Shown here: positions 1 through 64,000 of the stretch, piece by piece
Layout of the letters: every line of letters starts with the position of its first letter
Numbering within the stretch: position 1 is the stretch's first letter
Origin: Brevibacillus massiliensis
GTDB taxonomy: Bacteria > Bacillota > Bacilli > Brevibacillales > Brevibacillaceae
Assembly (NCBI RefSeq): GCF_000311785.1
Contig: NZ_HE978541.1
Location: 49,895-113,894, forward strand
Direction of reading: 5' to 3'
Length of the DNA stretch: 64,000 nucleotides
The notes under the pieces: generated by a model
What the model was told of the DNA's origin: nothing
The model's database searches: none
The model's input: the letters and a program-made list of their open reading frames with translations, nothing else
Made by a program: the position numbers and the translations under genes

Positions 1-123
1 TGTAAAAAAGATAGGAGTCTAATCTGAGTAAATTTCCCAATCCCGCCTGATGGGGTTTATTTTTTCGCCTTCCCCCCATATACATAAAGTAGCAATACAA
101 CAGCCTGCTAGGGGGATGAAGAG

Positions 124-1545
124 ATGGAACACGACGAACGAAGAGAACTGGAGCGGGCCATTGATGAGATTACGGAGATTGCCAAAGGCTTCGGTCTTGA
201 TTTTTACCCCATGCGCTACGAAGTCTGCCCTGCCGACATCATCTATACATTTGGCGCCTACGGAATGCCGACGCGGTTCTCCCACTGGAGCTTTGGAAAG
301 TCGTTCCACAGGATGAAATTGCAGTACGATTTGAATCTCAGCAAAATTTACGAATTGGTGATCAATTCCAACCCCTGCTACGCCTTTCTGCTAGACGGCA
401 ACAGTCTGATCCAAAACAAACTGATCGTGGCCCATGTCCTCGGCCACTGCGATTTCTTTAAAAACAACGCCCGCTTCTCCAACACCAACAGGGATATGGT
501 CGAGAGCATGGCGGCCAGTGCGGAGCGCATTCGCCAATACGAGATCATCCACGGCAAAGAGACGGTGGAAAATTTTCTCGACGCCTGCCTGGCGATCCAG
601 GAACACATCGATCCCAGCCTGCTCAGGCCAAAACTGCGCTGGAAGCGGGAGAGCGACGACAGTTTGCAGCCTGCCAAAACGAGCAGGACGCCGACGCCGT
701 ACGATGACTTGTGGGGCCTGGAGGACCGCGGAAACGAACCGGAACCGGTAAAACAACCCCGCCGATTCCCGCCGCAGCCGGAAAAGGACTTGATGCTGTT
801 CATTCAGGAGTACAGCACCATCCTGGAGGAATGGCAGCGCGATATCATGACGATTATCCGCGATGAGATGCTCTACTTCTGGCCGCAGATCGAGACGAAG
901 ATCATGAACGAAGGCTGGGCCTCCTACTGGCACTCCCGCATCCTCAGAGAACTGGACCTGGCGGAAGACGAGACGATCGATTTTGCCCGGCTGCACGCCT
1001 CGGTCATCCAGCCGGCATCGACCAGCATCAATCCGTACCATTTGGGGCTGAAGATTTTTGAGGACATCGAAAAACGCTACGACAATCCGACGAAGGAAGA
1101 ACAGGAACGCTTTGGACGAAGGCCTGGGAGCGGCCGGGCCAAGATTTTTGAAGTGCGGGAGCTGGATTCGGACATCAGCTTTATCCGCAACTACCTGACC
1201 AAGGAACTGGTCCGCGATCTCGATCTGTACCTGTTCGGCAAACAGGGGAACGATTGGGTCGTTACCGAACAAGACTGGGAACAGGTGCGGGATGCGCTGG
1301 CCAACGTCCGCGTCAATGCCGGGTTTCCTTATTTGACTGTCGAAGACGGAGACTACCTGCGCGCCGGAGAACTGTATCTGAAGCATCATTATGACGGATT
1401 GGAGCTGGACGTGAAGTACGTGGAAAAAACGATGCCTTACGTCCATCAGCTCTGGGGCCGCACCACCCACTTGGAGACGGTGATCGAGGAGAAGCCCGTC
1501 ATGTTTACCTACGACGGCAAGAAGGTGCAGCGACGGTTCTTGTAG
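124..1545 (+). CDS. spoVR: SpoVR family sporulation protein
   Basis: This 473-residue protein matches the SpoVR family in length and in its landmarks: an N-terminal ERAIDEI helix, the [11 protein letters not shown] stretch, and a histidine-rich HVLGHCDFF motif at residues 104-112. [13 protein letters not shown] near residue 260 is another family hallmark. In Bacillus subtilis SpoVR is needed for normal spore cortex formation, though its biochemistry is not settled. The ATG at 124 is preceded by AGGGGGAT at good spacing. It stands alone and is followed by a strong hairpin. It supports a spore-forming host. Family assignment is firm; the exact molecular role is unknown. Confidence 0.95.
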
Positions 1546-1573
1546 TTAAAAAGGGATCGTATAAATTTTCGGC

Positions 1574-1660
1574 ACTGGCGATTGCCTGTGTCGCCAGTCT
1601 GGTTGTAGCGACGTTAACCAAAGGGAATTGTACGGATCTTTTTGTACAATTCCCTTTTGT
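1574..1660 (+). terminator. Two tandem hairpins ending spoVR
   Basis: The first hairpin pairs ACTGGCGA (1574-1581) with TCGCCAGT (1591-1598). The second is a 14-bp perfect stem, AAAGGGAATTGTAC (1620-1633) with GTACAATTCCCTTT (1644-1657), ending in a short T run. The second looks like a Rho-independent terminator. The first has no T run and may simply fold in the 3' end of the transcript. From 1660 to about 1765 I see no gene. Confidence 0.7.
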
Positions 1661-1768
1661 ATGACTGGCTTCTCTAGTGGGATTCCCTCTGGGGTAATGT
1701 ATGGGGCCCATCTCTGTGTGCGTACTATTTGATTTTGAGGGGGCACGGCAATATCCATCTGGTCCAGC

Positions 1769-1798
1769 TTGACGATTCAATAATGAATTGGATAAGAT
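1769..1798 (+). promoter_or_regulatory. Candidate sigma-A promoter for the panE-like gene
   Basis: TTGACG (1769-1774) and TAAGAT (1793-1798) are separated by 18 bp in AT-rich DNA, 86 bp upstream of the chosen start at 1884. The -35 is 5/6 and the -10 4/6 to consensus, so this is plausible but not certain. Confidence 0.45.
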
Positions 1799-1883
1799 AG
1801 AGAATAATATTTTGAATATTTTAACTTTATAAATAAACTTTCGGCAGGGCGCAAGCTTACTTTTGTCGGGGAGCGTGAAGCGA

Positions 1884-2798
1884 ATGAAGATTGGTGTGAT
1901 CGGTTCAGGTGCTGTTGGCGGCTTTTATGGAGCCATGTTGAGAAAAGCAGGACATGAGGTCATTTTTTTGGCAAGGGGCAGACATCTGCAAGCCATGAGA
2001 GAAAATGGGCTGCGCGTCATCGCCGACTTCGCTTCCTTCCAAGTGAACGGAACGTTTACCGACAGTCTCAAGAGCGTAAGCATGGCGGAGCTGCTCCTGT
2101 TTACCGTCAAATCTACCGATACCAGGGAGACGGCGGCCGCCCTTTCCCCGCTTTTGAAAGCGGATTCATTTGTGCTCACCCTGCAAAATGGGGTGGACAA
2201 TGAGGAAGTGCTCGCGGAAGTATTCGGAAGAGAGCGTGTCCTGTCAGGGGCAGCCTACCTTTCCTCCCATATCGAGCAGCCGGGGGTGATCCGGCAGCAG
2301 GGGCCGTACTCCATTATCATGGGGGCGCTCGCGCCATCTGCCGGGGAGCGGGCGGCAGCGGTGCAGGAGATGTTCCAGGCGTCGGGCATCGAGTGCCGTC
2401 TGTCCAAATCCATCCTGGCGCGAAAATGGAACAAATTATTATGGAATGTCACGTTTAACCCGTTATCTGCGGCAGCGAAGGCGACGGTTGGAGAGATCCT
2501 CGATTGCCAAGACCTCCGTTCGACAGCGGAACGAGTGCTGCAGGAAGCCGTGCAGATCGGCAGGGCATGCGGCGTGGAAATCAGCCAGCAGGTGATCGAC
2601 CGGATCTTTCCGGGAGCCGAACAGGTGAGGCATCACAAAACGTCCATGCTGCAAGACAGGGAAAGCGGGAAAAAAATGGAGATCGAATCGCTTTGCGGCT
2701 TTTTTGTCAGGAAATCCGCAGCGCTTCGCATGGAGGTCCCGGCCTTGCAGACGCTGTACGGGATATTGAAGTCGATCGAGGCAAAGGAGGTCTCTTAA
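1884..2798 (+). CDS. panE: Ketopantoate reductase family (PanE/ApbA) oxidoreductase
   Basis: The 304-residue protein begins with the NAD(P)-binding motif GSGAVGG at residues 7-13, followed by a Rossmann domain. The C-terminal helical domain contains RKWNKLLWNVTFNPLSA, which carries the Lys and Asn that family members use in catalysis. Such enzymes reduce 2-dehydropantoate to pantoate with NADPH in the cytosol, for coenzyme A synthesis, although paralogues act on other 2-keto acids. I chose the ATG at 1884 because GGGGAG sits about 10 bases upstream; a TTG at 1863 would add seven residues. The gene is 2 bp from a sigma-54 activator, so a catabolic paralogue role is possible. Confidence 0.8.
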   Translation: MKIGVIGSGAVGGFYGAMLRKAGHEVIFLARGRHLQAMRENGLRVIADFASFQVNGTFTDSLKSVSMAELLLFTVKSTDTRETAAALSPLLKADSFVLTLQNGVDNEEVLAEVFGRERVLSGAAYLSSHIEQPGVIRQQGPYSIIMGALAPSAGERAAAVQEMFQASGIECRLSKSILARKWNKLLWNVTFNPLSAAAKATVGEILDCQDLRSTAERVLQEAVQIGRACGVEISQQVIDRIFPGAEQVRHHKTSMLQDRESGKKMEIESLCGFFVRKSAALRMEVPALQTLYGILKSIEAKEVS

Positions 2799-2800
2799 CA

Positions 2801-4486
2801 ATGCTCCCGCTTAGCGAATGGATGGAAGCTGTCCCGTTCCCCCTGGTGGTGACAGAAGCCGGCGGAATCGTTACATGTCACAATCAGCTTTTTGCCGCTG
2901 CGTTTGACGATCCGCGAGGCATGGAGAATATCAGGGATGTCTTTCAGCAATGGGAGGAGCTGGGGGAGCATCTGTTCTCGGTCGAATTTCATGGAGACCC
3001 GTATCTGCTGCATCGTCATCCCATCGTCCATGAAGGCCAAAAAATGATCTTGTACATGGCTGCCAACGGTTCTCCGCTCAAACTCTTGCAGCAAAAGGTT
3101 GCCGAGCTGGACAAGCTGAACCGGGAACTGGACGCCATTATCGAAAACTCCTACGATGCCATCTATATCACAGACAAGCAGGGGACGACGGTCAAAACAA
3201 ACTCCGCGATCGAGCGGATCACCGGGATCCCCAAGGAATACTACCTTGGCAAAAATACCAGGGCTCTCATGCAGAGGGGAATTTTGAAGGATTCCGTGAC
3301 CTTTAAAGTATTGAAGCAGAGGCGGCCGGTGACCGTTTTGCAAAAAAACTTTGCCGGCAAAGAGACGTTAATCACCGGAACGCCTGTTTTTAACGAAGCG
3401 GGAGAGGTCGAGAAAGTAGTCACCAATATCCGTGATCTTTCCGAATTGAACCAGCTTCACGATGAATTAAAAAAAGCGTTGGAGCTGAACGATCAATACC
3501 GGAAGGAACTGGAAAAGATCAAGCCAAAAGCCCGCCTTGATCCCGATGTCATTGTGGAAAGCAAGCGTATGCTGGATATTTATGAGATGGCAGATCGGAT
3601 TGCCGATTTTGACGCTACGGTGCTGATCCTCGGGGAGACGGGTGTCGGCAAGGATGTATTGGCCCGCCATCTGTACTGCTCGAGCAGCCGGTCTGAAAAG
3701 GGGGAATTTATCAAGGTAAACTGTGGGGCGATCCCGCACGACCTGCTGGAATCGGAGCTGTTTGGATATGAAGCCGGAGCGTTTACGGGTGCCAGCCGAT
3801 TCGGGAAGCCGGGGTTGTTTGAACTCGCCGATAAAGGAGTGCTCTTTTTGGACGAGGTAGGCGAACTGCCGCTCCCGCTTCAGGTGAAACTGCTTCGGGT
3901 TTTGCAGGAAAAGCAAATCCGCAAAGTCGGCGGAACGAAACCCAAGAGCGTCGATGTGCGGCTGATCGCAGCGACGAACCGGGATTTGAAAGACATGGTG
4001 GAACAAGGGACTTTTCGCGAAGATCTGTATTACCGCTTGCACGTCATCCCGATTTGCGTTCCTCCGCTGCGAGAGCGCAAAGAGGACATTTTGCCGCTGG
4101 TTCAATTTTTTCTGCAGCACTTCCAGGAGAAGTATCGCATCACAAAAGAATTCAGTCGCGAAGTGAAGGACTTTTTTTACGATTACCACTGGCCGGGCAA
4201 TGTTCGGGAATTGTCCAACCTGGTGGAGAGGTTGATCTTGATCGTCGCTTCGGATGTCATCACCCTGGAAGATCTGCCGGACGAGTATCGGGAAAAAACC
4301 TCCCATCCCGAAAGCAGAATCAGGTCGCTCAAGGATGTCATCGAGTTGACCGAGCGTGAGCTTCTGGCCATGGCCGTGCAAAAATTCGACACCACATATC
4401 AGATCGCGAAAGAATTAGGCACCAGCCAGCCGACGATTGTCCGCAAGCTGAAAAAGTACAGGCTGCAAACATCAAGCCGTCAGTAA
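2801..4486 (+). CDS. Sigma-54-dependent activator with PAS sensor domain (regulator 1)
   Basis: A 561-residue enhancer-binding protein. Residues 1-100 are a sensor-like region and 105-215 a PAS domain (DAIIENSYDAIYITD). The AAA+ domain follows, with Walker A GETGVGKD at 278-285, the sigma-54 contact loop GAFTGA at 326-331 and Walker B VLFLDE at 347-352. A C-terminal Fis/TyrR-like helix-turn-helix ends the protein (TTYQIAKELGTSQPTIVRKL). There is no receiver domain, so it should respond to a small ligand rather than to phosphorylation. The ATG at 2801 has AAAGGAGG 10 bp upstream, and long upstream extensions of the frame run through panE and are not real. The downstream -24/-12 site at 4705 makes the acyl-CoA cluster its likely target (inference). 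Confidence 0.92.
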   Translation: MLPLSEWMEAVPFPLVVTEAGGIVTCHNQLFAAAFDDPRGMENIRDVFQQWEELGEHLFSVEFHGDPYLLHRHPIVHEGQKMILYMAANGSPLKLLQQKVAELDKLNRELDAIIENSYDAIYITDKQGTTVKTNSAIERITGIPKEYYLGKNTRALMQRGILKDSVTFKVLKQRRPVTVLQKNFAGKETLITGTPVFNEAGEVEKVVTNIRDLSELNQLHDELKKALELNDQYRKELEKIKPKARLDPDVIVESKRMLDIYEMADRIADFDATVLILGETGVGKDVLARHLYCSSSRSEKGEFIKVNCGAIPHDLLESELFGYEAGAFTGASRFGKPGLFELADKGVLFLDEVGELPLPLQVKLLRVLQEKQIRKVGGTKPKSVDVRLIAATNRDLKDMVEQGTFREDLYYRLHVIPICVPPLRERKEDILPLVQFFLQHFQEKYRITKEFSREVKDFFYDYHWPGNVRELSNLVERLILIVASDVITLEDLPDEYREKTSHPESRIRSLKDVIELTERELLAMAVQKFDTTYQIAKELGTSQPTIVRKLKKYRLQTSSRQ

Positions 4487-4488
4487 GG

Positions 4489-4524
4489 AGAAGAGGCTTT
4501 TATCCAGGCCGTCTTCTTTTTTTT
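4489..4524 (+). terminator. Rho-independent terminator after regulator 1
   Basis: AGAAGAGGC (4489-4497) pairs with GCCGTCTTCT (about 4508-4517) with one bulge, followed by a run of eight T residues. It begins just after the stop codon of the activator. Confidence 0.8.
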
Positions 4525-4704
4525 GACCGGAGGGACAATGCTCTGGGGAAAACGCTGGATACATAAGTGAATGATCGATGCAAAAATGACTTAACCACTT
4601 GAACCGGGCGGAGCAGCTCATTTCAAACAGACCATTCGCTGATGTGCAGACGATATGAATTCATTCTTGAATCAATGAACGGCAGTATTTAGGTGAAATG
4701 GGCT

Positions 4705-4720
4705 TGGACCGGAACTTGCA
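4705..4720 (+). promoter_or_regulatory. Candidate sigma-54 (-24/-12) promoter
   Basis: TGGACC (4705-4710), five bases, then TTGCA (4716-4720). The invariant GG and GC are exactly 10 bp apart, as sigma-54 requires. The -12 half is perfect and the -24 half is 4/6 to TGGCAC. A perfect ATGAATTCAT palindrome at 4655-4664, about 45 bp upstream, could be part of an activator site. The location between a sigma-54 activator and the SDR/acyl-CoA operon supports the call. Confidence 0.6.
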
Positions 4721-4830
4721 TTAGAATCGTGAGTGACGAGTCGGTTGGCACGCCGAGGGCCGATTCCAACTAGCCATTGTAAGCGGGAAGCGAAGTCCAT
4801 GTCTTGTCAAAAAATCGCGAAAAATAACTG

Positions 4831-4858
4831 TTGTTCGCATGCGGAAAAGGCATACAAT
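4831..4858 (+). promoter_or_regulatory. Candidate sigma-A promoter upstream of the SDR gene
   Basis: TTGTTC (4831-4836) and TACAAT (4853-4858) lie 16 bp apart. The -10 is 5/6. The TetR-type palindrome at 4890-4905 would lie about 25-40 bp downstream of its start point, a usual place for a repressor site. Confidence 0.45.
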
Positions 4859-4889
4859 ATATCATTAAAATATCGAATTTTCTAAATAA

Positions 4890-4905
4890 TACCGACCGGT
4901 AGGTA
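4890..4905 (+). promoter_or_regulatory. TetR-type operator-like palindrome, copy 1
   Basis: TACCGACCGGTAGGTA is a near-perfect dyad around ACCGGT. Its shape is typical of operators for TetR-family regulators of acyl-CoA metabolism. A related site sits at 5738-5754 (11 of 16 positions identical). It overlaps an upstream in-frame ATG at 4905, which argues that the SDR gene starts at 4935 instead. Confidence 0.55.
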
Positions 4906-4934
4906 TGTTCAAAAAAGGAAGAAGGGATGATCCC

Positions 4935-5708
4935 ATGCATATTCAGGAGCTGTTTCATCTTGGCGGAAAAATTGCCATTGTAACGGGCGGAGGGCGCGGC
5001 CTTGGTGAACAGATTGCGATTGGACTGGCGGAAGCCGGCGCTGATGTTGTGGTCTGCTCCCGGAAAAAAGAAGCTTGTGACAGAGTGGCTGAAGCGGTCA
5101 AGCAATTAGGCAGAGAAAGCTTGTCGATGGCGTGCGACGTAACCAATCCGGAAGAGATCCGGCGCGTGGTGGAGGAAACAAAAAGGGCATTTGGCAAGAT
5201 TGACATCCTGATCAATAACTCGGGGATTACGTGGGGCGCCCCTGTCGACAGCTACCCGCTGGAAAAATTCAATCAGATTTTGCAGGTCAACGTAACCGGT
5301 TTGTTTTTAATGTCGCAAGCGGTCGGACGCGAAATGGTGGCGCAGCAATACGGCCGGATCGTAAACATCGCTTCCGTGGCCGGTTTGGTCGGCAGCGATC
5401 CTCGCTATATGAATGCGATTGGCTATAACGCAAGCAAAGGAGCAGTGATCGCATTGACGCGCGATTTAGCCGTTAAATGGGCCAGTCAGGGGGTTACCGT
5501 CAACGCTTTAGCACCCGGATTCTTCCCCAGTAAAATGTCTGCCGGACTCCTGCAAAAATTTGGGGATCAGATTCTGGAACGGACGCCAATGCGCCGATTT
5601 GGTGGAGCAAACGACCTGAAAGGAGCCGCCTTGTTCTTCGCATCCGATGCGGCCCGTTACATAACTGGGCAAGTGCTTGCCGTTGACGGAGGGGTGACGG
5701 CGACATAA
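4935..5708 (+). CDS. Short-chain dehydrogenase/reductase (SDR)
   Basis: A classical SDR of 257 residues. It has the cofactor motif TGGGRGLG near the N terminus, NNSG in the middle, and the catalytic YNASK pair with an upstream Ser (NIASVAG). The C terminus DGGVTAT is typical of 3-oxoacyl-ACP reductase and gluconate 5-dehydrogenase relatives. It would oxidise or reduce a hydroxyl/keto group with NAD(P)(H) in the cytosol. The ATG at 4935 has GAAGGG 8 bp upstream. It is the first gene of the acyl-CoA cluster, so a hydroxyacyl or 3-oxoacyl substrate fits, but sequence alone does not fix the substrate. Confidence 0.88.
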   Translation: MHIQELFHLGGKIAIVTGGGRGLGEQIAIGLAEAGADVVVCSRKKEACDRVAEAVKQLGRESLSMACDVTNPEEIRRVVEETKRAFGKIDILINNSGITWGAPVDSYPLEKFNQILQVNVTGLFLMSQAVGREMVAQQYGRIVNIASVAGLVGSDPRYMNAIGYNASKGAVIALTRDLAVKWASQGVTVNALAPGFFPSKMSAGLLQKFGDQILERTPMRRFGGANDLKGAALFFASDAARYITGQVLAVDGGVTAT

Positions 5709-5737
5709 CGGACCTTGGCATCGGTATCCTTTCCAAA

Positions 5738-5754
5738 TACCAACTGGTCAGTTA
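5738..5754 (+). promoter_or_regulatory. TetR-type operator-like palindrome, copy 2
   Basis: TACCAACTGGTCAGTTA lies in the gap between the SDR and acyl-CoA ligase genes. It matches the 4890 site at 11 of 16 positions, keeping TACC, AC, GGT and GT. Two related dyads in front of two adjacent genes suggest one shared regulator. No TetR gene is present in the window. Confidence 0.5.
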
Positions 5755-5807
5755 ATTTTCCTGCTGATGATCAAGACGCAAAGCTATGGATGACGGAGGT
5801 TTTTACG

Positions 5808-5873
5808 ATGAGCGTATGTGCCTTCAGGATTCTTGAAAAGCGGGGAAGGGGGAATTCATCATGGCCCATGTGA
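5808..5873 (+). CDS. Possible 21-codon leader ORF overlapping the acyl-CoA ligase start
   Basis: ATG at 5808 follows GGAGG (5795-5799) at an ideal 8-bp spacing. The frame runs 21 codons to TGA at 5871-5873 and overlaps the ligase start at 5861. The ligase has its own AAGGGGG site inside this ORF, so translation of the two would be coupled. There is no homology to judge by, and it may be chance. Confidence 0.3.
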   Translation: MSVCAFRILEKRGRGNSSWPM

Positions 5874-7474
5874 CTGTTTTTGACGGATTAAGCTACGGGA
5901 AGGGAAAAGCGTTCGCATACGACAGGATTTCACTTCCGCAAATGCTTGATCGGACAGCGGATCAATACGCCGATCGGACTGCTGTCACTTTCTACCAACA
6001 GCGGTTGACATACGGCCAATTGCAGGAAATCACGCGAAAAGTGGCCGCTGCCTTGTATCAATCCGGTGTCGGAAAAGGCGACAGGGTAGGCATCATGCTG
6101 CCCAATTGCCCGCAGTATGTAGCGGCTTTCTACGGTGTCCTGCGGCGGGGAGCAGTCGTCGTGCAGGTAAACCCCTTGTATGCGGAACGGGAGATTGAGC
6201 ATGTCCTGGAGGATTCCGGTGCCGAGGTGCTGTTTGTATTCGCCGATCTGTACGCCAAACTGCGCAGGATGGCAGGGTATGCAAATCTGAAAAAAGTAAT
6301 TGTCGCCTCTTTTGCTCCCGCCAGCCTTGCGCTTGAACAAAATGCGACCGGATGGGAAAGCTTTCTCGATTCGGCACAGCCTGTACCGGATGAATCGGTC
6401 GATCCGGAGGAAGATGTGGCCGTCCTGCAATATACGGGAGGGACCACGGGCCGTTCCAAGGGTGCGATGCTGACTCATCGCAATTTGGTTGCCAATGCCC
6501 AGCAAGGCAAAGAACTGGGGAGCGAACAACCGTTGACCGAGGGAGACAAAATTTTGACCGTCATTCCCCTGTTTCACGTCTATGGAATGACTTGTGCGAT
6601 GAATCTGGGAATCCTGACCGCAACCAACGTCATCCTGCTTCCCCGGTTCGACGTACGTGAAGTGTTGGAGACGATAAAAGAGCATAGGCCGACCTATTTC
6701 CCCGGTGTCCCGACCATGTACGTCGCGTTGAATTCGTATCCGGACGCGGATCAGTACGGAATCGACGCCATTCGGATTTGCAATAGCGGTTCGGCCCCGC
6801 TTCCGGTAGAGCTGATGCATTCATTTGAACAGAAGACGGGAGCCAACATGTATGAAGGCTACGGGCTTTCAGAGGCTTCGCCCACCACGCACTCCAATCC
6901 CCGCAACTCATCGAAAAAACCGGGTAGCATCGGCCTTCCGCTGCCCGGCACGGAAGCGCGGATTGTCGATCACACGACGGGTACGCGAACGCTGCCGATC
7001 GGCGAGGTGGGGGAATTGGTGATTCGGGGGCCGCAGGTGATGAAGGGGTATTGGAACATGCCGGCGGAAACCGCAAACGCCCTTCGCGACGGCTGGCTCT
7101 ATACCGGTGACATGGCCAGAATGGACGAAGATGGGTTCTTTTACATCGTCGACCGCAAAAAAGACATGATTATCGCAAGCGGATACAATGTGTACCCGCG
7201 AGAAATCGAGGAGGTGCTCTACATGCACCCCGCTGTCCTGGAAGCGGTAGCTGCCGGCGTGCCCGACGAGTATCGGGGAGAGACGGTCAAGGCATTTATC
7301 GTCCTGAAACCCGGCCAAAGCGCCACGCCTGAGGAAATCGAAGGCTTCTGCCGGCAGCACCTCGCCGCTTTTAAAGTGCCGCGCCTGATCGAATTCCGCG
7401 AGTCGCTCCCGAAAACGGCGGTCGGAAAAATTCTGCGCCGGGTACTGGCGGAAGAAGCCAAGAAACAGGGGTGA
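5861..7474 (+). CDS. AMP-forming acyl-CoA synthetase (carboxylate-CoA ligase)
   Basis: A full-length adenylate-forming enzyme of 537 residues. The P-loop-like motif YTGGTTGRSKGAMLTHRN, the middle motif YGLSEASP, the TGD motif (WLYTGDMARMDEDG), the hinge (DRKKDMII) and the C-terminal catalytic lysine in PKTAVGKILRR are all present. It activates a carboxylic acid with ATP and CoA, releasing AMP and pyrophosphate. Similarity in form is to FadD-type medium/long-chain ligases. It is followed without a gap by a LIV-type ABC transporter, which suggests that the imported carboxylate is its substrate. The exact acid cannot be read from the sequence. Confidence 0.9.
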   Translation: MAHVTVFDGLSYGKGKAFAYDRISLPQMLDRTADQYADRTAVTFYQQRLTYGQLQEITRKVAAALYQSGVGKGDRVGIMLPNCPQYVAAFYGVLRRGAVVVQVNPLYAEREIEHVLEDSGAEVLFVFADLYAKLRRMAGYANLKKVIVASFAPASLALEQNATGWESFLDSAQPVPDESVDPEEDVAVLQYTGGTTGRSKGAMLTHRNLVANAQQGKELGSEQPLTEGDKILTVIPLFHVYGMTCAMNLGILTATNVILLPRFDVREVLETIKEHRPTYFPGVPTMYVALNSYPDADQYGIDAIRICNSGSAPLPVELMHSFEQKTGANMYEGYGLSEASPTTHSNPRNSSKKPGSIGLPLPGTEARIVDHTTGTRTLPIGEVGELVIRGPQVMKGYWNMPAETANALRDGWLYTGDMARMDEDGFFYIVDRKKDMIIASGYNVYPREIEEVLYMHPAVLEAVAAGVPDEYRGETVKAFIVLKPGQSATPEEIEGFCRQHLAAFKVPRLIEFRESLPKTAVGKILRRVLAEEAKKQG

Positions 7475-8343
7475 TGGAAGTGGAACTGTTCTTTCAACAG
7501 ATCGTCAATGGCCTGGTGCTCGGCAGTGTATACAGTCTGGTTGCCCTCGGCATCACATTGATCTACGGGATCATGCAGCTGCCAAACTTTGCCCACGGTC
7601 ACCTGTACATGCTCGGGGCTTACCTGACCTTGTTCATGATGACGATGTACGGATTTCATTACTGGCCGGCCATTCTCGTCTCGGTAGCCGTGCTTGTCCT
7701 GATCGGGATGCTGCTGGAGAGACTGGTGTTTCGACCGCTTCATAACGCCCCCCATATCAACTCGATGATTGCGGCGGTAGGCGTCATGCTGTTTATCGAA
7801 GCGCTCGCCCGCAAAATGTGGGGATCGGATTACCACCGCCTCGATTCGCCGTACGAAGATGCCATATCCCTATTCGGACTCACGATCACCCAGCAGCGGC
7901 TTATCATCATCATCGCCGCGATCGTGCTGATGATCGGGCTTAACCTGTTCCTGAAACGAACGGTTATCGGCTCGACGATCGAAGCGATGGCGCAAAACCG
8001 GGAAGGGGCCTTCCTCGTCGGGATTAACGCCAACAAGGTATCGCTGCTGACGTTTGGGATTGCGTCCGGGCTTGCAGCTGCCGCCGCATCTCTGGCTGCC
8101 CCGATCAACCTTGTTTACCCCTCGATGGGGGCCATGGTGAATCTCAAAGCGTTTGTCATTATTGTCCTGGGAGGGATGGGGAGTATACCTGGTGCGGTAC
8201 TCGGCGGGTATATCCTCGGACTGGCGGAAAGCATATCAGGGACGTACATCAACAGTGAGTATAAAGACCTGGCAGCGTTTGTCATCCTGGTGCTGATCTT
8301 AACCCTGAAACCGACCGGATTGTTCGCAAAGGAGGCCCGATAA
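7471..8343 (+). CDS. LIV-type ABC transporter permease (LivH family)
   Basis: A 290-residue hydrophobic protein with about eight membrane segments. It carries the LivH signatures GLVLGSVYSLVALGITLIYGIMQLPNFAHG near the N terminus and LGGMGSIPGAVLGGYILG near the C terminus. It would form one half of the membrane channel. GTG 7471 overlaps the ligase stop; ATG 7474 is an equally good start. The tight coupling to the ligase indicates one transcription unit. Confidence 0.9.
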   Translation: MMEVELFFQQIVNGLVLGSVYSLVALGITLIYGIMQLPNFAHGHLYMLGAYLTLFMMTMYGFHYWPAILVSVAVLVLIGMLLERLVFRPLHNAPHINSMIAAVGVMLFIEALARKMWGSDYHRLDSPYEDAISLFGLTITQQRLIIIIAAIVLMIGLNLFLKRTVIGSTIEAMAQNREGAFLVGINANKVSLLTFGIASGLAAAAASLAAPINLVYPSMGAMVNLKAFVIIVLGGMGSIPGAVLGGYILGLAESISGTYINSEYKDLAAFVILVLILTLKPTGLFAKEAR

Positions 8344-8344
8344 T

Positions 8345-9379
8345 ATGAAAAAAAATCCGGTTCATAACCGGGTTTCAAAACTTGCGGTCCCCGTGCTGAC
8401 CCTGATTGCTGCCGCAATCCCCCTGCTCACTTCCAATACCTATTACCTGGATATTTTTATCAAGGTGTTTATCTGGACAATCGCTGTCAGCGGCATGAAC
8501 ATCATCGCCGGATACACCGGACAGCTGTCATTGGCACACGCCGGTTTTTTTGGAATCGGGGCGTATGCATTGGGTCTATTGATGACAAAGGCGGAGATGC
8601 CGTTTCTCCCTTCACTTGCGATCGCCGTAGTGCTGACCGGGCTTGTAGGCAGTGTCGTGGGAGTCATCTCGCTTCGCTTAAAAGGACATTATTTTGCGAT
8701 TTTTTCTCTCTGTGTCGGTGTCATCATCCTGCTGATCATTGAGAAATGGGAATCGCTGACAGAAGGGGTTCGCGGACTGCTCGGCATTCCGATTCCGAAG
8801 ATCGGATCGCTTGAATTTGCGACCATTTCAGCCCAGTACTACTTGATTCTGTTTTTCCTCATACTGACGCTGCTGGTGAACCGCCGGGTGATTCATTCCC
8901 TGGTCGGGCGAACGTTCCTATCCATCCGGAACAGCGAAGAACTGGCGGAGGCGCTTGGCATTAACGTCATGCAGAGCAAAATCCTCGCCTTTGTCTACTC
9001 GACCGTATTGGCCGGTTTGGCCGGAGCTTTGTATGCGGGCTATATCCGTTTCCTGGGACCCGATATTGCCAATGTGGAGCATACGTTTGACATGCTGCTG
9101 TACCTGTTGGTCGGCGGAATCAGCACGCTTTGGGGGCCGCTGGTTGGAACCGCGCTGGTGACCGTCTTGATGCAATGGCTGCAATCCTGGCAGGAGTACC
9201 GCATGATCATTTTCGGCCCCATTCTCGTCATTCTCGTGATGTTTCTGCCGTACGGCATTATCGGAGCCTTTGTCCGGCGAAAAATGAAACGGCAATGGGA
9301 ACAGGAAATGCAGGAGAATTCCATCGAACGGCCGGGAATGCGGGACCAGCGGCTTGCGGGAGGGGAACTTGATGCTTAA
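8345..9379 (+). CDS. LIV-type ABC transporter permease (LivM family)
   Basis: A 344-residue membrane protein with the LivM hallmarks GYTGQLSLAHAGFFGIGAY and a late GGISTLWGPLVGTALV. It partners the LivH-type protein one base upstream. The C-terminal 30 residues are charged and presumably cytosolic. The last bases overlap the next ATPase gene. Confidence 0.9.
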   Translation: MKKNPVHNRVSKLAVPVLTLIAAAIPLLTSNTYYLDIFIKVFIWTIAVSGMNIIAGYTGQLSLAHAGFFGIGAYALGLLMTKAEMPFLPSLAIAVVLTGLVGSVVGVISLRLKGHYFAIFSLCVGVIILLIIEKWESLTEGVRGLLGIPIPKIGSLEFATISAQYYLILFFLILTLLVNRRVIHSLVGRTFLSIRNSEELAEALGINVMQSKILAFVYSTVLAGLAGALYAGYIRFLGPDIANVEHTFDMLLYLLVGGISTLWGPLVGTALVTVLMQWLQSWQEYRMIIFGPILVILVMFLPYGIIGAFVRRKMKRQWEQEMQENSIERPGMRDQRLAGGELDA

Positions 9380-10142
9380 AGCGGAGAGATTGACGAAGCG
9401 TTTTGGCGGCAATACGGCTGTCAATGCGGTTGATTTTACGATCAACCAGGGAGAAATTACCGCGATCATCGGGCCGAACGGGGCGGGAAAGACGACATTC
9501 TTCCATTTAATCAGCGGGTTCCACAGACCCACCTCCGGCCGCTTGCTGCTTGAAGGCAAGGACGTAACGAAAAAGCCGCCCTATCACATGGCGAAAATCG
9601 GGGTGGCCCGCACATTTCAAACCACGAAACTGTTTGCGGAGGCAGCCGTCATCGACAACCTGATGATCGGTCATCGGCTGCGGACCAGAAGCGGGTTTTG
9701 GGATGCCGTGATTCGTACCAGGCGCTACCGGACAGAAGAAGAGAAATGCAGGGAGAAAGCGCTGCAAGTGCTCGAATTTGTCGGAGCCTCTGATTTGGCG
9801 AACCGACCGGTGGCAAGCATCCCGCAGGAAGCCCAGAAGAGAGTCGCGATCGCCTTGGCATTGTCTACAGACCCGAAACTCGTGCTTCTGGACGAACCGG
9901 CAGCCGGCATTAATGCGGATGAAACAAACGGCCTCGCCGATCTGATCAAAAAAATGAAACAAGCGGGTCTGACCGTTTGCATCATCGAGCACAAGATGCA
10001 GATGATCATGAACCTTGCCGACAGAATCATGGTGCTGAACCAGGGGACGAAGATTGCGGAAGGCGCACCGGAAGAAATCAGTCGAAATGAATCGGTGATT
10101 GAGGCTTACCTGGGAGGTGCGCACCATGCTCAAGCTCGTTGA
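9372..10142 (+). CDS. LIV-type ABC transporter ATPase (LivG family)
   Basis: A 256-residue ABC ATPase. It has Walker [12 protein letters not shown], a degenerate signature region ([18 protein letters not shown] in place of LSGGQ), Walker [11 protein letters not shown] and the H-loop IEH. The LivG-type helix after Walker A ([16 protein letters not shown]) is present. The replacement of LSGGQ by IPQEAQ is unusual, since LivG proteins commonly have LPYGxQR there. The start at ATG 9372 is supported by GGAGGGG at 9359-9365 and overlaps LivM by 8 bp. Confidence 0.88.
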
Positions 10143-10833
10143 CGTTTCTGTCAGGTACGGCAGCTTCAAAGCGCTTCATTCCATCAACCTGGAGATAAAC
10201 GAAGGAGAACTCGTCGTCCTGCTTGGCGCGAACGGCGCGGGAAAAAGCACCATCTTTCGGACAATCAGCGGTCTGGTAAAGCCGGCTTCGGGCGAACTTC
10301 ATTTTAACGGGAAGGAGATCGGGGGATGGTCGCCGGACAGGATCGTCAAAGCCGGAATCGCCCAATGCCCGGAAGGCAGGAAGCTTTTTCTGGAGATGTC
10401 CGTCGTAAAAAATCTGATCTTGGGCGGCTTTGTACACCGCAAGGATAAAGCGGAGATAGCGCGGTCATTGCAGCACATGTTTGAATTGTTTCCGATTTTG
10501 TATGAGAAAAAAGACCAAGCTGCAGGCTCTTTGAGCGGAGGCCAGCAGCAAATGGTTGCCATTGCCCGCGCTTTAATGGCGAAGCCGAAATTGCTGCTGC
10601 TCGACGAGCCTTCAATCGGACTGGCTCCATTAGTCGTGGAACAAATGTTTCAGACCATAGCCGAAATCAATCGCAGCGGAACGAGCGTCCTGCTCGCGGA
10701 GCAAAATGCATATGCTGCCCTGCAGATTGCCCACCGCGGCTATATCATCGAGAACGGGCGGCTTGTTTTGGAAGGGTCCAGCGGCAGATTGCGAAACAAT
10801 GAAGAGGTCAGACGGGCATACCTGGGTGCCTGA
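10126..10833 (+). CDS. LIV-type ABC transporter ATPase (LivF family)
   Basis: A 235-residue ABC ATPase with Walker [10 protein letters not shown], signature LSGGQQQM, Walker [14 protein letters not shown] and the C-terminal LivF-type LVLEG. It pairs with the LivG-type ATPase, which it overlaps by 17 bp. The ATG at 10126 has GGAGGTG upstream. Confidence 0.92.
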
Positions 10834-10873
10834 CAGGTGGAAGAATCAATTGGAACAGAAGGGAGAGGGTCAA

Positions 10874-12088
10874 ATGAAAGGAAAACGGAATGTTCTGCTT
10901 GCCTTGTCTGCCGCCGCTTCACTGCTCTTTCTGACAGCGTGCGGCAACCAGGCTGCTTCAGGCGGCGACAGCGCAGGCAGCAGCGGGAGCGGGCAGGCGA
11001 GAGAAGTTGCCATCGGGTGGTCCGGACCTCAGAGCGGCGGCCAGGCCCTTTATGGAAAAAACACATTAAATGGCTTGCAAATGGCAATCGATGACATGAA
11101 TGCCGCCGGCGGAATCAAGGTAGGGTCAGATACGGTGAAACTGAAGCTGGAAGCGCTGGATGACAAGTATCTTCCAAACGAAACGGCGACAAATGCCCGC
11201 CGGCTGAGATCTGAAAACAAAGCCACGATTATCTTTACTCCACATTCGGGCGGTGTATTTGCCCTGCAAACCTTCAACGTACAAGAAAAATTCCTGATCG
11301 CAGCTTACACCAGCGAACCAAAAGTGACGGAAGCCAATAACCCTTTAACCGTCCGGATTCCTCCCAGTTATGACAACTATCCGAAAACTTTCTCGGAAGA
11401 AATGATGAACCGCTTCGGCAAAAAGGCAGCACTCGTTCCTGGCACCCACCAGTACGCCAAAGATTGGAGCGCGCTGTTTAAACAGACATGGACCGGGCTG
11501 GGCGGTGAAATCGTAGCGGAAAATCCGGTGGACTACAACAAAGAGAGCGATTTCGCGCCTGCTGTTACGAAAGCGCTTGCCGCAAAGCCCGATGTGCTGT
11601 TCGTCGGCGGCGCTTCCCAACCAACGGCCCTAGTGATCAAAGCTGCGCGGGATCAAGGCTTTAGCGGCGGATTCATCGTCATGGACCAAGCCAAATTGGA
11701 AGAGATGGAACCGATTTTGAAAGATCCGAAATTGCTGGAAGGCTTTATCGGGGTCAATCCTGCTTCCCTGTATCCGACGGAGGGGACGAAAAAATTCGTG
11801 GAACGCTACAAAAAGAAGTTTGGTGCGGACAAAGTCCCTACCTCTGAAGTGGCGTACCACTACATGGCCATGCACGTATTTGCCAAAGCGATGGAACTGG
11901 CCGGAACGACGGATGATGCCGCCGCCATTCGCGCGAAGATCGCTGAGGCTTGCAAACAGCTCTCCGATGACGACATACCGTCGCTGGCCAAAGGTATCAC
12001 GGAAGACGGAGCCTTGATCGTCGTACCGCGGGCAACAACCATGAAAGAGGGCAAATACGTTCAAATTCCACTTCCTGTCAAACAGTGA
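10874..12088 (+). CDS. LIV-type ABC transporter substrate-binding lipoprotein
   Basis: A 404-residue binding protein of the periplasmic-binding-protein type I, LIV family. The signal peptide ends in the lipobox LTAC, followed by a Gly/Ser-rich linker, so it should be a membrane-anchored lipoprotein. The mature part begins REVAIGWSGPQSGGQALYGK, the usual ligand-side strand. The ATG at 10874 has GGGAGAGGG upstream. It completes the ABC system of this cluster. The ligand is unknown; the acyl-CoA context suggests a carboxylic or aromatic acid rather than a branched-chain amino acid. Confidence 0.9.
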   Translation: MKGKRNVLLALSAAASLLFLTACGNQAASGGDSAGSSGSGQAREVAIGWSGPQSGGQALYGKNTLNGLQMAIDDMNAAGGIKVGSDTVKLKLEALDDKYLPNETATNARRLRSENKATIIFTPHSGGVFALQTFNVQEKFLIAAYTSEPKVTEANNPLTVRIPPSYDNYPKTFSEEMMNRFGKKAALVPGTHQYAKDWSALFKQTWTGLGGEIVAENPVDYNKESDFAPAVTKALAAKPDVLFVGGASQPTALVIKAARDQGFSGGFIVMDQAKLEEMEPILKDPKLLEGFIGVNPASLYPTEGTKKFVERYKKKFGADKVPTSEVAYHYMAMHVFAKAMELAGTTDDAAAIRAKIAEACKQLSDDDIPSLAKGITEDGALIVVPRATTMKEGKYVQIPLPVKQ

Positions 12089-12132
12089 TGGCAGGCGCCG
12101 GGCTGAGCGATCAGATAAAAGGAGACGATACC

Positions 12133-13302
12133 ATGTATTTGCGGTTAAACGAAGAACAGAAGATGATCCAAAAAACGGTCAGAAAATTCGTTGAAAAAGA
12201 GCTGATGCCCCTCGAACCGGACGTACTGCGAAAGGAAAGAGAGGGCAAACCGGGCATTACGCCTGAACAAAAAAAAGAACTCCAATCAAAAGCAAAGCAT
12301 CTCGGATTTTGGGGCATCAACACGCCTGCGGAATACGGCGGGGCAAACCTGGGGCAGATGATGCAGGCGATCGTTGCGATGGAATTGGCCCGAACTTTCG
12401 TGCCTTTCAACTTTGGCGGTTATGCCGACAACATCCTCTATTACGGCAACGAACAACAAAAAAAGAAGTATCTGATTCCTACCATCAATGGCGACAGGAT
12501 TTCATGCTTCGCCTTTACCGAGCCGGGAGCGGGTTCAGATACCAGGCGTATCGGCATGCGGGCGGAAAAAGACGGGAACGAGTGGGTATTAAACGGAGAA
12601 AAAGTCTTTATCACAAACGGAAATGAAGCCGATTTTGCGATGGTATTTGCGGTCACAGACAAACAGCAGCAGGGACAGGGAGGCGGCGTAACCTGTTTCC
12701 TCGTCGACCGTGACATGGGATGGAAATCGGAGTACATCCATACAATGGGAGAGTGGGGGCCGGCTTCCCTGATCTTTGAGAACGTACGGGTACCGGAAGA
12801 AAATATCCTGGGAGAATTGCACGGCGGGTATCAACTCGGCTTGGAGTGGATTGGATTTGCCCGCTGGATTGTCGGAGCAAGAGCGGTTGGCGCAGCGGAA
12901 CGTCTGCTTCAAATGGCGATTGATTACGCCAAGCAGCGGGTGACATTTGGGCAGCCCATCGCAGAGCGGCAGGCCATCCAGTGGATGATTGCCGATTCGG
13001 CGGTTGAGATCGAAGCGGCCAGATGGTTGGTCTTTCACGCCGCCTGGATGCTGGATCAGGGCATGGACAATCGCCATTACGCTTCCATGGCAAAGCTGTT
13101 TGGCGCCAACATGGGGAATAGGGTCGTCGACCGCGTTCTGCAAATCCACGGCGGGATGGGCTATACCAAGGAGCTGCCGATCGAGCGCTGGTACCGGGAA
13201 GCAAGGTTGTGGCGCATCTACGACGGGACGGATGAAATACAGAGACTGATCATTTCCCGAAATTTGCTGAAAGGGCATGTAAAACTGGGAGAGTCGATGT
13301 AG
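12133..13302 (+). CDS. Acyl-CoA dehydrogenase with Asp at the usual catalytic Glu position
   Basis: A 389-residue flavoprotein with the family motifs CFAFTEPGAGSD (residues 125-136), the RVTFGQPIAERQ flavin-binding region (269-280) and QIHGGMGY (337-344). It would introduce an alpha-beta double bond into an acyl-CoA and pass electrons to ETF. The C-terminal motif reads YDGTDEIQR at 363-371. In most relatives this is YEGT with Glu as the catalytic base, so Asp364 occupies that position. The ATG at 12133 has AAAGGAG upstream; an earlier GTG at 12085 is less likely. It follows the binding protein in the same direction. Confidence 0.9.
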   Translation: MYLRLNEEQKMIQKTVRKFVEKELMPLEPDVLRKEREGKPGITPEQKKELQSKAKHLGFWGINTPAEYGGANLGQMMQAIVAMELARTFVPFNFGGYADNILYYGNEQQKKKYLIPTINGDRISCFAFTEPGAGSDTRRIGMRAEKDGNEWVLNGEKVFITNGNEADFAMVFAVTDKQQQGQGGGVTCFLVDRDMGWKSEYIHTMGEWGPASLIFENVRVPEENILGELHGGYQLGLEWIGFARWIVGARAVGAAERLLQMAIDYAKQRVTFGQPIAERQAIQWMIADSAVEIEAARWLVFHAAWMLDQGMDNRHYASMAKLFGANMGNRVVDRVLQIHGGMGYTKELPIERWYREARLWRIYDGTDEIQRLIISRNLLKGHVKLGESM

Positions 13303-13416
13303 GAAGGATCTCCGATGGGGAGGGAAGGACTGAAGCTTCGTTTATGACGGGTTCGGATGTGCTTGAGGGCGGAGGTTGGTTAATCACGTAACACAACAGA
13401 TGGGGGATGATCGTGA

Positions 13417-14391
13417 ATGAAGGCGATCCAATTTCGGGAGTATGGAACACCTGATGTGCTGCAAGTGGTCGATGTCCCCGTGCCAACCGCAAAACCGGGT
13501 GAAGTGCTGGTACAGGTCAAAGCAGTCGGGGTAAACTTTGCGGACACCATGCGCCGTCGGAATCGATATTTGGCGAAAACCCCGCTTCCTTACATTCCCG
13601 GTTCGGAGGTAGCAGGTGTGATTGCGGAGGTTTCACCTGGGATCACCGATTACCGGGTGGGGGACCGGGTCGTTGCCTTAACCGGCAGCGGGTGCTATAC
13701 GGAGTCCGTGGCTCTCCCCGTAAATGCCATTTTTCCCATTCCGGAACAAGTAGATTTTGACCAGGCAGCCGCCTTGCTGCTTCAAGGGCTTACCGCTTAC
13801 CATGTATTGCGGACGTCGGGACAGCTCGCTCCAGGTGAGTCCGTATTGGTTCATGCCGCAGCGGGAGGAGTGGGAACACTGGCTGTTCAGTTGGCAAAAC
13901 TGTGGGGAGCAGGGCAGGTGATCGCTGCGGCAAGCAGTTCGCAGAAGCTGGAGCTGGCCCTCTCTCTCGGAGCGGATGTCGGGATCAATTATTCAGAGCC
14001 GGATTGGAACGACCAGGTGATGGAACACACAAATGGGAAAGGCGTCGATATCGTTCTGGAAATGGTTGGGGGAGAGGTTTTCAAGAAAAGCATTGGTTGC
14101 CTGGCGACGTTCGGGCGCCTCGTCATCTACGGTCGAGCGGGTGCCGAAACAACCCAGTTTGATCCTTCTGTCCTGATGCAGCGCAACACCAGTGTCGTCG
14201 GCTTCTGGTTGACGCGGATCATGCAGCGTCCGGCCTTGTACAGGGAGAGCATACTGGAGTTGCTGCGCTATGTGGGTGAGGGGACATTGCAATTGATCAT
14301 CGGGGAAAGGGTGCCGCTGACAGAAGCGAGAAGGGCTCACGAACTTCTGGAGGGGCGTCAGACAACAGGCAAGGTGCTGTTAATTCCCTGA
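13417..14391 (+). CDS. Zinc-independent quinone oxidoreductase (MDR family)
   Basis: A 324-residue medium-chain dehydrogenase/reductase with N-terminal MKAIQFREYGTPDVLQVVDVPVP, the NADPH-binding AAAGGVGTLAVQLAK and GRLVIYGRAGA near the C terminus. It lacks the structural-zinc cysteine cluster, as in Qor-type quinone or enoyl reductases. It is the last gene of the acyl-CoA cluster, 114 bp after the dehydrogenase, and could be an enoyl-CoA or enone reductase. GGGGGATGA precedes the ATG. Confidence 0.85.
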   Translation: MKAIQFREYGTPDVLQVVDVPVPTAKPGEVLVQVKAVGVNFADTMRRRNRYLAKTPLPYIPGSEVAGVIAEVSPGITDYRVGDRVVALTGSGCYTESVALPVNAIFPIPEQVDFDQAAALLLQGLTAYHVLRTSGQLAPGESVLVHAAAGGVGTLAVQLAKLWGAGQVIAAASSSQKLELALSLGADVGINYSEPDWNDQVMEHTNGKGVDIVLEMVGGEVFKKSIGCLATFGRLVIYGRAGAETTQFDPSVLMQRNTSVVGFWLTRIMQRPALYRESILELLRYVGEGTLQLIIGERVPLTEARRAHELLEGRQTTGKVLLIP

Positions 14392-14403
14392 GCTTCACCG
14401 TTG

Positions 14404-14436
14404 AAAGCTTTGCTTTTGAATAGCAAAGCTTTTTTG
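14404..14436 (+). terminator. Rho-independent terminator closing the acyl-CoA cluster
   Basis: AAGCTTTGCT (14405-14414) pairs perfectly with AGCAAAGCTT (14422-14431) and runs into TTTTTT. It begins 12 bp after the oxidoreductase stop. Confidence 0.9.
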
Positions 14437-14591
14437 CTTGTGGAAGAACTGCATCGCATTCATCAGCTCTCGCTGCGTTCCACGTATGATAAATCCGATG
14501 ATGACAAAAACGACAAAAAACGCAGAACCCCCCATGCTACAGAATTTTAGTATAAGTGAAAATAATCTTATTTTCAGATAATAAATCCTAC

Positions 14592-14620
14592 TTGACAAGT
14601 AAGATTTGTTGGAATAAATT
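14592..14620 (+). promoter_or_regulatory. Sigma-A promoter of the peptide operon
   Basis: A perfect TTGACA (14592-14597), a 17-bp spacer and TAAATT (14615-14620), 44 bp upstream of the M42 peptidase start in AT-rich DNA. Confidence 0.7.
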
Positions 14621-14663
14621 ATTAAATACTATATCTTATCACAATCAAGAAAGAAGAGTAATC

Positions 14664-15746
14664 ATGGAGAAAATCTTGAGGGAGTTGTGTTCACTCACCG
14701 GGCCGTGCGGCTTCGAGCATGAAGTCGCCCGCTATATCGTGTCAAGAGCGGAGGGGTGGGCGGACGAAGTACGGGTGGATGGCCTGGGAAATGTCTTTGT
14801 GGTCAAAAGGGGGAAAAACCCGGGTCCGCGCCTGATCGTGTCGGCACATATGGACGAAATCGGATTTATTGTCAAGAAAATTGAGCCAAACGGATTGATT
14901 CGGTTTGAAAAACTTGGCGGGCATGACGATCGGATTTTGCTGTCGCAAAAGGTCCGCATCTTGACGGAAGAGGGGCCGCTTTTGGGGGTAATCGGCACCA
15001 TTTCTGCTCACATGGCCAAGTATGACAATGTCCAGAAGGTGCGAAAGCATTCAGAGATGTACATAGATGTAGGCGCTGAGAGCAAGGAAGCGGCCGAAAC
15101 GCTGGGAATCCGCGTCGGCGACCCGATCAGTTGGGCCACGGAAGTGGAGCGCTTGGGCAGTAACCGGCTGGTGGGCAAGGCATTCGACGACAGGGCAGGA
15201 TGCGCTGTGCTGCTGAAAGCCCTGGAAGAGACGGACTTCACACAGGTGTACGGTGAGGTATGCGGCGTGTTTTCTGTTCAGGAAGAAGTGGGACTGCGCG
15301 GGGCCAAGGTCGCGGGCCAGCAGTACGGGGCAGATGTGGCCCTGGCGATCGATACGACGCCGGCCAGCGATACGCCGGAAGAGATGATGGATCAGACGCT
15401 TGTCCTCGGCCAGGGACCGGGCGTCAAAATCATGGACTTCAGCCTGATTGCCAGCAAAGCGGTGAGAAAGAAACTGATGACGCTGGCCAAGCGGCACAGC
15501 ATTCCCTGTCAGCCGGAGGTGTTCCCCGGAATCGGCACGGACGCGGGTTCGCTGCATACTTCACAGGGGGGAATCCCGACGGGCGTGCTGTCCATCCCGT
15601 CCCGCTACGCGCATTCCTCGGTTGAAGTGATCGATCTGAGGGATTTGGAGCATACGGCGGAATTGCTTAAGGCCTTTATTCTCGACATGCGCAATGCTGA
15701 TGAATTTGCTTTTTTGCAAAGGGTACAACGACCTAGAACGACTTAG
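14664..15746 (+). CDS. M42 family metallo-aminopeptidase
   Basis: A 360-residue cytosolic peptidase of the M42 (PepA/FrvX) family. The co-catalytic metal ligands are visible in order: SAHMDEIGF, FDDRAGC, VQEEVGLRGA, AIDTTPASD and RYAHSSVEV. The insertion between the first two is the usual M42 dimerisation domain. It would trim peptides from the N terminus. Only 13 bp separate it from a peptide-binding lipoprotein, so it likely digests what the downstream transporter imports. The ATG at 14664 is preferred over a longer frame from 14556, which overlaps the promoter. Confidence 0.92.
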   Translation: MEKILRELCSLTGPCGFEHEVARYIVSRAEGWADEVRVDGLGNVFVVKRGKNPGPRLIVSAHMDEIGFIVKKIEPNGLIRFEKLGGHDDRILLSQKVRILTEEGPLLGVIGTISAHMAKYDNVQKVRKHSEMYIDVGAESKEAAETLGIRVGDPISWATEVERLGSNRLVGKAFDDRAGCAVLLKALEETDFTQVYGEVCGVFSVQEEVGLRGAKVAGQQYGADVALAIDTTPASDTPEEMMDQTLVLGQGPGVKIMDFSLIASKAVRKKLMTLAKRHSIPCQPEVFPGIGTDAGSLHTSQGGIPTGVLSIPSRYAHSSVEVIDLRDLEHTAELLKAFILDMRNADEFAFLQRVQRPRTT

Positions 15747-15759
15747 CGGAGGAAAGACG

Positions 15760-17322
15760 ATGAAGAAGAGACTATTCAGCTTGACATCACTCGCACTGGC
15801 GGCAGCCTTGATGCTGACCGCTTGCGGAGGCGGGGCTGGCACCGCCGGCACCGGACAGCAGGCAGGAGATTCCGCTGCGAAGGGCGGAGCGAAAACGCTC
15901 ACTGTCGCCCAAGCCGCTGACGCGGTGACGCTTGACCCGCAAAAGACAAACGACACGGCGTCGGCCAATCCGATGCAACAAATCTACAATACGCTGATCG
16001 ACCTGACGCCGGATATGCAGCTTAAGCCTGCGCTGGCCGAAGAGTGGAAGCAGGTAGACGATTACACCTGGGAGTTCAAACTGCGCAAGGGCGTAAAGTT
16101 TCACAATGGGGAAGAATTGAAAGCATCCGATGTGAAATTTACCTATGATCGTCTGCTCGATCCGAAAACGTCTGCCACGCCGGCCTTCCTCCTCGCATCG
16201 GTGAAAGAGGTGAAAGTGGTCGACGACTACACGGTGCAGCTCGTCACCAAGGAAAAGTTCGCGCCGATTTTGTACAATCTGACGCACATCGGCACCGCCA
16301 TTCTCAATGAAAAAGCGGTGAAAGAGACAGGAGACAATTACGGCGTCAATCCGGTTGGAACGGGGCCGTTCAAGTTTGTCAAATGGGACAAGTCATCGCA
16401 AATCGTCCTCGAACAGAACAAAGATTATTTTGAAGGCCCGGCCAAGCTGGATGCGATTACGTTCCGGATCATCCCGGAGGCCGCCACTTCCGTCGCTGAA
16501 CTGCGCACCGGGGGCGTGGATGTCGTCCTGGACCTTCCGCCGCAGCAGGTAAAACAATTTGACAACAGCGATAAGGTGACGGTCGACAAAGCGCCCAGTT
16601 TCGCCTTGAAATACCTTGGCTTTGACCAGCGGCAGAAACCGTTTGACAATGTCAAAGTGCGCCAGGCGGTCAACTACGCGATTGACAAGGAAGCGCTTGT
16701 CAAAGGCGCTTACCAGGGAATCGCCAATGTCTCCACCGGTCCGTTGGCTCCCGGCATCAACGGCTTCAACGAAAACCTGAAGGGGTACGAATACAACCCG
16801 GAAAAGGCCAAGGAACTGCTGAAAGAAGCAGGCTACCCCAATGGCTTCAAAACCACGTTGTACTTGAGCGACAAAGAGATCGACAGCAAGCTTGGCACGA
16901 TCATTCAGTCCCAACTGAAAGAAGTTGGCATCAACGTAAATCTGCAGGTGATCGAATGGGGCGCCTTCCTGGCGGAAACGGCCAAGGGGCTGCCGATGTA
17001 CCTGCTTAGCTGGACGACGGTGACAGGGGATGCCGACAACGGCATGTACGCCCTGTTCCATTCCAAAAACCAGGGTCAGGCAGGCAACCGCACCTTCTAT
17101 GCGAACGAGGAAGTGGACAAGCTGCTGGATACGGGAAGGACCGAGAGCGATCCGGCGACACGGGTGCAAGCTTATCAAAAGGCGCAGGAAATCATTTATA
17201 ACGATGCCGTCTGGGCATTCTTGACGACCGGTCAAAGCATTGTTGCACGGAACAAACGCGTGCATGGATTTGTCAATATGCCGACGCAAAACTACAAATT
17301 CTACCCGGTTAGCGTCGAGTAA
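15760..17322 (+). CDS. Peptide ABC transporter substrate-binding lipoprotein (family 5)
   Basis: A 520-residue extracellular solute-binding protein of family 5 (DppA/OppA type). The signal peptide ends in the lipobox LTAC. The mature part begins with the family pattern TLTVAQAADAVTLDPQKTND, and the stretch VKFHNGEELKASDVKFTYDR is diagnostic. It would deliver di- or oligopeptides to the permeases encoded next. GCGGAGG precedes the ATG at 15760. It is separated from the permeases by a stable hairpin, a common way to make more binding protein than channel. Confidence 0.93.
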   Translation: MKKRLFSLTSLALAAALMLTACGGGAGTAGTGQQAGDSAAKGGAKTLTVAQAADAVTLDPQKTNDTASANPMQQIYNTLIDLTPDMQLKPALAEEWKQVDDYTWEFKLRKGVKFHNGEELKASDVKFTYDRLLDPKTSATPAFLLASVKEVKVVDDYTVQLVTKEKFAPILYNLTHIGTAILNEKAVKETGDNYGVNPVGTGPFKFVKWDKSSQIVLEQNKDYFEGPAKLDAITFRIIPEAATSVAELRTGGVDVVLDLPPQQVKQFDNSDKVTVDKAPSFALKYLGFDQRQKPFDNVKVRQAVNYAIDKEALVKGAYQGIANVSTGPLAPGINGFNENLKGYEYNPEKAKELLKEAGYPNGFKTTLYLSDKEIDSKLGTIIQSQLKEVGINVNLQVIEWGAFLAETAKGLPMYLLSWTTVTGDADNGMYALFHSKNQGQAGNRTFYANEEVDKLLDTGRTESDPATRVQAYQKAQEIIYNDAVWAFLTTGQSIVARNKRVHGFVNMPTQNYKFYPVSVE

Positions 17323-17326
17323 CACC

Positions 17327-17357
17327 ATTACTGTGGGGGCTCTTCCCCCACAGTAAT
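17327..17357 (+). terminator. Intra-operon hairpin after the peptide-binding protein
   Basis: A 13-bp perfect stem, ATTACTGTGGGGG (17327-17339) with CCCCCACAGTAAT (17345-17357), a 5-base loop and CTCTTTTTATTC downstream. It lies 5 bp after the binding-protein stop and 45 bp before the permease. It probably works as a partial terminator or 3' stabiliser. Confidence 0.8.
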
Positions 17358-17401
17358 TCTCTTTTTATTCTTTTTGCCGCGAAAAAGAAAAGGGGAATCT
17401 C

Positions 17402-18328
17402 ATGCTGAAACTCATATTGAAACGAATTGTTATGCTTGTTCCGGTGTTGATCGGGGTATCGGTGATCGTTTTTGTCCTGATGCAGCTTACCCCGGGGGAT
17501 CCCGCCCAAATCATGTTGGGGCCGCAGGCGTCGGAACAGGACGTGGCCAATATGCGCGAGCAGCTCGGTCTTAACGATCCGCTGTACATTCAGTACTTTC
17601 GCTTTTTGGCCGGAATTTTGACATTTGACATGGGAACCTCCATCAAGGACGGACAAAGCGTGTTTGCCAGCATTATGAACCACTTTCCGCCGACCGTGGA
17701 GCTGACGATCGCGGCGATGTTTGTCGCCTTGTTAATCGGCATTCCGGCAGGCATTGTCTCTTCTACCAGGCAGTATTCCTTTTTTGACAACACGGCGACC
17801 TTGGCCTCCCTCGTCGGCTTTTCCATTCCGAATTTTTGGCTGGGCATCATGCTGATTCTCGTTTTTGCCGTACAACTGGGATGGCTGCCGGTCTCCGGAT
17901 ATGGCGGAGGAGAGTACCTGGTCCTGCCCGCGATCACGCTGGGGACGCAGACGGCTGCAGTGGTGACGCGCATGACCCGCTCCAGCATGCTTGAGGTCAT
18001 GCGGCAGGATTACATCCGTTCCGCAAGAGCAAAGGGATTGGCAGAGCGGACGGTCATCTTCCGCCACGCTTTTCGCAATGCGCTGATTCCTGTTGTAACG
18101 GTGGTCGGTCTGCAGGTCGGGACGCTGCTGGAGGGGGCGATTTTGACTGAATCGATTTTTTCCTGGCCCGGCATCGGCCGCTTCATGATTGATGCCATCC
18201 GCGCCAAGGATTTCCCCACCGTACAGGGCAGCGTCATCTTCGTCACCTTTGTGATCGTCGTCGTCAACCTGTTGGTCGACATTATGTATGCCTACATTGA
18301 TCCGCGGATCAAATCACAGTTGAAATAG
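17402..18328 (+). CDS. Peptide ABC transporter permease (DppB family)
   Basis: A 308-residue membrane protein with the DppB start (LKRIVMLVPVLIGVSVIVFVLMQLTPGDP) and the EAA-type cytosolic loop RSARAKGLAERTVIFRHAFRNALIPV. About six transmembrane helices are visible. AAGGGGAA precedes the ATG. Confidence 0.93.
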   Translation: MLKLILKRIVMLVPVLIGVSVIVFVLMQLTPGDPAQIMLGPQASEQDVANMREQLGLNDPLYIQYFRFLAGILTFDMGTSIKDGQSVFASIMNHFPPTVELTIAAMFVALLIGIPAGIVSSTRQYSFFDNTATLASLVGFSIPNFWLGIMLILVFAVQLGWLPVSGYGGGEYLVLPAITLGTQTAAVVTRMTRSSMLEVMRQDYIRSARAKGLAERTVIFRHAFRNALIPVVTVVGLQVGTLLEGAILTESIFSWPGIGRFMIDAIRAKDFPTVQGSVIFVTFVIVVVNLLVDIMYAYIDPRIKSQLK

Positions 18329-18341
18329 GAGGGCCATGCGC

Positions 18342-19247
18342 ATGAGCTCAAACTTACCTGCATCGGGAGCTGCAGCAGCGCCTGCCGTGTCTGGACGGGT
18401 ACGCGGCAGAGGCCCGTATGCGGATATCTGGAATCGGTTGAAACGAAATAAAATGGCGATGGTATCGCTTTCCATCCTGCTGCTCCTGGTATTGACGGCC
18501 TTGTGTGCCGACGTGATTTCGCCTTTTCCCTATGAACAACAAAATCTGGACCAGATGCTTGAGCCTCCCAGCCACGAGCACTGGCTGGGTACAGACGGAT
18601 ACGGCCGCGACATTTTAAGCCGGATTATCCACGGCTCGCGGATTTCGCTCGAGGTGGGATTTGTTGCCGTCTGCTTCTCCATCACTTTGGGCGGCCTCAT
18701 CGGAGCGGTGTCCGGTTATTACGGCGGACGCCTTGACAATACGCTAATGCGGTTGATGGATATCTTGCTGGCGATACCGGGGATTTTGCTGGCGATCGCG
18801 ATTGTCAGCGTGCTTGGCCCGGGGTTGGTCAACGTGATGATAGCCGTCGGCATCTCGCAGATTCCCACCTATGCACGGATTGTCCGGGCCAGTGTGCTGA
18901 CGATCCGTGATCTGGAGTACGTAGAGGCGGCCAAATCGATCGGAGAGTCCGACCTCTCCATCATCTTTCGAACGATACTCCCCAACTGCATGGCACCGAT
19001 CATCGTCCAGGCTACCTTAGGGGTAGCAGGCGCGATCCTCTCCGCCGCGGGACTCAGCTTCCTGGGGCTTGGTCTGCAGCCGCCGACGCCGGAGTGGGGG
19101 GCAATGCTGAGCGAAGGGCGGGAATACATCTACGAGGCCTATTGGGTGTCGACCTTTCCAGGGGCGGCGATCGCCATCGTGGTCTTGGCCCTGAACATCT
19201 TTGGTGACGGTTTGCGGGATGCCATGGACCCTCGTCTGAAGCGATAA
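18342..19247 (+). CDS. Peptide ABC transporter permease (DppC family)
   Basis: A 301-residue partner permease with the DppC signature HWLGTDGYGRDILSRIIHGSRISL and the EAA loop EAAKSIGESDLSIIFRTILPN. AGGAGGG (18327-18333) is too close to ATG 18336 and well placed for ATG 18342, so the latter is the start. An Ala-rich N-terminal tail precedes the first helix. Confidence 0.93.
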   Translation: MSSNLPASGAAAAPAVSGRVRGRGPYADIWNRLKRNKMAMVSLSILLLLVLTALCADVISPFPYEQQNLDQMLEPPSHEHWLGTDGYGRDILSRIIHGSRISLEVGFVAVCFSITLGGLIGAVSGYYGGRLDNTLMRLMDILLAIPGILLAIAIVSVLGPGLVNVMIAVGISQIPTYARIVRASVLTIRDLEYVEAAKSIGESDLSIIFRTILPNCMAPIIVQATLGVAGAILSAAGLSFLGLGLQPPTPEWGAMLSEGREYIYEAYWVSTFPGAAIAIVVLALNIFGDGLRDAMDPRLKR

Positions 19248-19259
19248 GGAGGAGTTAAC

Positions 19260-20267
19260 ATGAGTGAACCATTACTTTCGATCCGCGACCTTCACGTCCA
19301 CTACTCTTCGGAAGGCAAGGTTGTCAAGGCTGTCAACGGCGTCAACCTGTCGTTAAACAAGGGCGAGTCGCTGGGCCTGGTCGGAGAGACGGGAGCAGGA
19401 AAAACGACGACCGCTCTGGCGATCATGCGGCTGGTACAGCCACCGCAAGGCCGGTACGTCGCTGGAGAAATTCGCTTTGACGGCCAGGATTTGCTGAACA
19501 TGGAGGATGCGGAAATCAGGCAAATTCGCGGCAATCGGATCTCGATGATCTTTCAGGACCCGATGACGTCGCTCAATCCGGTGTACACGGTCGGCGATCA
19601 GATTGCCGAAGTGATCTGGTCACACGAAAAAGTGACCAGGGAAGAAGCGCGAAGCAAAGCCGGCGCGATCATGGAGATGGTCGGAATACCGGCCGAGCGG
19701 TCGAGCGAGTACCCGCATGAATTTTCCGGCGGGATGCGGCAGCGGATTGTGATAGCGATGGCGTTGGCCTGCGACCCGGCTCTGTTGTTGGCCGATGAGC
19801 CGACCACAGCGCTGGATGTGACCATTCAGGCCCAGGTGCTGGAGTTGATGAAGAAGCTGAAACGGGAACTGGGGACGTCGCTCATCATGATTACGCACGA
19901 TCTCGGGATCGTGGCCGAGGTATGCGACAAGGTGGCGATCATGTACGCCGGGGAGATCGTCGAAGCCGGACCGCTGGAGGACGTGTTTCGCTCCAGACAC
20001 CGCCACCCCTACACGGAGGGCTTGTTCCAATCCATTCCGCAGATGGATGTAAGACAGCGGCGTCTCACCCCGATAGGCGGATTGGCTCCGGACCCGACTG
20101 AACTGCCGACAGGATGTCCGTTCCATCCGCGATGCCAGTACGCGATGGACATCTGTGCAAACAAAAAGCCGCCAACTGTAGAGATCAGCCCCGGTTATAC
20201 GGTCACGTGTTTTTTGCATGAAAACAGGAACGCGCCTAGCGAGATGAGGGATGAAGCCAAGTTATGA
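19260..20267 (+). CDS. Peptide ABC transporter ATPase (DppD/OppD family)
   Basis: A 335-residue ABC ATPase with Walker [11 protein letters not shown], signature FSGGMRQR, Walker [13 protein letters not shown] and the C-terminal cysteine-containing oligopeptide domain [15 protein letters not shown], which is typical of OppD/DppD and can bind an iron-sulfur cluster. TAAGGAGG precedes the ATG. Confidence 0.94.
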
Positions 20268-21217
20268 AGGAAAAATTGCTGGAAGTTAACAATCTCGTCA
20301 AACACTTCACATCCGGCTCCCAGGCGGTCAAGGCGGTAGACGGCCTCACTTTTGACATTTACCGGGGAGAGACGCTGGGCTTGGTCGGAGAAAGCGGCTG
20401 TGGGAAGTCGACTACGGGACGATTGACCCTGCGTCTGCTGGAACCCACGGCGGGCAGCATCCGGTACCGAGGGGAAGACGTGCTCGGTTTTTCCTCCGGG
20501 CAAATGAAAAAAATCCGCCGGGATATGCAGATCATTTTTCAGGACCCCTACTCCTCGTTGGACCCGCGCAAATCGATCGGGGAGATCATCATGCGTCCGA
20601 TGGTCGTTCACGGGGTGGGCAATAACCGCAGGGAGCGTTTCGAACGGGTCACCCACCTGATGGAAAAAGTAGGTCTTGACCCCCGCTGGTACCATCGCTA
20701 TCCCCATGAACTGGACGGCGGCAGGAGGCAGCGGGTGGGAATTGCCAGGGCGCTGGCGCTGAATCCCACTTACATCGTATGTGACGAACCGGTATCGGCT
20801 CTTGACGTTTCCGTTCAGGCCCAGGTGATCAACCTGATGCAGGACCTGCAGGAAGAGTACCACTTGACGTACTTGTTCATTTCCCACGATTTGAGCGTCG
20901 TCAAGCACGTCAGCAACCGCATCGCCGTGATGTACCTGGGTGAAATTGTGGAGCTGGCAGCATCTGATGAACTCTTTCAGAACCCCCAGCATCCGTATAC
21001 CAAGGCGCTTCTGTCGGCAGTTCCTGTCCCGTCTCTCGACAACAGACGCGAGCGAGTGATCCTGCAAGGGGATGTGCCAAGTCCCAAAAATCCGCCATCA
21101 GGCTGCCGGTTTCATACCCGCTGCCCCTTTGCCGTGGAAAACTGCCGCACAGAAGCCCCGCGGCTGCAAGAGACAGAGCAGGACCATCATGTCGCGTGTC
21201 ACCTTATTGCCAAGTAA
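20264..21217 (+). CDS. Peptide ABC transporter ATPase (DppF/OppF family) with LDGGR signature
   Basis: A 317-residue ABC ATPase with Walker [10 protein letters not shown], Walker [13 protein letters not shown] and the C-terminal [15 protein letters not shown] domain. The signature reads ELDGGRRQR rather than LSGGQ, with Asp in place of the Ser that contacts ATP gamma-phosphate. I recall this variant in some other OppF-like proteins, so it is probably functional. The ATG overlaps the DppD stop (ATGA). Confidence 0.93.
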
Positions 21218-21235
21218 TGCTGCAGGTTGGAAAAT

Positions 21236-21280
21236 AGCGGGAATTGTCCTGGTCGAAGGACTTTCCCGCTCTCTTTTTCG
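21236..21280 (+). terminator. Rho-independent terminator of the peptide operon
   Basis: AGCGGGAA (21236-21243) pairs with TTCCCGCT (21263-21270), with an inner GTCCT/AGGAC stem, then CTCTTTTTC. It starts 19 bp after the last ATPase gene. Confidence 0.88.
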
Positions 21281-21457
21281 GCGGCCATCAAAAGCTCTTG
21301 AAACCTTTTTAATGATTTGTTATTCAGAATATAAAGAAAATAGTGGTGAACATCGACCAGCCCCATATCCTGCCCTCACGTAACCTTGTCAACACAACAC
21401 GATTGTAGAGTCGGTGACCAACTCTTACTGTGATACAAAACAAACATTTTAAATACT

Positions 21458-21485
21458 TTACTTTAGTTTCTCGGGTGGTATAATG
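21458..21485 (+). promoter_or_regulatory. Sigma-A promoter of the FMN reductase gene
   Basis: TTTACT (21458-21463), 16 bp, and a perfect TATAAT (21480-21485), 61 bp upstream of the gene. The DNA between 21281 and 21457 shows no gene. Confidence 0.6.
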
Positions 21486-21510
21486 TAGGTACGGCTCCTA
21501 CTTTTAGGAA
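21486..21510 (+). promoter_or_regulatory. Operator-like nested palindromes downstream of the -10
   Basis: TCCTA-CTTT-TAGGA (21497-21510) is a perfect dyad. It overlaps a second one, GTAGG (21486-21490) with CCTAC (21498-21502). Both lie between the -10 box and the ribosome binding site, where a redox-responsive repressor of the HxlR or MarR class would be expected for such a gene. The regulator itself is not in the window. Confidence 0.45.
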
Positions 21511-21545
21511 GTGAATCTGCTACATAGAAGGAGGAACTTTGGATA

Positions 21546-22103
21546 ATGGGTTCAAATCAACCGCATGTCGTAGGTTTTTGCGGAAGTTTGCGAAAGGGAT
21601 CGTTCAACCGGTCCTTGCTCTTGCATGCCGCTGCACAGCTCCCCGGGAATTACCGCTTTACGCTGGCCGACATCTCCGGTCTTCCTCTCTATAATGAAGA
21701 CCTGGAGCGCGATTTGCCGCAGTCCGTCCGCGATCTGGCGGAATTGGCCAAGTCCGCTGACGCATTCCTGATCAGTACGCCGGAATACAACTTTTCAGTG
21801 CCGGGCGTGCTGAAAAATGCATTAGACTGGCTGTCGAGAAAGAACGTTGACACTCCGCTGGCGTTAAAACCGGTTGCCGTTATGGGGGCGACACAAGGGA
21901 TGTTCGGAACCGCACAGGCTCAAGTGCATTTGCGCGAGCTGCTGTATGCATTGAACATGTCGCTCGTCAGGCGGCCGCTGGTCCTGGTCGGGCAGGTACA
22001 GGAGAAGATCAATTCGGATGGTCAAGTGACGGATGAAATGACCAAACAATTTATCGAGCAGCTGATCGGCAACCTGGTCAAGGAAATCGAGCAAAATAAA
22101 TAA
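21546..22103 (+). CDS. NADPH-dependent FMN reductase / azoreductase family
   Basis: A 185-residue flavodoxin-fold protein with the phosphate-binding loop GSLRKGSFNRSLL and the motif TPEYNFSVPGVLKNALDW, both typical of NADPH-dependent FMN reductases (ChrR/YieF/azoreductase group). Such enzymes reduce quinones, azo dyes or chromate in the cytosol. GGAGGAA lies 10 bp upstream of the ATG. It is transcribed alone. Confidence 0.92.
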   Translation: MGSNQPHVVGFCGSLRKGSFNRSLLLHAAAQLPGNYRFTLADISGLPLYNEDLERDLPQSVRDLAELAKSADAFLISTPEYNFSVPGVLKNALDWLSRKNVDTPLALKPVAVMGATQGMFGTAQAQVHLRELLYALNMSLVRRPLVLVGQVQEKINSDGQVTDEMTKQFIEQLIGNLVKEIEQNK

Positions 22104-22117
22104 GGCAAAGCGGCTCG

Positions 22118-22146
22118 GATCACCGGCTTTCGGTGATCTTTTTTTG
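22118..22146 (+). terminator. Rho-independent terminator after the FMN reductase
   Basis: GATCACCG (22118-22125) pairs with CGGTGATC (22131-22138), followed by seven T residues. Confidence 0.92.
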
Positions 22147-22180
22147 CGCAGATTGCACGGGATATCCAAATATTTACAAT

Positions 22181-22209
22181 TTTACGGATCTGTCAGGAAG
22201 TGTTATGAT
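22181..22209 (+). promoter_or_regulatory. Sigma-A promoter of the MFS transporter gene
   Basis: TTTACG (22181-22186), a 17-bp spacer and TATGAT (22204-22209), 80 bp upstream of the start codon. Confidence 0.6.
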
Positions 22210-22288
22210 TCAAGTAACCAAATGGAACGGAAGTCTTGCTCGCTGCCTGATTGATACGGTCAGGAGCCTGCGGAGCAATTTGTAGGGG

Positions 22289-23497
22289 ATGAACCAAACA
22301 ATGGGTTGGAAGAAGAACGCATGGGTACTTTGGATTTGCAATTTTATCGTGATGGGTTCAATGAACATGATCATACCCTTTTTGCCTCTGTTTTTAGGCG
22401 AACTTGGGGTACACAATCACAAAGAACTGAGCATGTGGACGGGGATGATCATGTCATCCACTTTTTTGTCTGCAGCCATCATGGCTCCCATCTGGGGATC
22501 CTTCGCCGATAAGTACGGTCAGCGGACCAATTTGATCAGGGCGGGGATCGGCATGGGAGTCATTAATATTTTGATGTCCTTTGCCAACACACCGCTGATG
22601 CTGCTCATTTTGCGCTTCGTCTACGGCTTTTTTTCCGGATTTGTCTCGGTGTCGTTTTCCTATCTGTCCAAGACGACGCCACGCGAGCACATCGGAAAAG
22701 CGCTTGGATTTCTGCAAACAGGGGGCGTATCCGGCGGAATTATCGGTCCGCTCATCGGAGGGGCATTGGCGGATTGGTTTGGCTATCACGCCGTCTTTGC
22801 CGTTACGGGGATGCTTATATTCAGCACGATTTTGCTGGTAAAAGTATTCCTCAAGCCTGACGCGCCATCCCGGACGGAAAGAGAGGAACACGGATCGTTT
22901 CGCGATGTTTTGGGAAACAAGAACCTGCAAATCCTGTTTTTTGCGACCTTTATTGTGCAGATGGCGCTGCTTTCCACCAATTCGATGATGTCTATTTTCG
23001 TGAAGTACATCGTCGGCGACGCGGCCAATCTCACTTTCCTGGCCGGGTTGGTGACTTCGATTACGGGGTTTGCCAATATCATCGGCTCACCGCTGTTGGG
23101 GAGATTGGGGGACCGCATTGGGCAAAGCAGGATTTTGCCGACTGCCATGTTCCTTACAGGCTGCCTGTACCTGCCCCAATTATGGACGCATACGATTTAC
23201 GAACTGTACATTTGGAGATTTTTGCAGGGATTGGTGTTGGGCGGAATGATTCCGGCGATCCAGACACTGATCAAGAAACGGTCGACGGACCAGGTGTACG
23301 GGCGGGCCTTTGGCGTCAACTCGAGCTGTCAATTCCTGGGCAACCTGGCAGGGCCGCTGCTCGGCGGGTTCATCTCCGGTCATTTCTCCGTCTCATACGT
23401 CTTTGGTTTTGCCGGCGTGCTGCTGATGGCCGGAAGCATCCTTTTAAAATGGAAGATCGCTCTGCGCCCGGTTCATGCTGGGGGGGCATCCCGGTAG
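22289..23497 (+). CDS. MFS multidrug efflux transporter (DHA1 type)
   Basis: A 402-residue, twelve-helix major facilitator. The loop motif GSFADKYGQRTNLIRAG after helix 2 and the antiporter motif region LGFLQTGGVSGGIIGPLIGGALADWFG in helix 5 place it with drug/H+ antiporters such as MdtG and its Bacillus relatives. The start is uncertain: ATG 22289 has a weak ribosome binding site, and ATG 22301 is an alternative. The substrate is unknown. Confidence 0.88.
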   Translation: MNQTMGWKKNAWVLWICNFIVMGSMNMIIPFLPLFLGELGVHNHKELSMWTGMIMSSTFLSAAIMAPIWGSFADKYGQRTNLIRAGIGMGVINILMSFANTPLMLLILRFVYGFFSGFVSVSFSYLSKTTPREHIGKALGFLQTGGVSGGIIGPLIGGALADWFGYHAVFAVTGMLIFSTILLVKVFLKPDAPSRTEREEHGSFRDVLGNKNLQILFFATFIVQMALLSTNSMMSIFVKYIVGDAANLTFLAGLVTSITGFANIIGSPLLGRLGDRIGQSRILPTAMFLTGCLYLPQLWTHTIYELYIWRFLQGLVLGGMIPAIQTLIKKRSTDQVYGRAFGVNSSCQFLGNLAGPLLGGFISGHFSVSYVFGFAGVLLMAGSILLKWKIALRPVHAGGASR

Positions 23498-23538
23498 TAT
23501 GGCCGTCCTGACAACCTAATTGGCATGTGCTGATCCGC

Positions 23539-23576
23539 GATCCCGTCGCCCGAAACAGGTGGTGACGGGATTTTGC
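23539..23576 (+). terminator. Rho-independent terminator after the MFS gene
   Basis: GATCCCGTCGCC (23539-23550) pairs with GGTGACGGGATT (23561-23572), including G-T pairs, and ends in TTTT. Confidence 0.75.
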
Positions 23577-23690
23577 ATGTCCGGCAGTCCGGCAGTTGGC
23601 GGCTTTTTTTGAGCCATAATGAAATGAAAATTACATATAAAAATGAAAGGTGAAATAAGTATTTTAAAAACAGAGCAGGGGGGATTCATC

Positions 23691-24513
23691 ATGATGAAAA
23701 AATGGCTGCAGATCGGGGTGTTGCTGCTTGCGGTCGTTCTGGGTGCAAGTGTGGCCGCTTGCGGCGCAAACCAGGCAAGTACCGGCGGGGAAGGGGCAGC
23801 AAACAGGCAGGAAGACGGAACGGGAGCCGCCCCAGCTTCCAAAGTGATCGTGGGAACCGACACCAGTTACCTGCCGTTTGAGTTTTTAAACCAGGAGACG
23901 GGGAAGTACGACGGGTTTGATATGGATTTGCTGGAAGCAGTCTCAAAAGAGGCGGGCTTCGCATATGAATTGAAACCGATGGACTTTAGCGGATTGATTC
24001 CGGCGCTGCAAACCCATAACCTCGACATGGTCATCGCCGGAGTTACGATCAAGCCGGAGCGTCAGCAGGTTATTGACTTCAGCCGGCCTTATTACGATGC
24101 CGGGACGTTGATTCTCGTGCGGGCCGACAATGACAGCATCAAGGGCGCAGAGGATTTAAAAGGAAAAGTAGTCGCGACGAAGCAAGGCACGTCCAGCTAC
24201 GATTATGCCGCCAAAATGGACGGGGTCAAGGAAGTGGTACCGTTCCCCAATATCGACCAGGCCTATATGGAACTGGAAAAAGGTTCAGCCGATGCCGTCA
24301 TATTTGATTCGCCCAATGTGCTCTACTACAGCAATACGAAAGGGAGCGGAAAGGTAAAGGTCGTCGGCGATTTGCTGGAAGGCCAGCAGGATCGCCTTTC
24401 CCAAGGGCAGCGAACTGCGCGCGAAGGTGGACGCCGCGTTGGATAAGCTCATGGAGAACGGAACCTACGATCAGCTGTACGAAAAATGGTTCGGAGAGAA
24501 GCCGAAGAAATAG
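23691..24513 (+). pseudogene. Amino-acid ABC transporter binding protein, frameshifted near its 3' end
   Basis: The frame encodes a GlnH-type binding lipoprotein: signal peptide with lipobox VAAC, then KVIVGTDTSYLPFEFLN and FDMDLLEAVSKEAGF. After EGQQ, at about 24389, the frame is lost. The expected C terminus ([21 protein letters not shown]... [11 protein letters not shown]) continues in another frame up to a stop at 24511-24513. About 5 nt seem to be missing where a Tyr-Gly is normally encoded. The intact frame instead ends at 24446 with a nonsense tail. Start ATG 23691 has a GGGGGG site. Confidence 0.82.
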
Positions 24514-24568
24514 TGCCGAAACCGCTGTCGCTGCCAAGCTGCGGAATTCGTCATAAAGGGGTGTGAAA

Positions 24569-25098
24569 ATGAACAAAGGGCTTGAACTGGATTGGAGTTT
24601 TGCCATCAGTGCGCTTCCTGTTCTGCTCAAAGGAATTCAGTATACCATCTTCATCGCGGATTGTTCATCGGCTTTTTGATCGGAGCCATCGTCGGGTTGG
24701 GGCGGTCTGTCAAGAATCCGCTGCTGTACGGGGCAGCCACCATATACGTCGAAGTGATCCGCGGCACCCCGATCATGGTCCAGGCGCTCTACATCTACTT
24801 TGCACTGCCGCTCATGCTGGGCATCAAAATCGACCCGATCATCGCCGGCATCATGTCAATCGCGATCAATGCCGGCGCGTACATCGCAGAAATCGTCAGA
24901 GGCTCCATTCAGTCCATCGATCCCGGCCAGGTAGAAGCGGGCCGTTCGCTTGGCCTTACTTCCGCGCAAACCTTTTACAACGTCGTCTGGCCGCAAGCGT
25001 TTCGCAGAATGATCCCACCGCTTGGCAACCAATTTATTATCAGCCTGAAGGATACTTCCTTGCTGACGGTGATCGGCGTGGGAGAGCTCACTAGGCAG
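24569..25098 (+). pseudogene. Amino-acid ABC transporter permease (GlnP/HisM type), frameshifted and truncated
   Basis: ATG 24569 starts MNKGLELDWSFAISALPVLLKGIQYTIFIA, then the frame breaks near 24660. From there the GlnP-type protein continues in another frame, including the EAA loop GQVEAGRSLGLTSAQTFYNVVWPQAFRRMIPPLGNQ, up to VIGVGELTRQ at about 25098. The usual last helix is missing and unrelated sequence follows. The normal partner ATPase gene is absent. Confidence 0.82.
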
Positions 25099-25117
25099 AA
25101 AAAAGGCTGCAGGTCAA

Positions 25118-25430
25118 TTGATCCCGAAAATGGGCAAAGGAGGCGGCAGATTGTACAAGGCGGCAGCTCTGCAGTTGCATTCCCGGCCCGGGCGCTGGAC
25201 AACACGGTCTACATCCTGGGCGTGAATACCGTGGGCGAGGGAAGCTGCGGGAAGAGCAAGTTGCTCTCCCCGGCGGGAGAGGTGCTGTGCGCGGCACCGC
25301 GGGAACTAGAGTGGGTCCTGCTGCATGAAGTAGATCCTTCGGTCACGTATTTGGCGGAGTACGACGCGAGGCTGACCCCGGGAGGCCGGGCAACAGGCCA
25401 ACCGGAGCGCCGCCTCGCTCTGTTTTCAGA
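25118..25430 (+). pseudogene. Nitrilase/carbon-nitrogen hydrolase fragment
   Basis: One frame gives LIPKMGKGGGRLYKAAALQLHSR, and the next frame continues ARALDNTVYILGVNTVGEG, KSKLLSPAGEVL and a V-DPSVTYLAEYDARLT tail. This is the C-terminal part of a nitrilase-superfamily amidohydrolase (ARALDN...GVN...G-S-...PxGEVL). The N-terminal half with the Glu and Cys catalytic residues is absent, and there is a frameshift near 25185. By chance it is in frame with the upstream permease remnant. Confidence 0.65.
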
Positions 25431-25515
25431 ACCATCTTTTGTAAATCCACATCACGACCAACACGGCTATCCCCAGCAAGGCGGGCGGCCGTCAATGATC
25501 TTCAGATTCTTTTAA

Positions 25516-25920
25516 ATGGGGGTATCCCCGCTGGCGGCGTTTGCCGGGGCCAGCATCGCGGGCACAGAACCGATGAGAACCGGACTGGCCGCGATGAAGC
25601 TGGGGATTGCAGGGTTTATCGTGCCGTTCATGTTCGTCTATGCCCCGTCTCTGCTGCTGCAAGGAAGCATGGCAGAGATCGTGCTGACACTGATAACCGC
25701 CTCGGTCGGCATCTTTATTCTGGCCTCCGTCGTCGAAGGGTGGTGGATGCGCAGACTGAAGGCGTGGGAGAGGATCCTGCTGCTCGTCGGCGCACTGGCG
25801 CTGATCAAGCCGGGAATCTATACCGACCTGCTCGGATTGGCCATATTGATCCTGGTGTATCTCAACCAGAGGCTGAATGTGCCGCCTGAGCCGGCCTCTC
25901 ATTCGACGGTGAATGAGTAG
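25516..25920 (+). pseudogene. TRAP transporter fused permease, C-terminal fragment
   Basis: The 134-residue frame begins GVSPLAAFAGASIAGTEPMRTGLAAMKLGIAGFIVPFMFVY and ends with a charged tail. This is the C-terminal end of a TAXI-type TRAP transporter large permease, a protein of 600 or more residues. There is no ribosome binding site and no upstream remainder, so it is a truncated relic. Confidence 0.75.
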
Positions 25921-25945
25921 AGAAGGGTGCCCATCTCTTCGGCTG

Positions 25946-26322
25946 CTTCCGCGCTGCCGGCGGATATTTACGAACTCTTCCCGATTCTGAAGGAAAGGGA
26001 GAATAACAAGGGGACGCAGCTCTCAGGGGGGCAGCAGCAAATGCTTGCCATCGGCAGGGCGCTCTTGACCAATCCGCAATTCCTCTTGATGGATGAGCCT
26101 TCGGAGGGGCTGGCGCCGGTCATTATCGAACAGGTAGGAGAGATTATCGGCACATTAAAAGGGACCGGACTTTCGATGTTGTTAGTCGAACAAAATTTTT
26201 ACCTGGCCTGCGCTGTGGCTGATATTGTACTCGTCATGAACAAAGGGCAGATCGTGTGGCAGGGCAGACCGGACGAACTGCTGGCAAATGAGGAGATTCA
26301 GCATAAGTATCTGGGTGTTTAG
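25946..26322 (+). pseudogene. LivF-type ABC ATPase, C-terminal fragment lacking Walker A
   Basis: The frame carries YELFPILKER, the signature LSGGQQQM, Walker B FLLMDEPSEGLAP and the H-loop region LLVEQN, ending HKYLGV. This is the C-terminal 60 percent of a LivF ATPase. Walker A and the first 90-100 residues are missing. A GTG at 25927 opens the frame but gives no complete nucleotide-binding site. Confidence 0.85.
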
Positions 26323-26503
26323 GAAGGAGCGGGAGGGCATAGATGCTTCCACCTGTAGCGGAGACTACAACATTTTTTCGGGATGCAGGCTGCAAAACAT
26401 ATTCTCCTGCGGTATCAGATAACATTGGCTATAAACCGGCTGGAACGGTATAGTAAAGAAGAGATTGTTTATTTGTAATTTTCTTTCTTGGGAGGGATAT
26501 GAT

Positions 26504-27388
26504 ATGCGTCTTGCAACCGTAAAGAAAGAGGGAATCGAAACAGCTGCCATTGTTGCCGAGCACGGAGTACTAACGGTAGATCTGGCAAATCAAAAGCTGA
26601 ACAAAAATTGGCCGAGCAGTTTGTTTGAGATCATTCAATCCGGGAAATTGGCCGAGATAAATGAGTGGTATCAAAACGGCGGCCGCCAGGAGCTGGAGAC
26701 GCTCAAAGGCGAGCTGATTCCCGCCGACCGTGTGGAATACGGTCCGCTCTATCGCCATCCGCGAAAAATCTGGGGGATTGGCCTGAACTATGTGGAACAC
26801 GCCGCAGACCTTCATGAGAAGGCGCCAAATACGGAACCTGCCAGCTTCATGAAGCCGGACACCACCATCATTGGTCCTGGCGATACGATTGAAATCCCGT
26901 TCCAATCTGACCGGACGACGGCGGAGGCCGAACTGGGGATCATTATCGGAAAAGAATGCAAGAATGTATCCGAAGCGGATGCGCCGGGCGTGATCGCCGG
27001 TTTTACCGCCATTATCGACATGACTGCCGAAGACATCCTGCAGAAAAACCCGCGTTATCTCACCCGTTCCAAGAGCTTTGACACCTTTTTCAGCTTCGGT
27101 CCGCACCTGGTCACTCCGGATGAAGTGGATGAGGTTCTCGATTTGAATGTGTCAACGGTCATCAACGGGAGGATTCACCGGAAAAACGTCGTTTCCAATA
27201 TGACGTTCCGTCCGTGGTACCTCGTATCCTTCCATTCCAAAGTCATGAAGCTTTTGCCGGGAGATATCATCTCCACCGGAACCCCGGGGGCAGTCGTCAT
27301 TCGGGACGGGGATGTCGTGGAGTGCCAGATCGATGGATTTGAAAAATTGGTAAATCCGGTAAAGGACCTCAAGCAGAAAGAGGAGTGA
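26504..27388 (+). CDS. Fumarylacetoacetate hydrolase (FAH) family protein
   Basis: A 294-residue protein with an N-terminal accessory domain and the FAH C-terminal fold. GIGLNYVEHAAD, PASFMKPDTTIIGPGD and the metal-binding AEAELGIIIGKECKN are present, followed by ARY-type residues and STGTPGAVV. Family members hydrolyse or isomerise beta-diketo acids made in aromatic ring degradation, with Mg2+ or Mn2+. ATG 26504 has GGGAGGG upstream. It sits directly before a VOC protein and an IclR regulator, an aromatic-catabolism context. Confidence 0.88.
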   Translation: MRLATVKKEGIETAAIVAEHGVLTVDLANQKLNKNWPSSLFEIIQSGKLAEINEWYQNGGRQELETLKGELIPADRVEYGPLYRHPRKIWGIGLNYVEHAADLHEKAPNTEPASFMKPDTTIIGPGDTIEIPFQSDRTTAEAELGIIIGKECKNVSEADAPGVIAGFTAIIDMTAEDILQKNPRYLTRSKSFDTFFSFGPHLVTPDEVDEVLDLNVSTVINGRIHRKNVVSNMTFRPWYLVSFHSKVMKLLPGDIISTGTPGAVVIRDGDVVECQIDGFEKLVNPVKDLKQKEE

Positions 27389-27394
27389 GAATCG

Positions 27395-27790
27395 GTGATC
27401 AAAAAAGCAGAGCATGTAGCCTTGATTGTGACCGATATGGAAAGATCGATCCAGTACTACAGCAGCATGTTTGGCTATAAGCTGCGGACAAGAGGACAAA
27501 GCGCCACCAGAGATATGGCTTTCCTGTACCATGATGACCAGCCGGGATTTGAGATTGAGCTGATTCGCGACCTCAAGCCGCTGGGAGAGTACTCTGACAG
27601 TGGAATCGTCAATCACCTGGCTTTTACGGTGGAAAATATCGAAGAGGCGATGGAATACTATCGCCAAAAAGGGGTTCAGTTCAACAGCGAGAAGCCAAAT
27701 ACCGCGATCGACGGGGCAAAGACGATTTTCTTCCACGGTCCGGACCGCGAGTTGCTTCAATTTGTCCAGCCCAATCGAGAAAGGGTATAG
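27395..27790 (+). CDS. VOC (glyoxalase/dioxygenase) family protein
   Basis: A 131-residue single-module VOC protein beginning IKKAEHVALIVTDMERSIQYYSSMFGYKL, with metal-ligand candidates His7, Glu in FEIELI, His in IVNHLAFTVENIEE and a C-terminal Glu (RELLQFVQP). Metal-dependent lyases, isomerases and dioxygenases share this fold. GTG 27395 follows AGAGGAG and lies 6 bp after the FAH stop, so the two are one operon. The reaction is not predictable. Confidence 0.85.
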   Translation: MIKKAEHVALIVTDMERSIQYYSSMFGYKLRTRGQSATRDMAFLYHDDQPGFEIELIRDLKPLGEYSDSGIVNHLAFTVENIEEAMEYYRQKGVQFNSEKPNTAIDGAKTIFFHGPDRELLQFVQPNRERV

Positions 27791-27861
27791 GAATTCGGTA
27801 CATAAGCTTGAAAAGTGCGGGATGAACCATCGGAATCTCGGATACGCAAAAAAGCAAAACA

Positions 27862-27900
27862 CAAAAAGCCAAGGCGAGTCTGTCTCATCGAGGCTTTTTG
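27862..27900. terminator. Bidirectional terminator between VOC and IclR genes
   Basis: CAAAAAGCC (27862-27870) pairs with GGCTTTTTG (27892-27900), with A and T tracts on both sides. It lies between two convergent genes and can serve both. Confidence 0.7.
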
Positions 27901-27910
27901 CGGCTTCGGC

Positions 27911-28690
27911 TCAATACGGCTTTCTGTAGCCAAGTCTGGCGGAGATTTCGTTCGCCGCTCCAATAATCTTGTTCACATAGGGAGTCAGTGTGGAAGCGTT
28001 CAATCGTTGGATAGGGCCAATCACGGTGACGGTATTGACTACCTGGCCCGTGTAATCGCGAATCGGGGCGGAGATAGAGGCAACCCCAACGCGAAGTTCT
28101 TCGACGCAAACACAGTACCCCTGCTCTTTCACCGTCTTTAATATCCTGCGAATTGATTCCGGATCGGTATTGGTTTTTTCCGTATACGCCTGCAGGTCTG
28201 CGCTAAGAGCTTGTTCGATGACCTGTTCGCTTTGATGGGCGAGCAGGATTCTGCCTGAGCTTGTGCAGTAGGCCGGGTTTCTTCTGCCGACATGCGTGAG
28301 AATTTGAACAGGATGCTTGCATTCCACTTTGTTGATGTAGATGACATCCGTTCCGTCCAAGACGGCGATGTGAGATGTCTCCTGAATGTCATTTACCAAT
28401 TTTTGCAGAACGCCCAAGGATTCTCTCTCGATTTCCAGATTGGAGGTAAGAATCGTATTCAAGTTTAGAATCGACAGCCCCAGCCTGTATTTTTGCGTCT
28501 CCTGGTCTTTGGTGACAAAACCTTCGCTGGCCAATGTAGCCAACAGGCGGCTTACCGTGCTTTTTCCCAGGCCTAAGGATTTCGCCAGGTCCGTCACTTT
28601 TTTCTCTGGTTCATCCAGGGAAAAACTGTTGAGAATGCGCAGGGCATTTTTGACTGACGAAAGCAAATAGTCATTGCTGCTCTTGTCCAT
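27911..28690 (-). CDS. IclR family transcriptional regulator
   Basis: A 259-residue regulator. An N-terminal winged helix-turn-helix (VTDLAKSLGLGKSTVSRLLATLASEGFV) is followed by the IclR ligand-binding domain ending VSISAPIRDYTGQVV-type sequence. Such proteins sense organic acids and control aromatic or carbon-source catabolism. It is convergent with the FAH-VOC pair, which is its most likely target. ATG at 28690 has AAGGAG upstream on the minus strand, with slightly long spacing. Confidence 0.9.
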   Translation of the reverse strand: MDKSSNDYLLSSVKNALRILNSFSLDEPEKKVTDLAKSLGLGKSTVSRLLATLASEGFVTKDQETQKYRLGLSILNLNTILTSNLEIERESLGVLQKLVNDIQETSHIAVLDGTDVIYINKVECKHPVQILTHVGRRNPAYCTSSGRILLAHQSEQVIEQALSADLQAYTEKTNTDPESIRRILKTVKEQGYCVCVEELRVGVASISAPIRDYTGQVVNTVTVIGPIQRLNASTLTPYVNKIIGAANEISARLGYRKPY

Positions 28691-28894
28691 AAACGAGATC
28701 GCTCCTTATCGTCTGCCGCAGGAAATGTTGCAAATATCGGAACATTAAATCTCTATATAAAACATAGTGTACCATAAAAAGTGAATATAGAGAAATTGAT
28801 GAAAATGCTAGAAGGCGGGCTGGTGCCAGGGCGTCCAAATCTCTTCAGGGGATGCGCTTAGATATGATAAGATAGAATCATCACCAGAAGGGCG

Positions 28895-29155
28895 GTGCGG
28901 GAGTTGAAACGGGAGGAGATCGAACAGTTAGTTGGCCTGATGCGCGGGATGATGAAGGAAGAACTGCAGCCGGTCGTCAAGAGATTGAACAGCTTGGAGC
29001 AGGGATTTGGACGGCTGGAGCAGAGGCAGGAGCAGCTGGAGCAGGGATTTGGACGGCTGGAGCAGAGGCAAAAAGACGGCTTGACAGAGATGAGAAGCCA
29101 TTTTAAACGGGTTGAAGACAAATTGGACACACATGAATTTGTCGCCGACAAATGA
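28895..29155 (+). CDS. Small coiled-coil protein with a 14-residue tandem repeat
   Basis: An 86-residue, strongly charged protein with a heptad pattern throughout. The unit LEQGFGRLEQRQEQ occurs twice in tandem because 34 bp at 28995-29028 recur exactly at 29037-29070. The GTG start follows AGAAGGG. No membrane segment or known domain is seen. A further 16-codon frame from ATG 29174 (QAEVSKLKDKYFQMD) looks like a displaced end of the same coiled coil, so a frameshift near 29150 is possible. Confidence 0.6.
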   Translation: MRELKREEIEQLVGLMRGMMKEELQPVVKRLNSLEQGFGRLEQRQEQLEQGFGRLEQRQKDGLTEMRSHFKRVEDKLDTHEFVADK

Positions 29156-29262
29156 TCCGGGAAGGTGCTTACCATGCAGGCTGAAGTCAGCAAATTGAAG
29201 GACAAGTACTTTCAAATGGACTGACCCGACGAATTTTCTAGAAGACAGCTACAGGCGAGAGA

Positions 29263-29841
29263 GTGAACATTGACATGCATGAACGAAGAGAATTTTCGAT
29301 CCGAGAAAGCAATATTGCCCTGATTGGCTTTATGGGAGCGGGAAAGTCCAGCGTCGGGCGACTGGTTGCCAAAAAACTGTACCGGGATTTCATCGATATT
29401 GACGAAGAGATCGTCAAAAAATTTGGCATGCCTATTACAGAAATCTTTCAGAAGTTGGGGGAAGAACAGTTTCGCAAGATGGAGCGGGAGCTGATCACCC
29501 ACTACTGCACCAATACCCGCTTGAAGATCCTCTCCCTGGGCGGCGGGGCTTATTTGCAAGAAGAAGTGCGCAATGTCTGTCTGACCCATTGCATCGTCTT
29601 CTTCCTGGACTTGTCCTGGGATTCCTGGAAAGACCGGCTGCCGCTGATTATCGACAGCCGTCCCATTCTTCAGAACAAGAGCTTGCCGGAGATAGAAGAA
29701 CTGTTTTTCAAGCGCAGAGAAGTCTATTCGATAAACCATTCCCAATTTGTCACCAGCAATCTCGACCCCGAGACGGTAGCCGAGCAGATGGTCGAATCGC
29801 TTAAAACAGCCTGGGACACCTACCAACCCCATAAAGACTGA
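29263..29841 (+). CDS. aroK: Shikimate kinase
   Basis: A 192-residue P-loop kinase with Walker A GFMGAGKSS, the shikimate-binding Asp motif DFIDIDEEI, the GGG motif (SLGGGAYL) and the RPIL lid region. It phosphorylates shikimate at the 3-OH with ATP in the chorismate pathway. The start is uncertain: GTG 29263 or ATG 29275, neither with a strong ribosome binding site. No other aro gene is nearby. Confidence 0.88.
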   Translation: MNIDMHERREFSIRESNIALIGFMGAGKSSVGRLVAKKLYRDFIDIDEEIVKKFGMPITEIFQKLGEEQFRKMERELITHYCTNTRLKILSLGGGAYLQEEVRNVCLTHCIVFFLDLSWDSWKDRLPLIIDSRPILQNKSLPEIEELFFKRREVYSINHSQFVTSNLDPETVAEQMVESLKTAWDTYQPHKD

Positions 29842-29855
29842 CAGTAGACCCATAC

Positions 29856-29905
29856 GACCTTCGTATAACAGCCCCATAGAGAGGCGTTATGCAAAGGTCC
29901 TTTTG
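29856..29905 (+). terminator. Rho-independent terminator after the shikimate kinase
   Basis: A long stem forms from GACCTT/AAGGTC, GTATAAC/GTTATGC and GCC/GGC between 29856 and 29899, followed by CTTTTG. Confidence 0.75.
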
Positions 29906-29955
29906 TATCTAAAAGAGGGCGAGGATACCTGTTTTGAAAACAAAACGTTTGATTA

Positions 29956-30040
29956 ATAACGAATTTTCGGTTGATATGGTAAGTTGTTTTACTTATATTA
30001 GTAAATAACGAAAGTGAATTCCTAAATTTTCATTCGTTAT
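29956..30040 (+). promoter_or_regulatory. Promoter and repeated operator sites of the ywrC operon
   Basis: TTGATA (29971-29976), 17 bp and TATATT (29994-29999) form a good sigma-A promoter. The -10 lies in a dyad TTTACT...AGTAAA (29988-30005). The octamer ATAACGAA occurs at 29956-29963 and 30005-30012, and inverted (TTCGTTAT) at 30033-30040. This pattern flanks the promoter and suits autoregulation by the Lrp-type regulator encoded next. Confidence 0.6.
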
Positions 30041-30081
30041 GAAAATGACAAGACGCATTTGGCAGCGAAAGGAGGGAGATA

Positions 30082-30570
30082 ATGGTCTACGAGTATTCGG
30101 AAGCGAGTGAAATGCCTCCAATGGAACTGGATGATCTTGACAGACAGATCCTTGAAGCTTTGCATGAAAACGGGCGGATCTCGTATACAGAGCTGGGAAA
30201 GAGAATCGGCTTGTCGCGCGTGGCCGTCCAGGCCCGGATCAGTGCGCTCAGCGAAGCGGGGATTATTGAGAGATTTACTGTGGTGATCAATCCGGCGAAG
30301 GTGGGGATTCAGGTATCGGCATTTTTCAATATTGACATCGAACCGAGATACCTGGAAGAGGTGGCGAAAAAATTGGTGGAAGTGCCGGCTGTTACCAGTC
30401 TCTACCACATGACAGGGCCCAGCACCCTGCACATGCACGGAATTTTTGCTAATACCCAGGAAATGGAAAAATTTTTGATGAAGACGCTTTACACCATGCC
30501 GGGAATTGTCCGTGTGGAAACGCAAATGCTGTTGAAGAGGTACAAGAGCCGCATGGGTATGAAGCTGTAA
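30082..30570 (+). CDS. ywrC: Lrp/AsnC family regulator of a chromate transporter operon
   Basis: A 162-residue Lrp/AsnC protein: helix-turn-helix [34 protein letters not shown], then the RAM ligand domain ending in a short basic tail. In Bacillus subtilis ywrC (also called chrS) precedes ywrB and ywrA, which encode the two halves of a chromate transporter, and ywrD. The same order is seen here. It probably represses its own operon through the ATAACGAA sites upstream. AAAGGAGGGAG precedes the ATG. Confidence 0.9.
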
Positions 30571-30591
30571 AAAACAAAGGTGGGATTGCGA

Positions 30592-31179
30592 GTGAGCTTG
30601 GGGCCATACAAAGAGTTGGTGCTCGGGATGTTCCGGGTTGGTATCTTTGGCTACGGCGGCGGGCCTTCCGTCATTCCACTGTTTCGTTACGAGGCAGTGT
30701 CAAAGTACCGTTGGCTGGATGATGACGAGTTTGGAGAAATTCTCGCCCTGGCGAATACACTGCCGGGACCGATTGCGACGAAGATGGCCGCGTATTTGGG
30801 ATACAAGTTGAAGGGGAGCGCCGGTGCTGCCGTCGCTGTTTTAGCCCATATTTTGCCGACGAGCTTCGCGATGGTTGCCCTGTTGGGTGTGCTCTACGCG
30901 CTGAAGCATTCCAAGGTTGTCGCCGGGATGATCGCTGCGGTAGGTCCGGTCATCATCGTCATGCTGGGGATGATGACGTACGACTTTGCCGCGAAAGCAT
31001 GGAAGGGACTGGGCAAAGCACTCGCAATCGGATTTTGCCTCCTCGCGTTTCTGCTGCTTCAGGTCTTGAATGTGCACCCTGGAATCGTCGTACTGATCTT
31101 CCTCGCCTATGGCGCCTTTCACCTTGGCTTGATGAATCGGCTCAAACACAAGCAGAAAGGGAAAGGAATTTCGCTATGA
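30592..31179 (+). CDS. ywrB: Chromate transporter, first half-size subunit (CHR family)
   Basis: A 195-residue single-domain CHR protein with the motifs FGYGGGPSVIPLF and LANTLPGPIATKMAAYLGYK. Half-size CHR proteins come in pairs that act together to export chromate or a related oxyanion from the cell. GTG 30592 is preferred to GTG 30580 because AAAGGTGGGA lies just upstream. It overlaps the second subunit by 4 bp. Confidence 0.92.
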   Translation: MSLGPYKELVLGMFRVGIFGYGGGPSVIPLFRYEAVSKYRWLDDDEFGEILALANTLPGPIATKMAAYLGYKLKGSAGAAVAVLAHILPTSFAMVALLGVLYALKHSKVVAGMIAAVGPVIIVMLGMMTYDFAAKAWKGLGKALAIGFCLLAFLLLQVLNVHPGIVVLIFLAYGAFHLGLMNRLKHKQKGKGISL

Positions 31180-31721
31180 CGAGCTGGTGGGACGTTTTTT
31201 GGGGAATCTTTGTTGCCAATCTGCTGGGGTACGGAGGCGGGCCGTCTTCGATTCCGTTGATGCAGTCGGAAATCGTCAATCACTACGGTTGGATGACGAA
31301 TGGACAATTTGTCGATGTACTGGCGGTGGCGAATGCTCTGCCAGGGCCGGTAGCTACCAAGATCGCTGCCTTCGTGGGCTATCAGGTGGCGGGCTGGATG
31401 GGGTTTGTCATTGCGACAGCAGCGGCTGTGGTGCCGTCAGCGGCTGCCTTGATCGTGCTGCTCAAAACGCTGAACCGCTATCGCCATTCCCCTGTCGTCA
31501 AGGGCATGACCCTGTTGGTTCAACCGGTCATTGCGGTGATGATGGCGGTACTGACCTGGGAAATGGGGGAGGTTTCCGTTCAGTCAATCGGGATATGGCA
31601 ATCATTGGGGATCGCCTTGGTTGCGCTCTGGGCCCTGACCAAAGGGCGGATTCATCCGGCACTGGTGATAGTGGCCGCCTTCGTCTACGGCGGGCTGGTG
31701 CTGTCTCATATGGCAGTTTGA
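31176..31721 (+). CDS. ywrA: Chromate transporter, second half-size subunit (CHR family)
   Basis: A 181-residue CHR protein with the paired motifs LLGYGGGPSSIPLMQSE and VANALPGPVATKIAAFVGYQ. It is homologous to the upstream subunit and inserts with opposite topology in the studied Bacillus pair. ATGA overlap with the first subunit indicates translational coupling. Longer frames from 30999 run through ywrB and are not real. Confidence 0.92.
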   Translation: MTSWWDVFWGIFVANLLGYGGGPSSIPLMQSEIVNHYGWMTNGQFVDVLAVANALPGPVATKIAAFVGYQVAGWMGFVIATAAAVVPSAAALIVLLKTLNRYRHSPVVKGMTLLVQPVIAVMMAVLTWEMGEVSVQSIGIWQSLGIALVALWALTKGRIHPALVIVAAFVYGGLVLSHMAV

Positions 31722-31738
31722 GAGGGGGAAGAAAGGTT

Positions 31739-33346
31739 ATGAAATTTGATTCCATGTACTATCCGTATGCATCGCGAGAGACGGCCGTCTATGCAAGAAA
31801 CGGGATGGTTGCTACCTCGCAGCCGCTGGCTGCCCAGGCGGGGCTGCGAATCCTGCAAAAAGGAGGCAATGCGATCGATGCGGCGATCGCGACGGCGGCT
31901 GCATTAACGGTTTTAGAGCCAACCTCCAATGGCATCGGGGGAGACGCCTTTGCCCTGGTCTGGACACAGGGCGGACTGCATGGCCTCAATGCGAGCGGTC
32001 CGGCTCCGCGGAGCATATCCTGTGAAGCTCTGGAGAGGGCAGGGTACAAAGAAATACCCAAGTACGGGTTTCTTCCGCTGACAGTCCCAGGAGCTCCTGC
32101 CGGTTGGGCAGAGCTGTCGCGCAGGTTTGGCAAGCTGCCGTTTGCCGAGGTGCTGGAACCGGCGATTACCTATGCGGAAAACGGATATCCGCTGACGCCG
32201 GTCCTGGGAACATACTGGGCCAAAGCGTACAAAGTGTATAAAGAGCACCTGCGCGGGGAAGAGTTTCAAGGCTGGTTCGACACGTTTGCGCCTCAAGGCA
32301 GAGCACCCGAGATCGGCGAAATCTGGAGCTCTCCCGATCACGCCAGGACTCTGCAGGAAATCGCGGAGACGAATGCGGAGTCGTTTTACCGGGGGGAGCT
32401 GGCCGAAAAAATCGACCGATTTTCCCGCAAGCATGGCGGCTATCTGCGGTTGGAGGACCTTGAAAGCTACAAGCCGGAGTGGGTGGAACCGATATCTGTC
32501 AACTACCGCGGCTACGATGTGTGGGAAATCCCGCCGAACGGTCATGGTCTGGTCGCCCTGATAGCTCTGAACATTCTGAAAGGATTTGACTTTGGCGAGC
32601 GGGATACCCCGGGTACGTACCACAAGCAGATCGAAGCGATAAAGCTGGCCTTTGCCGACGGGAAGAAGTACATTGCCGACCCGTGCAGCATGTCCGTCCG
32701 GGTGGCCGATCTCTTGTCTGATGCCTACGCAGAAGAGAGGCGGCGACTGATTGGAAAGGAAGCCATACAGCCGGAGCCGGGCAGGCCGCCACAAGGCGGA
32801 ACGGTCTACTTGTGTACGGCCGATGGAGAAGGCAACATGGTCTCCTTCATCCAGAGCAACTACATGGGCTTTGGGTCAGGCCTGGTGGTGCCGGGTACAG
32901 GGATCGCCCTGCACAATCGCGGGCATAACTTTACCCTGGAACAGGGACACGACAATTGCCTGTTTGGCGGCAAACGGCCTTATCATACGATCATTCCGGG
33001 GTTCATGACCAAAGACGGCAAGCCGATCGGGCCGTTCGGCGTAATGGGGGCGTTCATGCAGCCGCAGGGCCATGTGCAGGTCGTCATGAACACCGTCGAT
33101 TTTCATCTGAATCCGCAAGCGGCGCTGGATGCGCCGAGGTGGCGGTGGATTGAAGGGAAGTCGATCGAGCTCGAGCATTCGACTCCTCCTCATTTGGCAG
33201 AAATGCTGGCGAGACTCGGGCATGACGTGAACTGGGCCTTGGGCTCCGGGGATTTTGGACGCGGGCAGATCATCTGGCGGCAGGATAACGGGGTCCTCGT
33301 CGGAGGCACTGAGCATCGGACAGACGGGCAGGTAGCCGCTTGGTAG
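31739..33346 (+). CDS. ywrD: Gamma-glutamyltransferase-like protein (YwrD type)
   Basis: A 535-residue Ntn-hydrolase of the gamma-glutamyltranspeptidase family. GGNAIDAAIATAAALTVLEPTSNGIGGDAFALVW is the N-terminal hallmark. The self-cleavage and nucleophile Thr is seen in GGTVYLCTAD, and the small subunit ends with the usual EHRTDGQVAAW. There is no signal peptide, so it should stay in the cytosol like YwrD. It closes the ywrC-B-A-D group, 17 bp after ywrA, with GGGGGAAGAAAGG before the ATG. A thiol-related role beside a chromate exporter is possible but inferred. Confidence 0.92.
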   Translation: MKFDSMYYPYASRETAVYARNGMVATSQPLAAQAGLRILQKGGNAIDAAIATAAALTVLEPTSNGIGGDAFALVWTQGGLHGLNASGPAPRSISCEALERAGYKEIPKYGFLPLTVPGAPAGWAELSRRFGKLPFAEVLEPAITYAENGYPLTPVLGTYWAKAYKVYKEHLRGEEFQGWFDTFAPQGRAPEIGEIWSSPDHARTLQEIAETNAESFYRGELAEKIDRFSRKHGGYLRLEDLESYKPEWVEPISVNYRGYDVWEIPPNGHGLVALIALNILKGFDFGERDTPGTYHKQIEAIKLAFADGKKYIADPCSMSVRVADLLSDAYAEERRRLIGKEAIQPEPGRPPQGGTVYLCTADGEGNMVSFIQSNYMGFGSGLVVPGTGIALHNRGHNFTLEQGHDNCLFGGKRPYHTIIPGFMTKDGKPIGPFGVMGAFMQPQGHVQVVMNTVDFHLNPQAALDAPRWRWIEGKSIELEHSTPPHLAEMLARLGHDVNWALGSGDFGRGQIIWRQDNGVLVGGTEHRTDGQVAAW

Positions 33347-33356
33347 GACCTGATTT

Positions 33357-33400
33357 GACCACCCCTGAAGGGAAGTGACGGGGTGGTCTTGTTTTGTTTG
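33357..33400 (+). terminator. Rho-independent terminator of the ywr operon
   Basis: GACCACCCC (33357-33365) pairs with GGGGTGGTC (33380-33388), followed by TTGTTTTGTTTG. Confidence 0.88.
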
Positions 33401-33498
33401 CAGCTATAGGCAAGCACATCAAGTTTTCAATGTGCCGTGACCCATGGAGACAATGCAAATAATGTAGAAGTATGAGGAAACGAAAGAAGGAATACTCG

Positions 33499-34566
33499 AT
33501 GGGTACAGCAAAGAAATGGAGGCTTGTCCGAAAATACTCGCGGAAATGCGGTCCTGTCTGGTATGTCAAATCGGAAGAAAAACGGAGAGCGTATTTTAAG
33601 TACGTGAACTGGGGATCGATTTTGGCCAACGAATTAATCTGTTACCGTCTGGCCCGGTTAATCAAGCTGAAAGCGGCAAAAATAGAGCCGGTGGAGATTG
33701 AAGGTAAGCGAGGAGTCGTTTCAATCGTTCGCCGGGCGCGGAGCCTTTCATCATGGAACGGTCTGTACAGGAAATTGCAGGGAGAGATCCTGAAGCATCT
33801 GAAGAAGCCGGAACAACTGCTGCAGACATTTGTGTTTGATATCTGGATCTGTAACGTGGACAGACACGGGGGAAATCTGATTACGTACCGCAAGGGGAAA
33901 AAGCTGTACGACTTTTATCTGATCGACCACGGATTGGCTTTACTGGGTGCAGCGAAATACAGGAAAACCGAATGGGATTCTTCCTATTGGGAGCACGTGG
34001 CCAAATACAACCATCACTATGTTCGCGGCTTGCGTGCTTCCATTCACAGCTATGAGCAGCTCTCCCCGTTTGTCCGGCAGATACAGGAGATTCCATCCGA
34101 TAAGATCAAAAAGATTGTGGAAGATGTGCCTTCCTCTCTTCTATCCCGTGAGAAAAAGGAGATCGTCGTCACATTCCTGCTGAATCGCCAACGAAACCTG
34201 CACAAGATTGTGAAGCTATGGATGGAGGAATCCAAGATCTGCAAAAAGAAAAAGCGGACCAAAAAGCGTGAGGATATCTCTTCGGCCAAACGACCCGTCG
34301 GTGACGCCGGCAAAGCTGTAGTGATCAGCGAACCGCCAGCGACGGAAGCCGTCGCCGGAACGGTGTACCATGCCGCCGAGCCCATACAAGTCACGGGAGA
34401 ACCAGGCACAGCAAAGCCAGGCACGGAAAATCCAATCACTGAAAATCCAAGCACAGCCATGCCGATACACGATCTTCCGGCTGAAGAAGCCATTTTCGCC
34501 GAAGCAGACGATGACCCTTTTGATTACGAGATGGAAGAAGAAGCCGGCGATGAAACAGTTCAATAG
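33499..34566 (+). CDS. HipA-like / PI3K-fold kinase with a low-complexity acidic tail
   Basis: A 355-residue protein. Residues 1-150 carry HipA/phosphatidylinositol-kinase-like motifs: NVDRHGGN (119-126, catalytic loop) and LIDHG (141-145, metal-binding Asp). Residues 150-255 are a helical, basic region. The C-terminal 90 residues are low in complexity, with Pro/Thr/Glu repeats of the type PGTAKPGTENPITENPSTA, and end strongly acidic. No HipB-type antitoxin gene is adjacent, so it need not be a toxin. ATG 33499 has GAAAGAAGG upstream; ATG 33472 would add nine basic residues. The substrate is unknown. Confidence 0.7.
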   Translation: MGTAKKWRLVRKYSRKCGPVWYVKSEEKRRAYFKYVNWGSILANELICYRLARLIKLKAAKIEPVEIEGKRGVVSIVRRARSLSSWNGLYRKLQGEILKHLKKPEQLLQTFVFDIWICNVDRHGGNLITYRKGKKLYDFYLIDHGLALLGAAKYRKTEWDSSYWEHVAKYNHHYVRGLRASIHSYEQLSPFVRQIQEIPSDKIKKIVEDVPSSLLSREKKEIVVTFLLNRQRNLHKIVKLWMEESKICKKKKRTKKREDISSAKRPVGDAGKAVVISEPPATEAVAGTVYHAAEPIQVTGEPGTAKPGTENPITENPSTAMPIHDLPAEEAIFAEADDDPFDYEMEEEAGDETVQ

Positions 34567-34604
34567 GGGTGTCGCCCTTGCCTGAGTGAGAAATTTTCCG
34601 GGGC

Positions 34605-35271
34605 TGAACTGCACCCAAATTGTTAGACACATAACAATTGGAGGTGCAGTTTTTCTATGGTTACATTTACTGCAGACGAGAAATTGTCAGCGGTTCAACG
34701 CTATTTAGATGGCGTAAGGAGTTATGAGTCGATTGCTGGATGCAATACGAGCGCAGCGGTGCAGGAGCATGTAGAAAATCCTATACAAGTTTTTCGGCGC
34801 AGTTTAAACTCGAAAATGGAGAATACAGTTCCATTCACAAGGAATAGACGTGCAATCAAAGAAAAAGGGGCGTCCAACCATGAAGAAGGAAAACAAGAAA
34901 GGAACACCCGTTGAAGGATCAGTCGAAGCACTGTAAGAAGAAATAGAGCGTTTACTTATGGAGAATGCTTTTCTAAAAAAGTTGAACGCCTTAGTTCAAA
35001 GCAAGGAAAAATTACAAAGCAAGATAAAGCGCAAACAGTCTTTACGCTTCGGATCAAGGCTGGCATCATCAAATGAGTACATACCAACACGCATGAGAGT
35101 ATGTCGCGAAAAGGGAACGGTTAGGATAACGCATCCCAGGAGTTTGAAAGCATGGAACATTTAAAGCAGGAATTGGAAAAATATATCGATTATTATAATC
35201 ACAAACGAATCAAGGCAAATCTTACATGCTGTTTCATCAAAGAACCAGTCTAACTTTTTGGGGTCACTTCA
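34605..35271 (+). mobile_element. Decayed IS3-family insertion sequence (IS150-like)
   Basis: Imperfect 24-bp terminal inverted repeats (34605-34628 and 35248-35271, 19 of 24 matching, inner ends GTTAGAC) bound 667 bp. An orfA start survives at 34657 (VTFTADEKLSAVQRYLDG), then the frame decays. The orfA end is visible near 34945-35030 (LLMENAFLKKLNALVQSKEKLQSKIKRK). The last orfB residues appear near 35150-35215 ([22 protein letters not shown]). The DDE catalytic core is deleted; intact relatives are about 1.4-1.5 kb. It is more AT-rich than its neighbours. Confidence 0.85.
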
Positions 35272-35460
35272 TTTCCTGTTTTCATTTAATTTAAACTTGT
35301 TTATAATCATTGAAAAGCAAAATACATCTGCGTACCCCGTTTCGTCTGATGGATTTTGCGGTAATATCCGAGTAAGAACATTGGATAAGAGGGAGGAATG
35401 GAACGCATCTTATGACGAGAGAGACCATGCTGCAAGAAAGGAGGCGAACCAAGAAGGCAA

Positions 35461-36435
35461 ATGCAGTACGACCAATGCGGTTTTTTTGATCAAAGTTATC
35501 TGGTCATGAATTCGGATGCGATGAAGTCCGTTTACAAATCGATCGATAACGTGGCGAAGTACGATTCGACCGTGCTGATCCTCGGTGAATCAGGTGTGGG
35601 CAAAGAAGTGCTGGTCAAGCGGATTCACGATTCAAGCCCTCGCGCCAAAGGGCCGCTTGTCCGGATCAACTGCGGAGCGATTCCCGATAATCTGATGGAA
35701 TCGGAGATGTTCGGGTATGAAAAGGGGGCTTTTACCGGTGCGACCAATCAGGGCAAGCTGGGATTGATTTCCCTCGCCAATAAAGGGACTCTGTTCCTGG
35801 ACGAAATCGGGGAATTGTCGCCGGCGATTCAGGTCAAGCTGCTGCGGGTCATTCAGGAGAGGCATTTCTATCCGATTGGCGGAGTGAGACCGGTGATGGC
35901 AGACGTCAGGTTTATCGCTGCGACCAACAAAAACCTGCGCAGTATGGTAGACAGCGGGAAGTTCCGGGAGGATTTGTACTACCGGCTGAACGTCGTTCCC
36001 ATCATCGTGCCCAGCTTGCGGGACAGAAAAGAGGATATTCCCCAGCTGATTCAGTTCTTTTTGCAGAAGTTCCAAAAAAAGTACAAGAAGTGCATGACAA
36101 TCACCGAATCGGCCTGCCGTTTGCTGTGCGAGTATGATTGGCCGGGGAACATTCGGGAATTGGAGAACATGATTGAGCGTTTGATCGTCACTGCTACTTC
36201 CGATGTCATCGTCTACGACGACATTCCCGAGGAGATACTGGTCAAGGGGGAGCAGAAGCCCCGTTTTACCGGAAAGACCCTGAAGGAATTGATGAGTGAG
36301 TACGAGTGCCAGATCATCAAAACGGCCTTGCAAAATCAAGAGTCGTTGAACAAGGCAAGCAAGCAGTTGGGGATTGACGTCTCGACCCTCTCGCGCAAAT
36401 GCAAAAAATATCAGATAGCGATTCCATCCCGATAG
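35461..36435 (+). CDS. Sigma-54-dependent activator without a sensor domain (regulator 2)
   Basis: A 324-residue enhancer-binding protein that starts almost directly with the AAA+ domain: Walker A GESGVGKE at 42-49, GAFTGA at 89-94, Walker B TLFLDE, and the arginine-finger region. It ends in a Fis-type helix-turn-helix (NKASKQLGIDVSTLSRKCKK). The PAS or other sensor part seen in regulator 1 is missing. The frame is closed by a stop at 35413-35415, and an IS3 relic ends 190 bp upstream. The start is uncertain; GGAGG at 35439-35443 is far from ATG 35461. It probably drives the -24/-12 promoter at 36582. Confidence 0.85.
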   Translation: MQYDQCGFFDQSYLVMNSDAMKSVYKSIDNVAKYDSTVLILGESGVGKEVLVKRIHDSSPRAKGPLVRINCGAIPDNLMESEMFGYEKGAFTGATNQGKLGLISLANKGTLFLDEIGELSPAIQVKLLRVIQERHFYPIGGVRPVMADVRFIAATNKNLRSMVDSGKFREDLYYRLNVVPIIVPSLRDRKEDIPQLIQFFLQKFQKKYKKCMTITESACRLLCEYDWPGNIRELENMIERLIVTATSDVIVYDDIPEEILVKGEQKPRFTGKTLKELMSEYECQIIKTALQNQESLNKASKQLGIDVSTLSRKCKKYQIAIPSR

Positions 36436-36450
36436 GCAAATATCGACAGT

Positions 36451-36532
36451 TTTTTGCGATTTCGCAAAAACATTTGTTATTTTGCAATATGCAAGATGGA
36501 GACAATTTTGAGTTTGTTGCGTTTTTGCAAAA
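36451..36532 (+). promoter_or_regulatory. Three TTGC/GCAA palindromes, likely enhancer sites for regulator 2
   Basis: Site 1 is a perfect 9-bp dyad with a 2-bp spacer, TTTTTGCGA and TCGCAAAAA (36451-36470). Site 2 is TTGCA-ATA-TGCAA (36482-36494). Site 3 is TTTTGCAAAA (36523-36532). All share a TTGC...GCAA core and lie 50-130 bp upstream of the -24 box, the usual range for a sigma-54 activator. No gene occupies 36436-36747. Confidence 0.6.
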
Positions 36533-36581
36533 TATACTCGGTTGAACCTGCAAAATTCGACAACTTTCCGCTTTCTTTTGT

Positions 36582-36597
36582 TGGCATGAAACTTGCT
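36582..36597 (+). promoter_or_regulatory. Sigma-54 (-24/-12) promoter of the ureohydrolase/ATC-hydrolase operon
   Basis: TGGCAT (36582-36587), five bases, TTGCT (36593-36597). It matches the consensus TGGCAC-N5-TTGCW at 10 of 11 positions, with GG and GC exactly 10 bp apart. It lies between a sigma-54 activator gene and the operon it should serve. Confidence 0.85.
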
Positions 36598-36747
36598 ATT
36601 TTTGCTATTATAGTGGTACAGGATTATTCGAAGGGGGAATTTGCCGATATTTGTGACCGGTGTTCTGCCGCTTGAAAGAGAAATGTTTCGATGCGGTAAA
36701 AGTGATTTGCAAAGAGTTTTAAAAGTCGAAAAAGGGGGATTTTTATC

Positions 36748-37878
36748 GTGAAAAAAATGATGACTTTATTAGCAGCTTTTTCACTTATCGCGGGAGTCCT
36801 TACCGGTTGCGGCAACAGTTCGGGCGGCTCTGGCGGAGACACGCTGAAAATCGGTCTGGCAGCACCGCTTTCCGGGGCTTCCGCACAGGACGGACAAGCC
36901 ATTAAAAAGGGTGCCGAGCTGGCTGTAAAACTGGCGAATGACGCCGGTGGGGTAAACGGGAAAAAGATTGAGCTGGTCGCAGAGGACGACAAGACCGATC
37001 CGAAAGAAGCGGCGATTGTCGCCAACAAGCTGGCGACTGACTCTTCCATACTAGCGGTAGTCGGACACTTTAACAGTTCCGCTACGCTGGCCGGAGCGCC
37101 GATTTACAACAAAAACAAAGTTGTGGAGATTTCTCCGGGATCCAGCTCTCCTGCTGTTACCGATGCGGGCCCTTACACGTTCCGCGTCATCACGACGGAT
37201 GCCTATCAAGGTGAATACGTGGCGAAATGGACTGCCGAAGAAGGCTTTAAAAAAGTTGCGGTGATCTACGAGAACACGGATTACGGTTTGGGCTTGGCAG
37301 ATGTGTACAAGAAGGCAGTAGAAGCAAACGGCGGACAAGTAGTTGCCATGGAATCCTACATTCTGGGCCAAACCAAGGACTTCTCGCCAATCTTGACCAA
37401 GATCAAGCAGCAGAATCCGGATCTTCTGTTTGTCGGCGGTCTGTACAATGAGGCAGCTCTGATCGCCAAGCAATCCAAGACACTCGGGCTAAACGTTCCG
37501 TTTATGGGAGTGGACGCGCTCTATTCCAATGCCTTGATCGATCTGGGCGGAGACGCCGTAGAAGGATTCATGCTGCCCGGCTTCTTCAATTCTTCCAGCG
37601 AGAAAGAAAACGTCAAGGCTTTCGTGAAGAGTTATGAAGAGGCGTACAAAGAATCTCCGAGCACCTATGCTGCTTACGCGTTTGATGCAACGCAAATCCT
37701 CATAAAGGCGATGAAGGAAAAAGGAGCAGACCGCCAGTCGATTGCCGATTATCTCACGACGCTGAAAGGCTATGAAGGCGTAACCGGCGTACATGACTTT
37801 GACGAAAACGGCGATGTCATGAAAGAACCTGAGAAGCTGATTGTGAAGGACGGTAAATTCCAATCATACACGAAATGA
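36748..37878 (+). CDS. LIV-type ABC transporter substrate-binding lipoprotein
   Basis: A 376-residue binding protein of the LIV family. The signal peptide ends in lipobox LTGC, then a Gly/Ser linker, then LKIGLAAPLSGASAQDGQAIKKGAELAV and VAEDDKTDPKEAAIVANKL, both classic for amino-acid binders (LivJ/LivK type). GTG 36748 has AAAGGGGGA upstream. It is the first gene of the sigma-54 operon and should set the substrate range. Branched-chain amino acids are possible, but the downstream enzymes suggest another amino-acid-like ligand. Confidence 0.92.
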   Translation: MKKMMTLLAAFSLIAGVLTGCGNSSGGSGGDTLKIGLAAPLSGASAQDGQAIKKGAELAVKLANDAGGVNGKKIELVAEDDKTDPKEAAIVANKLATDSSILAVVGHFNSSATLAGAPIYNKNKVVEISPGSSSPAVTDAGPYTFRVITTDAYQGEYVAKWTAEEGFKKVAVIYENTDYGLGLADVYKKAVEANGGQVVAMESYILGQTKDFSPILTKIKQQNPDLLFVGGLYNEAALIAKQSKTLGLNVPFMGVDALYSNALIDLGGDAVEGFMLPGFFNSSSEKENVKAFVKSYEEAYKESPSTYAAYAFDATQILIKAMKEKGADRQSIADYLTTLKGYEGVTGVHDFDENGDVMKEPEKLIVKDGKFQSYTK

Positions 37879-37886
37879 CATGTTCC

Positions 37887-37914
37887 CGGGTGAAAGGATC
37901 GATCCTTTCACCCG
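37887..37914 (+). repeat. Perfect 28-bp palindrome between binding-protein and permease genes
   Basis: CGGGTGAAAGGATC (37887-37900) is followed at once by its exact complement GATCCTTTCACCCG (37901-37914). It starts 9 bp after the binding-protein stop and has no T run. It probably folds at the 3' end of the binding-protein message and protects it from decay, giving more binding protein than permease. Confidence 0.75.
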
Positions 37915-37939
37915 AGATTCCCTCAAAGGAGCGATCGAA

Positions 37940-38812
37940 TTGCTGTCTCAACAAATAATTAACGGGATCACGATCGGAGCGATATACGCGCTAATTGCCC
38001 TCGGGTATACGATGGTCTATGGAATCTTGAAAATTGTCAACTTTGCTCATGGCGATATCTTCATGATGGGTACATTCTTCGGTCTGTTCATTCTCAAGTA
38101 TTTTAACGCCCCGTTTTTTCTCGCATTTATTCTGTCCGCGTTGTTTACCGCTTTGCTCGGCATGGTAGTGGAGAGGTTGGCCTATCGCCCGTTGAGATTT
38201 ACCGACAGGATTGTTCCTTTGATCAGCGCTATGGGTGTCTCCATCTTCCTCGTGAATCTGGCCCAGTTGGTCTGGGGAACGGAAACACACCCATTTCCCA
38301 AAGTGTTTCCTATCAAGACGTATACGTTTAACGGTATGACAATCTCCAGCATTCAGATTTTAATCCTGGTCTTGTCGGTCATCCTGATGATCGGACTTCA
38401 TCTGTTCGTGACGAAGACACGCATCGGAACAGCGATGCGGGCGACCTCGATGAGCATCACGAACGCCAAATTGATGGGAATCAACACCAATTTCATCATT
38501 GCGATTACGTTTGCCGTCGGTTCGGCTTTGGCTGCCGCTGCGGGAATCCTGGTGGGAATCTACTATGACGCCGTTTACCCGACGATGGGATACACCGCAG
38601 GCTTGAAAGCATTTACTGCGGCCGTATTGGGCGGAATCGGCAATATTCCGGGAGCCATGGCAGGCGGCCTGCTCCTGGGGATCACCGAGAACCTGGGTGC
38701 TGCTTACATCTCGTCGCAGTATCGGGACGCCATTGCTTTCATCATCCTGATCGTGGTCCTGATGGTAAAGCCGACAGGTATCTTTGGCAAAAAAGAAATA
38801 AACAAAGTGTAG
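37940..38812 (+). CDS. LIV-type ABC transporter permease (LivH family)
   Basis: A 290-residue permease with SQQIINGITIGAIYALIALGYTMVYGILKIVNFAHGD at the N terminus and LGGIGNIPGAMAGGLLLG near the C terminus. TTG 37940 is chosen because AAAGGAGCG lies upstream. The longer frame from ATG 37880 would read through the 28-bp palindrome and is unlikely. Confidence 0.92.
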   Translation: MLSQQIINGITIGAIYALIALGYTMVYGILKIVNFAHGDIFMMGTFFGLFILKYFNAPFFLAFILSALFTALLGMVVERLAYRPLRFTDRIVPLISAMGVSIFLVNLAQLVWGTETHPFPKVFPIKTYTFNGMTISSIQILILVLSVILMIGLHLFVTKTRIGTAMRATSMSITNAKLMGINTNFIIAITFAVGSALAAAAGILVGIYYDAVYPTMGYTAGLKAFTAAVLGGIGNIPGAMAGGLLLGITENLGAAYISSQYRDAIAFIILIVVLMVKPTGIFGKKEINKV

Positions 38813-38822
38813 GTGGGACCAT

Positions 38823-39818
38823 TTGAAATCAACGAGGTTGCTCAAGATTGTCGCTGCGCTGCTCATTTTGGCCTTGCCGCTCTGGTTGAGAAATGAGTAC
38901 ATGCTGCACATTGCCATTTCCATCGGCATTTACATCATGCTCGCACTCAGCCTGAATACGATTGTCGGGTATGCCGGCCAGTTTGCGCTGGGACACGCCG
39001 CGTTTTACGGAATCGGCTCTTATGTAACGGCCTTGCTTTTGCTCAATACCGACCTCTCGTTCTGGCTGGTGCTGCCGATTGCCGGACTGGTGACAGGCTT
39101 GTTCGGGTTCATCCTGGGAAGTCCCGTCATCAGGCTGCGGGGGGATTACCTCGGGATTGTTACATTGGGCTTCGGGGAAATCATCCGCCTGATTTTTGTC
39201 AACTGGGTGGATGTGACTCGCGGTCCGATGGGGCTGCCCGGCATTCGCTCTCCAGAGCTGTTCGGATACACCTTTACCAGTTCAGCCGACTTCTATTACC
39301 TGGTGCTGGTCTTGGTGGCGATAACGGTATTGGTCATCTACCGGGTTGTTCACTCCGGAATGGGGCTCAGCCTGCTGACCGTGAGGGAAGACGAGGTTGT
39401 CGCCGAATCGATCGGAATTCGCCCGACCAAATACAAGCTGATCGCCTTTACGATGGGCGCGCTGTTTGCAGGTGTCGCCGGCGCTTTTTACGCTACCTAC
39501 ATCTCCTTCATCAGCCCGGACTCCTTCCTGTACACAGACTCCGTGATGATCCTCGCCATGGTGGTGCTCGGCGGGATGGCAAGCGTCACGGGATCGATCC
39601 TGGGTGCGATCGTCCTGGTCGTCACGCCGGAGCTGCTTCGCTTTGCCAGCGACTACAGAATGATGCTGGTCGGCTTGGCGATTGTGTTGATGATGGTCTT
39701 CAAGCCGCAGGGCTTCTGGGGTGAATCGCGGCGAAAGCGCAATTTCTACGGCAAAGAGTTGGCTGACAAACCGCAAAAAAGCGCGGCTGCCGTATCTGAT
39801 TCCAACAGCGCAACCTAG
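38823..39818 (+). CDS. LIV-type ABC transporter permease (LivM family)
   Basis: A 331-residue permease with [24 protein letters not shown] and [20 protein letters not shown] 38823 follows AGGTGGGA. The C-terminal 30 residues are a polar cytosolic tail. It pairs with the LivH-type subunit 10 bp upstream. Confidence 0.92.
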
Positions 39819-39849
39819 ATTGCGGCAAGCCAGGAGGTGAGACAACGAG

Positions 39850-40626
39850 ATGGAAGTATTGAAGCTGGAAGGCGTTACCGTGAAATTCGGCGGTCTGGTC
39901 GCCGTCAACAATGTGGATCTGACGATGAACAAGGGAGAAATCCTCGCCTTGATCGGTCCGAACGGGGCGGGGAAAACAACCCTGTTCAACCTGTTGACCG
40001 GCATTTACACCCCTACGTCGGGCAGGATCACGTTCAAGCAGAAGGAGATCAATGCCTTCAAACCCTATAAACGGGTGGAGATGGGGATTGCCCGTACCTT
40101 TCAAAACATCCGGTTGATCAAAAGCTTGACCGTGCTGGAAAACGTCCTGGTCGCTCACCCGGAGTGTCATTCGGAGGGGCTGTTCCAGTCGATTTTCCTG
40201 ACGCGGGCTGTGAAGGAAAAACGAAAGAGGATTGTCGAGGAATGCATGGATGTCCTGCGCACAGTGGGGCTCCACGCAAAGGTGAATGAACTGGCCAACA
40301 ACCTGCCGTACGGCGAGCAGCGGCTGCTGGAAATCGCCCGGGCGATGGTCACCAAGTGCCAACTGCTTTTGCTCGACGAACCGGCGGCCGGGATGAACTC
40401 GCAAGAGAAGCAGTCCCTGGTCGATTTGATTCGCTTGCTGTCGAAGAAGTACGAGATGGAAATCTTGCTGATTGAACACGATATCCGCATGGTAATGAGC
40501 ATTGCAGATCGTGTCGTCGTTCTCGACCACGGAGAGAAAATTGCCGAAGGCGTCGGAGCAGAAGTTCAAAATAACCCGAAAGTCATTAAGGCCTATTTGG
40601 GAGAGGAGATCGATGAAAATGAGTGA
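39850..40626 (+). CDS. LIV-type ABC transporter ATPase (LivG family)
   Basis: A 258-residue ABC ATPase with Walker [13 protein letters not shown], the LivG-type signature [15 protein letters not shown], Walker [16 protein letters not shown] and H-loop [17 protein letters not shown] precedes the ATG. Its last bases overlap the ureohydrolase start, so the enzyme is translated together with the transporter. Confidence 0.93.
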
Positions 40627-41599
40627 ACAAAACATCTACGGCAACACACCATGCTTCCTGGGAGGAAAAAACATCTCGGCGGACGGCAATACAGATGACG
40701 TCGATGTCGTGGTTTACGGCGTTCCGTGGGAAGGAGCAGTCACTTGGGGCGACTACACAGGCTGCGAATTGGGACCAAAGGTAATGCGCTTGTGCTCGGC
40801 CCGCTACACCGGTTATCTGCCGGAATTGGACCACATTGACGTATTTGAGCACGTGAAAATTGGCGATTTGGGCGATGTCGATGTCGTTCCTGCCGACGTA
40901 GCGGAAAGCGTCAGCCGGATTGAGAACTTTGCGGATAAAGTATGGGCCACCGGCAAGTTTCCGATCGCGCTTGGCGGCGACCACGGCATTACGTACCCGA
41001 TCGTCAAAGCCCTGAGCCAACGAGTGAAAGGCAAGGTCGGCATTATCCACCTGGATACGCACTACGACAATAAGCCGCACTATGCCGGCGATCCGTTTGC
41101 CCGCTGCTCGCCGTTTGCCCGCCTGTATGAAACCGAGGGCGTGCGCAACGAAAGCATCGTTCACATGGGGATTCACGGTCCGAGAAACGCCGCCGACAAC
41201 GGCAGACTGGCCAAGCAGGTAGGAGCGACGACGATTACGCTGATGGATATTCGCGCCAGCCGCGATCTGAAGGAATTGGCGAGAAAAGCGTACGAGATCG
41301 CCAGCAAGGATACGGAAGTGGTCTATCTGAGCATCTGCAGTGACGTCATGGACTATGCGTTTAATCCCGGCGGTCCGGCTGACGGCAACGGTTTGACTTC
41401 TTTTGAGCTGCTGACGCTCGTCTATGAATTCTGCAAGATGGGCATCCGCGGCATGGACTTCGTAGAGGTGTATCCGCAGCAGGATCCCAACAAGTTTTCG
41501 GCGCATTTTGCCTCCACTCTCGTTCTGTACGCGCTGGCGGGCAATATCCACAAGAACTCCAAATCCGACAGAGGAGTAAAGGAACATGTTGCAAATTGA
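40613..41599 (+). CDS. Ureohydrolase (arginase/agmatinase family) with an altered metal site
   Basis: A 328-residue protein of the arginase/agmatinase fold. The first metal motif is GGDHG (121-125, His124), and the second is DTHYD (Asp148, His150, Asp152). The third motif, normally SxDxDxxDP, reads SICSDVMDYAFNP at 240-252. Cys242 therefore sits where the first of the two Asp ligands is expected, while Asp244 is kept. The late Glu in DFVEV (Glu285) is also kept. Family enzymes hydrolyse guanidino groups to urea using two Mn2+ (or Ni2+ in guanidine hydrolase). The gene lies between the two transporter ATPase genes, overlapping both, which ties it to the imported compound. ATG 40613 or 40619. 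Confidence 0.88.
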   Translation: MKMSEQNIYGNTPCFLGGKNISADGNTDDVDVVVYGVPWEGAVTWGDYTGCELGPKVMRLCSARYTGYLPELDHIDVFEHVKIGDLGDVDVVPADVAESVSRIENFADKVWATGKFPIALGGDHGITYPIVKALSQRVKGKVGIIHLDTHYDNKPHYAGDPFARCSPFARLYETEGVRNESIVHMGIHGPRNAADNGRLAKQVGATTITLMDIRASRDLKELARKAYEIASKDTEVVYLSICSDVMDYAFNPGGPADGNGLTSFELLTLVYEFCKMGIRGMDFVEVYPQQDPNKFSAHFASTLVLYALAGNIHKNSKSDRGVKEHVAN

Positions 41600-42293
41600 G
41601 GGGCTCTCTATCCACTATGGCGTCATACCGGCGGTGAAGAAACTGAATATCGAAGTAAAGCAAGGAGAAGTGGTCACCTTGATCGGGGCCAATGGTTCCG
41701 GCAAAACGACGACTCTGCGCGGCATTTCCGGTATTACGAGAGCCAAGGAAGGCAAAATCCTCTTTCAGGGAAAGGACATTACCAAAATGGAGGCCCACCA
41801 AATCGTCGCGATGGGCATCTCCCAGGTGCCGGAAGGACGCGGTGTCTTCCCGGATTTGAAGGTGATTGAAAACCTGTACATGGGCGCTTACCTGCGCCGG
41901 GACAAAAAGCAAATCCAACGGGATGTGGAGGAGGTATTTCACCTCTTCCCCCGCCTGGAGGAAAGAAAGGAACAGGTAGCCGGAACGCTCAGCGGCGGAG
42001 AGCAGCAGATGCTGGCCATGGGCAGGGCGCTTATGTCCAAGCCCAAACTGCTGCTGCTCGATGAACCGTCCATGGGACTGGCGCCGATCATCGTGAAAGA
42101 GATCTTCAAGATCGTCAAGCGGATCAACGAAGAGGGGACGACAGTGCTGCTGGTCGAACAAAACGCCAACATGGCGCTTTCGGTCGCCCATCGCGGATAC
42201 GTCCTGGAAACAGGGGAAATCGTGGAGCAAGGCACGGTAACAGAGCTGCAAAACAACGACAAAATCCGCAAAATTTATCTGGGCATACATTAA
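41586..42293 (+). CDS. LIV-type ABC transporter ATPase (LivF family)
   Basis: A 235-residue ABC ATPase with Walker A GANGSGKTTT, signature LSGGEQQM, Walker [14 protein letters not shown] and a LivF-type C terminus (TVTELQNNDKIRKIYLG). It overlaps the ureohydrolase by 14 bp and completes the transporter. Confidence 0.94.
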   Translation: MLQIEGLSIHYGVIPAVKKLNIEVKQGEVVTLIGANGSGKTTTLRGISGITRAKEGKILFQGKDITKMEAHQIVAMGISQVPEGRGVFPDLKVIENLYMGAYLRRDKKQIQRDVEEVFHLFPRLEERKEQVAGTLSGGEQQMLAMGRALMSKPKLLLLDEPSMGLAPIIVKEIFKIVKRINEEGTTVLLVEQNANMALSVAHRGYVLETGEIVEQGTVTELQNNDKIRKIYLGIH

Positions 42294-42325
42294 TTGAGAT
42301 AAAATAAGAGTGGAAGGTGAAACCT

Positions 42326-42847
42326 ATGACGGAGGAAAAAGACACCAAACAACAAGAGGAAAAAGAGCGCTTGGAACCCGTCTCGATGTATTCGATCATG
42401 GCGAAGCTGTTTGCCTGTGTAGCCAAAGAGGTAGTCGACCGTTTCGGCGAAGCGGGCAAGGAAGCGGTTATGGAAGGCGTCAGGGTGTTTGGAGAAGAGC
42501 GCGGCCGGGAGATTGCCAAAAGAGCGGCGATGGTTGGCGAGCCCAACGGGATTGAAAATTACCTGCCCAATTACGACATGGGCCGCTCCACTCTCTTTGA
42601 GTATACGACTGAGATGCATCCGAACGTCATTGAGCAGAATTTCACCAAATGCGCGTTCGCGGATCAGTGGAGGAAGGATGGAATGGAAGAATATGGAATC
42701 CTCTACTGCAAAATGATCGATCCTGCGATCGCCCGCGGCTTTAATCCGAACTTCGAGGTCGTTCACGACAAGTACCTGTTGAAAAATGACGGCGCGTGCC
42801 ACTTTCTGTTTCAAATGAAGGACGACAAGGAAAAAGAGACCAACTAA
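42326..42847 (+). CDS. L-2-amino-thiazoline-4-carboxylic acid hydrolase family protein
   Basis: A 173-residue soluble protein that I recognise as the ATC hydrolase family. Landmarks are GKEAVMEGVRVFGEERGREIA, NYDMGRSTLFEY, CAFADQW and YCKMIDPAIARGFNPNF. The studied Pseudomonas enzyme opens the ring of L-2-amino-thiazoline-4-carboxylate, a cyclic isothiourea, to S-carbamoyl-cysteine. GGAAGGTGA precedes ATG 42326. It follows the transporter and precedes a glutaminase in the same operon. A role in opening a cyclic amidine-type ring is inferred; the actual substrate may differ. Confidence 0.78.
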   Translation: MTEEKDTKQQEEKERLEPVSMYSIMAKLFACVAKEVVDRFGEAGKEAVMEGVRVFGEERGREIAKRAAMVGEPNGIENYLPNYDMGRSTLFEYTTEMHPNVIEQNFTKCAFADQWRKDGMEEYGILYCKMIDPAIARGFNPNFEVVHDKYLLKNDGACHFLFQMKDDKEKETN

Positions 42848-42870
42848 GCATCCAAAGGAAATGATCCTAC

Positions 42871-43839
42871 GTGAAACAGGCACATACAGAGCAATGGTCA
42901 GCACTTCTGCATGAATGGGTCGAATCCGCCCGTTCGCACCACGTCGAAGGGCGGTGTGCGGATTATATCCCCGCTTTGGCGAAGGCAAATCCAGCAGATC
43001 TGGGAATTTGCCTCTGCGCTGCTGACGGCACTACCCTTCAAGCAGGGCAGTGGGACGTGCCTTTTACCATGCAGAGCATTTCAAAAGTGATCAGCTTTAT
43101 CGCCGCTTGCATGGACCGCGGTATTTCCCGGGTAACCGAATCGGTAGATGTCGAACCTACGGGGGACCCCTTCAATTCGATCGTTCGCCTGGAAAATCGC
43201 CCTGGCAAACCGTTTAACCCGCTGATCAATGCCGGGGCGATTACGGTGGCCTCGCTGCTTCCCGGTGCCACGCCGGCAGAAAAGCTGGAGTGCGTGCTGC
43301 ATCTGCTGGAGAGAATCGTCGGGAAGCGGCCAGCGATCAATGAACAAGTGTACCGCTCGGAATGGGAATCGGCGCACCGCAACCGCGCTCTGGCCCACTA
43401 CCTCAAAGAGCTGGGATATCTGGAGTCGACAGTAGATGAGGCGCTGGAGGTGTACTTTAAGCTCTGCTCGATAGAGGTGAACACGTCCCATCTGGCAGAG
43501 ATCGGGCTGACGATCGCCTGCGACGGAATGCATCCGCTTCGTGAGGAAGCGATCATTCCGAAAGAGGTGGCAAGGGTCAGCAAAGCGCTGATGCTTACCT
43601 GCGGCATGTACAACGCTTCAGGCAAGTATGCCGCCTATGTCGGTGTCCCGGCCAAAAGCGGGGTATCAGGCGGGATCATGGCAGCTGTTCCTCCCCGGGT
43701 AAGAGACGAACGGCTTCCTTTTCTCGGCGGCTGCGGCATCGGCATCTTCGGTCCCGCTGTAGACGACAGCGGGAACAGCGCGGCAGGAGGCGTCCTGCTC
43801 AGGCAAGTTGCGGCTCAGTGGGATTTGAGTATATTTTAG
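42871..43839 (+). CDS. glsA: Glutaminase A
   Basis: A 322-residue glutaminase of the serine-dependent beta-lactamase-like fold. The catalytic SxxK pair is Ser69 and Lys72 in MQSISK. NPLINAGAI, the ICSIEVNT-like region and AKSGVSGGI are all present. It converts glutamine to glutamate and ammonia in the cytosol. GTG 42871 follows AAAGGAA, 23 bp after the ATC-hydrolase-like gene. Its place at the end of a sigma-54 operon with two nitrogen-releasing hydrolases suggests a nitrogen-scavenging route. Confidence 0.94.
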   Translation: MKQAHTEQWSALLHEWVESARSHHVEGRCADYIPALAKANPADLGICLCAADGTTLQAGQWDVPFTMQSISKVISFIAACMDRGISRVTESVDVEPTGDPFNSIVRLENRPGKPFNPLINAGAITVASLLPGATPAEKLECVLHLLERIVGKRPAINEQVYRSEWESAHRNRALAHYLKELGYLESTVDEALEVYFKLCSIEVNTSHLAEIGLTIACDGMHPLREEAIIPKEVARVSKALMLTCGMYNASGKYAAYVGVPAKSGVSGGIMAAVPPRVRDERLPFLGGCGIGIFGPAVDDSGNSAAGGVLLRQVAAQWDLSIF

Positions 43840-43861
43840 GCGGCAGCGTGTACCGCTTAAC

Positions 43862-43900
43862 AATCCTCGCATGTTTGGCGAGGATTTGATTTTGTTTTTT
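43862..43900 (+). terminator. Rho-independent terminator of the sigma-54 operon
   Basis: AATCCTCGC (43862-43870) pairs with GCGAGGATT (43878-43886), then TGATTTTGTTTTTT. Confidence 0.9.
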
Positions 43901-43992
43901 AAAGTTTTAATATTTCTTCAATTTCTATTATGTTTAAGTATAGAATTTAGCGGGAATTGAACATTAGTTGTACTTGTTAGGAGGGGAGAACC

Positions 43993-46038
43993 TTGTTTTT
44001 GCTGAATACCATACGCAAAAAACTTATATTCACTTTTATCTTGATGGTCATTTTACCTATTTTCATTATCAGCTTTATTTTTTATTCCTCGATGAGCAGC
44101 AAAATAGCCGAAGACTTTAACAAAAGTATTTTGCAAAACATGGGTCAGTTTGACGGCACGTTGAGTGCCCACCTGATCGAGCTGAAAAACAGCGTTACAT
44201 ATCTGGCAGAACAATCGGAATTGAAACATATGGATTCGACGATTCGGGTCTACAAAGATGGAAATCCAGGGCCGGCGCAAGAGATGGAGAAGATCATCGA
44301 AAGGGAATTCGACAGATTCATCAAATCACATCCAGACTACTCGTCGGCGTGGCTGGGAACGGAATACGGCGGGTTTCAGGAATACAAGAACGACGGCAGC
44401 GGAGTGGATAAGGGTTACGATCCCCGTGAGCGCGGCTGGTACAAGGCAGCCAAGGAGAAGTCGGGCACTGCCGTGTTGATCGAGCCGTATCTGTCGATTC
44501 ACAACACGATTGAGGTGACTGCGGCCAGGACGATAACAGATGAATCGGGCAAGGTGATCGGGGTCGCGGCGGTAGCCATGGAACTAGACAAATTCTCGAG
44601 CTTGATGGAAAGCATCAACACGCAAAAGACGGGAAGTCTGCTGCTGGCCTTGCCGGATGGCACGATTCTCACAGATCCCCAGCGTCCGGAACTGAGCTTC
44701 GAGCCAATCTCCAAGCTGGGCATTCCCGAACTGAACGACCTGTCCAGCTTGGCCGACGGTTCGTACGAGATGAATTACAACGGTCAAAAGCACCTGGTCA
44801 ACATCCTGACTTCACCGGTGACAGGCTGGCGCTATATCGGGTTGGTGGAGTCCAAAGAACTGCTTTCCCAGCTCGACTCCTTGCGAAACCTGATCATTAT
44901 CGCAAGCTTGATCATTATCGCGGCGGCTGTTGTGATCGCATACGTGTACGCGAATCGTTTTTCCAAGCCGATCAGGCTTATCACCAGCCATGCGCAAAAG
45001 GTAGCCGCCGGCGACATTACGGAGACGATCTCCTATCGTTCCAAGGACGAGCTCGGCACCTTGACCAAGCACTTTAACGAGATGACTGAAAGCTTGCGTG
45101 AGATTGTCAACCGGGTCAAGGAGACCTCGTCAGAAGTAAAACTATCGGCTGAGAGCGTCATGACCAGCTCGGCCGATGCCTCGCTCGCCTCCAATCAGAT
45201 TGCGGTGACGATGTCGGAAGTCGCGGCAGGGACGAGAGGACAAGTCACCAACATCCAGGAAGGCTCCATCGCGATGGAGGAAATGTCCAATGCCGTTCAG
45301 CGCGTGGCCGAATCGGCGTCTTCCGTGGCGGAACTGGCCGTCTCTACGTCCGAACAGGCCGCTGAGGGTGCGAAGCGCATCGAAAAGTCCGTGATGCAGA
45401 TGAACACGATTCATGAAGTGACGAACGAAACCGTAGAGGTCGTGAACCGCCTGGTCATGCGGACGCAAGAGATTGATCAGGCTCTGGAGACGATTACCAA
45501 CATCGCCGATCAAACCAATTTGCTGGCGCTCAACGCGGCAATCGAGTCTGCGCGGGCCGGCGAGCACGGTCGAGGCTTTGCCGTCGTCGCCGACGAGGTG
45601 CGGAAACTGGCCGAGCAATCGCGGGAATCCGCAAACGAAATCAACGAATTGCTTCGCCAAATCCAGGAAGATACCAGCGCGGCCGTACAGGCGATGGAGA
45701 GAGGACAAGCAGAGTCGAGTCACGGCATGGAAGCCGTGCGCGAAGCGGGAGTGGCGTTCGAACAGATCGTGAAAGGGATCAACGATATTACCTTCCAAAT
45801 GCAAGAAGTGTCTGCTGCATCAGAAGAGATGTCAGCCGGTATCGAAGAAATCAACGCTTCGCTCGAAGAGATCGCCGCTGTCTCCAAGCAGGTGGCGGAC
45901 CAGACCAATGAAACGGCTGCCGCCGCACAGGAGCAGGCAGGAACAATGGATAGGATGACGGCCCTGTCCGATCATATGAAGCTGGTCTCCGAGGAACTGG
46001 AGAATCTCGTCTCGCAATTTAAAACGGAAAAAGACTGA
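43993..46038 (+). CDS. Methyl-accepting chemotaxis protein with a dCache-type sensor
   Basis: A 681-residue chemoreceptor. The first membrane segment spans about residues 10-30. An extracellular double-Cache domain (about 40-280) contains PGWYKAA-like [16 protein letters not shown], a typical amine/amino-acid-binding Cache stretch. A second helix (about 300-322) and a HAMP domain follow. The signalling domain holds the invariant tip [35 protein letters not shown] 43993 follows AGGAGGGGAGAA. It lies just downstream of the ABC/hydrolase operon but behind a terminator. Sensing the same compound is an attractive inference. Confidence 0.93.
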
Positions 46039-46045
46039 GGAAATG

Positions 46046-46090
46046 AGCCGATGGCTTCCTTTACGCAGGAAGCGTCGGCTTTTTGCTTTT
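46046..46090 (+). terminator. Rho-independent terminator after the chemoreceptor
   Basis: AGCCGA (46046-46051) with TCGGCT (46075-46080), enclosing GCTTCC/GGAAGC, followed by TTTTTGCTTTTT. Confidence 0.9.
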
Positions 46091-46180
46091 TGACGCATGG
46101 GCGATGTCGGGCTTGTCCTATCGTTGTAAGATGTAAGAAAAACCTCGCTGCGCGATCTAATGAAGGAAGGGGGGAGAAGG

Positions 46181-46717
46181 TTGGAGAGTGCAGAGATCAG
46201 TTTGGCCAAAACAACAGAGGCCCAGTTTGAAGAACTGCTGAAGGACTATCTGCAGAAAGTGCTGCGCCTTGTTTATTCCATCGTGAAAGACCGCAACCTG
46301 GCAGAAGATATCACGCAGGAAGTCTTTTTAAAAGCGTTTCGAAGCATGCCGTCCTTTCGCGGGGAGAGCTCGCTGAAGACGTGGATCTACCGAATTGCCG
46401 CAAACGAGGCGAAGAAGCACGTCAGATCCTGGTCGTTCCGCCATCTCTTCTTCCGTGCCGAGGTAGATGCCGGGGTGGCGGAGGATGCGCAAGCGACGAT
46501 CTTGAAAAACGACCAGCGACACCAATTTGCAAGATTGGTCATGAGGCTTCCGGGCACGTACCGTCAAGTCATCATCCTTCATTACTATGAGGAGCTGTCG
46601 ATAGAGGAAGTCGCGGAGGTGCTCGGGACGACGGCGGGAGGAGTATACACCAAGCTGCACAGAGCTCGCAAAAAGCTGAAAGAACTGCTGGAAAAGGAGG
46701 GGGCAGAATGGATTTAG
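46181..46717 (+). CDS. ECF-type RNA polymerase sigma factor
   Basis: A 178-residue sigma-70-family protein with region 2 (YSIVKDRNLAEDITQEVFLKAFRSMPSFRGESSLKTWIYRIAANEAK) and region 4 (LHYYEELSIEEVAEVLGTTAGGVYTKLHRARKKLKE). TTG 46181 is preferred, as AGGGGGGAG lies just upstream; ATG 46160 has no ribosome binding site. The overlapping downstream gene encodes its probable anti-sigma factor. Confidence 0.9.
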   Translation: MESAEISLAKTTEAQFEELLKDYLQKVLRLVYSIVKDRNLAEDITQEVFLKAFRSMPSFRGESSLKTWIYRIAANEAKKHVRSWSFRHLFFRAEVDAGVAEDAQATILKNDQRHQFARLVMRLPGTYRQVIILHYYEELSIEEVAEVLGTTAGGVYTKLHRARKKLKELLEKEGAEWI

Positions 46718-47808
46718 AAAGAATGCTGCAACAGTTCAAACAGACGGCGGATGAAACGATTTTTCGAGACATCCGTGACACGACGGCACTGGAGAAGCGA
46801 ATTCGCAGCAAGCTGCGGGAGCAGAAAAAAAGCAGATTGGGGAAGGCCTGGCCTGCCGGCATAGCGGCAGCCGCAGCTCTGATCTGTTTCCTCTGGCTGC
46901 CGGGGTCTATCGTGGAGAGCCCGACTGATCCTGGCCGCCCGGCTGTTCCCGGAGCAATCCATGGCGGCGGATGGGCCCCTCCAAGCGATCAGGAAATCGC
47001 GGAAAAGGTAGACGAGTTAAAGCAGCAGATGCAGATCGGGATGACACAGGAACAGGTAAAAGAACTGCTCGGCCCTCCTGACTATGTGGTCCAGCGTGAA
47101 AGCGGCGATATCGAAAAAGCAAACGAATTCTGGAACTACAGCTATTTTAAACAAACGGGATATGAACCGGCCCAGTCAGGTTTCACAGTAGACGAGGAGG
47201 GTCTTCGCACGAGAAAGGTGGGCGCCAACCTGTTCCTTTCCTGGACCTGGAAAGAACAGAAGCTTCACCAGTTTTCTCTCTCCTATGCCAAAGGAAAAGA
47301 TGTGATGCTTTATTCGGTCAATCCGGACGGCACTGTAAAAGAGGAGAATCTCACACACGCCAGCCCGGAGGAGACAGTAGAGCGCGGCCCCTTCACCCTG
47401 GATTTGCAGGATGGGCAGAAACAAAGATACGAAGAGTTCGCCAAAACGAAACAGGATAAGGCGCTTGACGGCCTTGCGCCGCTCGATATCATCAAAATGT
47501 ACTATTACGCCAAGGAGATGGCCGATTACGAGACGCAGTACGCGCTCTACTACCAGGATCACGAAACTGAAATCCCGTCTCGGCAGGAATTTTTGCAGGA
47601 TCTGAAGACAGATACGGTTGGGGCAGAAAACAGCCGTGCGTTTATCAAAGAGCTGCGGGAGCACGGGAAGCAGTACTCGATCAATCGGCACGATGAGAAC
47701 AGGGCGGTAGTGTGGATCCGGTTTGATAATAAGCGAAAACCGCTTGGCTTTCAGTTGAAAAAGACACCAAACGGCGTTTGGAAAGTGTGCTGGCTGCCGA
47801 TTCAATAG
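46708..47808 (+). CDS. Probable membrane-bound anti-sigma factor
   Basis: A 366-residue protein with a short cytosolic N terminus (about 45 residues), one membrane helix (AGIAAAAALICFLWLPG, about 50-66) and a large outer domain. The outer part contains QMQIGMTQEQVKELLGPPDYVV, which resembles the BamE/SmpA-type motif. It overlaps the sigma gene by 10 bp, the usual sigma/anti-sigma arrangement. No zinc-type anti-sigma motif (HxxxCxxC) is visible, so the assignment rests on topology and context. Confidence 0.7.
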   Translation: MDLERMLQQFKQTADETIFRDIRDTTALEKRIRSKLREQKKSRLGKAWPAGIAAAAALICFLWLPGSIVESPTDPGRPAVPGAIHGGGWAPPSDQEIAEKVDELKQQMQIGMTQEQVKELLGPPDYVVQRESGDIEKANEFWNYSYFKQTGYEPAQSGFTVDEEGLRTRKVGANLFLSWTWKEQKLHQFSLSYAKGKDVMLYSVNPDGTVKEENLTHASPEETVERGPFTLDLQDGQKQRYEEFAKTKQDKALDGLAPLDIIKMYYYAKEMADYETQYALYYQDHETEIPSRQEFLQDLKTDTVGAENSRAFIKELREHGKQYSINRHDENRAVVWIRFDNKRKPLGFQLKKTPNGVWKVCWLPIQ

Positions 47809-47913
47809 GGGAGGGAAGGAATGTTCATTCTGTTCATTGGGCAGTTCAAAATGGGATTCGCGAACAAGGGGAACGTTTCACATCAAGCAGCTTGATTAAG
47901 TAAAAATAAGAAT

Positions 47914-47945
47914 AGAGGAGGGATCGTGAAGCGATTCCCTTCTCT
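47914..47945 (-). terminator. Terminator for the minus-strand sigma/anti-sigma relic
   Basis: A hairpin formed by AGAGGAGGGATCG and its partner CGATTCCCTTCTCT. Read on the minus strand it runs into ATTCTTATTTTTACTT. It lies right after the stop of the decayed anti-sigma gene. A second small dyad, ATCAAG-CAG-CTTGAT, is at 47882-47896. Confidence 0.55.
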
Positions 47946-48721
47946 ACTGAAGTAATCTGGCGATAGCTGGAATCTGCTCTTCAGTTAATTTTCCATAGAT
48001 GTCGAGCATAACGTTGTCAGACAGCCATTCGAGCCGGGCTCCGCCTTCCGTATATAGAACCGAGACTCCGTTTGCCCCGTTAATATCGACATCCTTGATG
48101 ATTCCCGATGCCTCGTTGATCGTGGTTCGCCAACCAGTACTATTTTCAGCTAGACTTCGTTGGTCACAACAAATAGGTCTTCCTCGTTATTCTTATATTC
48201 AATTCTCAGTTTGCGATCTTCCCATCCGCATCCCGGTAGAGTTTCACCTGAAATTCAGAAAATCCTTCGGGAATGTATCCCACCCGGATCAACGGAGTTT
48301 GACCCCGCAACCGTTTCCTGATCTCTTTGTAGGACATTTCTTCCAAGTAGCGGAGGACCAAAACGATCCGGTATTCGACTTTTAGCTCGTATAGCGTTTC
48401 GACCCGTGATTCGTTTCGCAGCATGTTTTCTACGATTTCATCTGTTGAATCAGGAAAGTCGCGTGGCTGTTCGTTTTCTTCATAAATCATAACGGAGTCA
48501 AGATCGGAAACCTGACGATACTTTTTGTTTTTCCTGATGATATCGAAGGGGGCATTGCGGGCCACTTGTTTGAGCCAGGAATATGCTGCTGGATGCAGTG
48601 ATAGCTGACCGTCAAAAACGAATATGGGGTCCACACCAAACTCGCCCACTTCCCTTATCGAAAAACGCTGAAGGAATTCGACTTTTCTTTCCAATCCAGC
48701 ATAGACGAACAAATGGTGCAA
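47944..48721 (-). pseudogene. Decayed ECF sigma factor fused to an anti-sigma (DUF4367-like) remnant
   Basis: On the minus strand, AAYSWLKQVARNAPFDIIRKNKKYRQVSDLDSV and LYELKVEYRIVLVLRYLEEMSYKEI are regions 2 to 4 of an ECF sigma factor. The N terminus is replaced by unrelated residues. The frame then runs directly into IRVGYIPEGFSEFQVKLYRDADGK, an anti-sigma outer-domain piece, without the rest of either protein. After a stop near 48150 another frame gives ASGIIKDVDINGANGVSVLYTEGGARLEWLSDNVMLDIYGKLTEEQ up to a stop at 47944. It is a broken sigma/anti-sigma pair, distinct from the intact pair at 46181-47808. Confidence 0.75.
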
Positions 48722-48743
48722 AATATTAGAGGGGGATCATCTT

Positions 48744-48882
48744 GTTAAAGTAACCAGAGGAGAATGTGGAGAACTGATGGGCGTTCAGATCCTTGCGACA
48801 GCTATTTTGGATTTGGATAGACTCTTGCACCATTCTCACATTGTCAACATTAGAGGGAATAGTTACCATCTTGTGAAAAGAT
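48744..48882 (+). pseudogene. IS21-family IstB C-terminal fragment
   Basis: The frame reads TRGECGELMGVQILATAILDLDRLLHHSHIVNIRGNSYHLVKR and stops. This is the C terminus of an IstB helper ATPase, with a two-residue duplication near LDLDRL. The rest of the gene is missing to the left, where the decayed sigma gene begins. The DNA just after it (to about 48985) resembles an IS21 end (GGGTCAATTCTAAACC). Confidence 0.65.
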
Positions 48883-48969
48883 GAGGACTGGGGCCTACGG
48901 CTCGTTTTCTGCCATAAAATTAAAAATTTCCGGGTGGGTCAATTCTAAACCGGCGTCGGTGGTTCAAAA

Positions 48970-49154
48970 TAAAGTCGGCGTTGACTGTTTTTATGATTCG
49001 GGTATTTTCTAGAAAGAGACGCACTGCTTTGTTCCAATCCGAGCGATTCGCATACTTCTTTGCGGTTCTTCAGTTAATACCAATTTGCTCTGCAATCGGG
49101 AATGGATTAATCTTTCACATCTCGTAAGTATTTGATATAGTGTTGTTGGGCCAT
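48970..49154 (-). pseudogene. IS21-family IstA N-terminal fragment
   Basis: The minus-strand frame MAQQHYIKYLRDVKD from ATG at 49154 hits a stop. A second frame continues PIAEQIGIN-stop-RTAKKYANRSDWNKAVRL, which is the helix-turn-helix start of an IstA transposase with TGG changed to TGA and one frameshift. The catalytic domain is gone. Confidence 0.6.
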
Positions 49155-49356
49155 TGCCAGCATTCCTTTTATCCTCTCCTATCTGTTTGGCCAAATAGAA
49201 GAGTTAGAGGGTTATTTAGTTAGCTGGCAAGGCTTTTTTCATTTTCGGAAAAGGTCTGCACTTTTCGTTTTCCAATGTGTGTACTTTTATTTTGCAAACA
49301 CAGAGGGGTAACGAATAGCAGTTATTTGGATAGGAAATTCTTAGAATACAAAGGAC

Positions 49357-49384
49357 TTGTCAACGTTATGGTATTAATTATAAT
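49357..49384 (+). promoter_or_regulatory. Sigma-A promoter of a small hypothetical gene
   Basis: TTGTCA (49357-49362), 16 bp and a perfect TATAAT (49379-49384), 36 bp before the GTG start. Confidence 0.65.
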
Positions 49385-49419
49385 ATCTACAACAATTTCA
49401 ACTAAGGGGTGGCTTAAAG

Positions 49420-49704
49420 GTGTTTAAGATTGGACCCAAATGGATGAAACCGGCGTTTGATCAACGTTTTATTGACATGGCGAGACAGTCAAGTGATCTT
49501 CTTGAAGTTGAGCCGCTTCAAGCTAGGCTTAGGGAACTTGATCAGAGGTTGAAAGCGGAATTATCTGAAGAGCAGTATAAGCTCGTTCTAGAATGGGAAG
49601 AACTTAATAATACTCGAACTACTATAGAAAAAGAGTGGTTATATTTTGCAGGTTGCAAAGATGGGATTCAGTTATTGCGTGATTTAATGTCAACATCAAT
49701 CTAA
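49420..49704 (+). CDS. Small hypothetical protein, 94 residues
   Basis: The frame has a GTG start, an AAGGGGTGG ribosome binding site and a good promoter, and it lies among IS relics. The product is mostly helical and charged (LQARLRELDQRLKAELSEEQYKLVLEWEELNNTRTTIEKEW), with one Cys and no membrane helix or signal peptide. I do not recognise the family. Composition resembles small cytosolic or prophage-type proteins of Bacillales. Confidence 0.6.
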   Translation: MFKIGPKWMKPAFDQRFIDMARQSSDLLEVEPLQARLRELDQRLKAELSEEQYKLVLEWEELNNTRTTIEKEWLYFAGCKDGIQLLRDLMSTSI

Positions 49705-49783
49705 AAATCTTCAAAATCATCAATTGGAATTTCCCCATTTCCAGGGACCAACAAGTCCCTAATTTGGAGGCTGCCCTTTTTCG

Positions 49784-50438
49784 TCAGGAATTTCTGCTCT
49801 GAAGAATCCATCTTTTTTCTTTTCTTTGATTCGGTAACTTTCTCCCTTTATATTTACTGTACTTGCGTTGTGCAAAAGTCGGTCTAAAAATTGCTGTAGC
49901 CGATACAGAATCTCCAAATATTTCGCCCCACATGCCGAAGGATTTGTTTGACGTTAGAATAATTGCGCTTTCTCGTATCTTTCTACGACAATTTGAAAAA
50001 AGAAATGCTGTAGCGGTTTCATCCATTTTACGGTACCCAATTTCATCAATAATCAAGAGATCTGGCTTTGTAAAGAGACCTAGTTCACGGCGTATCGTTC
50101 GGCGTGCTTCTTGTAAACTTGTACCAGGTCATGAGCTGTAATAAAGTAAACAGAGTATCGTTTCGAAATAGCTTCCATTGCCAAGGCGACAGCTAAATAA
50201 GTTTTCCCAAATTATTCGAGTCCGTATATATCGATCATTTTTGGCGATGAAACCAGTGATCATTCGAAACCTTTCGAATATGCTTTTCGAGATATTCATA
50301 GGGAGTAGAATTCCCCCTTTTCAAGGCTTCTTTTTGAAGACGAAGTATAGGCACTTCATGTGTTGTACCATGAATTCGAACATTTGCAACCGTTATCAAG
50401 CCAGTGACGAACCTGCTGATTTAGCTCATTTAGGCCGG
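49784..50438 (-). mobile_element. Decayed IS21-family element: IstA C terminus followed by IstB
   Basis: Reading the minus strand from 50438, LNELNQQVRHWLD and, one frame on, VANVRIHGTTHEVPILRLQKEALKRG are the end of an IstA transposase (to about 50313). From about 50230 to 49784 comes IstB: FGKTYLAVALAMEAISKRYSVYFITAHDLVQVYKKHAERY, then LLIIDEIGYRKMDETATAFLF and IILTSNKSFGMWGEIFGDSVSATAI. Several stops and frameshifts interrupt it, and the P-loop is damaged. It cannot be active. Confidence 0.75.
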
Positions 50439-50518
50439 TGAATGTTCTGATACGTGGCCAGAAATTTTTTCTTATTTATGCGATATGCCGTTCTCGACCT
50501 TTCCCTTCTCCTGAAGAA

Positions 50519-51085
50519 TATGTAGTCAAACGCCGAAAAGAACGCAAGCTGGAACGTGCGGAAAGCCGACTCGAACACCCCGGCGGCGAGGCACAGGTTG
50601 ATTTTGGTACAGCTGCGCCAGATACCGTGCTGCTCAAGGTGAAATGGGACGAGATCGAGGTTTTGTCGGGCGACAGAGAGTACCGACACCTGGAGCATGT
50701 GATGGAAGCCTACGAGACGATTGCGTTCCATGACCGCTCGCAATACCTGCTTGGAGTCCTCCAAGCGGAACTAGGGGCCGAGAAATATCCAGGATTCGCA
50801 GGCTCCTGAAAAAAGCCCGGGTTCCACAAATGAAGACATTAGAGGATTATGATTTCGGAACGGTTACATTCCCAGCACATTGCAGCCGTGAGCTTCTAAC
50901 GGACCTGGCATTTCTCGAGCGGAAAGAGAACGTGATTCTTGAGTTTGGCCAGTGGAACACGGTGTTTGGAGATGCCAGTCTGACAGCAGCACTCGTGGAC
51001 CGGCTCGTCCACCACGCATACGTCCTGGCTTTCACTGGCGAGTGCTACATGCTACGAAATGCGCTATCCGGAGTAGAAAGCATCA
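50519..51085 (+). mobile_element. Decayed second IS21-family element: IstA piece fused to a deleted IstB
   Basis: Plus-strand residues VKRRKERKLERAESRLEHPGGEAQVDFGTA are the start of an IstA catalytic domain (about 50525-50620). They are joined in frame to IstB: LSGDREYRHLEHVMEAYETIAFHDRSQYLLGVLQAE (about 50650-50775). After a frameshift comes LKTLEDYDF-like text, and CSRELLTDLAFLERKENV joins straight to ILEFGQWNTVFGDASLTAALVDRLVHHAYVLAFTGECYMLRNALSG. The stretch holding Walker A and B is deleted. It differs in sequence from the minus-strand IS21 relic, so at least two elements landed here. Confidence 0.75.
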
Positions 51086-51254
51086 TAATCTTCAGCATTG
51101 GCCGTGTCTATGTACAAATCCGCAGCGATTCTCTGTATTTTTAACTTGCGAAAAACACACAAAAATCTTTGGCAGACCCTAAAAAAGAGCACATGGATAG
51201 TTTTAGCGGAAGGCTGAACCAAACGCTCCTTACGGGTATTTCGGGAAGGTATAT

Positions 51255-51515
51255 TTAATCTTTATGGGGGTTTGTGTATTCTTTCTCTTCCTTTTCAATT
51301 TCTACTTCCACTCTTCTAACTAGTTCTGATGGTTTGATTTGCAGCGCTTTAGACAAGGCAAATAAGGTGGGCAGGGTTGGATGGTGAATTCCTCGTTCTA
51401 ACATGGAGATATATGTTCGATCTAGTTCACTTTCTGTTGCAAGTTCTAATTGACTAATTTTCTTTTCAACTCTTACGGCTTTCAGAACTTTGGCAAAAGA
51501 CAGTTCTATTGACAT
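51255..51515 (-). CDS. XRE-family transcriptional regulator (86 residues)
   Basis: A small helix-turn-helix protein: LSFAKVLKAVRVEKKISQLELATESELDRTYISMLERGIHHPTLPTLFALSKALQIKPSELV, with a Lys/Glu-rich tail. The start at 51515 has GGGGGG upstream on the minus strand. A dyad (TATCC-TAC...GTA...GGATA, 51539-51561) in its promoter region may be its operator. DNA around it is AT-rich. Confidence 0.88.
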   Translation of the reverse strand: MSIELSFAKVLKAVRVEKKISQLELATESELDRTYISMLERGIHHPTLPTLFALSKALQIKPSELVRRVEVEIEKEEKEYTNPHKD

Positions 51516-51783
51516 GATTTCCCCCCTTGAAATTCTAGTATCCTACCAGAGTAGGGGGATATTCAACGGAGTATACTCTACATTTTTATTTATTTCCAAG
51601 TACTTTCTGTGATATTATTGAAACAACAGGGATCTACAATTTTTTACATAAGTCTGTCGAATTATACATAATACATTTCATGTCTCAAAAATGAAGGGCA
51701 ACGGAAATAAGTGGTGAAAACAATAGACATGCTGTATCACATCGCTCTTCGAGGACTTTTTTAAGATAGAGAGAGGGGAAATA

Positions 51784-52236
51784 TTGAAAGGGTCAAAAGT
51801 TACGAATGAATTTTTGAAACGAATGAATATAGAAACAAGTGATTCGGCAATTGATTTAAACAAGATTGTAAGAAAGATGTTAACAAATTACGTGGATATA
51901 CTCTTCAAAGAAAGATTTTCCGATAAGTATGAACTTCTATGTTGTTTGGATACTAATGGACGTTTTATTTACATTTGTCCAAATCATATTAATGTAATGG
52001 GATTTTACCCAGAGGAATTATGTGGGATGAATGGCTTTGAAATCATTCATCCAGAGGATGTGAACAGAATGAATGAATTTTTAATTGAAATGCTAAATTC
52101 TAAACAACCAAAAGTAGTGATCTATCGTATCAACCATAAATTGGGACATTGGCTAACCATGAAAAGTATTTGCACACCGTACATTATTGATGGTGAAGTA
52201 GCAGCGATGATTAATTTTTCGAATAGGTGTTATTAA
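51784..52236 (+). CDS. Stand-alone PAS domain protein
   Basis: A 150-residue protein with an N-terminal helical segment (1-45) and one PAS fold: CCLDTNGRFIYICPNHINVMGFYPEELCGMNGFEIIHPEDVNRM, ending in a PAC-like strand. No output domain follows. TTG 51784 has AGAGAGGGGAA upstream. It might signal by binding a partner or be the surviving sensor of a larger protein. Strongly AT-rich compared with genes before 49 kb. Confidence 0.75.
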   Translation: MKGSKVTNEFLKRMNIETSDSAIDLNKIVRKMLTNYVDILFKERFSDKYELLCCLDTNGRFIYICPNHINVMGFYPEELCGMNGFEIIHPEDVNRMNEFLIEMLNSKQPKVVIYRINHKLGHWLTMKSICTPYIIDGEVAAMINFSNRCY

Positions 52237-52246
52237 TATCTGTTAA

Positions 52247-52612
52247 CTACTTCTTTTTCAATTCGTGTAATGTCTTGATAAACGCCAAAATGGCTTTTTT
52301 ATCGTCAGATGTTAAATTGAGTTGTTCGCCCATGAATTTTAAAGGGTATTTTTGAATTACTTCATCTAAAGGAATCGAAGCCACGTCTTTCAAAAACTCT
52401 TTTTCCAGAAAATTTAATTCTGAATCGCTACGACCAAGTAAATAGTCAATTGAAACACCATATAAATCAGACATTTTTTTTAAAAGTTCATTGCTTGGCT
52501 GAACATGATTGTTTTCATAATGAGAGTATCGAGCACGGGAAATACCAAGTTGCTCCGCAATTTGCTTTTGAGTTCTATTTCCTCTTAATTTAACTAAACG
52601 TTCACCTAACAC
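52247..52612 (-). CDS. XRE-family transcriptional regulator (121 residues)
   Basis: An N-terminal helix-turn-helix (LGERLVKLRGNRTQKQIAEQLGISRARYSHYENNHVQPSNELLKKMSDLYGVSIDYLLGR) is followed by a C-terminal helical part resembling SinR/phage-type repressors. GTG 52612 has AAGGAG 8 bp upstream, which is better than the longer GTG 52630 start. It is convergent with the PAS gene. Confidence 0.88.
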   Translation of the reverse strand: MLGERLVKLRGNRTQKQIAEQLGISRARYSHYENNHVQPSNELLKKMSDLYGVSIDYLLGRSDSELNFLEKEFLKDVASIPLDEVIQKYPLKFMGEQLNLTSDDKKAILAFIKTLHELKKK

Positions 52613-52846
52613 TCGTAACACTCCTTCCACACTTTTACATTATACGATAGTACATCTTAAATTTAAAAGATAATTTTTTTATCATTGACGATAAGAAATT
52701 TATCTTTTATAGTTAGGAAAGATCTGCAAATGTATTCTCGATATTCCCATTTCACAGGAAAACCTATTGAAAAAGTAGGGATGTAAATCTTTAATGATGT
52801 AGTGCTTTTGGCGCTAAGTCCCGAATCAAACCACGGGAGGAATTCG

Positions 52847-53206
52847 ATGGCAAGAGTATTAATTGCTGAAGACCATCCTACTGTTCGTATGTTGATTTCA
52901 GAACTTGTGACAAATTCCGGACACGAGGTTGTATCCGAAGTGGGCAATGGATTAGAGGCGTTACATTCCTATTTTGTCACGAAGCCTGATTTGATGATTG
53001 TTGATTATCAAATGCCCTGTATGGATGGGATTTCTTTAATAGAAGAAGTTTTGAAAATCGATTCTGGTGTCAAGGTTATGGTGTGTTCAGCTGCTATTGA
53101 TCAGAAAGAAATTCGATCGAGGATTAACAAAAACATCCCTGTTGTTACAAAGCCCTTTGATAACGATAAATTTGTTACATCGATGTTGTTTGCATTAATG
53201 GGTTAA
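52847..53206 (+). CDS. Single-domain response regulator (CheY-like)
   Basis: A 119-residue receiver domain: VLIAEDHPTVR (acidic pocket), LMIVDYQMPCMDG with phospho-acceptor Asp, MVCSAA and the late VTKPF with conserved Lys. There is no output domain. GGGAGG lies upstream of ATG 52847. It lies before a FapA-type protein and a broken HD-GYP gene, so a sensory or motility-related role is likely. Confidence 0.92.
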   Translation: MARVLIAEDHPTVRMLISELVTNSGHEVVSEVGNGLEALHSYFVTKPDLMIVDYQMPCMDGISLIEEVLKIDSGVKVMVCSAAIDQKEIRSRINKNIPVVTKPFDNDKFVTSMLFALMG

Positions 53207-53336
53207 TCGAGAAGATTAAGGAGAGTTGGTCAATTCTTAAGATATTGGAGGTCCGATCAATTGAAGTAACAAATTCGATTCTATATATGCTAATTGTATT
53301 CTTACAAATGTTACATTTCATTGTGGGGTGGTTCCT

Positions 53337-55205
53337 GTGTCAGATCATATCAGTGAACAAGAAATAATAAAACTATTGAAAAAACTTGATCAAGGACTAC
53401 AGAAACGAGAAAATAATAGCCTTTTTCTAGAAACCGAGATTAATGAAAAGACTGAGGATGGTTTTATAAAAGTTGAGCAGGGGAAAATCTTCGTTGTAAA
53501 CCCCACAAACGGTGGAGCTTTCCCCACAATCATAGCCGAGTATCCAGTAAAAATACATGTTGATGGTAAAGAAATTGAGAAGCCGATACAAGTAACTACT
53601 GAGAGTATAATAGATTGGTCGATTGATGAAAAACCGTTGTATGAAATAACTGTTTCGGAAGATAAACTGGAATCCTATCTTACAATCTACGCAAAAGTGA
53701 GACATCCGTGGCAATTAAACGATAAACCTCCTTCTGTAAACCAGATTATTACTGCTAAGGAGGATAAATCGATTATAATCGAAACCTTAAATCTACAGGA
53801 TATTCTATCGACGATCGATAGTATGAATATAAAGATGAATCTTGATGTTGTTGCTATTCAACGTGAAATCCTTCAACCAACATATAAACCTGTTGTCATT
53901 GCAAGAGGTAAGGCACCTGAACAGGGACAAGATGCCAAATTGGACTTGTATTTTTCTCAACATATTGAACATTTCTTTTTAGAGGTACGGGGGAAAGTCG
54001 ACTTTAAAAATCATCTTAACATTCCATCTGCTAGAAGAGGAGATATCATTGCCAAGAAAACGCCACCCCAAGAAGGGCAAGCCGGATATGATGTATTCGG
54101 CAATGTTGTGCCTCCCGATCCAGTAAGAGATATTCGCATTATAGGGAAAGATAATGTTGAAATTACTTCTGACTTTTCAGTTGTTGCTCAAAAAGAGGGA
54201 CGACCTCGAATAACTGGTAATCAAATTAAGTACTTTGAAATTAATACAGCCTTTATCGTACCAGGGAATGTGGATATACATACTGGTAACATTGTTTTTT
54301 CTGGAGACGTAATCGTTTACGGTGATGTATTGGATAATATGATAATTGAGTCTCTTGGTAATATTTATGTAACCGGCAGTGTTTTTAACTCCACTTTGAC
54401 TGCAACCGGCAGTATCGCAATAATAGGAAATATCATTGGGAGCAATCTGTATTCAGGGTATTTCGGGATGTTATATAACAGACTGTATAACAGTGCCAAG
54501 CAATTATTGGAGTACTTTGAAAAAATGATGGAAAGTACAAAATTATTATTAAGTGAAATCAATAAGAAGAAAATTCAAATTCGCTATGGGCAGATCTTGT
54601 TACTCGTAATAGAAAATAAGTATCGACAAGTTTGGGATATCATTAAGGAATTACTCGGCGTTATCGGTTCTGTCCAAAATTACAATAAAAATGATTTGCA
54701 GCAACTAAAAGATTATTTAGAGTTATTTCTGCAACCCACTAAGATTGTTGAAGGAATGACGGCTCCTAAAATGGAGGATTTTATGCGTGCATTGAAAGAA
54801 GCCTATATGAGAGTTGCTTTAAGTCAGGAATCCAATGTTCAAATTAATATCAATCAAGCTCAGAATTCCACGCTTAAATCAAATGGGGATATTTTAATAC
54901 GAAAAGAAGGGGTAATTCAGTGTGATCTTTATTCGGCAGGAAATATTATTTTCTTTTTAGATGATTCAGTATGTAGAGGTTCTAAATTAGAGGCAGGTGA
55001 TACGATATCTGCCATGAATGTAGGAGGAATCACTGGGGTTGGTACAAGTTTGAAAGCAACAAAAAAAGTTATCGTGAAAAAGATGTTTGAAGGTAGAGTG
55101 ATTGTTGATGGATATAGTGTCGATATTTTTGAACCCGTTGAAAATAGGATTTTTGATCGTAATGGAATCAGTCAAGTTGCGTTAAAAGAGGGTGATTCCG
55201 ATTGA
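53337..55205 (+). CDS. FapA family protein (DUF342)
   Basis: A 622-residue protein of the FapA/DUF342 family. The N-terminal part (about 60-190) has the family pattern with KVEQGKIFV. The central part has RRGDIIAKKTPPQEGQAGYDVFG, followed by a beta-helix of repeated GNVDIHTGNIVFSGDVIVYGDV and GNIYVTGSVFNSTLTATGSIAIIGNI. A helical hairpin (about 380-480) and a second beta-helix run follow. Family members include proteins linked to flagellar assembly and polymerisation-type activities, but the function is poorly defined. GTG 53337 follows GGGGTGG. Confidence 0.85.
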   Translation: MSDHISEQEIIKLLKKLDQGLQKRENNSLFLETEINEKTEDGFIKVEQGKIFVVNPTNGGAFPTIIAEYPVKIHVDGKEIEKPIQVTTESIIDWSIDEKPLYEITVSEDKLESYLTIYAKVRHPWQLNDKPPSVNQIITAKEDKSIIIETLNLQDILSTIDSMNIKMNLDVVAIQREILQPTYKPVVIARGKAPEQGQDAKLDLYFSQHIEHFFLEVRGKVDFKNHLNIPSARRGDIIAKKTPPQEGQAGYDVFGNVVPPDPVRDIRIIGKDNVEITSDFSVVAQKEGRPRITGNQIKYFEINTAFIVPGNVDIHTGNIVFSGDVIVYGDVLDNMIIESLGNIYVTGSVFNSTLTATGSIAIIGNIIGSNLYSGYFGMLYNRLYNSAKQLLEYFEKMMESTKLLLSEINKKKIQIRYGQILLLVIENKYRQVWDIIKELLGVIGSVQNYNKNDLQQLKDYLELFLQPTKIVEGMTAPKMEDFMRALKEAYMRVALSQESNVQININQAQNSTLKSNGDILIRKEGVIQCDLYSAGNIIFFLDDSVCRGSKLEAGDTISAMNVGGITGVGTSLKATKKVIVKKMFEGRVIVDGYSVDIFEPVENRIFDRNGISQVALKEGDSD

Positions 55206-55308
55206 TAACAGCTGCTTCATTGGGAGCAAATTAAAAATAAATATCTCAACTTTCGCAGCTTAAATTAACCAACAAGCCCTTGATGTGGTTGGGTAAAGTG
55301 GCTATCCA

Positions 55309-55900
55309 TTGCTGTACTTGACTCAAAAGGGTAGACTTATCTCGTTTGCTCTCTTACTTCATGATATTGGAAAAATAAAGATTTCTGATGATATCTTAAA
55401 TAAGACTAGCTCTCTAACCTCAGAAGAGTATGCAGAAATGAAACTTCATACCCACTTTGGGTATGAGATTATTCATTCAATTTCAGGTATGACAGAAGAG
55501 CATGCTTTAGTTGCGTTGCAGCATCATGAAAGAGAGGATGGGAGTGGATATCCTTTTGGGATTACCGGAAACGATATCACCTCTTATAGTAAAATCGTAG
55601 CTGTTGCAGACGTCTTTCATACTATGATTTCTGAGCGTGTGTATAAGAAACCGACACCGTTATATCAAGTACTTAAAGAACTGGATCGTTGTGCATACGG
55701 GTCTCTTCATCCCAAAGTTGTCCATACATTTATTCTAGGAATCATGAACAAAATGATTGGTGAGTCAATCATTTTGTCGATGGTCAAATAGCTCGAATTC
55801 TTATGCGCCATCAGGATAATCTAATTAAGCCATTGGTAGAAATTGAAGCGGAATTTCATGACCTTCGTAACTGCGAATTCCATATCTTGGACTTTTACAA
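55309..55900 (+). pseudogene. HD-GYP phosphodiesterase, truncated and frameshifted
   Basis: LLHDIGKIKISDDILNK (HD) and HHEREDGSGYPFGI (the GYP motif, HHExxDGxGYP) identify a cyclic-di-GMP phosphodiesterase domain. The first 100 or so residues are missing, and the TTG at 55309 has no ribosome binding site. After MIGESIILS the frame ends at a TAG (55789-55791). The true continuation NGQIARILMRHQDNLIKPLVEIEAEFHDLR is in another frame. It cannot make a complete enzyme. Confidence 0.8.
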
Positions 55901-55915
55901 TAACCAATTGTTTCA

Positions 55916-56737
55916 CTACTTCGGAAGGCTTAGCAACTCGGGAACCGTAACCAGCTTGACATTGTCGTTTCGCAGCTGATTAATGATTTCCGGTAATGCT
56001 TGAACCGTCCCGGTCAAATCCTCCCCAACTCCCCCCGCAGCATGCTGAAGGATAATAGACCCGGGACGTACTTGCGCCAGAACATTCGTTCTGATCTGTT
56101 CCGCGCTTAGGCCTTTCCAATCCAAGGAGTCGACATTCCAATTGACGATGACCTTGTGATGGCTAGCCAGCCATTGAATTTGGCGTTCGCTAATATTTCC
56201 ATACGGAGGTCTGATAAAAGTTGGCTTATACCCCGAAATAGATTGAATCAATTGATCTGTTTTCACGACCTCATTCTGAAAATCCGCATCGCTTAATTTG
56301 GGCAAATTCGCGTGGCTGTAGGAATGGTTTCCTAAGACATGACCTTCATTAATCATTCTTTGTACAATTTCGGGATGCGCTTCGACCCGGTTGCCGACTA
56401 CGAAAAACGTTGCTCGTACACCCTCCTGTTTTAAGACATCAAGTATTTGAGGTGTAAAGCGGTCGTCAGGGGCGTCGTCGAAGGTTAAGGCAACTTCACG
56501 CTTCGAAGAAGGACCGCTCAGTAAAAACGTGCTTTTGTATTTAGCCCGCAAATCCGCTAACGACAGCGGATGGGGATTGCGCACAGCCCCTTCTGGGCCA
56601 TCGTGCAGGTCCGTCGTGCGAGAAGTCTTCAGGGTATTGTTCGTTATCCCTTTAGGCGGTACTTGATTCGTTTTATATTGAGTGCAGTTGGAACACACCA
56701 TTAATGCGAATAAAGATAGGATCAAAATGGCTTTCAT
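55916..56737 (-). CDS. Polysaccharide deacetylase (NodB family)
   Basis: A 273-residue exported protein. A hydrophobic signal segment (AILILSLFALMV) is followed by a 65-residue linker and a NodB domain. Motif 1 TFDDAPD, motif 2 HSYSH, motif 3 RPPYG, motif 4 VNWNVDSLDW and motif 5 IILQHA are all present, so zinc-dependent deacetylation of a peptidoglycan or N-acetylglucosamine polymer is expected. ATG at 56737 has GGAG 10 bp upstream on the minus strand; an upstream start would add 12 residues. The cysteines after the signal do not fit a good lipobox. Confidence 0.9.
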   Translation of the reverse strand: MKAILILSLFALMVCSNCTQYKTNQVPPKGITNNTLKTSRTTDLHDGPEGAVRNPHPLSLADLRAKYKSTFLLSGPSSKREVALTFDDAPDDRFTPQILDVLKQEGVRATFFVVGNRVEAHPEIVQRMINEGHVLGNHSYSHANLPKLSDADFQNEVVKTDQLIQSISGYKPTFIRPPYGNISERQIQWLASHHKVIVNWNVDSLDWKGLSAEQIRTNVLAQVRPGSIILQHAAGGVGEDLTGTVQALPEIINQLRNDNVKLVTVPELLSLPK

Positions 56738-56875
56738 CGTTTGTGAACTCCCTGCTGTTAATTTTAAATCCAATCATTATACTACCCGTCATTCTTTGAG
56801 ATATACTTTGGAGTTCATTTCAATCCTACAATCGCCGCCCCCTGGACCGTGCGTACAGTGTTGGATAAGTCAAGC

Positions 56876-57025
56876 ATGGAGCATGCGATTTATTTTGCCA
56901 TCGGGGTAGGAATTTTACTTCTTGCGGGGACAGCCTTGCTGTTATCATCCTGGATAAAAGGCAGGGAAGCCTTGGCAAAAGAGAGGAAGAGAGAACTCAA
57001 TAAGATTAAAATAATGAATTTATAA
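56876..57025 (+). pseudogene. Membrane-protein C-terminal fragment (transporter-like)
   Basis: A 49-codon frame, MEHAIYFAIGVGILLLAGTALLLSSWIK followed by a charged helix (GREALAKERKRELNKI). Upstream in the same frame APWTVRTVLDKSS can be read without a start. It looks like the last helix and tail of a multi-pass transporter, perhaps MFS. No ribosome binding site is seen. The identity is a guess. Confidence 0.4.
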
Positions 57026-57163
57026 GGAAACAGATCAGTCCCCCCTGTTGGTTCTGCCGGTATCGGAAGAATAAAAGGGGGGATTTTGACGTTTAAAACC
57101 AGTCATCGTTCCTATGTAGCAATATTATATATTAAAATTAACTTTAAAATATTAAAAAAATAA

Positions 57164-57193
57164 TTGACGAACGTATTTTCAGTTTATTATAAT
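57164..57193 (+). promoter_or_regulatory. Sigma-A promoter of the NCS1 permease operon
   Basis: TTGACG (57164-57169), 18 bp and a perfect TATAAT (57188-57193), leaving a leader of roughly 135 bases before the permease start. Confidence 0.65.
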
Positions 57194-57254
57194 TTCACTA
57201 CGATATATTTAATATTTTAAATTTACAAGTTCTTGTGAGGTGGGGCAACAAACC

Positions 57255-57306
57255 AAGCGATCCGGTAGAGTAACTGCTTCTTTTGTCTGTAGGATTGCAA
57301 TCGCTT
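57255..57306 (+). promoter_or_regulatory. Structured leader with competing stems
   Basis: AAGCGAT (57255-57261) can pair with ATCGCTT (57300-57306). The overlapping GATCC (57259-57263) can pair instead with GGATT (57292-57296). GATTGCAATC (57293-57302) is itself a palindrome. The stems exclude each other, which would suit attenuation or ligand control. It does not match any riboswitch consensus I know. Confidence 0.35.
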
Positions 57307-57335
57307 TCAAAATCTAATATCAGGAGGAAGTCACT

Positions 57336-58658
57336 GTGTCCAAAGTAGAAACGCAACCTCAAGCACAGGAACAAGCGCAAGAGAATGACTATGCCATGGA
57401 ACCGGTGCCTGTCGAAAATCGGCGGCCCTGGTGGGAAATTACCTTCGTCACCTCCGGTTTTTGCATGGCTGTATCGGGAATGTTTGCAGGTGCTGCACTG
57501 ACAGCGGGACTTCCCTTGAAGGAGATCATCATTGCCATCTTGGCGGGAAATGCCGTGCTGGCGCTGTACGGCGGGTTTACGGGAGCGATCGGCGCGAAGA
57601 CCGGCGTATCGACGACGATGCTCTCCCGGCATGCGTTCGGACGGTACGGATCGCTGGTGATCAGCCTGGTCTGGGCGATTACATTGATCGGTTGGTTCTC
57701 GGTGCAGACCGGGTTTTTCGGTCAGACCGTGCATTCGATGTACCCTGACGCCGGATTTTTGACCGACATTCCCGTTGCCTCTGCGTGGGGCGGGATGCTG
57801 ATGATCTTAACCGCCTATATCGGCTTTAAAGGGATTCGGCTGTTGAGCAATATCGCGATTCCCTCGCTGATCATCCTTTGCATCATCGGCGTCACCATGG
57901 GACTCAACCATGTAGGCGGCTTCAGCAATCTGCATGCGAGCATCAGCCAGCCGATGTCGCTGATGGACGGGATTGTGTTGGTGATCGGGACGTTTGCCGT
58001 CGGAGCGGTCATCCAGCCGGATATCGCCCGCTACGCCAGGTCGCCCAAGGAATCGTGGACGGCGATTATCGTCGGGATGGTGATTGCCAACGGATTTATC
58101 ATCTTTGCCGGCGCGATCACGGCAGCCTCGATGGGGACCGGCGACCTGCCCGCTGTCATGCTGCAGATGGGCCTGGGCATTCCCGCGCTCCTCGTCCTGA
58201 TCGCGGCGCAGTGGACAAGCAATGACAGCAATCTCTACTCCGCTTCGCTGGCGCTGACGAACATCTTTCCGATCGGCAAAAGCAAGCTGGTACTGATCGT
58301 CGGCATCATTGCCACCGTTCTCGGCGCGGCCGGGATGGCGAATCACTTCGTCAACTTTCTCATTGCCATCGGCGTTGCCGTTCCGCCGGTCGCGGGCGTC
58401 CTGATCGCGGACTACTATATTGTCCACAAGCAGGGGTACCGCTTCGGCAAAGGGACGAGATACGCTGCTGTCGTCTGGCCTGCCTTTATCTCCTGGGCGC
58501 TTGGCATTTTGGCCGGAATATACGTGGAATGGGGCATCCCCTCATTAAATTCGCTTGTTGTCGCATTCATTGTGCACGCAGGGGTGCATGCGATCAGCAA
58601 AAAAATGAACCTGAAACTCACCTCAGGCTTGGTTGAAGAAGGAGATAACGGTTTCTGA
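57336..58658 (+). CDS. NCS1 family permease (cytosine/hydantoin type)
   Basis: A 440-residue, twelve-helix symporter of the NCS1 family. A Gln-rich N-terminal tail is followed by RRPWWEITFVTSGFCMAVSGMFAGAALTAG and GAKTGVSTTMLSRHAFGRYGS, and IQPDIARYARSPKE is diagnostic of the CodB branch. Members import cytosine, purines, allantoin or hydantoins with H+ or Na+. GTG 57336 follows AGGAGGAAG. The enzymes downstream argue for a hydantoin-like or lactam ligand rather than cytosine (no deaminase present). Confidence 0.9.
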   Translation: MSKVETQPQAQEQAQENDYAMEPVPVENRRPWWEITFVTSGFCMAVSGMFAGAALTAGLPLKEIIIAILAGNAVLALYGGFTGAIGAKTGVSTTMLSRHAFGRYGSLVISLVWAITLIGWFSVQTGFFGQTVHSMYPDAGFLTDIPVASAWGGMLMILTAYIGFKGIRLLSNIAIPSLIILCIIGVTMGLNHVGGFSNLHASISQPMSLMDGIVLVIGTFAVGAVIQPDIARYARSPKESWTAIIVGMVIANGFIIFAGAITAASMGTGDLPAVMLQMGLGIPALLVLIAAQWTSNDSNLYSASLALTNIFPIGKSKLVLIVGIIATVLGAAGMANHFVNFLIAIGVAVPPVAGVLIADYYIVHKQGYRFGKGTRYAAVVWPAFISWALGILAGIYVEWGIPSLNSLVVAFIVHAGVHAISKKMNLKLTSGLVEEGDNGF

Positions 58659-58695
58659 CTGCTGCAACGACATGATCTGAAAAGGAGAGATGGAG

Positions 58696-59805
58696 ATGGC
58701 ACGTACAATAGGGGTGGAAGAAATTGAATATTTGGCACTCGGTGCCGCTGTACTGGGTACGGGCGGCGGAGGAGACCCGTTTATCGGCAAGCTGATGGCG
58801 CAGAAGGCGATCAAGGAATGCGGACCGGTCACCCTGCTGTCGCCGGAAGAAGTGCCCGACGATGTGCTGGTCGTCCCGACCGCCATGATGGGGGCGCCAA
58901 CCGTCTTTTTCGAGAAGATTCCCAATGGCGACGAAGCGCTTCACTCACTCAGGCGCTTGGAAGATCACCTCGGCAAAAAAGCCTTTGCCGTCATGCCGAT
59001 GGAGTGCGGCGGGTTGAACTCGACCATCCCGTTCGTCGTAGCCGCCCGGGCGGGTCTGCCGATGGTGGACGCGGACGGGATGGGGCGGGCCTTCCCCGAA
59101 TTGCAGATGGAGACGTTCAATGTCTACGGCGTTTCCGGCACGCCGATGGTCATCACCGACGAGCGGGGCAACTGGTGCCTCGTCAATACGGTGGACAATG
59201 CGATGATGGAGCATATCGCCAGGGGCATTACCGTGCGGATGGGCGGAGTGGGACACATCGCCGAGTATCCGATGACGGGCAAACAGATGAAGGAGACGTC
59301 GATTCTGCATACGACGTCGCTCCTGATCGATATCGGCAAAGCGATCGTACACGCCCGCGAACGTCACGAAAGCCCGCTTGAAGCCATGTCCAAGGCGTTG
59401 GCTAAGTCCATCTACGGCACACCTGTCGTCCTGTTTGAAGGCAAGATCGTCGATGTGGACCGGACCACGGCTGAAGGCTTCACGCGCGGAACCGTTCAGC
59501 TGGAAGGCATCGGCGACTACAGCGGCAGCCGGTTCCAGGTGGATTTCCAGAATGAAAACCTGATTGCCTACCGCGATGAGGAGGTAGTGGCTACGGTTCC
59601 CGACTTGATCACCTTCCTCGATCTGGAGACATCCAAGCCGCTCACGACGGAAACGCTGCGCTTTGGCTTCCGCTTGGTCTGCGTCGGAATTCCGACACCG
59701 GAGATCATGCGTTCACAGAAAGCGCTGGAAATCTGGGGGCCGCAATACTTTGGATACGATCTGCCGTTCATTCCTGTTGAACAATTGGCGAAGAAGAGAG
59801 GATGA
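58696..59805 (+). CDS. DUF917 / S-methyl thiohydantoin desulfurase family protein
   Basis: A 369-residue protein of the DUF917 family. The N-terminal GAAVLGTGGGGDPFIGKL and the AMMGAPTVFFEK and ECGGLNSTIPF stretches are its hallmarks. These proteins are almost always encoded beside hydantoinase/oxoprolinase genes, and one member is described as an S-methyl-thiohydantoin desulfurase. ATG 58696 is preferred because AAAGGAG is 8 bp upstream; ATG 58690 is too close. Confidence 0.88.
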   Translation: MARTIGVEEIEYLALGAAVLGTGGGGDPFIGKLMAQKAIKECGPVTLLSPEEVPDDVLVVPTAMMGAPTVFFEKIPNGDEALHSLRRLEDHLGKKAFAVMPMECGGLNSTIPFVVAARAGLPMVDADGMGRAFPELQMETFNVYGVSGTPMVITDERGNWCLVNTVDNAMMEHIARGITVRMGGVGHIAEYPMTGKQMKETSILHTTSLLIDIGKAIVHARERHESPLEAMSKALAKSIYGTPVVLFEGKIVDVDRTTAEGFTRGTVQLEGIGDYSGSRFQVDFQNENLIAYRDEEVVATVPDLITFLDLETSKPLTTETLRFGFRLVCVGIPTPEIMRSQKALEIWGPQYFGYDLPFIPVEQLAKKRG

Positions 59806-59810
59806 GACGA

Positions 59811-61421
59811 ATGACAGCGAAACAGTACAAAATCGGAATCGACGTTGGCGGTACGAATACGGATGTCGTCGTTCTGGATGAAGCCAACCGCGTCGCAGCA
59901 TCCGTCAAGTCGGCGACGACGCTGGATGTGCAGGAAGGGATTTTCAACGGCATTCAAAGCGTGCTGGAGCAGTCCAAGATCGATACTTCGGCGATTGCCT
60001 ACGTTTCCCTGGGAACGACGCATGCCACGAACGCAATTATCCGCCGCAAGCTGCTGTCCCATGTAGCTGTCGTCCGCATCTGCCTGCCTGCGGGAAAAGG
60101 CGTGCCGCCGCTGACCGACTGGCACGCCGACCTGATGGAGGCGATGGGGGCAACCTCCTACTTCGTCCACGGCGGATTTGAATTTGACGGACGTCCGCTC
60201 GCCGGAAAGCATCTTGATCGGGCGGAGTGTCTGGCGGTGCTGGATGAGATCAAGGCAGCAGGCGCGGAATCGATTGCCGTCTGCTCCATTTTCTCCCCGG
60301 TGAATGCGAGCCATGAGCAGGAGTTTGCCGAGATGGCGCGGGAGGTGCTCGGGCCGGATGTTTCGATTACGCTCTCGTCCGAAATCGGCAGCCTGAGCCT
60401 CTTGGAACGGGAAAATTCCACCGTGCTGAACGCTTCGGTGGTCGGCGTGGCCCGACGCGCGGCCGAAGGGTTGATGGAGGCGCTGGAGCGCTTCGGCATC
60501 AAGACGAAGGTGTTTTTCGCCCAAAACGACGGCACGCTGATGGCCCTCGATTACGCCATCCGCTATCCGATCCTGACGATCGGCTCAGGCCCGACCAACA
60601 GCTTGCGCGGCGCCGCCTTCCTGTCGGGACTGAAGGATTGCATCGTTGCCGACATCGGCGGCACATCCACAGACGTGGGCATCATGGTGAACGGTTTTCC
60701 CCGCCAATCCGCAGTAGCGGTGGAAGTGGGCGGCGTATTGACCAATTTCCGCATGCCTGACCTGATCTCCATCGGGCTGGGAGGCGGCAGCATCGTCACT
60801 GTAGACAACGGGGAAATCCAGATCGGACCGGACAGCGTCGGATACGAAATTACGAAGAAAGCCGTCTGTTTCGGCGGGGATACCTTGACAGCGACCGACA
60901 TTGCCATCGCTGCCGGAGTGGCCCGGATTGATGCGCCCAACTGCGATCCAACCCGTCTGGCACACCTGGATCCGGGATTTGTGAAGCAGGCGATGGATAA
61001 AATCATCGAGCTGGTCGCCGGCGCATGCGACCGCATCAAGACCTCGACAGCGCCGCTGCCCGTCGTGCTGGTCGGCGGGGGCAGCCTGCTCGTTCCCCCA
61101 CACGTCCCGGGAATCGGGGAGATCATCCGCCCGGAAAACTTCGGCTGTGCCAATGCGATCGGCGCTGCTACCGCAGACGCCAGCGGCGAAGTGGACGAGC
61201 TGTGGAGTCTCGTCAACACCTCCCGTGAGGAAGCGATCCGGCAGGCTAGAGAACAAGCCGTGCAAAAGGCGATTGAAATGGGTGCCGATCCCCGGGCCAC
61301 GGAAATTGTCGACATGGAGCTGGTTCCGCTCACCTACCTGCCGGGCAATGTCATCCGCATCAAAGTCAAGGCGGCGGGCCCGCTGCGATTCGGAGTGAAC
61401 AAGGATTGCGTATCGCGATAG
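59811..61421 (+). CDS. Hydantoinase/oxoprolinase family protein (HyuA-like)
   Basis: A 536-residue protein of the ASKHA-fold hydantoinase/5-oxoprolinase family. It has two phosphate-binding loops, GIDVGGTNTDVVVLD at the N terminus and VADIGGTSTDVGIM in the middle, plus GLGGGSIV and VLVGGGSLLVP. Such enzymes use ATP to open a lactam or hydantoin ring. It is shorter than the 690-residue HyuA class, matching the DUF917-linked group. ATG 59811 follows AGAGG; it overlaps or abuts both neighbours, so it is part of one operon. Confidence 0.9.
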   Translation: MTAKQYKIGIDVGGTNTDVVVLDEANRVAASVKSATTLDVQEGIFNGIQSVLEQSKIDTSAIAYVSLGTTHATNAIIRRKLLSHVAVVRICLPAGKGVPPLTDWHADLMEAMGATSYFVHGGFEFDGRPLAGKHLDRAECLAVLDEIKAAGAESIAVCSIFSPVNASHEQEFAEMAREVLGPDVSITLSSEIGSLSLLERENSTVLNASVVGVARRAAEGLMEALERFGIKTKVFFAQNDGTLMALDYAIRYPILTIGSGPTNSLRGAAFLSGLKDCIVADIGGTSTDVGIMVNGFPRQSAVAVEVGGVLTNFRMPDLISIGLGGGSIVTVDNGEIQIGPDSVGYEITKKAVCFGGDTLTATDIAIAAGVARIDAPNCDPTRLAHLDPGFVKQAMDKIIELVAGACDRIKTSTAPLPVVLVGGGSLLVPPHVPGIGEIIRPENFGCANAIGAATADASGEVDELWSLVNTSREEAIRQAREQAVQKAIEMGADPRATEIVDMELVPLTYLPGNVIRIKVKAAGPLRFGVNKDCVSR

Positions 61422-62896
61422 GCCAGGTTCTGCACGAGACCAACACCTTTTCCCGGGAACGAACGGATGAAGCGGCGTTCAGGCGGCAGGAGTGGTGCGA
61501 AGGGGCGGAGATCATCGCGGCCCATATCGGGGTGCGCGACTGTCTCGGCGGCATGCTCGCTGAGGCACGCGAGTCGGGCCTTGAGCTTGTCCCGACGCTC
61601 GCGGTGTCGGCTGAGCCTTCCGGAATAATCGCCGCCGCCGCTTGGGAAAAAATCAAGGGCCAGATGCTTGACAGCTTGCGCGAGGCGGGACCGTATGATG
61701 CAGTCTGTCTCTCCCTGCACGGGGCGGGGATTGCCGAGGGCTGCGACGACATTGAAGGGGATTTGCTGCGCTCCATCCGCGCGGCCATCGGTCCAAACGT
61801 GCCGATCGTCGCCACGCTCGACCTGCATGCCAATATGACAGACGAAATGGTGCGGTACGCCGATCTGCTTTTAGGGGTTCATTTTTATCCGCATTCGGAT
61901 GAGTACGACCGCGGACGCGAAGCGATAAGGCGGCTGTGCGAACTGGTGGCGGGACACATCTCGCCCAAGATGCAGCTCGTCCGTCTGCCGCTGATGATTC
62001 CAACCTCGACGACCCTGTTCGGACCGGCACAGCGAGTCAACGAGATCTGTTGGGAATGGGAAAGCCGGCCAGGCGTGCTGGACTGCACGTTTTTCCACGG
62101 CTTCCCCTATACCGATGCGCCTGATGTCGCCGTAACGGTGTTGGCCACGGCGGACGGCGATGAGGTGTTGGCCCGGCAAGCAGCCTGTGAAGTGGCGGAT
62201 GCGATCTGGAGCATGCGGGATGAATTTTTTATCACCTATCCGACTCCGTCCGAGGGGCTGAAGGAAGCCCTGGCTCAGGCGGCGACCCCCGTTATCATCA
62301 ACGAGACGTCCGACAACCCGGGTGCGGGTGCGCCTGGAGACGGGACCCATCTCTTGGCCGAGATGCTCGCGGCAAACGTGCCGCTGACGTGTTTTTGCCA
62401 CATCTGCGACCCGGAAGTCGTCGAAGCGGCCCATCGGGCAGGGGTTGGCGCGCATATCGAGGTGAAGCTGGGCGGTAAAACAGATGAACTGCACGGCAAG
62501 CCGCTGCCGGTCAGCGCACGGGTGAAACTGCTCACAGACGGCGTATTCACACAGACGTCGCCCATGTGGTCCGGCAAATCAGTAGATCTGGGCAGGACCG
62601 CACGGCTGACAGTGGGCAACGTCGATGTGATCGTCACCAGTATCAAATCCCAGCTTTTGGACGACGAACTGCTCAAGCTGCACGGCATCGACATGTACCG
62701 CTGCCGGGTTATCGGGATCAAGTCAAGCCAGCACTTTCGCGGCTTTTTCCAAAGCAAGGTACCCGCGATCATCACAGTCGACTCACCTGGCATATCCACG
62801 TTTGACATCTGTACGGTCTTTGACTACAAGCGAATTGCCCGTCCCATCTACCCATTGGACCCTGTTGTTTCGAGGGAAGCAGAAATAGTAGACTAG
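61406..62896 (+). CDS. M81 metallopeptidase family protein (MlrC-like)
   Basis: A 496-residue protein of the M81/MlrC family. RIAIGQVLHETNTFSRERT at the N terminus, SLHGAG, ATLDLHANMT, and VHFYPHSDEYDRGREA hold the family's metal-ligand candidates (Asp-His and His residues). A C-terminal MlrC domain contains SDNPGAGAPGDGTHLLAEML. The best-known member degrades linearised microcystin, but most genomic members are amide or peptide hydrolases of unknown substrate. TTG 61406 has GGAGTGA 8 bp upstream and overlaps HyuA by 16 bp. Confidence 0.88.
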   Translation: MRIAIGQVLHETNTFSRERTDEAAFRRQEWCEGAEIIAAHIGVRDCLGGMLAEARESGLELVPTLAVSAEPSGIIAAAAWEKIKGQMLDSLREAGPYDAVCLSLHGAGIAEGCDDIEGDLLRSIRAAIGPNVPIVATLDLHANMTDEMVRYADLLLGVHFYPHSDEYDRGREAIRRLCELVAGHISPKMQLVRLPLMIPTSTTLFGPAQRVNEICWEWESRPGVLDCTFFHGFPYTDAPDVAVTVLATADGDEVLARQAACEVADAIWSMRDEFFITYPTPSEGLKEALAQAATPVIINETSDNPGAGAPGDGTHLLAEMLAANVPLTCFCHICDPEVVEAAHRAGVGAHIEVKLGGKTDELHGKPLPVSARVKLLTDGVFTQTSPMWSGKSVDLGRTARLTVGNVDVIVTSIKSQLLDDELLKLHGIDMYRCRVIGIKSSQHFRGFFQSKVPAIITVDSPGISTFDICTVFDYKRIARPIYPLDPVVSREAEIVD

Positions 62897-62937
62897 TGCT
62901 GGAAGTGGAAAATGTTGCAGGGCGGGAGAGGATAGAA

Positions 62938-63501
62938 GTGTCGGAAGCGTTTCAAGGACAAAAACTTCGGACGATTCGCAAGCAGCGGGGACTTACAATG
63001 CAGCAATTGGCGGATGCGGCCGGTGTCAGTACGGGACAGATCAGCCAGATTGAGCGCGGCCAGGTGATCCCGACATTGGTGCTGTTTTGGAAATTGTGCA
63101 AAGTGCTGGACGTCCCCTTGCATTATTTTTTCGAGGACGATTCGGCCGAGGATGAGCAGATCGTCGTCCGCCGCAATCAGCGGAAGCAGATTCACTTTCC
63201 CAATTCCAACGTCGTCTATCACTCGCTGCTCCCCCATAACAGGGGAGAAATCGACTTTTTGCTGATCGAGATCCAACCTGGCGAGATGCATGAGAAGGAG
63301 CAGCAGGTGTCCCACGGGGGCGAGGAGTGCGGGATCGTGCAAAAGGGGCAGCTAACCGTGCTTCTGGGAGAGAGAAAACACGTACTGGAAGCCGGTGACA
63401 GCATCTATTTCCAATCTTCGATACCGCACCGGTTTATCAACGAAGGAACCGAGACGTCCGTGTCGATCTGGGCGATGACGCAGCCGAAGAAATCGGGATG
63501 A
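62938..63501 (+). CDS. XRE-cupin transcriptional regulator
   Basis: A 187-residue regulator with an N-terminal helix-turn-helix (LRTIRKQRGLTMQQLADAAGVSTGQISQIERGQVIPTLVLFWKLCKVLDVPL) and a C-terminal cupin domain (GEMHEKEQQVSHGGEECGIVQKGQL...GDSIYFQSSIPHRF). Such proteins sense a small molecule and often control the operon they end. GTG 62938 follows GGGAGAGG; a GTG at 62896 overlapping the M81 stop is the alternative. Probably autoregulates the permease operon. Confidence 0.9.
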   Translation: MSEAFQGQKLRTIRKQRGLTMQQLADAAGVSTGQISQIERGQVIPTLVLFWKLCKVLDVPLHYFFEDDSAEDEQIVVRRNQRKQIHFPNSNVVYHSLLPHNRGEIDFLLIEIQPGEMHEKEQQVSHGGEECGIVQKGQLTVLLGERKHVLEAGDSIYFQSSIPHRFINEGTETSVSIWAMTQPKKSG

Positions 63502-63522
63502 ACAGCTTGAAAATAGCAGAGG

Positions 63523-63561
63523 AAGGAGGAACCGGCCAGACAAGGCTGGTTCCTCCTTTTT
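63523..63561 (+). terminator. Rho-independent terminator of the hydantoin-like operon
   Basis: AAGGAGGAACC (63523-63533) pairs perfectly with GGTTCCTCCTT (63548-63558), then TTT. Confidence 0.92.
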
Positions 63562-63683
63562 GATTTGCGGACCCTTTTTGAATTGATGGTCAAACGACAG
63601 AAATAGCCGATAGATTTGATGTAATAGAGAAGATGGAAGTTGTGACAAGTCTCTTGTTATAACAAAAGTAAGGGAGGGATTGA

Positions 63684-63967
63684 CATGCTGTGGGATGAAG
63701 TACGTAAATGGAATACTATGAAATTGAATGACACAAAAGGACTTACATGCCGCAATAACCCTCTCATACAAAGGAAAAATCACGAAAATCGAAAACGTTA
63801 TTGTAGATACAGGGGCCGCACATACGCTTATTTCTGCTGATGCCGTGTTTGATTCAGGGATTTTTGCTGCCCCGGAGGATGAGTTAACCGTCATGAGCGG
63901 TATCGGCGGTGAAGACTTCGCTTTTAGAAAAGTGGTTGATCGGGTAGAGTTTGCTGCATTGGAATGA
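63684..63967 (+). pseudogene. Retropepsin-like aspartyl protease gene with a frameshift
   Basis: A good ribosome binding site (AAGGGAGGG) precedes ATG 63684, whose frame includes MKLNDTKGLT (from 63718) but then runs into nonsense. Another frame, from about 63747, gives AAITLSYKGKITKIENVIVDTGAAHTLISADAVFD with the aspartyl-protease motif VDTGAAHTL. It ends at a TGA at 63965-63967, short of the usual 115-125 residues. A 1-2 base indel near 63747 would join the two parts. It could be a pseudogene or a sequencing error; the window ends soon after. Confidence 0.6.
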
Positions 63968-64000
63968 GAGGGACTGCCTCAAACGTGCGTAATCCGCGAG

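Follow-up and report, generated by a model that had tools for sequence, protein, structure and literature searches.

The stretch at 36453–36597, which lies between the gene of a sigma-54 activator (regulator 2) and a set of transport and catabolic genes, is very probably the control region of a sigma-54-dependent operon. Its three sites A, B and C would be the enhancer sites (UAS) from which regulator 2 loops to the promoter and activates it. Positions are those of the window, i.e., the whole stretch of 64,000 nucleotides that was analyzed (G000:C7:49895-113894, in a genome of 5.06 Mb in 37 contigs, here the source genome). According to the proposed mechanism, regulator 2, encoded just upstream, would bind A, B and C through its HTH domains, its AAA+ ring would loop to the RNA polymerase-sigma-54 sitting at the -24/-12 element (36581–36597), and ATP hydrolysis would open the promoter for genes encoding a Liv-type ABC transporter, a ureohydrolase, an ATC-hydrolase-like protein and a glutaminase. 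An earlier note on this DNA had suggested enhancer sites for the neighbouring activator. The comparison with an ortholog from another family (genome G183) supports this reading at the level of sequence, in that the regulator, the sites and the promoter have been kept together there and the intervening DNA has diverged.

Promoter, probable enhancer sites and predicted operon

On the plus strand at 36581–36597, TTGGCATGAAACTTGCT matches the sigma-54 consensus at 13 of 13 positions, with GG-N10-GC placed in a TTGGCAY-N5-TTGCW context and the first G of the -24 GG at 36583. It is the sole 13/13 match in the 64-kb window, in line with the strong -24/-12 promoter claimed previously; the three runners-up each score 11/13, and three whole-window shuffles, pooled, gave ten scores of 11, two of 12 and none of 13. 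The same element is found in the ortholog. Letter for letter, the promoter also fits the sigma-54 consensus TTGGCATNNNNNTTGCT given for the Clostridiales in the text of PMC6615313. The sigma factor itself is encoded by rpoN (sigL) in the source genome, where positions 2–160 of the 160 in PF04552 are matched on contig C5 (215 bits), and rpoN is encoded in G183 as well.

Two further sigma-54-like sites of the source genome were noted. One of them, TTGGACCGGAACTTGCA at 4704–4720 (11/13), lies between regulator 1 (PAS, AAA+, HTH_50) and the next gene and is a possible but weak promoter candidate, since shuffles attain the same score. The other is located immediately upstream of a LevR-like activator of 1052 aa on contig C19 (L116:222-3420), which has PRD and PTS domains and whose residues 4–54 match the final part of the DNA-binding domain of sigma-54.

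Predicted sites A (36453–36468, TTTGCGATTTCGCAAA), B (36473–36488, TTTGTTATTTTGCAAT) and C (36516–36531, GTTGCGTTTTTGCAAA) have their centres 122.5, 102.5 and 59.5 bp from the -24 GG, in agreement with the 50–130 bp proposed by the earlier note. All three share a core resembling TTTGY-N6-GCAAA, so that several inverted repeats precede the promoter, as in a UAS, and they score 10, 8 and 9 of 10 against TTTGC-N6-GCAAA at 36453, 36473 and 36516, respectively. With spacings of 20 bp (A–B), 43 bp (B–C) and 63 bp (A–C), i.e., about 2, 4 and 6 turns of 10.5 bp, the sites would be expected to lie on a common face of the double helix.

The three related palindromes that had been read by hand, TTTTTGCGATTTCGCAAAAA at 36451–36470 (9-bp arms, 2-bp spacer), TTGCAATATGCAA at 36482–36494 and TTTTGCAAAA at 36523–36532, all exist as strings, but the second and third turned out to be in the wrong register when judged by conservation. 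The second joins the right half of site B to a half that is unconserved in the ortholog, and the third falls largely in the right part of site C, which contains most of 36523–36532. Judged by the window sequence only, the second dyad scores higher in the N5 register (9/10) than as site B (8/10), and the choice of register for site B therefore rests on the ortholog, from which the right half of the N5 register is absent. The N5 register was set aside on this ground; for that dyad as such, chance may be the explanation. Ortholog comparison thus proved able to correct the register of dyads read by hand.

Within the intergenic region, TTTGC-N6-GCAAA cores of at least 9/10 occur twice, whereas 5,000 dinucleotide shuffles average 0.079 and reach two in 0.2% of cases. 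Other spacers at the same threshold gave one core each for N5 and N9 (equalled by about 8% of the shuffles) and none for N3, N4, N7 and N8; at 8/10, spacers of 8 and 9 are mildly enriched too (1.7% and 1.6% of 1,000 shuffles), partly through the same T/A runs. Because the core was derived from the window, these window-only statistics are partly circular, and it is the ortholog that provides the independent test.

Eight closely spaced genes follow the promoter on the same (plus) strand and would form the operon. The first encodes an ABC substrate-binding protein of the branched-chain-amino-acid type (36748–37878; PF13458), followed by a LivH-type permease (37880–38812) and a LivM-type permease (38823–39818), both PF02653, a LivG-type ATPase (39850–40626; PF00005), a ureohydrolase of the arginase/agmatinase family (40613–41599; PF00491), a LivF-type ATPase (41586–42293; PF00005), an ATC_hydrolase-family protein (42317–42847; PF14196) and a glutaminase (42871–43839; NF009021, above cut-off). 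The names LivH, LivM, LivG and LivF are those of the best NCBIfam models, each of them below cut-off. Among solved structures, the ureohydrolase comes closest to 3-guanidinopropionase and "agmatinase 2" enzymes, at no more than 121 bits, with the 3-guanidinopropionase chain 3nip as the nearest. A search of genome contigs with the substrate-binding protein returned 22 loci, the best of them 42% identical; in the four that were annotated, Liv genes were present and regulator 2 and the ureohydrolase were unmatched.

Conservation of the sites and competing explanations

The clear ortholog of regulator 2 in G183 is 69% identical by tblastn and 67% identical across the whole alignment, in which Walker A and GAFTGA are kept. 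The protein has 332 aa and its gene lies 253 bp upstream of a ureohydrolase gene (78%), beyond which a transporter-like ORF and a glutaminase gene (57%) follow; the first gene after the promoter thus differs from that in the window. By eye, the sequence of the transporter reads as an APC-type permease. Three cores scoring 9, 9 and 8 of 10 are found at L095:7911, 7931 and 7974, with centres 123.5, 103.5 and 60.5 bp from the -24 GG, a uniform shift of 1 bp from the distances in the window. In a gapless alignment of the two regions, 26 of the 30 core positions are identical compared to 20 of 72 flanking positions; identity is 17/49 from site C to the promoter and 13/18 over the promoter positions. 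All six site copies have GCAA as their right half, and the core is matched least well by site B of the window and site C of G183 (8/10 each).

Two cores of at least 9/10 precede the promoter in G183, a count reached in 0.06% of 5,000 shuffles. When the three distances of the window were imposed and all three were allowed to move together by up to 5 bp, none of 20,000 shuffles of the G183 upstream DNA attained 26/30, the maximum being 21. The same position match was scored for 35 sigma-54-like sites in the loci, a set that omits identical duplicates and sites with less than 150 bp upstream (less than 200 bp for the core count, which likewise covered 35): the window reached 27, G183 26 and the best of the 33 others 17. 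As expected of a UAS, the sites are therefore conserved with the ortholog of the enhancer-binding protein (EBP), in one ortholog and to within 1 bp. It had been argued beforehand that loss of the dyads beside a retained promoter would speak against enhancer sites, and in the one ortholog where this was checked, sites, promoter and regulator have stayed together. Since the sites are kept at the same promoter distance beside the same activator, they are very probably its docking sites; with a single ortholog found, this conservation rests on two sequences.

Searches for additional orthologs of the regulator gave no clear case among 59 relatives, 39 genomes of the order, 398 of the phylum and 398 of the class, nor in 11 genomes of the family and 15 of the order to which G183 belongs, and every match among plasmid records was under 60%. 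In the class search (E <= 1e-105, best five candidates per genome), only the source genome, G183 and G213 were recovered, and the 53% match of G213 was rejected as a clear ortholog on account of its PAS domains. As the class and phylum genomes were drawn as samples and the best five candidates per genome were scored, misses are possible. With the ureohydrolase as query, a class search over 398 genomes, apparently those of the regulator search, recovered 24 at E <= 1e-90, including the source genome. Thirteen of the 23 loci outside the window, G183 among them, were annotated over 14–17 kb, and the other ten were covered by the class search with the regulator and by 1.5-kb flanks. G183 alone of these 23 has a sigma-54 site or a core of at least 9/10 within 400 bp upstream; the 22 control loci contain neither a sigma-54 site scoring at least 11 nor a core scoring at least 9 over that distance, and two of them hold a single 8/10 core. 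In the 12 controls annotated over 14–17 kb the Liv operon is absent as well, apart from one distant LivG match, so that the regulator is not the only difference between these loci and the window.

These comparisons bear directly on the strongest alternative, which is nonetheless unlikely: that the sites serve another DNA-binding protein, either a different sigma-54 activator or a repressor of the operon, and that regulator 2 is a bystander. Candidates would not be scarce, as the regulator, counting its own gene, has 33 matching stretches in the source genome at E <= 1e-60, and similar cores adjoin other activators in other genomes. A bystander, however, would not readily account for sites, promoter and regulator remaining neighbours in G183 despite a different first gene, nor for the lack of any second matched activator gene in 17 kb of that locus. 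All 22 of the other ureohydrolase genes are without the promoter and without a 9/10 core, and the class search, scoring the best five candidates per genome, yielded such a regulator in the source genome, G183 and G213 only.

Far less probable is that dyad A is the terminator of the regulator gene and the remaining dyads are incidental. Site A does lie 17 bp past the stop codon and appears terminator-like in a scan, and by eye its G183 copy sits within a terminator-like hairpin followed by T's; yet the tail in the window reads CATTTGTTAT, terminator-like sites are at chance level (3 found vs 2.9 expected), the distance from the stop codon varies (17 vs 28 bp) while that to the promoter is kept, and B and C are conserved too. 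That the dyads arose by chance in AT-rich DNA is scarcely credible: the region is 63% AT and a perfect core also occurs within a coding ORF at 15705, but the position-locked match appeared in none of the 20,000 shuffles and background identity is merely 20/72. An RNA element at 36420–36560 was also considered and not accepted (folding z = -1.94, with 7 of 200 shuffles equally good), and Rfam gave no match within 34500–37500 up to E = 1.

Regulator 2 and the wider occurrence of the core

Regulator 2 (35461–36435, plus strand; 324 aa) comprises, by Pfam/NCBIfam, an AAA+ domain with GAFTGA, a lid and a C-terminal HTH. The sigma-54 interaction AAA+ domain PF00158 scores 232.9 bits and is matched from residue 15. 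The "Fis-type HTH" named in the earlier note holds broadly, as HTH_50 is the best model (38.3 bits) and HTH_8/Fis the second (27.4 bits), both above their cut-offs. Although not obligatory, an N-terminal sensor domain is usual in bacterial enhancer-binding proteins, and Pfam/NCBIfam list none in regulator 2 or in its G183 ortholog; the AAA+ match starts at residues 15 and 24, respectively. It is this sensor-less architecture of the activator that is less usual here, and the missing recognized domain in both orthologs raises the question of what switches the system on. Judging from its domain layout, regulator 2 may be active whenever it is made; since the activator lacks the domain in both genomes, our guess is that control probably operates through regulator abundance or a partner protein.

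Directly upstream of regulator 2, at 34605–35271, lies a degraded insertion sequence, IS3-like by eye from its ORF remnants, with 24-nt terminal inverted repeats that are 79% complementary. It adjoins a HipA-like kinase gene (33472–34566; HipA_2 at 28.0 bits, barely over the cut-off of 27). That the IS remnant might explain the lack of a sensor domain was rejected, because the G183 ortholog is also without the domain. The regulator gene may have a sigma-A promoter at 35279–35307 on the plus strand (TTTTCA-17-TATAAT, 10/12); it is a weak candidate, such sites being about as frequent as expected (3 found vs 2.9).

A lone core says little, for the source genome contains 21 perfect TTTGC-N6-GCAAA cores, and if up to one mismatch is allowed the count is 365, compared to 273 for the pattern reversed; it is the three cores at conserved distances that distinguish the region at 36453–36597. 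Four of the 20 other perfect cores were examined (window 15705, C24:9650, C9:86549 and C9:135520), and none lies within 200 bp upstream of a sigma-54-like site. All ten genomes searched have GCAAA 35–65 bp upstream of sigma-54-like sites, at one to nine places each (nine in G034, seven in G019 and six in the source genome). One of these six is the present promoter, and the four that were fetched lack a 9/10 core over the 200 bp upstream, a weak check on the statement of the earlier note that the HTH has no other evident target. A stricter pattern had no match in the source genome, and that pattern misses this promoter too.

Similar cores were nevertheless seen next to other activators, as the alternative of another binding protein would have it. 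The PAS-type relative of regulator 2 in G213 (L114:440-2800), whose AAA+ and HTH region is 53% identical, has sigma-54-like sites on both sides, each preceded by TTTGC-N6-GCAAA-like cores. On the one side, a perfect core lies 71.5 bp before the sigma-54-like site, an 8/10 core 141.5 bp before it and a 9/10 core, within the activator's own last codons, 161.5 bp before it; an additional 9/10 core precedes the divergent sigma-54-like site. In G055 (L009:413-1510), a sigma-54-like site separates a PAS-type activator gene from the asparaginase-like gene that follows (both by eye); the 9/10 core before this site overlaps the end of the activator gene. Nine of the 29 loci L002–L030 have a sigma-54-like site, and among these the G055 locus alone has a 9/10 core within the 200 bp before it. 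In G183 itself, a RidA-like gene (by eye; L119:2769-3400) is preceded by a sigma-54-like promoter, and 109.5 bp upstream of that promoter lies a 9/10 core, making the gene a possible second target of the G183 regulator.

As a lead, the core may be common to a subclass of HTH domains and could be recognized by other activators; because the same core adjoins them, regulator 2 may not be the only protein to use it. We would put forward only as speculation, and one we consider rather doubtful, that regulator 2 and its ortholog, as Gram-positive activators naturally devoid of a sensor or other input domain, have kept a fixed three-site enhancer while the transporter was swapped (Liv-type ABC in the window, APC-like in G183), and that TTTGC-N6-GCAAA is the shared code of an HTH_50/Fis recognition-helix subclass (ST-[LI]-[ST]-RK) used by several activators of the Bacilli.

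Comparison with known systems

The region would be a further example of a well-known type of gene switch, for which we claim no novelty in print; what it offers is a predicted binding motif for an uncharacterized activator, together with a testable operon. PspF, the activator of the phage shock operon, is likewise sensor-less and consists of AAA+ and HTH only, a layout that it shares with regulator 2, and its target operon is unrelated. Neither the motif nor the operon was found in the literature covered, which included the text of PMC4428206 and had figures, supplements and most subscription papers outside its scope. Arginase/agmatinase-family genes are already among the sigma-54-controlled groups in the Bacillota described in PMC12316311; the text available from that study names no such activator, motif or operon, and neither Brevibacillus nor Aneurinibacillus is mentioned in it.

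The closest parallels in the texts consulted come from Bacillus thuringiensis. The GabR-gabT system (PMC4279683) resembles the one proposed here in its TGGCAT-type sigma-54 promoter, in an activator acting at a repeat region close upstream of the promoter and in its role in the catabolism of a nitrogen compound. GabR differs in having a PAS sensor, a domain of which none was found in regulator 2; deletion of the PAS domain raised gabT activity with or without GABA (PMC4279683). Its site, a 21-bp inverted repeat separated by 5 bp, is also unlike the TTTGC-N6-GCAAA sites. In the SoxR-soxB system (PMC4941409), the activator adjoins its own sigma-54 operon, as here, and an inverted-repeat site was footprinted, although the 29-bp AT-rich footprint of SoxR is without TTTGC-N6-GCAAA. 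The study of Clostridiales EBPs (PMC6615313) followed the same logic as ours, locating the UAS motifs of orthologous EBPs beside sigma-54 promoters; according to its text, fifteen EBP groups have TGT-N10-12-ACA, unlike the sites described here, and other groups may include a matching motif.
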